Positions 1 to 35,706 of a stretch of DNA of 35,706 nt are shown here, in pieces (the first letter of the stretch is position 1; each line of letters begins with the position of its first letter). The stretch covers positions 1 through 35,706 of the forward strand of contig CANGHE010000004.1 in the NCBI GenBank assembly GCA_947453545.1, given 5' to 3'. The position numbers were made by a program, and so were the translations under genes. The stretch is from Flavobacteriia bacterium. Its GTDB lineage: Bacteria > Bacteroidota > Bacteroidia > Flavobacteriales_D > Crocinitomicaceae. The notes beneath the pieces are model-generated. The model was not told where the DNA came from. It was given only the letters and a program-made list of their open reading frames with translations, and searched no databases.

Positions 1-381
1 AAGATACCGTTGAACAATATGGTTGCCCAGAGATTTTAAATACCGATCAATGAAGACAGTTTACAAGTCCAATATTCACTAAAATATCTATGGATAATAA
101 AATTAAAATATCTATGGATGGTAAAGGAAGAGCTATCGATAATATTTATATAGAGCGATTTTGGAGAGCACTAAAGTATGAACATATTTACCTAAACCCA
201 GCCAATGGTGGTGTTGAATTGTATGAAGGAGTTAGAAAATATATTGATTTTTACAATAAGGAAAGAAGACATACAAGTATCGGAAATATAACACAAGACA
301 AATGTTTTGAACAAATGAAAAATGTATCCTAAAACACCTTATTTTTAACAAAGAGCTATCCTAAATATTGGGGGAATTATA
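1..381 (+). mobile_element. Partial IS3-family (IS150-like) element, 3' part of orfB transposase plus right terminal repeat; in-frame TGA at 51-53
   Basis: Translation NTDQ*RQFTSPIFTKISMDNKIKISMDGKGRAIDNIYIERFWRALKYEHIYLNPANGG...YNKERRHTSIG matches the IS3 DDE core, with 35 residues (counting the stop) between the D of NTD and the E of IERFW. Terminal sequence ...caaagagctatcctaaatattgggggaattata is nearly repeated, inverted, near 35056. Outer IS end is approximate. Confidence 0.9.
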
Positions 382-394
382 CTATTCTCAAAAA

Positions 395-1378
395 TTAAAT
401 TCTTGATTTAAATTCATAAAACCTATCTCTGATTTTATGAATCATCCAAAATATTTTTCCGTGTAAAGAGAACCCAAACAATTTCTTTAACTCATCTGGA
501 CTAATTTTATGTTTTAAACCAACATAATAATTTCCAATTTCTTGATAATTTTTTGAATTATTTATATCTGTATATAGACAAGCAAATTTAGCATTCTTTA
601 ATTTTTCTAAGTCATTAGCTGTCATTCCTGTTTCAGGAAATATTCTCTCATTTACCTCATGATCAAGAGACTTCAAATGAATAGGAAAATTTAAAATCGC
701 TACTTTAACCCCTAAATAAAGAGCATACATAACATGAGAACCAAAGTCATTTGTTATCATATATTCGAACTGTGAAAAAAGTACTACCTGTCTCTTGTAT
801 GCATTTTTATCATTGTTTTTTGCTCCTTCAACAAAGGAAATACCTCTCTCTTTTAACTCATTTACCCAAAAGTTATTTTTAACATCATTTGAGTGTAAAC
901 ATGCTAAAATATTGTTGGATTTAAAATTATTCTTTGCTAAAATTTCATCTAAAAATTCACCTCTTTTATCAACATTATACGTTTCACATCCAACCAAAGA
1001 ATGCGATGGCATAATTAATAATGAGTCTTTTATTCGTTCAACCTTCTGAATTGGAACATATATAATGGGTAACCCTATACAATAAGTCTTTGTATATCCA
1101 TTCTTAACTAAAACTTCTTTCTGTTCATTATCAGTTACAAAATAGATTTTATTTTTATCAAAAAGATTATTGGTTAAAATAGATAATGTATTGTAACCTG
1201 GGGGAAATGCGCCATGATACCACGAAAAATCTTTAAATTTTGTATTCGGTTTTAGCCCACAATACTCCTTGATTATTTCTAAAGCACCATAATAATCTCT
1301 CCAATAATTATATGCATGAGCTTCCTCAAATTCAAACGGCTCAAAAGGTGGTAAATTTAGTTTTTCAATAATATTCAT
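395..1378 (-). CDS. Uncharacterised protein at the end of the pse operon; possible GT-B-like glycosyltransferase (candidate nonulosonate transferase)
   Basis: Intact 327-aa ORF adjacent to pseI; motifs such as LLIMPSHSLVG and FEYMITNDFGSHVMYALYLGVKVAI resemble the C-terminal half of GT-B enzymes; no confident family assignment. Confidence 0.5.
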   Translation of the reverse strand: MNIIEKLNLPPFEPFEFEEAHAYNYWRDYYGALEIIKEYCGLKPNTKFKDFSWYHGAFPPGYNTLSILTNNLFDKNKIYFVTDNEQKEVLVKNGYTKTYCIGLPIIYVPIQKVERIKDSLLIMPSHSLVGCETYNVDKRGEFLDEILAKNNFKSNNILACLHSNDVKNNFWVNELKERGISFVEGAKNNDKNAYKRQVVLFSQFEYMITNDFGSHVMYALYLGVKVAILNFPIHLKSLDHEVNERIFPETGMTANDLEKLKNAKFACLYTDINNSKNYQEIGNYYVGLKHKISPDELKKLFGFSLHGKIFWMIHKIRDRFYEFKSRI

Positions 1379-2424
1379 TACTCAAAGTCATTTAACGTAA
1401 TTCGATCTCCAACTTGCATTGTTCGTAACGATTTTTTTCCTAATATTTCGTTTAAATATTTTGGATGTAAGCTGTAACCTGGGCGAACGGAACGAATATT
1501 GTTTTTCGTAATAATATCGCCTTTATTGATTATATCTGACACGTATAGAGAACGTGAAAATTTTCTACTATTTTCTTGTTTTTTTGTTATCGTAAAATCT
1601 ACTTTTCCTATTGATTTTTCCGCTATACGAACCTGACTAACCATCTCTTTAAACTCACCTTCATTCATCGAAAAACTTGCATCTGGGCCTCCAATATTTC
1701 TATCCAAAATAAAATGTTTTTCAATCACTTTTGCACCTAATGAAGTTGCAACAAGTGGTGCTAAGCTACCCATAGTATGGTCTGACAAACCTGAGTATAC
1801 ATTGAATTGCTTACTATATTCTTCAATCATTGTTAAATTTGCTTCTTCAATAGGTGCAGGATAACTTGAAGTACATTTTAACAAAATAATTTGCTCATTT
1901 CCGACACTTTTACATGCTTCAATTGCCAATTGAATATCTTCTAAAGTGGCAATTCCTGTAGATATAATTATTGGCTTTTGCTTAGATGCAACGTATTCAA
2001 TTAATGGGATGTCAGTAATCTCAAATGAGGCAATTTTGTACGCAGGAACATTTAGTGTTTCTAAAAAATCAACGGATGAAATATCAAAAGGGGAAGAAAA
2101 ACATTCTAATCCCTCTTCTTTTGCTAATTTCATTATTTCATCATGCCATTCCCATGGAGTATATGCTTCTTTATAAAGATTATACAAAGTTTGACCTGAC
2201 CAAATTGTATCGTTTATTTGAAAATCTTCTGAGTTAACATTTAATGTTATTGTGTCTGCTGTATATGTTTGTAATTTAATACAATTAGCTCCAGCACGTT
2301 TAGCCGCACGAACAGTTTCTAGGGCAATTTCGAGTCTGCCATTGTGATTCGCTGACAATTCAGCAATTATAAATACGGGCGATTCATTATTTATATTGAA
2401 ATTTCCTATTTTCATGTCTGTCAT
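1378..2424 (-). CDS. pseI: Pseudaminic acid synthase (NeuB family)
   Basis: PVFIIAELSANHNG, GANCIKLQTYTADTITL, KIASFEITDIPLI, LSDHTMGSLAPLVATSLGAKVIEKHFILDR and a C-terminal SAF-like domain. Confidence 0.93.
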   Translation of the reverse strand: MTDMKIGNFNINNESPVFIIAELSANHNGRLEIALETVRAAKRAGANCIKLQTYTADTITLNVNSEDFQINDTIWSGQTLYNLYKEAYTPWEWHDEIMKLAKEEGLECFSSPFDISSVDFLETLNVPAYKIASFEITDIPLIEYVASKQKPIIISTGIATLEDIQLAIEACKSVGNEQIILLKCTSSYPAPIEEANLTMIEEYSKQFNVYSGLSDHTMGSLAPLVATSLGAKVIEKHFILDRNIGGPDASFSMNEGEFKEMVSQVRIAEKSIGKVDFTITKKQENSRKFSRSLYVSDIINKGDIITKNNIRSVRPGYSLHPKYLNEILGKKSLRTMQVGDRITLNDFE

Positions 2425-3422
2425 AAAATAAATTTTAATCCTTCTTCTAAATCACTATCGACTTCTTTATAACCAACATTTTTAAACGTTTTAATAGAAG
2501 CCATGTTATTCGGTTTTATATATGCAACGATGCTGTAATCTTTGTTGATCCCTTTATAATATTGGGATCCAATACTAAGAATTTGTTTAGCAAATCCCTT
2601 TCCACGTTGATTTTGGTCTACAGAAATACTTATTACAGCTTCATTCTCATTTTTTTGTTGTAAGCGAACCATGCCAAGCGGTGTATATATTTGACTGTAA
2701 AAGATAAACATTTCTGTTGAATCACTTCTTAGACAGTTATTAAACCAATTACAATGATCATTAAAATCAATAGGTTCGGAATTAAAAGAATTCTCTCTGA
2801 CTAATTTATCATTTGCCCATTCATATACAAGATTTACATCTTTTGGATTTACAGCTCTAAAAAATAAATTTGGATTTGATTTAGTATGTATCAACACATC
2901 AATCAGTTCACCGTTGAATTCAATTTCTTTTGAAAGTCGTTCCGTAAGGCTAAAACCACTTCTCTCAAGCACAGGATATAAATATGGCCTTAAATCATAT
3001 GCATATGTGAAAATCTTAGAAAAATTTAACTCTTCGAATGCAACAGCCTCAATTAACTTTAAAAACACCGTCCAATTTTTAGAAAAATTATCTTTTTCTA
3101 ATTCGGTTAACATAATAAAAGAAATCTCTGCTGATTTTTCTTTCCAGTTAATATGCACAAGTCCGCCGTAACCAACAAACTCACCATCTTTTAAAAAACT
3201 AAAAAGTAATTGATTAGGTTTATCAATTAAAAATAGTTCGCTAATTGTATTTTTAAAATAGTTTTCTTGATCTAATTCCGTTAAAGGTTGTTGTTGACGT
3301 AAATGAAACATTTGTTCATTTCGTGTTTTCATGATTACCCACTTATCCTGATCACGAATTGGGGTTATGAGATAATTATTAATAGAAAACTCCTGATTTA
3401 AAAGATTTTTATATCGTCTCAT
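2421..3422 (-). CDS. Tandem GNAT-domain acetyltransferase (two GNAT-like halves); PseH-type N-acetyltransferase candidate
   Basis: N-terminal half LITPIRDQDKWVIMKTRNEQMFHLRQQQPLTELDQENYF...FVGYGGLVHINWKEKSAEISFIM; C-terminal half FFRAVNPKDVNLVYEWANDKLVRENSFNSEPIDFNDHCNWF...AVISISVDQNQRGKGFAKQIL, which looks like the GNAT domain fused to PseG in some genomes. Confidence 0.75.
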   Translation of the reverse strand: MRRYKNLLNQEFSINNYLITPIRDQDKWVIMKTRNEQMFHLRQQQPLTELDQENYFKNTISELFLIDKPNQLLFSFLKDGEFVGYGGLVHINWKEKSAEISFIMLTELEKDNFSKNWTVFLKLIEAVAFEELNFSKIFTYAYDLRPYLYPVLERSGFSLTERLSKEIEFNGELIDVLIHTKSNPNLFFRAVNPKDVNLVYEWANDKLVRENSFNSEPIDFNDHCNWFNNCLRSDSTEMFIFYSQIYTPLGMVRLQQKNENEAVISISVDQNQRGKGFAKQILSIGSQYYKGINKDYSIVAYIKPNNMASIKTFKNVGYKEVDSDLEEGLKFIL

Positions 3423-4107
3423 CCATAAAAAGTTTAAATTTTATCTCTGCCAACTTCCAATCTTCTAGATTATCAATATCTTGCGCATGTAATTCTGATA
3501 CTTCTATCGCGACAGTGTTTTCTGTACGTAATGACTTGGTTTTGTATAATGTTTCCACACCAAATGAATAAAACATTCCTGCATCATGAAAACTTTTATC
3601 AAAAAATTGTGTTCCAAGTGTGTTTTTCACATCAAACTGAGGTGAAATTTTATTATCAACACCTAGTGAAAATGCTCTTTGAATAGGATGACTATATGCA
3701 ATTACTGGAAAAACAACATCAGCATTTAATTCATTAAGTCTTCTATATGATTCTTTAAGTAATGTTGGATTAACAAATGGACTACAAGGATAAATACATG
3801 TTGCTTGTTCAAAATTAACTCCGTTTTTCTTATACCAGTCTAGCACTTCAAAAATCACTTCAATCGTCGATGATTGGTCTTGACTATTTAAGGAACTTCT
3901 CATAAAAGGAACTTTAGCACCATAGCGCAAAGCTATTTCAGCAATTTCATTATCATCCGTTGAAACCATCACCTCATCAAACAATCCGCTATTTATTGCA
4001 GTAAGAATTGAATATGAAATAATAGGTTTCCCTAAAAAATCTTTACTGTTTTTTCGCGGAATTCGTTTACTTCCTCCTCTTGCAGGAATTATTGCAATAC
4101 CTTTCAT
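3409..4107 (-). CDS. pseF: Pseudaminic acid cytidylyltransferase
   Basis: MKGIAIIPARGGSKRIPRKNSKDFLGKPIISYSI, VMVSTDDNEIAEIA, CIYPCSPFV; in pse context. Confidence 0.92.
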   Translation of the reverse strand: MKGIAIIPARGGSKRIPRKNSKDFLGKPIISYSILTAINSGLFDEVMVSTDDNEIAEIALRYGAKVPFMRSSLNSQDQSSTIEVIFEVLDWYKKNGVNFEQATCIYPCSPFVNPTLLKESYRRLNELNADVVFPVIAYSHPIQRAFSLGVDNKISPQFDVKNTLGTQFFDKSFHDAGMFYSFGVETLYKTKSLRTENTVAIEVSELHAQDIDNLEDWKLAEIKFKLFMDETI

Positions 4108-4853
4108 TAAATTCTTACTGGTATATTAATCTCTAGTAGAGTCTTCTTAATATCTAAAGGAGTATATTGAGTAAAGTGAAAAATACTAGCCGCTCCAACC
4201 GCCTTAATTTTCGTTTGTAAGAAAAGTTCTTTAAAATGATTTAAATCTCCTCCACCTCCAATAGCAACAACTGGAATTGTAGTAAGTGAATCAACCCTGT
4301 TAATCAACTCTATATCAAACCCATTCATCATACCATCTTGATCAATACTATTTACTAATAACTCACCAACTTGACAATCATTCATACTTTCAATAAAATC
4401 CTCTAACTTGATCAAATATGAATTAGAATGCTTTATGTAGTACGTCTCTTTCTTTTTATAAGCGTCTACTGAAATGGAGATACATTGAGAGCCAAAATAA
4501 TGTACAGCTTCTTTGATAAAATCAATGTTCGTTAACGCCTTTGATTTTATTATAACTTTATCCGCTCCTATTTTTAGTAAATCGTTTATATCCTCGATTG
4601 ACTTTATTCCTCCACCAATTGATACAGGCATAAAACATTCGTCCATCACTTTTTTTACCAAACTCAAATTAATCTTTCGATTTTGTGAACTTGCAAAAAT
4701 GTCTAAAAAAACCAATTCATCTACCCCTCTACTATTATACACTTTAGCCGCCTGAGTCGGATTCCCAACCATTCGTGGATTTCCAAACTGCTTGGTTTTT
4801 ACAAGTCCGAAACCATTAAATGTTAAAATTGGAATTACTCTTACTTTTAGCAT
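4107..4853 (-). CDS. hisF: HisF-like imidazole glycerol phosphate synthase cyclase-subunit paralog (amidotransferase-associated)
   Basis: (beta-alpha)8 HisF signature: VDELVFLDI, PVSIGGGIKSIEDI, GADKVIIKSKAL, ISVDA, LLVNSIDQDGMMNGFD, IPVVAIGGGG; the catalytic-Asp segment CLDVKDG is replaced by ILTFNGF. Confidence 0.9.
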   Translation of the reverse strand: MLKVRVIPILTFNGFGLVKTKQFGNPRMVGNPTQAAKVYNSRGVDELVFLDIFASSQNRKINLSLVKKVMDECFMPVSIGGGIKSIEDINDLLKIGADKVIIKSKALTNIDFIKEAVHYFGSQCISISVDAYKKKETYYIKHSNSYLIKLEDFIESMNDCQVGELLVNSIDQDGMMNGFDIELINRVDSLTTIPVVAIGGGGDLNHFKELFLQTKIKAVGAASIFHFTQYTPLDIKKTLLEINIPVRI

Positions 4854-4854
4854 A

Positions 4855-5454
4855 TTACCCCAAATAATTCTTTAATAATTTCAACCCTGAATCTTGGCTT
4901 TTTTCTGGATGAAACTGTGTGGTAAAAATATTTTCAAAACGCATAGACGCAGTGATTTCCTGGCCATAATCAACGGTTGCTACAATCGACTCTTTATTTT
5001 CAGGAACTACTTTATAACTGTGAATAAAGTAATAATCTAGCGACTCAATATCATTAAAAAGTACTTGATCTTTTTTTATTTCAATATTATTCCAACCTAA
5101 GTGTGGAATCGATAAATTTTCTGGTGTCATTTTTACAACCTCACCCTTTATCCAGCCTAACCCTTTACATTCGTTTGGTTCAAAACCTTTCTCCATCACC
5201 AATTGCATTCCTAAGCATACACCTAAAAACTTCTTTTTTTTATTTAAAATTTGATCATTTAGTAGGTCAATTAATTGTAAATTCTTTAAATTTTCCATCC
5301 CTTGCTCAAAAGAACCTACACCTGGCAATATGATTGCATCAGACTCATCTATTATTGAATGATCACGTGTGATTTTGCTTTCAATTTTTAAAAAACGTAA
5401 AGCTTTCTCCATAGAGGCGACGTTTCCCATTCCATAATCAATGATAGCAACCAT
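4855..5454 (-). CDS. hisH: HisH-like glutamine amidotransferase subunit (glutaminase)
   Basis: VAIIDYGMGNVASMEKAL, ILPGVGSFEQGM, FLGVCLGMQLVME, YYFIHSYKV, TTQFHPEKS. ATG at 5454 preferred over the track start at 5469. Confidence 0.92.
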   Translation of the reverse strand: MVAIIDYGMGNVASMEKALRFLKIESKITRDHSIIDESDAIILPGVGSFEQGMENLKNLQLIDLLNDQILNKKKKFLGVCLGMQLVMEKGFEPNECKGLGWIKGEVVKMTPENLSIPHLGWNNIEIKKDQVLFNDIESLDYYFIHSYKVVPENKESIVATVDYGQEITASMRFENIFTTQFHPEKSQDSGLKLLKNYLG

Positions 5455-5455
5455 A

Positions 5456-6607
5456 TTATCTAAACCCAAAAATTCTAACTAAATTACCTTCTTCGTCTTT
5501 CAAAAAGGATCCATCTTCTGCTTGCTGAAATAACATTGAATTTGTAAATGAATCCAATATTTGGTCAATTTCTTCTTTAGTCATCCCTGAATATTTAATG
5601 AACGCATTTACCGATTCATTTGGATAACGACCTTCATATTTCTGTAATAATTTTAGTCCTTCATCTCTAGTCAATCTATTATTTCGAATATCTATACATG
5701 CATGATCTGTTGCTCTACCAAATCCATATTTAATATATTTAAGATAATCATGTAGTCCATGCATTTTCTCGTCAAGATTCTCATAATTTGTATATGTACC
5801 TTCAACAGGTCCATCTTCTTTTACAGAAAATCCGTGTTGTTTAACTATTTCCAACTGTTTACGAGCATCCCAAAAGAAATAATGTCCTAAAAACAATCCT
5901 ACAACTCCTACTCTTTCAATATCTTCGTCTGAAGGGTAAAAATAAGGTGATAAGTCTTTTTCAGTTAATCCATCTACTCCTACCATGTCTTGAATTCTAT
6001 TTCCTAATAGCCCACCAAACTCTTCCATCCATCTTCTATTCAGAATATTATTTTCCAAAGACTCAACAGGTCCACCGTATTCAAGCTGTGGATTTTCACC
6101 CCAAATTATCAATGGAATATTAAACTTCACCGCAATATTAATTGGTATAGTAAAAATCCCTAAATGATTTGGCCACATTTCATCTCCTACTCGCTTAAAT
6201 CCTTCAATAACCATGGACTTATATGCATTGTAATTCTTTTTAAAGTAGATGACATCTACTCCCATTTTAGAAATATTATCGATATTTTGTCTACCAAGTT
6301 CAGTCAAGTTAGTAGTTTCAAAACAAACACATAAAGGATTCATTTTACAGATTTCTTTCATAAAATATACTTGGTATGTGCTGTCTTTTCCGCCACTAAC
6401 AGGTATTAAACAATCATATCCTATTTCATTCTCTTTTTTCTTGTACTTATCTATGATTGTATAGAAGTCTTTTTCTCTTTGAACCCAGTCAATATTATCA
6501 TTTTTATTCTTCGCACCCTGACACGCTGAACATACACCTTCTTCGTTAAAAAACAAATCTGGTTTGGTTTCAGGAAATAAACAAGTGTTACAATAACGTA
6601 ATTCCAT
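5456..6607 (-). CDS. N-acetyl sugar amidotransferase (PseA/WbpG-like)
   Basis: N-terminal CxxC pairs RYCNTCLFPETKP...CSAC; PP-loop PVSGGKDSTYQ; IIWGENPQLEYGG; immediately upstream of hisH-hisF. Confidence 0.9.
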   Translation of the reverse strand: MELRYCNTCLFPETKPDLFFNEEGVCSACQGAKNKNDNIDWVQREKDFYTIIDKYKKKENEIGYDCLIPVSGGKDSTYQVYFMKEICKMNPLCVCFETTNLTELGRQNIDNISKMGVDVIYFKKNYNAYKSMVIEGFKRVGDEMWPNHLGIFTIPINIAVKFNIPLIIWGENPQLEYGGPVESLENNILNRRWMEEFGGLLGNRIQDMVGVDGLTEKDLSPYFYPSDEDIERVGVVGLFLGHYFFWDARKQLEIVKQHGFSVKEDGPVEGTYTNYENLDEKMHGLHDYLKYIKYGFGRATDHACIDIRNNRLTRDEGLKLLQKYEGRYPNESVNAFIKYSGMTKEEIDQILDSFTNSMLFQQAEDGSFLKDEEGNLVRIFGFR

Positions 6608-6610
6608 AAA

Positions 6611-7789
6611 TTAACGATAAAAAGTTTTTACTTTGTCAATTACATATTCCTGTTGCTCGCTAGTTAAGGCAGGAAAAATAGGTAAACTGATACAATTTTT
6701 ATAATAATTCTCTGCATAATTAAAATCCCCTTCTTTCCATCCCAACTCTTGATAGTAAGGCATTAAATGACAAGGAAAATAGTGGATCTGTGCAAAAATT
6801 TGATTCTCTCTTAAATAATTATAAAGTCCTAATCTATTTTCAACTTCTATAATGTACAAGTGATATGCATGACTTCTGTCAACGAAAGGTTTTTGATAAA
6901 TAAATTTGCAATCATTGAAGGCCTCATTATATTTTTTTACAATTTCGTTTCTTCTTTCTAAACCAAATTCAGCTCTTTTTAATTGACTAAATCCAAGTGC
7001 GGCCTGAAAATCTGTTATACGGTAATTATACCCCAACTCCTGCATTTCCATATACCACGATGGATAAGAGGTTGTCCCACCTGCCAATTGAATTGAATTT
7101 TTAAAATCAGAAGTTTCTCTTGTTATTCCATGAGTTCTCAATTTTACAATTTTAGAAAATAGGTCTTCATTTCTCGTTGTAATCATCCCACCTTCACCTG
7201 TTGCTATATGCTTCACTGGATGGAATGAAAAAACTGTGATATCGGAATAAATAGAACTTCCTGACTTAATTTCTCTACTATTAGAATCAAGAAAATATGC
7301 CCCAGGGGCATGACAAGCATCTTCAATAATCCAAAGATTATATTCTTTTGCTAATAAACTAAATTTTTCAGTATCGATTGATTTCCCTGCAAAATCAACT
7401 AAAACCAACCCTTTTACACTTCCATTAGGTTGAGATTCTAGAATTGCTTTTACACTGTTAAAATCGATTAAATATGTTTCAGGGTCAATATCTGCAAATA
7501 AAATTTCTGCACCACAATATCGAATACAATTCGCTGAAGCCGCAAACGTAATTGGTGTAGTAATTACCTTATCACCAGAATTTACACCTAAAGCTAATGC
7601 AGCTAAATGTAAAGCAGCTGTTCCATTTGATACAGCAACTGAAAAGGGACAATCCACATATTTCGAGAACTCATCTTCAAACAATTTAACTGCAGGTCCT
7701 TGAGTCAAGTAATCTGATTGAAGTACTTCAACGACTGCATCTATGTCGGACTGAGTTATTTCTTGTCTACCGTATGGAATTGCTTTCAT
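6611..7789 (-). CDS. pseC: UDP-4-amino-4,6-dideoxy-N-acetyl-beta-L-altrosamine transaminase (DegT/DnrJ/EryC1 family)
   Basis: PYGRQEITQSDIDAVVEVLQSDYLTQGP, VAVSNGTAALHLAALALGV, EDACHAPGA, FSFHPVKHIATGEGGMITT. Confidence 0.93.
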   Translation of the reverse strand: MKAIPYGRQEITQSDIDAVVEVLQSDYLTQGPAVKLFEDEFSKYVDCPFSVAVSNGTAALHLAALALGVNSGDKVITTPITFAASANCIRYCGAEILFADIDPETYLIDFNSVKAILESQPNGSVKGLVLVDFAGKSIDTEKFSLLAKEYNLWIIEDACHAPGAYFLDSNSREIKSGSSIYSDITVFSFHPVKHIATGEGGMITTRNEDLFSKIVKLRTHGITRETSDFKNSIQLAGGTTSYPSWYMEMQELGYNYRITDFQAALGFSQLKRAEFGLERRNEIVKKYNEAFNDCKFIYQKPFVDRSHAYHLYIIEVENRLGLYNYLRENQIFAQIHYFPCHLMPYYQELGWKEGDFNYAENYYKNCISLPIFPALTSEQQEYVIDKVKTFYR

Positions 7790-8796
7790 TACACTTCAAA
7801 AGTTGGATCAACGTGTGTCTTTATCTGTTCTCTCAAAGATTCAATCGTCTCCCAAGATTCATTAGTACCTGAATCGTAAGAAAATCCTTCAGATACTCTT
7901 CTTGCATTAAATGCAACAATAAATTTATCTAAATCCCATTTTGTTACCTGTGGTAAAATTACATAGTATTTTCCCAAATCGAATGTATGAAAAGAGTCTG
8001 ATGAAGTAATCATTTCTTCGTGTATCTTTTCGCCCGGACGAATTCCAATTACTTTATGTTCGCAATCAGGACCAATTGCTGTCGCTAAGTCTGTAATTCT
8101 ATATGAAGGTATTTTGGGTATGAAAATTTCTCCTCCCCAAGCACATTCTAAAGCATGCAACACCATGGCTACCCCATCAGTCAATGAAATATTGAAACGT
8201 GTCATTTGAGTAGTAGTAATTGGCAAAACTCCTTCGGCACGTCGTTTCAAGAAAAAAGGAATTACAGATCCATTCGACCCCATTACATTGCCATATCGAA
8301 CAACGGAAAATTTAATGTCATGTGAACCACTAATATTATTCGCTGCCACAAACAATTTATCTGAAGTAAGTTTTGTCGCACCATATAAATTAATTGGTGC
8401 ACAAGCTTTATCTGTCGATAATGCTACCACGTGTTTTACTCCCGCTTGAATAGCCGCATGAATTACATTCTGTGCTCCACCTACATTAGTTTTTACGCAC
8501 TCATCGGGATTATATTCTGCAATATGTACATGTTTCATTGCTGCAGCATGAATCACAAAGTCAATCCCTTCGAACGCACGTACCAACCTTTCCTGATCTC
8601 TTACATCACCTATAAAAAAACGAATTTGAGGAAATTCGTGATTTGGATAATCTTGAGCCATCTGGAATTGTTTTTGCTCGTCACGAGAAAAAATAACAAT
8701 TTTTTTGACTTTCCATTTTTTTAAGATTGTAGTTGTCAACTCTTTCCCTAAAGAGCCTGTCCCTCCTGTAATTAATATAGATTTATTATCTAACAT
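7789..8796 (-). CDS. pseB: UDP-N-acetylglucosamine 4,6-dehydratase (inverting)
   Basis: MLDNKSILITGGTGSLGKELTTTIL, HAAAMKHVHIAEYNPDECVKTNV, ALSTDKACAPINLYGATKL. ATG at 8796 gives the canonical N-terminus; the track start at 8844 overlaps wzt. Confidence 0.95.
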   Translation of the reverse strand: MLDNKSILITGGTGSLGKELTTTILKKWKVKKIVIFSRDEQKQFQMAQDYPNHEFPQIRFFIGDVRDQERLVRAFEGIDFVIHAAAMKHVHIAEYNPDECVKTNVGGAQNVIHAAIQAGVKHVVALSTDKACAPINLYGATKLTSDKLFVAANNISGSHDIKFSVVRYGNVMGSNGSVIPFFLKRRAEGVLPITTTQMTRFNISLTDGVAMVLHALECAWGGEIFIPKIPSYRITDLATAIGPDCEHKVIGIRPGEKIHEEMITSSDSFHTFDLGKYYVILPQVTKWDLDKFIVAFNARRVSEGFSYDSGTNESWETIESLREQIKTHVDPTFEV

Positions 8797-10066
8797 TTTT
8801 TTTCCAATATAAAATATGACTTGTATTTGCTCTTCGATTTGCACCTCTTATTGTTTGACTGTCGATTACAGAAAACTCCAAAACATATCCTGGGCAATCA
8901 ATTGACCAAGTATTATGATTGGAATACATTGATGCAAATGAAACATACAATTTGTAATTTCCAATCGGCAAAACATATTTACTTATTGTTAATTCTACTG
9001 AATTTAAACCAATTTCAAATTTTTCAACAATATTATCTCCGAAATCTTTTGAGTCTGATTCAATAAAAACATCTTCTTCTGAATTGACTACTTGAATATA
9101 ACCATAAACTCCTGGTAATTGATTTAAATTATTTATTTCAAGAAAAATATGAATATTTTCACTTATTTCAAAAATATTTAAAAGTTCACCTCTTTCTTTG
9201 CAAACTTTTGCAGCAACAAGCTCAACCGACTTACCTTCCAAATTTTCCTTTTTGTATTCTCCAGACAAAGTCATATCCGCATTTGACTCAAGGTATATTT
9301 TCAATACCTCATCCATCGAACCTTGCGCTTCAATTTTTCCATTTTTAAGGTATATACCTTTGTCACAAAAACTACGAATCGCTGCGATATTATGGCTAAC
9401 AAAAATGACCGTTCTTCCATGAGAACTTACATCTTTCATTTTACCTAAACACTTTTTCTGAAATTCAATATCCCCAACCGCTAAAACTTCATCCACAATT
9501 AAAATTTCTGGCTCCAAATGAGCAGCAACTGCAAAAGCTAATCTCACATACATCCCTGATGAATAGCGCTTTACAGGCGTGTCAATATATCGTTCAACAC
9601 CAGCAAATTCGATGATTTCATCTAATTTTGATTCAATCTCATATTTGCTCATTCCCATTATTGCACCATTAAGAAAAATATTCTCTTTACCTGTTAACTC
9701 TGGATGAAATCCTGTTCCAACTTCTAACAATGAAGCAACTCTTCCTTTAATTCTTACCGTTCCTGAGGTAGGTGTAGTTACTCGAGATAGAATTTTAAGT
9801 AGTGTAGATTTACCTGCTCCATTATTTCCGACAATACCTACTATATCACCTTGATTTATTTCAAAATTGATATCTTTCAATGACCACGAAAAATTGGTTG
9901 TAGACTTTGTAGATCTATCATTTTCAGAGCCTTGCTCTAAATATGGATCTGTTCCACGAACAATTTTATAAAACTTTCTTTGAACGTCTTCTTTGAACGT
10001 TTTACTATTAACGACACCTAAACGATATTGCTTAGAAACATCTTCTACCTGAATTACAGCTTCCAT
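8786..10066 (-). CDS. wzt: Polysaccharide ABC transporter ATP-binding protein with C-terminal extension (Wzt)
   Basis: Walker A GIVGNNGAGKSTLL, signature YSSGMYVRLAFAVA, Walker B ILIVDEVLAVGD, H-loop IFVSHN; about 170-aa C-terminal beta-rich extension resembling Wzt_C. Confidence 0.94.
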   Translation of the reverse strand: MEAVIQVEDVSKQYRLGVVNSKTFKEDVQRKFYKIVRGTDPYLEQGSENDRSTKSTTNFSWSLKDINFEINQGDIVGIVGNNGAGKSTLLKILSRVTTPTSGTVRIKGRVASLLEVGTGFHPELTGKENIFLNGAIMGMSKYEIESKLDEIIEFAGVERYIDTPVKRYSSGMYVRLAFAVAAHLEPEILIVDEVLAVGDIEFQKKCLGKMKDVSSHGRTVIFVSHNIAAIRSFCDKGIYLKNGKIEAQGSMDEVLKIYLESNADMTLSGEYKKENLEGKSVELVAAKVCKERGELLNIFEISENIHIFLEINNLNQLPGVYGYIQVVNSEEDVFIESDSKDFGDNIVEKFEIGLNSVELTISKYVLPIGNYKLYVSFASMYSNHNTWSIDCPGYVLEFSVIDSQTIRGANRRANTSHILYWKKNVR

Positions 10067-10072
10067 AATCTA

Positions 10073-10933
10073 CTAAATTGTGTCCATGAATGTTTTTTCT
10101 GTTTTATTAAAAACAAAAACACCTATAATTAAAGCAACAAATGTAAATATACAACTATAAATCAACCCATTGATTTCAAAAATTCCGGTTGAGGTAAATG
10201 CATACCGAAAAGCTTCAATAATTGGTGAAATTGGATTAATTGATAAATAAGGTTTGTAGATTTCCGGTATGGATGAAATTGGATACATAATTGGACTAGC
10301 ATACATTACTAAAGTCATAAAAACACCTACAATCATTGTGAGATCACGGTATTTAGACGTTAAAGATGAAACTATCAATCCCAATCCGAGACCTAGACCT
10401 GCAAGTAATAATATTAAAAGAGGAATATAAGCGATAGTAGAATTTAATTCAATGAAATTGTATTTTCCAGTTGAGCGATAATAAATATAGAAAAAGAGAT
10501 AGGTTAAAAACTGAAGTCCTAGTTTAAGTAAATTTGATATTATTAATGAAATTGGAACAACTAATCGTGGAAAATATACTTTTCCAAAGACAGCTGCATT
10601 TGCTGAAAAAACTGTGGATGTTCCATTAAAACAACCTTGAAAATAATTCCACAATAATGTCCCACTAACATAAAAAAGTGGACCAGGTAACCCGTCTGTA
10701 GAAATTTTAGCTATTTCTCCAAAAATGAATGTATAGGTAAATACAGTGAAAAGTGGTCCAAATAAAAACCATATAGGACCAAGAATAGTTTGTTTGTAAA
10801 TTGAAATAATATCTCTTTTAACAAAAATAAAAATCAAATCTCTGTATTTCCATATTTCATTTAATTCGAGTTTGAATAAATTCGGTTTGGAAGTTATTAT
10901 AATATCCCAGTCACTATCATTTTTTTTTGACAT
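10073..10933 (-). CDS. wzm: Polysaccharide ABC transporter permease (Wzm)
   Basis: KYRDLIFIFVKRDIISIYKQTILGPIWFLFGPLFTVFTYTFIFG, VFGKVYFPRLVVPISLI, LTSKYRDLTMIVGVFMTLVMYASPIMYP. Confidence 0.94.
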   Translation of the reverse strand: MSKKNDSDWDIIITSKPNLFKLELNEIWKYRDLIFIFVKRDIISIYKQTILGPIWFLFGPLFTVFTYTFIFGEIAKISTDGLPGPLFYVSGTLLWNYFQGCFNGTSTVFSANAAVFGKVYFPRLVVPISLIISNLLKLGLQFLTYLFFYIYYRSTGKYNFIELNSTIAYIPLLILLLAGLGLGLGLIVSSLTSKYRDLTMIVGVFMTLVMYASPIMYPISSIPEIYKPYLSINPISPIIEAFRYAFTSTGIFEINGLIYSCIFTFVALIIGVFVFNKTEKTFMDTI

Positions 10934-11028
10934 CTCACTATCAAAATTAAGTTAGAGAACAAATTTAATCTTAAAAATGAATATTTCAATAAAAATTAAT
11001 CATTGGATGTAAATTGTTTTTATACGGA

Positions 11029-11061
11029 TTGTAACCCAATTAAATAATTGTCGTATATTTA
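11029..11061 (+). promoter_or_regulatory. Candidate Bacteroidetes-type promoter (TTG-N22-TATATTTA) for the lipoprotein gene
   Basis: TTG at 11029-11031 and TATATTTA at 11054-11061 (7/8 match to TANNTTTG), about 22 nt upstream of the ATG at 11084. Confidence 0.3.
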
Positions 11062-11083
11062 GTGAAAATCTAGATTCGGGATT

Positions 11084-12073
11084 ATGAAGTATGTATTATA
11101 TTTTCTTGGAATACTATTAATTGCATCATGTAACAAAGATACTCCCAATATTACAAAAAAAGGAGTATTACCAACTGTAAAAACAGTGGATGCTACGAAT
11201 ATTTTTAGTTCTCAAGCTAATGCTGGTGGTATTATCACCAGTGAAGGATCATCCGTAGTAACAGAAAAAGGGGTTTGTTGGAGTACAGTTCCTGGTCCTA
11301 CCAAAGCTTCAAGTAGAACAATTGACGGAGGTGGAGCAGCGTCATTCACAAGTTTAATGATTAACTTGAGTCCATTTACAAAATACTACTTTAGAGCATA
11401 TGCAACTAACAGTGAAGGAACTGCATATGGATTAACATATCAACTTATTACCCTCCAGGGAACCTTTCTTAATAGTAAAGGTGTAACAGATATTGATGGA
11501 AATAGCTATCAAACTGTAAGAATCGGGACTTCATTAAGTGGCTACCAAGAATGGATGGCCGAAGATTTAAAAACTACAAGATTCAATGATGGAGTGGTGA
11601 TTAAAAATGAATTAAACGATAGTATATGGCAACATTCTAATACTGCAGCATATAGATACTATAATAATGATCCTACTAATAAATCGAAGTTATACAATTA
11701 TCATGTTGTAGCGAACGGTAACGTATGTCCAAGTGGATGGCACGTACCTAATACATCAGATTGGGAAATCATATTTTCTAAATTAGGATCACATTCAGAA
11801 ATACATGGGAAATTAATGAAATCACCAGGGACATTGGATTGGGAGATACCTGGTGGTACGAATTCTTCAGGGTTTGGAGGAACAGGAACAGGCGGAGTTA
11901 CCTCCTCTGGCACTTTCGAAAAAAATAAAAAAGAAGGAAGATGGTGGACTTCCACTAATATTAGTAATGAAAGATCTTATGCATATTTTTTGTATTCAAA
12001 TTTAGACGAAATACTCATTAATTCAATCACTGTACAGAATGGTATTGCTATTCGTTGTGTGAAAGATAATTAA
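11084..12073 (+). CDS. Lipoprotein with FISUMP-type (Fibrobacter succinogenes major paralogous) domain
   Basis: Lipobox LLIASCNKD; repeats of the type GVCWSTVPGPT...YFRAYATNSEGTAYG; FISUMP signature GNSYQTVRIG...EWMAEDLKTTRFNDG...CPSGWHVPNTSDWEII...GGRWWTS-like end. Confidence 0.85.
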   Translation: MKYVLYFLGILLIASCNKDTPNITKKGVLPTVKTVDATNIFSSQANAGGIITSEGSSVVTEKGVCWSTVPGPTKASSRTIDGGGAASFTSLMINLSPFTKYYFRAYATNSEGTAYGLTYQLITLQGTFLNSKGVTDIDGNSYQTVRIGTSLSGYQEWMAEDLKTTRFNDGVVIKNELNDSIWQHSNTAAYRYYNNDPTNKSKLYNYHVVANGNVCPSGWHVPNTSDWEIIFSKLGSHSEIHGKLMKSPGTLDWEIPGGTNSSGFGGTGTGGVTSSGTFEKNKKEGRWWTSTNISNERSYAYFLYSNLDEILINSITVQNGIAIRCVKDN

Positions 12074-12209
12074 TTTAATTTACTATTTTATATGAAAAAT
12101 TAATCTATTATTTTATTGAAAACATTCTTTTATTTTTTTTACACTTGCTTATATCACTTAAGAATAATATTCAATTTTGAAAACAACGTTAATAATAGAT
12201 TCAAAGTAA

Positions 12210-12527
12210 AAAAATAATTTTCGTCTTAGGGATTCAGAAATTTATAACGGAATAGATTTATATAAAAAAATAAGCGGATACACTACTGATTCTGTATCAA
12301 TCAATGTCACAATTGTATACGACGTCCTAAATTTCACAGAGCTTGCCCTCACAAAATCTGAAGTATTGATATCAATTTCATCTATTACCTTTATCAATAT
12401 CAACGAATTAGAAAGGAATAATACAGGGTTAATCATTAGTAATTTAAGAACCATTTTATTTAATAGTTATTCATCAACTATTATTAAAAAAACAAGAAAA
12501 ATTTCAATCAATTTTACACTCTGCTAA
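12210..12527 (+). pseudogene. ATG-less open frame of about 105 codons; possible decayed gene remnant
   Basis: Continuous frame from after TAA 12207-12209 to TAA 12525-12527, reading ...FRLRDSEIYNGIDLYKKISGYTTDSVSINVTIVYDVLNFTELALTKSEVLIS...; no ATG start, no recognised family. Confidence 0.35.
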
Positions 12528-12581
12528 AATTTACATATAATAACTTTAACGTATTAATATTTTTTATTTTTTTTGGTTATG

Positions 12582-12589
12582 TATATTTG
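12582..12589 (+). promoter_or_regulatory. Candidate Bacteroidetes -7 element TATATTTG upstream of the right-hand gene block
   Basis: Perfect TANNTTTG match 33 nt before the ATG at 12623; no convincing -33 TTTG seen at the expected spacing. Confidence 0.35.
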
Positions 12590-12622
12590 CAATTATAACA
12601 ATTTCTTTCAATCAATAACTGT

Positions 12623-13252
12623 ATGTATTCAGAATTAACAATACCCCAACTACAAAAACTAGTTGTAAAACAATTAAGCAGTATGTTTTTTATTAGCAAA
12701 AAAGAAATAATAATAATAAAAACCATTCTACCCAAAGTTTTAGAAAGAGTAGAAAAATGTTTTAGAAAAACAGCAAACAAATACTATCATAAAAACAACC
12801 AAATTTACTTTAACCCTTATCATTCAGGTCAATACAATATTTTTTTGTATTATTTATCAAACTCAATCTATAAAGAATATCACGATCTAATATTAGCAGA
12901 TAAAATTTATTATCTAAATAAAATTTTCAATGCTTGTGATATATTTTATGAAGTTGAATTACCAGAAGTATTTATGCTTGACCATCCTGTTGGATCTGTA
13001 ATCGGTAGAGCGATATATGGTAATTATTTTAATTTTTCTCATGGTTGTACTGTGGGAGGAAATAATGACTTATATCCTACTTTAGGCGAAAATGTAAGTA
13101 TGATGTCGGATTCTAAAATTGTTGGAACTTCTTTAATCGGAAATAATGTAATTCTTGCAGCGAACAGCTATATCAAAAACGAAAATATACCCGATAATTC
13201 AATCGTATTTGGCTCATCTCCAAATCTAATAATAAAAAAAAAGATTAATTAA
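12623..13252 (+). CDS. Serine acetyltransferase-like (CysE/LbH) hexapeptide transferase
   Basis: VFMLDHPVGSVIGRAIYGNYFNFSHGCTVGGNNDLYPTLGENVSMMSDSKIVGTSLIGNNVILAANSYI. Confidence 0.82.
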   Translation: MYSELTIPQLQKLVVKQLSSMFFISKKEIIIIKTILPKVLERVEKCFRKTANKYYHKNNQIYFNPYHSGQYNIFLYYLSNSIYKEYHDLILADKIYYLNKIFNACDIFYEVELPEVFMLDHPVGSVIGRAIYGNYFNFSHGCTVGGNNDLYPTLGENVSMMSDSKIVGTSLIGNNVILAANSYIKNENIPDNSIVFGSSPNLIIKKKIN

Positions 13253-13302
13253 TCAAAATTTAAAAGAAGAATATACAAATAAATTTTATCAAACCTATTT
13301 GT

Positions 13303-14493
13303 ATGAAATCAAACCATATTTCTTCTCAATTAATGTTAAAAGAAATTAAAATTCCAAGTAATTTAATAATGAAAAAAAATATTCAGACAAAATATCCTTT
13401 AAATTTAAATGAAAATGACAAACAAATTTTTGATCAAATCATCAATTATAAAATAACTGTTCCAAATACCCAAAAATTAACAAACGCTTTCGTCACAAAT
13501 AATGGATTGGTCCTAAAAAATGGCCTGCTTAAAAAAAAATGTGCGCTTAATCTTATTTCAAAAAACGACCATACTTTTTATTTGAGCTATTGGAGAAAAA
13601 CATTGGAACAATTTCTGGTTTGTAAACTCGGCAAAAGTCTACCTTCAATAAAATTAAACAATGATAAAACATATCTAATAATCCATTCCAATTGGTTGAA
13701 TTACAGTTTTTGGATTACAGAATACCTAAATCGTTTAGTACGAATAGAAAAAGAGTATGGATTCAAAAATATCATATTATTATACCCGGAAGAATGGGAT
13801 AACATTCCTTATATCGTTGATAGTCTAAAAGCCTTTGAAATATCAACTTTCAAAATTCCTAGTGGGAATCATTTATTTGTTAAAAATCTCATCTTACCAG
13901 AAGTCAGGGAGATAACTTCTTATTTTTATCCTGAACATATTAAACAAACTAGAGATAAATTAATTGAGGAAGCCAATAAAAGGAGTAAGATTTCTGAATT
14001 TCATAAAAAAATCTACTTAACTAGAGGCAAAAATGTTAAACGTGCCATTGCTAATGAAGATGAACTACAAAAATATTTCCGAAATAATGAGTATGAAATT
14101 ATTTCGTTTGAGCTTCTTTCTATATGGGATCAAATTAAATATATTAATTCCGTAGACATACTATTCACGATACATGGTGCAGGTTTTGCCAATGTAATGT
14201 TCATGAAGGAAGGGTCGTATGCTTTAGAATTTTTAGAACGCGATTTTGCTTACTATGCGAATCCTTTTCCTCATTTAAAACTTGCGTCTGCAGTTGGAGT
14301 ATACTATGCTTATCAACTCTGTTCAAGTGATAAAACAAAAAATATTTCATTTCAACAATTAAAAAAAACAAACGTAAAAGATCGAATTGAACATGTTGAC
14401 AGAAATATAAGTGTTAATTTAGATGAATTAAATAAAAATAGAATACTACTAGAGACTAAATTACAACAAGGAAAAACCGATGCAACAGTATAA
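13303..14493 (+). CDS. Glycosyltransferase family 61-like protein (DUF563)
   Basis: KKIYLTRGKNVKRAIANEDELQKYFRNNEYEIISFELLSIWDQIKYINSVDILFTIHGAGFANVMFMKEGSYALEFLE. Confidence 0.82.
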   Translation: MKSNHISSQLMLKEIKIPSNLIMKKNIQTKYPLNLNENDKQIFDQIINYKITVPNTQKLTNAFVTNNGLVLKNGLLKKKCALNLISKNDHTFYLSYWRKTLEQFLVCKLGKSLPSIKLNNDKTYLIIHSNWLNYSFWITEYLNRLVRIEKEYGFKNIILLYPEEWDNIPYIVDSLKAFEISTFKIPSGNHLFVKNLILPEVREITSYFYPEHIKQTRDKLIEEANKRSKISEFHKKIYLTRGKNVKRAIANEDELQKYFRNNEYEIISFELLSIWDQIKYINSVDILFTIHGAGFANVMFMKEGSYALEFLERDFAYYANPFPHLKLASAVGVYYAYQLCSSDKTKNISFQQLKKTNVKDRIEHVDRNISVNLDELNKNRILLETKLQQGKTDATV

Positions 14494-15331
14494 AAATATT
14501 AAAGCGAAAGAAATAATTATTGGTAACAATTGCAGAATTGCTGATGATGTAAGTATCGAAGTGAATGGTGTATTCCAAATAGGAGATTGCTCAATAATAA
14601 AAAGTGGAACAACCATTCAATGTGAAGAGTTTAAAGCCGGTGAATACTTGTACATGTCAAAGCAAGTTGAAGTAGGACGAGGTGGTTTTAATAACAAAGA
14701 GGCAATTGTCCATATTGGAAATCATGTAGGGATTTTTGAAAATGTGTTGATTAACCCAAATAGTCCGGTAACTATTGGGAATGATGTCGGGATCGGAACA
14801 GAGGTTATGATTTGGACTCATGGAGCTTGGTTAGATATCACTCAAGGATTTCCTGCTGATTTTGGGCCTGTCACAATAGGTGATAACGTATGGATTCCTG
14901 CCAGAACAATTATGTTACCAAATACTTCAATTGGAAGTAATTCTGTCATTGGAATTGGAAGTACGATTACCAAACCGATTCCATCGAACGCAATGGCTGC
15001 AGGAACTCCTTGTAAGGTCATTAAAGAAAATCAATATCCCAAAATGCTATCAGATAAAGAGCTTGAAAATCTAATAAATCCTATCATTGATTATTGGAAA
15101 AATATTCTCGCTCCACAAAAAGGAATTGAAGATGTAAACTTATACTACGACGTACCTTCAAAAAAAATTGAACTTCACCAAAAGCATTCTGTTACTATTT
15201 ATGATATTATTACCAAGCAAATGACCGGTGATTTTACGTCCGAAAGTGAAGACTTGAGAGATTTTTTAAGACGCAGAGGTATTAAGATTTATACTGGGAA
15301 ACCTTTTACTTCAATGAAAAAAATAAACTAA
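14480..15331 (+). CDS. Left-handed beta-helix acyl/acetyltransferase with C-terminal extension
   Basis: Hexapeptide repeats: IIIGNNCRIADDVSIEV, VHIGNHVGIFENVLINPNSPVTIGNDVGIGTEVMIWTHGAW, VTIGDNVWIPARTIMLPNTSIGSNSVIGIGSTITKPIPSNAMAAGTPCKVI. Confidence 0.85.
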   Translation: MQQYKNIKAKEIIIGNNCRIADDVSIEVNGVFQIGDCSIIKSGTTIQCEEFKAGEYLYMSKQVEVGRGGFNNKEAIVHIGNHVGIFENVLINPNSPVTIGNDVGIGTEVMIWTHGAWLDITQGFPADFGPVTIGDNVWIPARTIMLPNTSIGSNSVIGIGSTITKPIPSNAMAAGTPCKVIKENQYPKMLSDKELENLINPIIDYWKNILAPQKGIEDVNLYYDVPSKKIELHQKHSVTIYDIITKQMTGDFTSESEDLRDFLRRRGIKIYTGKPFTSMKKIN

Positions 15332-15354
15332 TCGTACAATTACATCATCTTACA

Positions 15355-15990
15355 ATGCAAAATAATAAATTTTTAAACTTTGATAATGTTCTTGGATTAA
15401 GTCCTCATCCGGATGATATTGAGTATGGTATTTCTGGGACTATACTTAAGTACCAAGATACACATTTTGATTTGGTATGTATGACCAAAGGTGGACATTG
15501 CGATCAAACAACGAATTCCACAGATCGTCATCAAGAAATGCGAAATTTTTGGAAGGATGTAAAAAATGTCACTTTACATTTCATAAATTTTGATGCAATC
15601 GATTCAGGAGAAGACTATATTATAAACTATTTAGAGAAAACTATTCTTAAAAATCATCAATTAATCCTTACGCCTAGTAAATTTGACAATCACTTTTTTC
15701 ATAAAAAAATAAATAATTTAGGTCCTGCATTATGCAGAATTAGACCTATTAGCTTAATTGAATATTTTACCCCATCTTCCTCTCCCGAGTGGATTCCAAA
15801 TATCATTGTTAACCTTGAGGAAGAAATATACAATGAGAAGAAAAATCGATTAAATTCATTTGTTTCTCAATTAGATAAAACGTACTTTTCAAATTTCTGT
15901 ATTGACTCATTTCATAGTAGTCTTGATTTCACAAAAAAAGGATTACATTGGGTGGAGAAATTTCGAAGTTTTGGAGTTATCCTAAAATAA
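15355..15990 (+). CDS. PIG-L/LmbE family deacetylase
   Basis: LGLSPHPDDIEYGISGTILKY (zinc-binding PHPDDxE), CMTKGG, DRHQEM, HHxxH replaced by FDNHFFHKKI. Confidence 0.85.
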   Translation: MQNNKFLNFDNVLGLSPHPDDIEYGISGTILKYQDTHFDLVCMTKGGHCDQTTNSTDRHQEMRNFWKDVKNVTLHFINFDAIDSGEDYIINYLEKTILKNHQLILTPSKFDNHFFHKKINNLGPALCRIRPISLIEYFTPSSSPEWIPNIIVNLEEEIYNEKKNRLNSFVSQLDKTYFSNFCIDSFHSSLDFTKKGLHWVEKFRSFGVILK

Positions 15991-15995
15991 AAAAA

Positions 15996-16730
15996 ATGAC
16001 AAAACCTGATATAAGCATATTTTTTCCCGTTTATAATGACGAAAAAACAATTGAAATTATGGTAGAAAAATGTCTGAACGTATTATCAGATGTTGCAAAC
16101 CAATACGAAATTATCATCATTAATGACGGTAGCCCAGATAAAAGTGGAAAAATTGCGGACAAAATAGCACTTAAAAATCCACTGGTGAAAGTAATTCATC
16201 ATGAAATCAATCAAGGGTATGGGGCAGCAATCAAGTCAGGATTTCAAAACTCTCGTTATAATTGGGTTTGTTTTACAGATGGTGATGATGAATATGATAT
16301 CAATGACCTTAGAAAAATGATAAAATTAAATGAGTATTATGACCTTATTATTACATTTCGATATGTGAAATTATATTCTACTCTTCGTGTATTCATTTCT
16401 AGCGTATACAATAAGCTATTTAGAATTGTTTTTAGAACTAATTACCGGGATATTAGTACAGGTCTTCGACTAATGAAAAAGGACGTATTCGAAGAGCTAA
16501 CTATTATTTCTGATAGTCCGTTTATTGGTGCGGAGATTACGTTAAGAACAATGCTAAAAGGATATAGAGTTGGAGAAATGGGAATTCAAACTTTTCCAAG
16601 GGAATTTGGTAAAGGTGCATCAGTCTCCCCCAAAAACATTCTTCGTACAATAAAAGATATGAGAAAAGTATACTCAAATATTTTTTCATCAACTTATGAG
16701 TTGCCTCAAAATCGAAATAGAATAAATTAA
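15996..16730 (+). CDS. GT2 family glycosyltransferase (DPM1-like)
   Basis: ISIFFPVYNDEKTIEIMV, YEIIIINDGSPDKSGKIAD, INQGYGAAIKSGFQ, CFTDGDDEYD, DISTGLRLMKKDVFEEL; ATG at 15996 preferred. Confidence 0.9.
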   Translation: MTKPDISIFFPVYNDEKTIEIMVEKCLNVLSDVANQYEIIIINDGSPDKSGKIADKIALKNPLVKVIHHEINQGYGAAIKSGFQNSRYNWVCFTDGDDEYDINDLRKMIKLNEYYDLIITFRYVKLYSTLRVFISSVYNKLFRIVFRTNYRDISTGLRLMKKDVFEELTIISDSPFIGAEITLRTMLKGYRVGEMGIQTFPREFGKGASVSPKNILRTIKDMRKVYSNIFSSTYELPQNRNRIN

Positions 16731-16732
16731 AT

Positions 16733-18220
16733 ATGGGATTTCAAAACTTTTCTATAAAAAAAATAATAAATACGTTTTTAACGATTTGGTTAATTATTAT
16801 ATTAATTTATCGTATTATTATTTGTTTTAGTTATAAAACAGAATTGAGTAATGGAGAATCAAATAATATTTGGAAAGCAATTAACATATCTGTCGGTAAA
16901 CCAATATATAACAATCCTGAAAAATTACCTCTTGAAATTTTTCAATACACTCCATTATCTATTATTCCTTTATCAGGAATTGCATGCCTATTTGATGAAA
17001 ATTCCACATATTATGTCCACTATATAACTATTTGTGGAAGATTAATACAACTGTTATTCAACATAATAATGTTATACTTTATTTATAAACTTTGTCATCA
17101 ATTTATTAGAATTGATAAACAAATTTCATACTTTATTTCTATAATATCACTTACACTTTTAACACATCCTGCATTTGCAATACGCCCTGATTCTATGTTG
17201 ATTTTATTTATAATTATAACAATATATACATTTACATTTTTTTTAAACTCTGACAACAAAATAATACCAGTTATTATAGGTATATTTATTACATTCTGCT
17301 TCTTTATTAAGCAAGATGGAATTTTTATTTCGATACCATTGGGTTTGTTCTTAATCATAGAAAGAAAATGGAGAAAAATGTTTATTCTTTCAGGGTATTC
17401 ATTAATTATCTTTTCAATTACAATAATTACATCTCAAATCATATTTGGAAACTTTTTAATGCCCAATATAATTAAAGGTTTAAACAATCCAATTTCATAC
17501 AAGCAACTAATATCTGTTTTCGATAGGGCATATAGTTTTTATGCGATTCACATAGTAATAGGTCTTACATTAACAATCTTTTATTTAACAAAAAAATACT
17601 CGAAATTAAAATTAATTTCAATATTATCATTATTTTATTTCATCTTGGCAATTACCACTTCAATTAAATTGGGATCATGGGTGAATTATTACACACCTTT
17701 CATCTTATTTTCTACAATATTGATAATTTATTTTTTAAAAAATATAAAAATAAACAACTCTAATAAAATCCTACCACTAAATGCTATAGTTAGTATTTCT
17801 ATGTTTTCTATGTTAAGTTTACTTTTTACTTTCAAACAAATTTATACTTACACTTCACCATATATCTCAAATTACAATTTCTACAAGAGACAATATCTGA
17901 AATCTGAAGGTGTCTGTGAGCAATTAAAGACTCAATATAAGATCAAAAGATCAGATTCTATACTAACAATAAGTCCCTTAGATAAAATGTTTTTAGCTTC
18001 TAACTCTATTTTAGTTAATATAGAATATTATCATTTATCAGACTTCAATTACACTAATTTTAAAAATAAAAGAAATAAAGGAATAAGCTATATTTTGTTA
18101 AGAAAAAACGAATTAATTTGGTTAAAACATTTATCAACTATATTTAACATTGATTTATCTGATTATAAAAGCAAAAACATAATGAACTATATACTTTTAA
18201 CACCTAAAACATTAATATGA
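16733..18220 (+). CDS. Polytopic membrane protein, GT-C/GT39-like glycosyltransferase
   Basis: Multiple TM segments; N-terminal luminal motif PLEIFQYTPLSIIPLSG; in glycan cluster. Confidence 0.65.
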   Translation: MGFQNFSIKKIINTFLTIWLIIILIYRIIICFSYKTELSNGESNNIWKAINISVGKPIYNNPEKLPLEIFQYTPLSIIPLSGIACLFDENSTYYVHYITICGRLIQLLFNIIMLYFIYKLCHQFIRIDKQISYFISIISLTLLTHPAFAIRPDSMLILFIIITIYTFTFFLNSDNKIIPVIIGIFITFCFFIKQDGIFISIPLGLFLIIERKWRKMFILSGYSLIIFSITIITSQIIFGNFLMPNIIKGLNNPISYKQLISVFDRAYSFYAIHIVIGLTLTIFYLTKKYSKLKLISILSLFYFILAITTSIKLGSWVNYYTPFILFSTILIIYFLKNIKINNSNKILPLNAIVSISMFSMLSLLFTFKQIYTYTSPYISNYNFYKRQYLKSEGVCEQLKTQYKIKRSDSILTISPLDKMFLASNSILVNIEYYHLSDFNYTNFKNKRNKGISYILLRKNELIWLKHLSTIFNIDLSDYKSKNIMNYILLTPKTLI

Positions 18221-18855
18221 ATTATCATGACACAAGATTTATATTTGATAAATCTAGAACTAAAGTTTGGAAGGCAATTAATGAGTATCTTCAAAAATAC
18301 ATCACAAATACGTCAAAAGTATTAGATATTGGTTGTGGCTATGGTGATTTTATAAATGGTATTGTGGCTTCTGAAAAGTATGCAATTGATTTAAATCCAG
18401 AAATGAAAAAACACATAGACATTGAAAATGTTAGCTTTCACGACCAATCTGTATTAGCACCATTCAATTCAGTCTCAAATAAAGTTGATGTTATTTTTGC
18501 TAGTAATTTATTTGAACATTTTAATGATGAAGAACTTATAATTCTAATTGAAAATATAAAAAACAAATTAATATCAGGTGGAAAACTTATACTTATTCAA
18601 CCTAATTATTACTATGCTTATAAAGAATATTGGGACGATTATACTCACAAAAAGGCATTTAGCCATAATTCCATAAATGATTTTTTAATCGCTAACAACT
18701 TCAGAATAATTAATCTTGAACATAAATTCATCCCTTTTAGTTTAAAGTCAAAGTTGCCAAAATCATATTTTTTGACAAAAATTTATTTAAAAACTAATTT
18801 TAGAATTTTCGCTAAACAAATGTTAGTTGTAGCTAAGTTAAATGAACTTAATTAA
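18217..18855 (+). CDS. Class I SAM-dependent methyltransferase
   Basis: KVLDIGCGYGDFINGI, DVIFASNLFEHFNDEEL, GGKLILIQPNYYY; ATGA overlap with the preceding stop. Confidence 0.87.
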   Translation: MNYHDTRFIFDKSRTKVWKAINEYLQKYITNTSKVLDIGCGYGDFINGIVASEKYAIDLNPEMKKHIDIENVSFHDQSVLAPFNSVSNKVDVIFASNLFEHFNDEELIILIENIKNKLISGGKLILIQPNYYYAYKEYWDDYTHKKAFSHNSINDFLIANNFRIINLEHKFIPFSLKSKLPKSYFLTKIYLKTNFRIFAKQMLVVAKLNELN

Positions 18856-18928
18856 TTATTATATTTAAATTCTGTCTGAAAAGTGGGAAGGTTACACTTT
18901 CACTTAAAAAGTTACTCCTTTAATTAAA

Positions 18929-19411
18929 ATGAAACATTCCTTGTACAAACTTCTCATTAAATCATTGGAAAATCTTCTTTTTAAAAAATTAGTCTTTGAA
19001 ATTATCAAGAAAAATGAAGTCTTGACAAATAAATTATACAAAGATTTAAAATGTAAGGGTGATTTTAATGTAGATGTTGAGGAAGATAAAAAATTTGTCC
19101 TTCATCATTTTGGAGGTAGAATTGAAAATGAAACGTATTGGAAAGGGCTATTTAATACCTTTGAGCACGAAATGGGTTGGATTTGGATTATGTTGAGCAA
19201 AAAGAGTCACGTAATTCTTGATATTGGTGCAAATACTGGCATTTATAGTTTGGTTGCAAAAACAGTAAATCCATCGTCCGAAATTTATGCCTTTGAACCT
19301 TCAAGAAATACGTTAGAAATGGTGCCTTTAAAATGGAACTATATACTGTGTCCAAACGACAAAATTATTGAATTTGAAAATGAATTTCAAAATTCCATTA
19401 AAAATGCATAA
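18929..19411 (+). pseudogene. FkbM-family methyltransferase, apparently internally deleted
   Basis: Ends 160 aa long: VILDIGANTGIYSLVAKTVNPSSEIYAFEPSRNTLEM is the FkbM motif I region, then VPLKWNYILCPNDKIIEFENEF, which looks like a C-terminal tail; the middle of the domain is missing. Confidence 0.6.
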
Positions 19412-20426
19412 TCCTCACATATCTGTCCTTTTACCTGTTTATAATTGTGAGAAGTACATTTCTACAGCAATTCAAAGTATCCTTGATCAAACATACAGTA
19501 ATTTTGAATTAATTATCATCAATGATTGTTCAACTGACAATTCAGAAAAAGAAATTAATGCTTTCAATGACCCACGGATTAAGTATCACAAAAATCTTGA
19601 AAATCTAAAATTAATACAAACATTAAATATTGGCATTCAATTATCCAAAGGAGAATATATCGCTCGGATGGATGCAGATGATATTTCATATCCTGAAAGA
19701 TTTGAAAAACAGATCAATTATTTAGAGAAAAATAAAGACGTTGGTGTATTAGGCACTTCATTTAAGCTATTGAAGGAGAACAGTTTAAATGATAATAGGT
19801 TTGATGGAATTAAAAAAGTAAAATATCCTTTAAACTCTGAAGAAATCGCATTTGAATTGATCTACAATAATGTAATATTACACCCTTCTGTGATGTTTCG
19901 AAAATCTATTTTTGACCAACATAAAACATTGTACAATATAGAATATACACACGCTGAAGAATACTACTTATGGACAGAATTAATTCTAAAAACAAAATTC
20001 TCCAATTTAGAAGATTGTCTATTAGAATATAGGGTTCATGATTCACAAATTAGCAATAATTATTCTGAAATTCAATTGATTAAAACTTTAGAAATTCAGA
20101 GAAAATACTTGAATAGATTAGGTTTTAATTTTAATCAATTCGAGACAAAACTATTAATAGAATTTCTACAGAGTAAAGAGTTAAAAAATGAAGAGATAAG
20201 AACATTAATAGGTATCCTAAACGATTTCGTATTCAAATTACCATATTTAACTATACTAGATCATAAACATTCTTTATCAATAATTCTTAAAAAGTTAAAA
20301 AACATAATTATCAATTGCAAAACTTTTAATATACAAGATTTTTATAGCAACAAATTAATTCAGAGAATTTTTTTAGATTTAACAATCAAACAAAAAATAT
20401 CATTTTTAAGAAAACAAAAAATATGA
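19404..20426 (+). CDS. GT2 family glycosyltransferase
   Basis: ISVLLPVYNCEKYISTAIQSILDQTYSNFELIIINDCSTDNSE, GEYIARMDADDIS, EEYYLWTELI; ATG at 19404 preferred. Confidence 0.92.
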   Translation: MHNPHISVLLPVYNCEKYISTAIQSILDQTYSNFELIIINDCSTDNSEKEINAFNDPRIKYHKNLENLKLIQTLNIGIQLSKGEYIARMDADDISYPERFEKQINYLEKNKDVGVLGTSFKLLKENSLNDNRFDGIKKVKYPLNSEEIAFELIYNNVILHPSVMFRKSIFDQHKTLYNIEYTHAEEYYLWTELILKTKFSNLEDCLLEYRVHDSQISNNYSEIQLIKTLEIQRKYLNRLGFNFNQFETKLLIEFLQSKELKNEEIRTLIGILNDFVFKLPYLTILDHKHSLSIILKKLKNIIINCKTFNIQDFYSNKLIQRIFLDLTIKQKISFLRKQKI

Positions 20427-21235
20427 AATTATTAAATTTAGGATGTGGTGCAGTGTTTTCAAAAGAAAAAAATTGGACGAATATAGATTTCTATTCATCT
20501 TCTCAATTCGTTTCCTCTCACAATTTATTACAAGGAATACCATTTCCTGATTCAAATTTTGATGTAATTTATCACTCACATGTATTAGAGCATTTTACAA
20601 AGCATGAAGCTTTAATCTTTTTAAAAGAATGTTTTAGGGTTTTAAAACCAAATGGAATAATTCGAGTTGTAGTGCCAGATTTAGAAGGAATTATCCATGA
20701 ATATTTGACTAATTTAAACTTATTAAAAGAAAATCCAAATGATGAAATAATAGCACAAAAGTATAATTGGATTATGTTAGAGTTATTAGATCAATTAACT
20801 AGGAACTATAATGGAGGTGAAATGGGGAGATTTTTAATAAAAAAAGACTTAAAAATATTAGATTATATAATTGAAAGAGTAGGTAATGAGGCTGTAAAAT
20901 ATAGAGAATGGAAACTATCACAAGACAGTGAAAAGATAAAATCTAATAAAACAAACGATAGGTCTTCATTTACTTTTTTTAAAAAAAGAAAAAAGGAAAA
21001 TGCACCTTCAGTGTATGATGAAATTGGAAAATTTAGACTTAGTGGAGAAGTACATCAATGGATGTATGATCAATTTTCCTTAAAGCAATTGATTCATGAA
21101 GCTGGGTTTAACGAAATATCTAAAAATGATGCGTTTTCTAGCCAAATTCCAAATTGGAATTCGTACAATCTCGACACCATTGAAGGATCAATAAGAAAGC
21201 CAGATTCTTTATTTATGGAGGCATTAAAAAACTAA
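20423..21235 (+). CDS. Class I SAM-dependent methyltransferase (type 11-like)
   Basis: MKLLNLGCGAVFSKEKNWTNIDF, DVIYHSHVLEHFTKHEA, ECFRVLKPNGIIRVVVPDLEGIIHEY. Confidence 0.88.
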   Translation: MKLLNLGCGAVFSKEKNWTNIDFYSSSQFVSSHNLLQGIPFPDSNFDVIYHSHVLEHFTKHEALIFLKECFRVLKPNGIIRVVVPDLEGIIHEYLTNLNLLKENPNDEIIAQKYNWIMLELLDQLTRNYNGGEMGRFLIKKDLKILDYIIERVGNEAVKYREWKLSQDSEKIKSNKTNDRSSFTFFKKRKKENAPSVYDEIGKFRLSGEVHQWMYDQFSLKQLIHEAGFNEISKNDAFSSQIPNWNSYNLDTIEGSIRKPDSLFMEALKN

Positions 21236-21239
21236 CAAA

Positions 21240-23186
21240 ATGGGGATACTTATATTATTTGTTGCATTTTACCTGATTTTATCACACAATCTTAGCTTGT
21301 CTGGTAAAATGAGTTTTGACTTTTCATTTTTAAAATCAACATTAATTCTTTCAGGTCTTATCGTTTTTTCAACAGAATTTTTAAGTTTACTTCATTGTTT
21401 TAATTTCAATGGTGTTGGAATATTTTGGATAAGTATTATCACCTTTGAAATAATAATACATAAACAAAAAAAAATCAACTTTTTTTATTGTTTTAATCAT
21501 TTTAAGAAAAATATTTCAATCTTTTTCTCTTCACAAAAGCTTACATATAAAGTTTTACTTATTTCCATTTCAATTTTATTAGTTCTTATACTTGTCCAAG
21601 GATTAATATACCCACCTAACAACTGGGATTCAATGACTTACCACTTACCAAGAGTTATGCATTGGATACAAAATGAAAGTACAAACAACTATGCAACTAA
21701 TATTACTAGACAAATATACTCTCCCCCGTTTTCAGAATATTCAATTGCTCAAATAATCATCCTTACTGGCAATGATAAACTATCTAATACTGTTCAATAT
21801 TTCTATTTTTTAAGTGCTATAGTAGCTTGTGTTTTAATATTAAAATTATTTACAAAAAATATTAAAATTATTTCATTATTAGTTATTCTATCTGCTACTA
21901 TTCCAGAAGCAATTTTACAAGCAAGTAGCACACAAAATGATATTGTACATTCTTTCTTTGTCTTATCTACCTTATATTTTGGATTACTTACTATTAAAAA
22001 TTCTAAAGTAGATAATTTTTTCTTCTCGGGATTGTCTGCAGGAATTGGTCTATTAAGTAAAATAATTGCTTACTTCTATATTCCAATAATATTGATATTC
22101 CTCTCGATTGTATTGATTTATAAAAATTATAACCGATTATTATTTGTAATAAAAAAACTTTCATTTATAGCTTTAATAATAATAATTGTAAACTCAGCCT
22201 TCACTTTAAAAAAAATTCACTTCAATAACCAAATAAGTGGAACTACTCAAGATATAGACAAAGGAATTACATTTGAAAAATATTCTCCTACTATTCTCTT
22301 ATCAACTGATATCAAAAATATTTGTCTTCATTTTGACAAGTTTTTTGTAAGAGATCTAGGGAATAAAGTTGCAGAAAAATCACATTTACTCCTAAATTTA
22401 AACATTAATGAACCTGGCACAAATGTTTTTGATTATAAATATGATGCAACCCATGATTGGAAAAATCATGAAGATTCACAAGCAAATTTTATACATCTTC
22501 TTTTATTTTTTGTTGCTATTCTAGCTTTCTTAAGAATGTTAATCCAAGGAAAAAGAAAAATAATTTCAATAGAATCAACCTTATTAATTATTCTTTTTTT
22601 ACAATTTAATTTTCTGAATTTAATAATCCGTTGGGAACCTTGGAATTCGCGAATACACACCCCTTTGTTTTTTGAAATAAATCTATTTATCGTCCTAATT
22701 TTTAAAGACTTTCAAAGAATGAAATTCATGCAATATAGTGTGTTAATTTTATGTATTTGTTACGGATTATTCCTTAGTATTTTCAACTATTCGAGGCCAT
22801 TTATTACATCAAAAAAATATACATCATCGATACAAATTAACGATACAAGGTATGACAAATACTTTACTAATAGAATGTGGGTAAAAGATGAATATTCCAG
22901 TTTTGTTAATTTACTCAATAAAGAAGAAAAAAAAATCAACGTAGGATTTATTTCGCACATTGATGGATGGGAATATCCTATACAAGTAGTTCAATTTAAT
23001 AAACCTAACATTCATTTTGACTATATCAAAATAAATAATTCTTCTGTCAAATACCTCAAAAAAAAGAAATATAAGTACATCTATTCGTCTTACCTGAATA
23101 AGAAGTTGTTATACTACAATAATAATAAATTTGAAAATATATTTACAAAAAATAAAAATATATTTGTTTATGAAAGAGAAAATTAA
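21240..23186 (+). CDS. Polytopic membrane protein, GT-C/GT39-like glycosyltransferase
   Basis: 648 aa, many TM helices; NNWDSMTYHLPRVMHWIQNESTNNYATNITRQIYSPPFSEYSIAQ resembles the acidic first-loop motif of GT-C enzymes. Confidence 0.65.
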   Translation: MGILILFVAFYLILSHNLSLSGKMSFDFSFLKSTLILSGLIVFSTEFLSLLHCFNFNGVGIFWISIITFEIIIHKQKKINFFYCFNHFKKNISIFFSSQKLTYKVLLISISILLVLILVQGLIYPPNNWDSMTYHLPRVMHWIQNESTNNYATNITRQIYSPPFSEYSIAQIIILTGNDKLSNTVQYFYFLSAIVACVLILKLFTKNIKIISLLVILSATIPEAILQASSTQNDIVHSFFVLSTLYFGLLTIKNSKVDNFFFSGLSAGIGLLSKIIAYFYIPIILIFLSIVLIYKNYNRLLFVIKKLSFIALIIIIVNSAFTLKKIHFNNQISGTTQDIDKGITFEKYSPTILLSTDIKNICLHFDKFFVRDLGNKVAEKSHLLLNLNINEPGTNVFDYKYDATHDWKNHEDSQANFIHLLLFFVAILAFLRMLIQGKRKIISIESTLLIILFLQFNFLNLIIRWEPWNSRIHTPLFFEINLFIVLIFKDFQRMKFMQYSVLILCICYGLFLSIFNYSRPFITSKKYTSSIQINDTRYDKYFTNRMWVKDEYSSFVNLLNKEEKKINVGFISHIDGWEYPIQVVQFNKPNIHFDYIKINNSSVKYLKKKKYKYIYSSYLNKKLLYYNNNKFENIFTKNKNIFVYEREN

Positions 23187-23195
23187 CTGCAAAAT

Positions 23196-23220
23196 AGGTT
23201 ATAGTTGATCGAATTAACCT
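23196..23220. terminator. Weak inverted repeat AGGTTA-N13-TAACCT at a convergent gene junction, possible bidirectional terminator
   Basis: Between the stop at 23186 (+) and the stop at 23234 (-); 6-bp stem only. Confidence 0.25.
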
Positions 23221-23233
23221 GCATAAAACTAGA

Positions 23234-24127
23234 CTATAATCTTATCCATTGATTCGGAATCAAATCATGAGTTTGATTTTGCATTTCTTGGATTTTAAAC
23301 CATTGTTTTGGAGCAATTACTATTTTATCTGAATTATTGTTTAACCAAGCTCCCCACCAACTAAATGAACTGTTCGCTATTATATTGTGAGCACAATATG
23401 ACATTAACATGAGTTCTTCAATATCTGAATCAAGATTTTCCACAAATACGCAATTAGAAAGTTGACCAAACTCAACTTTCACAAAATCTTTATCATCTGA
23501 AAAAATAAAAAAAACTGGTTTAACTACTTCATCTTGAATTTTCTGAATTGCTTTAAAGTAATAATTTAAATCACATAGGCCGTGATAAGCAGTAGTTTCA
23601 GGATTTTGAACATAATCACCTCTTCGAACATGAACAGAAATTGAAACCTTGGATCTAAGAATCTGTTCTTTGTATCTATTGGCTTCAATTCCAAGTCGAT
23701 TTTTCAGCTTGAAATCTTTTAATATTTCGTTTCTATATTTTTCGAAATATTTGGCACTTTGCCAATATCCCTCCAAATAAACAGATTGATTTGGAATCTT
23801 TGAAACTGTTTCATTGTATGAAAATTTTAACTCTTTGATATGTGGGAAGTAATAATTCGGAATTGGCTTTCTTTTCAACTTGAATAAAAGCCTTATTTTC
23901 AAACTTGGTTTAGATTTTTTTACACTATCAATTACTCCTCTATCAGCAATTTTTGGACTTATATTAAAAGCATCTAGTTCATAATCACGCAAAGAATCCC
24001 ATTCATAAGAATAAATATCCAAGTAAAGATCGGAATGAAATTGTAAAGATAAGGATCTTGCAAATGCATATTGAAACATCTGATTACCAATACCTCCTGT
24101 TAATTGAGTAATTATCACTTTAACCAA
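23234..24127 (-). CDS. GT11 family alpha-1,2-fucosyltransferase-like protein
   Basis: VIITQLTGGIGNQMFQYAFARSLS, VSISVHVRRGDYVQNP, NIIANSSFSWWGAWLNNNSDKIVIAPKQWF. Confidence 0.92.
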   Translation of the reverse strand: MVKVIITQLTGGIGNQMFQYAFARSLSLQFHSDLYLDIYSYEWDSLRDYELDAFNISPKIADRGVIDSVKKSKPSLKIRLLFKLKRKPIPNYYFPHIKELKFSYNETVSKIPNQSVYLEGYWQSAKYFEKYRNEILKDFKLKNRLGIEANRYKEQILRSKVSISVHVRRGDYVQNPETTAYHGLCDLNYYFKAIQKIQDEVVKPVFFIFSDDKDFVKVEFGQLSNCVFVENLDSDIEELMLMSYCAHNIIANSSFSWWGAWLNNNSDKIVIAPKQWFKIQEMQNQTHDLIPNQWIRL

Positions 24128-24843
24128 AAATCTTTACGAACAAATATCGAATTAATATTTGTGTCTGCATACAAAAGATATCCTTGTGAAATAATATGGT
24201 TAATTAGCTTATCATTTTTAATTCCACTACCATCTAATTCATAACTAACAGATTCGACACAAAAAACCTCTGGTTTGTATTTTTGAAAATCAAAACTTTG
24301 AACTAATTCAAAATCCATTCCCTCTGCATCAATAAATACTAAATTAGGGGCTTTATTATGAAAGTGTTTTTCAATAATTCCATTAATGGTTATGACAGAT
24401 ATAGGGGTTTCTTTATGTATATAATGACCTTTTTCTGACATATTTAATGCAGCTTCCTTTGAAAATGTATTTAATTCTGGTGTATCTAATTCATAATAAA
24501 TCATTTCTCCTTCTTTTGGAGCAACACCAGAAGGTATACTTATATCAAATGGACGAATTTTTAAAAACCTTTCTATCATTTTAGGATTTGGTTCAATATT
24601 AACTCCTCTACATCCTCTTTGATAGAAAATATATGTATTATTTAAATATAAAGGATGGTTGGCTCCTATATCTAAATAAGAAATATCTTTAATACCTCTT
24701 GCATTGAAAATATAATCAACAATCAAATCTTCTCCACTTTGAGAAAACGATTTTTTTTCAGCATTTAAGTAATCATGACGTTCATTCAACGTTTTATTAC
24801 TTTTAGAATGCGACAAAATATTTTTTAACTTATTTAAAATCAT
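24115..24843 (-). CDS. FkbM family methyltransferase
   Basis: SYLDIGANHPLYLNNTYIFYQRGCRGVNIEPNPKMIERF, NLVFIDAEGMDFELVQSFDF. Confidence 0.88.
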   Translation of the reverse strand: MILNKLKNILSHSKSNKTLNERHDYLNAEKKSFSQSGEDLIVDYIFNARGIKDISYLDIGANHPLYLNNTYIFYQRGCRGVNIEPNPKMIERFLKIRPFDISIPSGVAPKEGEMIYYELDTPELNTFSKEAALNMSEKGHYIHKETPISVITINGIIEKHFHNKAPNLVFIDAEGMDFELVQSFDFQKYKPEVFCVESVSYELDGSGIKNDKLINHIISQGYLLYADTNINSIFVRKDFWLK

Positions 24844-24852
24844 ATTAGTATG

Positions 24853-25683
24853 TTATCTTTTTAAAAAACTTCCAAAAACAATTTTTAAGTAAGTTTTCAT
24901 GAAATTTGTTGCATGAACTTGACTTAAATATTTATTCATCAAATGTATAACATAAAGTCTTTGAGTAAATTTAATTAATTTCTTGTATTTATGATAAATT
25001 ATACTCAATTCTTTTATATTTAAGTCATAATCATCGATACAACGATTAGTGATATTACTGTCATCTAAAAAAGTACAATATAGCTTTGTTGAAATAAATT
25101 TTAGTCTATAAGATGCAGCGAACAGTTGAAGATAAAAATCGACATCTACAAGCCATATTAGACGCTCATCAAATTTAATTCCATTGTTGGGGAAAATTAT
25201 AGATGATGGTCCTCCAATAAAGTTCGCTTTTAAAATATAAAATGGATTATTCATCAATTTTTCCAATTCCTCTAAATCAGGAATATGATTTGAGAGTTGA
25301 CCATTACGAATTGTTTCAGCAGACGAAAAAACAAAAGATTTATTATCATTTTTAATTTGGTCAATGCATAATTCAAGAGCTTTGGGATGGATTAACCAAT
25401 CATCATGGTGAAGTATTTTTATATATCTACCTTTAGCTTTAGACATAGCATAATTCCAATTTTTAGGAGACCCTAAAGAAGGCGAGTTTCTAAAATATTG
25501 AATAGAAACACCTTTGGAAATGTTTTTTTCAACCAAATCTTTTGTTTCATCATTTGTACTATCATCAGAAATGATAATTTCGAAATTTTTAAACGATTGA
25601 CTTAAAACAGAATCTATTACCTTTTGTAAATTCTTAATATTATTAAAAGTTGGGATACAAATACTTATTAAATCGCTTTCCAT
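24853..25683 (-). CDS. GT2 family glycosyltransferase (paralog of 26512-27342)
   Basis: ISICIPTFNNIKNLQKVIDSVLSQSFKNFEIIISDDSTND, GSPKNWNYAMSKAKGRYIKILHHDDW. Confidence 0.92.
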   Translation of the reverse strand: MESDLISICIPTFNNIKNLQKVIDSVLSQSFKNFEIIISDDSTNDETKDLVEKNISKGVSIQYFRNSPSLGSPKNWNYAMSKAKGRYIKILHHDDWLIHPKALELCIDQIKNDNKSFVFSSAETIRNGQLSNHIPDLEELEKLMNNPFYILKANFIGGPSSIIFPNNGIKFDERLIWLVDVDFYLQLFAASYRLKFISTKLYCTFLDDSNITNRCIDDYDLNIKELSIIYHKYKKLIKFTQRLYVIHLMNKYLSQVHATNFMKTYLKIVFGSFLKR

Positions 25684-25760
25684 TAAAATAAACGTAGATA
25701 TAATTGAAGATTACAAGTAAATTTTAATAATATAAATAAACATTCATCTGAAGAAAAATA

Positions 25761-26519
25761 TTAATTTAATTTCTTAAACAACAAATATAAATTTCTTGTA
25801 ATTTTTTTCTTAAAAAAATACTTGTAATTTACCCATAATTGATCACCCGCAATATTACTTACTGTGTCTTTTATTTTAGTAAATCCATTAATAATTAAAA
25901 AACTCTCGACATCAGAAGCTAGGGGTTGATTTTTATATAGCTCAACATTTTCTACTTCCAACCAAATCATTTTAATTTTTGATATATATTTCCCAGCTCC
26001 TTTCAACACCATCAACTCAGCTCCTTGAACATCCATATGAATAAAATCTATAATTGATATTTTATTTTCATTCGAGAAATTCTCTAGGGTATCTGTAATC
26101 ACTTCTACTTTTTCCTGAAATTTAAGCCATGGATGTACTTCTAATGTCTTATTTGGCTCAAGTAAAGAACTTGACTTATTTCCAAAATCCCAATTAACAT
26201 CTTCAGTAATATTTTCAGGTCTACCTGAAGAAACAAAAAATTCAGCCACTCCTTTTTGTTCGCTTAAGGCAATTTGAAAGGGAAAAATATTTTTAGAGTT
26301 ATATTTTACAATGTTAGTTTTAATTAAAGAAACATTGTTTTCTAACGGCTCAAATGAATATACTTTTGAATTAGGGAAAATTCTTCCATATTTTACAGAG
26401 TCAAGGCCATCACAGGCCCCTATATCAAATACAACCTTTACACTATTGGATATAAAAAAAGATTTCAATTCTTTTTGAATTTCTAAAGGTGAATTTAAAT
26501 AATCTAAATCATTATACAT
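25761..26519 (-). CDS. FkbM family methyltransferase
   Basis: KVVFDIGACDGLDSVKYGRIFPNSKVYSFEPLENNVSLIKTNI, IIDFIHMDVQGAELMVLKGAG. Confidence 0.9.
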   Translation of the reverse strand: MYNDLDYLNSPLEIQKELKSFFISNSVKVVFDIGACDGLDSVKYGRIFPNSKVYSFEPLENNVSLIKTNIVKYNSKNIFPFQIALSEQKGVAEFFVSSGRPENITEDVNWDFGNKSSSLLEPNKTLEVHPWLKFQEKVEVITDTLENFSNENKISIIDFIHMDVQGAELMVLKGAGKYISKIKMIWLEVENVELYKNQPLASDVESFLIINGFTKIKDTVSNIAGDQLWVNYKYFFKKKITRNLYLLFKKLN

Positions 26520-27342
26520 ATAATCGTTTTTTTAATAGTCTTATGAATAAAAATAATGAATATTGTTTTTTAAATGAGTTTAAAAACTGAAATGTACATT
26601 TGAAATACCATATTTTTTGTTTTAGACTCATTTGTTTGGAATATTTTCTTAATAAATAAATATATTCTGTCAGTTGCATTTCCATATCACCAACATATTG
26701 ATTAGTTATATTATGTTCATCCATACAATTTTCAAGCAATAACTCTTGAATATATGAGATTGTTAAATGATCGTCTAAAACTAATCGAATATAAAAATCA
26801 ATATCCACCAACCATCTCAATTTGTTATCGAACGTAATTTCAGATTTAGGAAACAAAATACAGCTTGGGGGACCTATAAAATTACCTAAAATCAAGTGAA
26901 ATGGATCTTTTTTAATTTTTTCAATTAATTCAATAGAAGGTAAATTACTATACTCTTCACCATTTTTGACATATTTTCCATGTATCCCAGCAAAAATAAA
27001 TGAATGAATACCATTATCTGTCTGTTCAACTAACTTCAAAAGAGAATCTTTTGAACAAAACCATTCATCATGATGCATTATTTTTATCCAATCACCTTTT
27101 GCTAAAGAAATCGCATGCTCCCAGTTACTAGGAGAGCCTAATGGCAGTTCGTTTTTAGAAAATCTCAATCTATTTGCAAATTTATTTCTATATGTATCTA
27201 CTAATAGTGACACATCAATAGTTGAACTATCATCAGATACGATTACTTCAAAATCTTGATAAGATTGAATTAATATCGAATCCAATGTTTTTTTCAAATA
27301 TTTAACTTGATTATATGTAGGAATACAAATGCTTACTTTCAA
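26512..27342 (-). CDS. GT2 family glycosyltransferase (paralog of 24853-25683)
   Basis: VSICIPTYNQVKYLKKTLDSILIQSYQDFEVIVSDDSS, GSPSNWEHAISLAKGDWIKIMHHDEW. Confidence 0.92.
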   Translation of the reverse strand: MKVSICIPTYNQVKYLKKTLDSILIQSYQDFEVIVSDDSSTIDVSLLVDTYRNKFANRLRFSKNELPLGSPSNWEHAISLAKGDWIKIMHHDEWFCSKDSLLKLVEQTDNGIHSFIFAGIHGKYVKNGEEYSNLPSIELIEKIKKDPFHLILGNFIGPPSCILFPKSEITFDNKLRWLVDIDFYIRLVLDDHLTISYIQELLLENCMDEHNITNQYVGDMEMQLTEYIYLLRKYSKQMSLKQKIWYFKCTFQFLNSFKKQYSLFLFIRLLKKRLYV

Positions 27343-27346
27343 ATTA

Positions 27347-28483
27347 CTAATTATTAATAAGATGAATTAAAACATTGTCGATTTCTCTTGAAATTAAATC
27401 TGGCTTACATTGTTCAAATAACTTTACAACTTCTTGACTTTTTACATAACGAATATTATCATTGGTAAGTAATTTTATAATTTCGTCTGACATTTTTTCT
27501 ATGTCTAAATAAGGAACAACATATCCTCCGCCTTTTTCAATAATTTCTTGTATTCCTGATGCTTTTTCAAAACATACAATAGGAATACCAAGAAGACCAG
27601 CTTCAATAGCTGCTAATGGAAATGAATCTGATCTCGATGTGAGAGCAAAGACATCAGCTTGTTTAACTATATTATGAGGAGAAGATGTGTGAGAAAGGAA
27701 ATGAACATTTTTCTCAATTCCTAACTTCTCAATATCTCCCTGATTTACAGTAAATCTTTCATTTGATTGCCCACCTAACCAATAGAAATGAACATTTTCA
27801 ACTCTTGAAACGACTTCTTTCGCCACAAGTAAAAAAATATCATCACCCTTCGCCCAATAGGCAGCGCCAACCATAATCACTTTTTTTGAATTTATTGGAT
27901 CTAGTAAAGATTCATCTTCAGAAATCGTTATATCTGAACATTCATAGACTTTTATTACCTTTTTATAATCGAATTGAAAATAATTAATCAAATTTTCTTT
28001 CACTAACTCTGATGCAGCTATTGAGTAATCAATATTGTCATAAAAATCTTTAAAGTTAGGCAGTAATTGATTTATAGCAGTTTTTAATTCATGTACATGA
28101 AGAAGAATTTTGGTTGAAATAGATTTTTTTTTGATTTCAGTAGCAATTGGCAAACATACTACTGTATTTGAATATAATATATCGAATTTTTGGTTAGCTA
28201 ACTCTTGTAAAAGTATTTCTTTTTCAGAAAGTATTTCTTCTTTAAAAAGGATTCTTTTAAATCTATTGAAAATTGAGTAATTAGGTTTATAATTTATTTT
28301 TGTTAAGTCATAATAATTATCTGAAATATTATGAAAAGCATTATGAATTGAATTAGAAGAAGTTAATGATAGTATATGAATTTTCTCTGAACCTTTATTT
28401 TTTTTGAACCATTCAATATAATATAATAATGATCTAGAGGCTCCAGAAAGAGATGTATCGTGTGTAATGAACAGTATTTTCAT
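27347..28483 (-). CDS. GT4 family glycosyltransferase
   Basis: MKILFITHDTSLSGASRSLLYYI, VIMVGAAYWAKGDDIFLLVAKEV, ADVFALTSRSDSFPLAAIEAGLLGIPIVCFEKASGIQEII; ATG at 28483 preferred over the track start at 28567. Confidence 0.9.
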   Translation of the reverse strand: MKILFITHDTSLSGASRSLLYYIEWFKKNKGSEKIHILSLTSSNSIHNAFHNISDNYYDLTKINYKPNYSIFNRFKRILFKEEILSEKEILLQELANQKFDILYSNTVVCLPIATEIKKKSISTKILLHVHELKTAINQLLPNFKDFYDNIDYSIAASELVKENLINYFQFDYKKVIKVYECSDITISEDESLLDPINSKKVIMVGAAYWAKGDDIFLLVAKEVVSRVENVHFYWLGGQSNERFTVNQGDIEKLGIEKNVHFLSHTSSPHNIVKQADVFALTSRSDSFPLAAIEAGLLGIPIVCFEKASGIQEIIEKGGGYVVPYLDIEKMSDEIIKLLTNDNIRYVKSQEVVKLFEQCKPDLISREIDNVLIHLINN

Positions 28484-28579
28484 TGAAAAATGATTGCGAA
28501 ATTTTAAAGACAATAATTCGTTTGTTAAAAACAAACATACAAAAATAATATATATATTCGTCTCCACTAGTAAAAATGG

Positions 28580-30502
28580 ATGATGCTGAAATATGTTTTG
28601 TTTTTCTTTTTGGGTTTAAATATTACTTACTTTGTTGGTCATTTGATTTATTGCTTATTTAACACAAATAAATCAAATGTACATCTTAATATATTCTTTA
28701 AGTCTTCAATCGGTCTATTTACTCTAATTTTCATTACAGCATTATATTACACAAAATGCAATACTATTATTGCTGGAATCTCTATTCCAGTTTTTTTACT
28801 GCTCTACAAGCAAAAAGTAAAATTCATATTTAAACTCCCAAAAGTAAAGGAAATAATTCTACTCAATTCAATCCTAGGAATTCCAATTATACTTTTTCAA
28901 TTCATTTTACATCCAGCTATAGGTAAGTGGACGTTGATCCCTGTTGATGTAAATTATTATTCTGAAATCACCTACTATTTGATGCAGGGTTATGAAAATA
29001 AATATGGAGCATTGTCGCAACTAGGAATTGAAAACATTCCAAATAGAAGTCCTTATCACTATGCAGAATTGTGGCTAAATTGTTTTTTTACTCTTATATT
29101 TCCTAATTCATCCATTGGTTACACCTTATTATACGTTACTTATCCTATATTAATAAGTACTTTTTTTGCAGGTGTAGTAGGATTTATTTATGATTTTGAA
29201 AAAAAAATATATCTTATAATACCAATTGCTTTTGGCTTATTATTTCTTGGGCCTTTAGACACACCTTTTTTAAGAGAACTATTTAATGAAGGACATCTAT
29301 TAAGTAGTAAAACAGTCGTTTTTGAAAATAGCGGTTTTTTTTTTAATACACTACCTTTCAGTTACCACGGTCAAAAACATGTTTTATTCTATTTGATATT
29401 CACACTTTTTATTTTAGTTCATGAAATCAATCCTCGTAATGCATACATTATTTTATCTATAGGACCTTTGATTAATTTCGGCTTACTACCTGGCTTATTA
29501 ATTGGTGTTATTTTCTATTCTATAATTCGTTATTTACTCATTAGAAACAAAAATATTTATATTTCAAAGGCATTTATCCTACCAATTCTCTTAACTACAG
29601 TTTTTTATTGGATATTTTACCAACTAAATGGAGGGAAAGATATTGAAAAACAAGTCTCAATCGTTTTATTTAATTCAAAGAACCTTAATCTTAAAGGCGA
29701 ACTACTTCGAATATTCTTTCGTTTGTTCTATTGCATCATTTTTCTTATCTTAATTTATTTCTGGGGTCTAATTATATTTCTTATTAGAAAGAAATTATCG
29801 AATCATTTAAAAGAAATTTTCATATTAATTGGAGGTATCGTTATCAGCGGAGTTTTTTCAAGAGCAATACTCGAAGGTTTTAATTCAGCTCAAATGTTAT
29901 CCTATCTACTTCCATGTTTAAATATTACCTTATCATTAATATTTGTCAAGTTTTTATTTAATACCCAAAGAAATGTTATTAGAATTAGTTTAATTATCGT
30001 TTTCACACTTATTTCTGTAAAAAATATCCATGCTACTTTTTTCCATTCTTCTACACGAAGAGAAATCGACATTAACAATGTGTACTCATCTAAATATTCG
30101 AATTCTTGTATAAAAACCTTAAAGCATATTAAAAATCCTAAAATTGGATACTTTTTAACTATCAATGAAGCATCAACTATTGAACCTGGATTTTGGTATG
30201 GATATTACCCAAATGAATTTATATTTTCAAAAAATTATTATAACTTATACTCATTAAATTATCCTTATTCTGGCGGAAATGAGAAAATGTTTAATTTTGC
30301 TACAAATCATATGAAATATTTAATAAATCAAAGAATGTCGATTGAAAAATATTACATAATGCTACCTCAGATAATAAAATCAAAAAATATTCAATTTATT
30401 ATGTGCAAAAAAGGATTTAAATTACCTGAAACACTTTTGAAAATGATTAAAAAGAAATATACTGATGAAAAAAGCGGTGATTTCTTTATCGTATTAAAAT
30501 AA
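28580..30502 (+). CDS. Large polytopic membrane protein of a polysaccharide cluster (GT-C-like or polymerase-like)
   Basis: 640 aa, many TM helices; DVNYYSEITYYLMQGYENKYG and NRSPYHYAELWL in an early loop; no firm family. Confidence 0.6.
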   Translation: MMLKYVLFFFLGLNITYFVGHLIYCLFNTNKSNVHLNIFFKSSIGLFTLIFITALYYTKCNTIIAGISIPVFLLLYKQKVKFIFKLPKVKEIILLNSILGIPIILFQFILHPAIGKWTLIPVDVNYYSEITYYLMQGYENKYGALSQLGIENIPNRSPYHYAELWLNCFFTLIFPNSSIGYTLLYVTYPILISTFFAGVVGFIYDFEKKIYLIIPIAFGLLFLGPLDTPFLRELFNEGHLLSSKTVVFENSGFFFNTLPFSYHGQKHVLFYLIFTLFILVHEINPRNAYIILSIGPLINFGLLPGLLIGVIFYSIIRYLLIRNKNIYISKAFILPILLTTVFYWIFYQLNGGKDIEKQVSIVLFNSKNLNLKGELLRIFFRLFYCIIFLILIYFWGLIIFLIRKKLSNHLKEIFILIGGIVISGVFSRAILEGFNSAQMLSYLLPCLNITLSLIFVKFLFNTQRNVIRISLIIVFTLISVKNIHATFFHSSTRREIDINNVYSSKYSNSCIKTLKHIKNPKIGYFLTINEASTIEPGFWYGYYPNEFIFSKNYYNLYSLNYPYSGGNEKMFNFATNHMKYLINQRMSIEKYYIMLPQIIKSKNIQFIMCKKGFKLPETLLKMIKKKYTDEKSGDFFIVLK

Positions 30503-30541
30503 TAATAATATTAAGCATAAGTAAGTAGAAAAATAACCAAC

Positions 30542-31240
30542 ATGAAAGAAAGAAAATTCGATGAATTCGATCAATTTGCAGACAATTACAGAAATATTCA
30601 TAACAATACATTAAAATTAAGTGGTGCAGAAAGTGATTACTTTTCATTACACAAAATTGAAATTATCAAATTTGAAAATAATAGTAAGCCAATAAAATTT
30701 CTTGACTTTGGTTGCGGAGACGGGAATTCATCAAATCACTTCAATAAATTAATGCCACAAAGCAATTATTATGGTATTGATGTTTCAGAGAAAAGTATAG
30801 AGGTAGCAAACGCAAGAAAGTCTGAATCTAACTCTTTTACTCATTTTAATGGTTACATTATTCCATTTGAAAATGATTTTTTTGATGTGATTTTTGCGGC
30901 AAATGTATTCCATCATATTCATTTTGATTTGCATGAAAATTTATTTAAAGAAATACACAGGGTATTAAAGAAAGGAGGTAAATTCTACTTATTCGAGCAT
31001 AATCCATGGAATCCAATAACAAGACATATTGTTAACACCTGTCCTTTTGATGAAGACGCTGTACTTTTAAATCCTATATACTCAAAAAAAACATTTAAAA
31101 AATTAAACTTTAAATCGGTAAATATAAATTTCATTTTATTTTTTCCAAGGACTAAATTCTTTAAACCTTTTTTATCGACTGAAAAAAAATTAAAGAAAAT
31201 ACCATTAGGTGGGCAATATTATGCATTATCTGTAAAATAA
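30542..31240 (+). CDS. Class I SAM-dependent methyltransferase
   Basis: KFLDFGCGDGNSSNHFNKLMPQSNYYGIDVSEKSIEVA, FDVIFAANVFHHIHFD, EIHRVLKKGGKFYLFEHNPWNP. Confidence 0.9.
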   Translation: MKERKFDEFDQFADNYRNIHNNTLKLSGAESDYFSLHKIEIIKFENNSKPIKFLDFGCGDGNSSNHFNKLMPQSNYYGIDVSEKSIEVANARKSESNSFTHFNGYIIPFENDFFDVIFAANVFHHIHFDLHENLFKEIHRVLKKGGKFYLFEHNPWNPITRHIVNTCPFDEDAVLLNPIYSKKTFKKLNFKSVNINFILFFPRTKFFKPFLSTEKKLKKIPLGGQYYALSVK

Positions 31241-31422
31241 GTTATTTGTTCTCATTTAAATCTCATGTTTTGATAATACCCCTTTCTATATTAATTAAAT
31301 TTATAGAAGAGTAAAACTGAACATTAAATAATTTTAGTTCACAAATAAAACATAAGCCCTTTCTAATGGATTAACTTACAACTATTAAATGATTATCTTT
31401 TATTTTTTTTTAAATCATAAAC

Positions 31423-32529
31423 ATGGATAAAATTTCAACAGCATCTATAAAAAGGCTAAGAGAATTAGATTTTTTAAGAGGCTTAGCAATCATTTTGGTG
31501 CTTTTTCAACATATTCCATTTTCAAAATTCACTTCAACCATTGGATGGATTGGTGTTGACTTATTTTTTGTACTTAGTGGTTTTTTAATTTCCGGGCTAT
31601 TATTTAGAGAATATCAAAAATTTGGAAATATAAATCCTTGGTTATTTTTAGTTCGAAGAGCTTTTAAGATATATCCTATCTATTACTTGTTTATGCTTCC
31701 TTACTTAGGCATAAAAATATTTTATTTTCATCGTTTTTATTTATTAGGCTTTATTTATGATAGCACATTTGTTCAAAATTATTTTTTGGGTTGGGGGTAT
31801 GCTTGCCCTGCTTCATGGTCATTAGCCGTTGAAGAACATTTTTATTTTGGTTTTTCTATTTTACTTTGGATAGTAGCAAACAAACTCAATTTAGACATCA
31901 GAAAGTCAGCTTTTTATATTGTTATAATCACAATTTTATTTATTGTATTTGGTATTAGATATGCTTCTAATGCCCTTCACTTTTTCGATGTGACAAGATT
32001 ATATACCGCCACTCATCTTCGAATTGATTCTTTATTCATGGGTGTATTAATTTCATATTTTTATTATTTTAAAAATGATTTATTAATCAAACTATATCAT
32101 AAAAATAAACGCTTATTGAAATTAATAATGTTAGCGGGGTTGGCTTGGACTCCATTTTTTGTCGTTAAAGAATCATTTTTTGCGAATACATTTGGATTTA
32201 GTTTACTCTATATATCATTTGGAATATTATTATTGATTTTTATCTTAGAACAATCTATAAATCAAACTCTAGATAAATTTTTTTCTAAACAATTTGTTTC
32301 AATTGTTAGTAACATTGGACTTGCATCTTTTTCAATTTACTACATACATTCTTTTTTCATTTTTTTATACGACCTAATTAAAATTAAATATTCTATATTT
32401 TCAGACAATATCATATCTTGTTCAATTATATTTTTAGTTAGCATCCTATCTGGTATATTAATGACTAGTTATATCGAGAAATATTTCTTAAAAATAAGAG
32501 ATAAATATTTTCCAAGCAGAGTCATATAG
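31423..32529 (+). CDS. Acyltransferase family 3 (OafA-like) membrane protein
   Basis: RLRELDFLRGLAIILVLFQHI, GWIGVDLFFVLSGFLISGLLFREYQKFG, ACPASWSLAVEEHFYFGFSILL. Confidence 0.92.
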   Translation: MDKISTASIKRLRELDFLRGLAIILVLFQHIPFSKFTSTIGWIGVDLFFVLSGFLISGLLFREYQKFGNINPWLFLVRRAFKIYPIYYLFMLPYLGIKIFYFHRFYLLGFIYDSTFVQNYFLGWGYACPASWSLAVEEHFYFGFSILLWIVANKLNLDIRKSAFYIVIITILFIVFGIRYASNALHFFDVTRLYTATHLRIDSLFMGVLISYFYYFKNDLLIKLYHKNKRLLKLIMLAGLAWTPFFVVKESFFANTFGFSLLYISFGILLLIFILEQSINQTLDKFFSKQFVSIVSNIGLASFSIYYIHSFFIFLYDLIKIKYSIFSDNIISCSIIFLVSILSGILMTSYIEKYFLKIRDKYFPSRVI

Positions 32530-32692
32530 TTTGTAATGACTTTAATAATTAATAAGTTATTTTTGCTTAGATTTGCTATTTGATTTTCATGTTTGTTTTT
32601 CATCTATATAATATTCATACATTTTAGGTTGTAAACACTCTATTTAAAATCAAATTGAGTTAATTTGTAACAAACCATTAAAATTAATACAG

Positions 32693-33622
32693 ATGATTAA
32701 ACTTTCAATTGTTGTTCCTGTGTATAATTCCAAAGCTATTTTGCCTTTGTTGTTGGAAGCAATTGATAGTGAGAGGAAAAAGCATGAATGGAATTTAGAG
32801 TTAGTGTTGATTGATGATGGTAGTAAAGATGATAGTTACGCTGAAATTAAAACCCTTGCTAATAGTTACAATTATATACGAGGAATAAAATTAGCAAGAA
32901 ATTTTGGTCATCAACTAGCTGTAAGAACAGGACTAAATTACTGCAATGGAGATTTAATCGCAATTATCGATGATGATTTACAAGATCCTCCATTCTTAAT
33001 CCAACATTTTATTGAGAAAATTAATGAAGGATATGATGTTGTTTATGGGGTGAGAAAAAAAAGAAAAGAACATTATATTAAAAAGCTTTCTTATCACATA
33101 TTTTATCGAATTTTAAATAAGTTATCATCGATTGAAATACCATTAGATACAGGTGATTTTTGTGTCATGAAAAAACCTGTTGTTGACAATATATTGAAAT
33201 TTGAAGAGAGAAGTGTGTTCTTAAGAGGTATTCGAGCGTGGGTAGGATTTAAACAAATCGGTTTTGAATACGAACGAAATTCAAGAGACATCGGGGAATC
33301 TGGATATAGTTTAAGAAAACTCTTCAGAATTGCTTTGGATGGAATCTTTTCTTTTTCAAGAATGCCATTACGACTAATTACTTTTTCTGGATTTACAGGC
33401 TTATTTTTAGCATTAATCTATTCTTCTCGAATCATTTATGTTTACTTCCTTGACAATATACCCGTAAAAGGATTTACAACAATCACAATGTTAATTTCAT
33501 TTTTCAGTTCACTCATATTAATCTGTCTTGGTATTATTGGGGAATACATCTCTAGAATATACGATGAAGTCCGAAAAAGACCACATTCAGTTATTTCTGA
33601 AATCACTAGTTACAATGAATAA
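32693..33622 (+). CDS. GT2 glycosyltransferase with C-terminal TM helices (GtrB/ArnC-like polyprenyl-phosphate glycosyltransferase)
   Basis: LSIVVPVYNSKAILPLLLEAI, LELVLIDDGSKDDSY, LARNFGHQLAVRTGLNYCNGDLIAIIDDDLQDPP; C-terminal TM pair ending GIIGEYISRIYDEVRKRP. Confidence 0.92.
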   Translation: MIKLSIVVPVYNSKAILPLLLEAIDSERKKHEWNLELVLIDDGSKDDSYAEIKTLANSYNYIRGIKLARNFGHQLAVRTGLNYCNGDLIAIIDDDLQDPPFLIQHFIEKINEGYDVVYGVRKKRKEHYIKKLSYHIFYRILNKLSSIEIPLDTGDFCVMKKPVVDNILKFEERSVFLRGIRAWVGFKQIGFEYERNSRDIGESGYSLRKLFRIALDGIFSFSRMPLRLITFSGFTGLFLALIYSSRIIYVYFLDNIPVKGFTTITMLISFFSSLILICLGIIGEYISRIYDEVRKRPHSVISEITSYNE

Positions 33623-34556
33623 TTTTAATGTTGGAATTATTGGCTCTAGCGGATTTATTGGTAAATCACTTGTTAAAAGAATATTAAATAACAAAAATAA
33701 AGATTTACAACTTTACTTATTTTCGCGAAGAATTGATAACATATTTAATAATCTCACAAACGTAACATTCACTTCTTTTGATGTTCAAAATTTCACCCAT
33801 ATTCCAGACGAACTTTTCGAAATTGAAGTTTTATATTATTTAGTTTCAGATACAATTCCTGCTTCTTCATGGAATAATTGCATCCTAGAAGTAACGAATA
33901 ATTTGTTACCATTCATACATATTATTGAAAAACTAACAAATGGTAATCTAAAAAAGATAGTTTATACTTCGAGTGCTGGAACGGTATATGGGTCATCCGA
34001 ATATAAAATTACCGAAAATTCTGAAACATCACCATTTTCACCCTATGGAATAACCAAGTTAACAATAGAGCATTTCTTGCATTATTTTCAAATTAAACAT
34101 TCTATTAGTTATGACATATTCAGAATTTCGAATATATACGGACCGGGCCAAATTACTTCAAAAGGATTAGGATTAATTAATACAATTTTAGAAAATCATG
34201 CCAATAAAGAAGAAACAATAATTTTCGGTGATGGTAAAAATGTGCGAAACTATATCTATATCGATGACGTGGTGAATATTTTAGAAAAATCAATCTATTC
34301 AAGTAGAAATGAATCAAACACTATCAACTTAGCTTCTTCAGATAATATTAGTATCGTTGATTTAATACAAATCATTGAAAATTCAATCAATGAAAAATTA
34401 CTTTTAAAGTACGAAATGCAAAGAGCAAGTGATAATCCATGTATTAGCATTGATAATTCTCGGTTATTAAATAAATATATAGACATAAAAATCACTTCGT
34501 TACATAAAGGAATACTTAATACTTACGATTCAATTTTAAAATCAAAAAAAAAATAG
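33615..34556 (+). CDS. NAD-dependent epimerase/dehydratase (extended SDR)
   Basis: NVGIIGSSGFIGKSLVKRIL, KKIVYTSSAGTVYGSS, SPYGITKLTIEHFL, FRISNIYGPGQ, FGDGKNVRNYIYIDDVV; ATG at 33615 preferred (overlaps the GT2 stop). Confidence 0.88.
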   Translation: MNNFNVGIIGSSGFIGKSLVKRILNNKNKDLQLYLFSRRIDNIFNNLTNVTFTSFDVQNFTHIPDELFEIEVLYYLVSDTIPASSWNNCILEVTNNLLPFIHIIEKLTNGNLKKIVYTSSAGTVYGSSEYKITENSETSPFSPYGITKLTIEHFLHYFQIKHSISYDIFRISNIYGPGQITSKGLGLINTILENHANKEETIIFGDGKNVRNYIYIDDVVNILEKSIYSSRNESNTINLASSDNISIVDLIQIIENSINEKLLLKYEMQRASDNPCISIDNSRLLNKYIDIKITSLHKGILNTYDSILKSKKK

Positions 34557-34572
34557 AATTTTAATAAATAAA

Positions 34573-35067
34573 TTATTTTGTCCGTAATAACTTCTTTTCA
34601 TTTACATTTTTTTGCTTTGAAAAGATAAATTGACCATCTATAAACAACAACGAAAGTATACAAACCTTGAATTCCATGACTTCAATCAAGTCCATGCTAA
34701 TTATACCCGTTAGAAAGGTAATAAATATGATTATCCCAAAATTTTTACAAAGATGAATCAAACGACTTTTAATTATTGCAACCATTAATAAAACCAAAAT
34801 GATTGCATTTTCTACAAAATGAATTCCAATGATATCATCAGGATTATAAACTTTTTTAAATAACCAAAATTTCTCAATACTGTCTAAAAATTGGGAAACA
34901 AAAAAAGTAAGAGTCGAGTCGCAAGAAATTGTTGAATAATGATTCGAAATTGATTGTTCAATAGCAACATTTACTTTATCTTGTTGTATAAATTGAATTT
35001 TTTCGATCCCTATAATAGAAATGAAAATAATTGAAGCAAAAACAAAAAAATCAATTATAATCCCCAC
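34573..35067 (-). CDS. Hypothetical membrane protein, possibly 5'-truncated by the IS
   Basis: Open frame with TM segments; only start is GTG at 35065-35067, which lies in the IS terminal repeat. Confidence 0.4.
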   Translation of the reverse strand: MGIIIDFFVFASIIFISIIGIEKIQFIQQDKVNVAIEQSISNHYSTISCDSTLTFFVSQFLDSIEKFWLFKKVYNPDDIIGIHFVENAIILVLLMVAIIKSRLIHLCKNFGIIIFITFLTGIISMDLIEVMEFKVCILSLLFIDGQFIFSKQKNVNEKKLLRTK

Positions 35068-35706
35068 AATATTTAGGACAACTCTTTGTCAAAAATAAGG
35101 TGTTTTAGGATGCATTTTTCATTTGTTCAAAACATTTGTCTTGTGTTATATTTCCGATACTTGTATGTCTTCTTTCCTTATTGTAAAAATCAATATATTT
35201 TCTAACTCCTTCATACAATTCAACACCACCATTGGCTAGGTTTAGGTAAATATGTTCATACTTTAGTGCTCTCCAAAATCGCTCTATATAAATATTATCG
35301 AGAGCTCTTCCTTTACCATTCATAGATATTTTAATGTTATTATCCATAGATATTTTAGTGAATATTGGACTTGTAAACTGTCTTCATTGATCGGTATTTA
35401 AAATCTCTGGGCAACCATATTGTTCAACGGTATCTTGATACACCTGAGCACACCATTCCATATTTATTGTATTGGAAATACTCCAGTTCAATACTTTTCG
35501 ACTATATACATCGATAATTGCAATCATGTACATAAAGCCTCTATTCAAAGGGATATAGGTAATATCTGTTTTCCATACTTGATTGGGTCTTTCAATTTTG
35601 AGATTCTTTAGTAGATATGGATAAACTTTATGCAATTGGTTTCGCTTACTCAAATTCTTTTTGGGATAAATCGTCTGTAAAACCATTAACTTATAGAGAC
35701 GTTCTA
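35056..35706 (-). mobile_element. Partial IS3-family (IS150-like) element, inverted relative to the left copy; orfB transposase interrupted by in-frame TGA at 35384-35386
   Basis: VLQTIYPKKNLSKRNQLHKVYPYLLKNLKIERPNQVWKTDITYIPLNRGFMYMIAIIDVYSRKVLNWSIS...EILNTDQ*RQFTS...IERFWRALKYEHIY...ERRHTSIG; 5' end cut by the window. Inner IS boundary approximate. Confidence 0.92.

Follow-up and report, generated by a model that had tools for sequence, protein, structure and literature searches.

HisF of T. maritima, the barrel subunit of the HisF-HisH imidazole glycerol phosphate synthase (PDB 1thf, 1gpw), uses D11 as general acid and D130 as general base, and the G20A exchange alone is sufficient to lower its kcat about 100-fold (PMC11350729). 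A second kind of HisF, variously called WbuZ, HisF2 or AglZ, is encoded together with HisH2 and the amidotransferase WbuX (WbpG) in surface-glycan clusters, as in P. aeruginosa PA3150-PA3152, which carries wbpG-hisF2-hisH2 (PMC4783410). Genome annotations often take such HisF2/HisH2 copies for histidine enzymes or offer no explanation for them (e.g., PMC8305728), and a single transposon screen for surface-polysaccharide genes in Sphingomonas yielded insertions in each of WbuX, HisF2 and HisH (PMC11340318). For the amidotransferase, the structure of the Legionella N-acetyl sugar amidotransferase LpNASAT (PDB 8wex) revealed a PP-loop protein that binds zinc and presumably uses ATP, in a paper that makes no mention of HisF or HisH (PMC10607449). 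That HisF2/WbuZ proteins serve as ammonia conduits is already an accepted idea, and loss of Asp11 is the rule among them. The NCBIfam families WbuZ and AglZ/HisF2 are already named for acetamidino modification, and archaeal AglX/Y/Z mutants reportedly lost an acetamidino group.

The window analysed here, the whole stretch of 35,706 nucleotides, contains an amidotransferase-HisH-HisF trio of this type within a same-strand set of genes on the minus strand. The set comprises PseB, an inverting UDP-GlcNAc 4,6-dehydratase (7789-8844; TIGR03589, 516.8 bits, cut-off 407.75), and the aminotransferase PseC (6611-7789; TIGR03588, 453.4 bits, cut-off 423.5), followed by a WbuX N-acetyl sugar amidotransferase (5456-6607; TIGR03573, 378.2 bits, cut-off 203.2). 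The WbuX translation features a PP-loop (SGGKDS) and four cysteines (C6, C9, C26 and C29), matching the PP-loop and four-cysteine zinc site of its solved relative 8wex (E 1e-44). The gene for the glutaminase subunit HisH (4855-5469; TIGR01855, 235.9 bits, cut-off 105.4; PDB matches 4gud and 1gpw_B) shares 14 bases with the end of WbuX; in HisH, the Cys-His-Glu triad is intact and the PGVG loop is present. The HisF paralogue comes next (4853 to 4107, ATG start, 248 residues), and then the pseudaminic acid cytidylyltransferase PseF (3409-4107; TIGR03584, 253.8 bits, cut-off 205.7), a protein with two acetyltransferase (GNAT) domains (2421-3422; PF13420 at residues 22-177, PF13302 at 186-319) and the pseudaminic acid synthase PseI (1378-2424; TIGR03586, 497.4 bits, cut-off 340.25). 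The double acetyltransferase occupies the position of PseH, and its C-terminal half is PseH-like at a score below the cut-off (TIGR03585, 54.2 versus 93.1 bits); the window's pse cluster has no recognisable PseG gene. Judged by these predicted products, the locus combines a pseudaminic acid cluster with a module for amidation. At the cluster end, directly after PseI, lies a gene for a 327-residue protein with neither a Pfam nor an NCBIfam match (395-1378, minus strand), and an 80-residue ORF on the plus strand (90-332) resembles, by eye only, the C-terminal end of an IS3-type transposase.

The window HisF aligns to T. maritima HisF (1thf) with 94 of 245 residues identical, and repeated alignments showed no gap over approximately the first 140 residues. 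It retains R5, K19, E46, D98, K99 and D130, while D11 is replaced by Thr, G20 by Thr, N103 by Lys, T171 by Asn, S201 by Ile and L222 by Gly; the last five of these substitutions map to the one-time active-site end of the barrel, and the ligand positions 103/171/201/225 now read K, N, I and S. The first-pass annotation of this DNA had proposed Thr at the Asp11 position next to a kept Asp130 and kept ammonia-gate residues Arg5, Glu46, Lys99 and Glu167, all of which the alignment bears out, with Glu167 corresponding to Glu164 of the window HisF following a three-residue deletion after beta-strand 5. That annotation had also named, as a refutation, a structure-based alignment placing an acid at position 11. 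No alignment shift can do so because the earliest acidic residue of the protein is Asp45, and the AlphaFold2 model is a confident HisF fold (pLDDT 94.8, pTM 0.91) that superposes on HisF structures at TM scores of 0.84-0.91, those for 1thf, 1gpw and HisF-LUCA being 0.87-0.91 and those for T. maritima 0.87-0.89. The same Thr11 is present in 13 of 13 members of the clade to which the window HisF belongs, so its occurrence here is not due to chance. A frame-shifted or misaligned ordinary HisF was likewise considered and is ruled out by the lack of an acid before residue 45, the confident model and the conserved clade.

Compared with T. maritima HisF, with which it shares the fold, the HisH partner and the ammonia gate, the window HisF thus lacks Asp11 and several substrate contacts. 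With WbuZ/HisF2/AglZ it has in common a broken cyclase pair, a kept gate and its surroundings, namely neighbouring genes for HisH and an amidotransferase of WbuX type inside a glycan cluster that is flanked by pse genes here. Its two top-scoring NCBIfam families are indeed WbuZ (TIGR03572, 258.8 bits) and AglZ/HisF2 (NF038364, 235.8 bits), but both scores fall below the curated cut-offs (299.7 and 310, respectively), as does that for the hisF family model (229.2 bits, cut-off 294.55); among 396 genomes of the phylum, just 3 exceed the WbuZ cut-off. Unlike most WbuZ/HisF2 relatives, which carry Leu11, the window HisF groups with full support in a clade whose 13 members, all from Bacteroidota, share Thr11, Thr20 and Lys103. 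While it is therefore no formal member of WbuZ or HisF2 by the cut-offs, gene set and residue pattern suggest that it works like them.

The first-pass annotation had called for a comparison with HisF proteins encoded beside amidotransferase genes. From Bacteroidota, Campylobacterota, Pseudomonadota and one archaeal contig we assembled HisF homologues encoded no more than 6 kb away from a WbuX gene, and compared 181 homologues in total, comprising 104 WbuX-linked HisF, 62 housekeeping HisF and 15 HisA; the sample leans towards Bacteroidota, and counts over related sequences are not independent. Housekeeping HisF carry both Asp11 and Asp130 as well as the full gate in 62 of 62 cases. The WbuX-linked HisF possess the full gate in 104 of 104 cases and the Asp11/Asp130 pair in none. 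HisA operates without a glutaminase and hence provides a natural control for gate conservation: it has the Asp pair in 15 of 15 sequences and the full gate in 0 of 15, so that gate and catalytic pair separate cleanly between HisA and WbuX-linked HisF. Asp11 is lost in 91 of the 104 (Leu in 66, Thr in 15, Gln in 5, Ile in 3, Val and Tyr in one each); in the other 13 it is kept and Asp130 is lost instead (Glu in 11, Gln in 2). The ligand positions 103/171/201/225 read N-T-S-S in 61 of 62 housekeeping HisF versus 3 of 104 WbuX-linked HisF. The accompanying HisH proteins retain C84 in 104 of 104 cases and H178/E180 in all 103 readable rows. The loss of Asp11 noted in the first pass is thus real, but it is no peculiarity of the window HisF, being the rule among its WbuX-linked counterparts.

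The 13 sequences that keep Asp11 and have Glu or Gln at position 130 (L123, L124, L126, L127, L130, L136, L182, L184, L185, L187, L189, L190 and L200; motif RLDIKG..VKG) represent a second WbuX-linked lineage, and the Asp11/Glu130 group forms a separate, fully supported clade. A larger tree suggested that HisF was recruited into WbuX clusters twice independently, whereas a smaller tree united both WbuX-linked groups with a support of 82. The loss of Asp11 and the loss of Asp130 must have been separate events, unless one of them was reversed.

Three genomes reached through Pseudomonadota encode HisF2 and WbuX as a single chain of approximately 680-700 residues in one open frame without stops, with the HisF domain first (L203:916-3015, L201:16121-18196 and L225:1513-3558, all on the plus strand). 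Their HisF domains carry Leu11 together with the gate. As the L201 and L203 fusions share 68-74% identity with the L225 copy and the linker is common to all, they do not stem from a single assembly fault; a HisH gene lies just upstream of the fusion gene in L203 and L225, and a search for the fusion on plasmids found none. In two further proteins (L112:3112-5145, plus strand; L217:1033-2868, minus strand), an N-terminal class II (MCGIFG) glutaminase domain (PF13522/PF13537) precedes a WbuX-type domain that scores 146 bits and so stays under the cut-off of 203; the glutaminase is apparently an alternative ammonia supply. Both architectures would fit a WbuX that needs ammonia on the spot, from HisH-HisF or from a built-in glutaminase. 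WbuX also occurs with an N-terminal family 4 glycosyltransferase (L113:6895-9246, minus strand; L116:9685-12042 and L117:8667-11021, plus strand), two of these fusions belonging to the window's genus and adjoining HisH-HisF, and a non-ribosomal peptide synthetase with condensation, adenylation and carrier domains (L111:3528-7565, minus strand) contains a WbuX/QueC-like PP-loop domain between adenylation and carrier.

To rationalise these observations, we propose that the window HisF is very probably a non-cyclase conduit for ammonia from HisH to WbuX, a HisF-type beta/alpha barrel that would have lost imidazole ring closure. HisH would dock on the N-terminal face of the barrel and hydrolyse glutamine, and the released ammonia would enter past the Arg5/Glu46/Lys99/Glu164 gate and leave at the former active-site face into WbuX. 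Using ATP at its PP-loop, WbuX would activate an N-acetyl group, carried by either an intermediate or the product of pseudaminic acid synthesis, and swap the oxygen for NH, generating an acetamidino group. Sequence, fold, residue pattern, gene linkage, fusions and missing histidine genes (see below) are direct observations, and from them we infer that HisH, HisF and WbuX form a three-way complex, that ammonia takes this route and that the product is acetamidino-pseudaminic acid. Passage of ammonia from HisH to the amidotransferase, as the first-pass annotation had it, is well supported by inference, given the gate in 104 of 104 sequences, the intact HisH, the HisF-WbuX fusions and the glutaminase-fused WbuX-type proteins.

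The retention of Asp130 in 91 and of Lys19 in 90 of the 104 WbuX-linked HisF despite the broken catalytic pair counts against a pure pipe, which would not need them. Together with the Thr11/Thr20/Lys103 signature in all 13 relatives of the window HisF, it raises the prospect of a new catalytic or binding job for the barrel involving Asp130 and Lys19, for instance binding of the sugar substrate, or of an intermediate of WbuX, on the face where the active site used to be. We regard this as rather unlikely, as that face is variable among family members (position 11 is occupied by seven different residues, position 201 by at least eight) and WbuX has its own ATP site (PMC10607449); such a job would in any case be compatible with a conduit role in the same barrel.

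HisF2 could also act purely as an activator or scaffold that switches on HisH, with ammonia released to solution and taken up by WbuX without a tunnel. Isolated HisF accepts ammonium salts at basic pH (PMC11350729), making free ammonia a possible substrate. HisF and HisH are both encoded inside a distance of 6 kb for 138 of the 166 WbuX genes, but both are missing there for 19; some of these lie near contig ends and one has a built-in glutaminase. At times, WbuX may therefore work with free ammonia or remote partners. The gate, however, is invariant in the WbuX-linked HisF, unlike in HisA, and the HisF-WbuX fusions put the barrel right beside WbuX, which makes activation without channelling quite improbable.

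Family models were used to search for histidine pathway genes in 13 genomes of the window's genus, of which six reach a completeness of 90% or more and some one of 99-100%. None of the 13 contains a hisF above the cut-off, a hisD or a hisA, the matches to the hisA model being the HisF paralogues themselves and weak ones below 35 bits; these paralogues carry Thr, Gln, Val or Ile at position 11. The hisF models do work in this group, since a housekeeping hisF is detected in several genera of the same family. Several further genera of the order are also without hisF. The hisA product makes the substrate of the HisF cyclase, and by gene content the genus, as represented by these 13 genomes, likely consists of histidine auxotrophs. 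The first-pass annotation had counted the absence of another hisF in the genome as evidence against a non-cyclase reading; that absence holds literally, as the window's assembly (74% complete) has no second hisF, but it does not refute the reading because hisA and hisD are missing too. With the pathway as a whole apparently lost, the absence favours the non-cyclase reading instead. A working, sole-copy HisF serving histidine synthesis, for which the lack of another hisF and the kept Asp130 would speak, is practically excluded by the lost Asp11 and ligand residues, the hisF model score of 229 bits (cut-off 294.55), the genus-wide lack of hisA and hisD and the position of the gene in a pseudaminic acid cluster. 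The proposal that the window HisF no longer makes imidazole glycerol phosphate is hence well supported, both by its changed catalytic and ligand residues and by a genus without hisA, hisD and housekeeping hisF.

The ammonia conduit reading thereby makes the window HisF a clean new example of a known HisF2/WbuZ kind of role, most likely feeding ammonia to a sugar-amidating enzyme. To this known picture the analysis adds the family-wide residue pattern, the second lineage and the fusions. The rule that the gate is always kept and the catalytic pair always broken, with HisA as its mirror image, allows HisF2 copies to be told apart from sequence, and the HisF-WbuX fusions offer a two-in-one chain for testing the transfer of ammonia from glutamine to sugar and for solving a structure. 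As the fusions indicate direct docking of the former active-site face on WbuX, we consider it reasonably probable that HisF is a portable ammonia conduit, in which Asp11 and Asp130 would have been lost separately and the former active-site face would be docked on WbuX, the glutaminase-fused WbuX-type proteins being an alternative solution.
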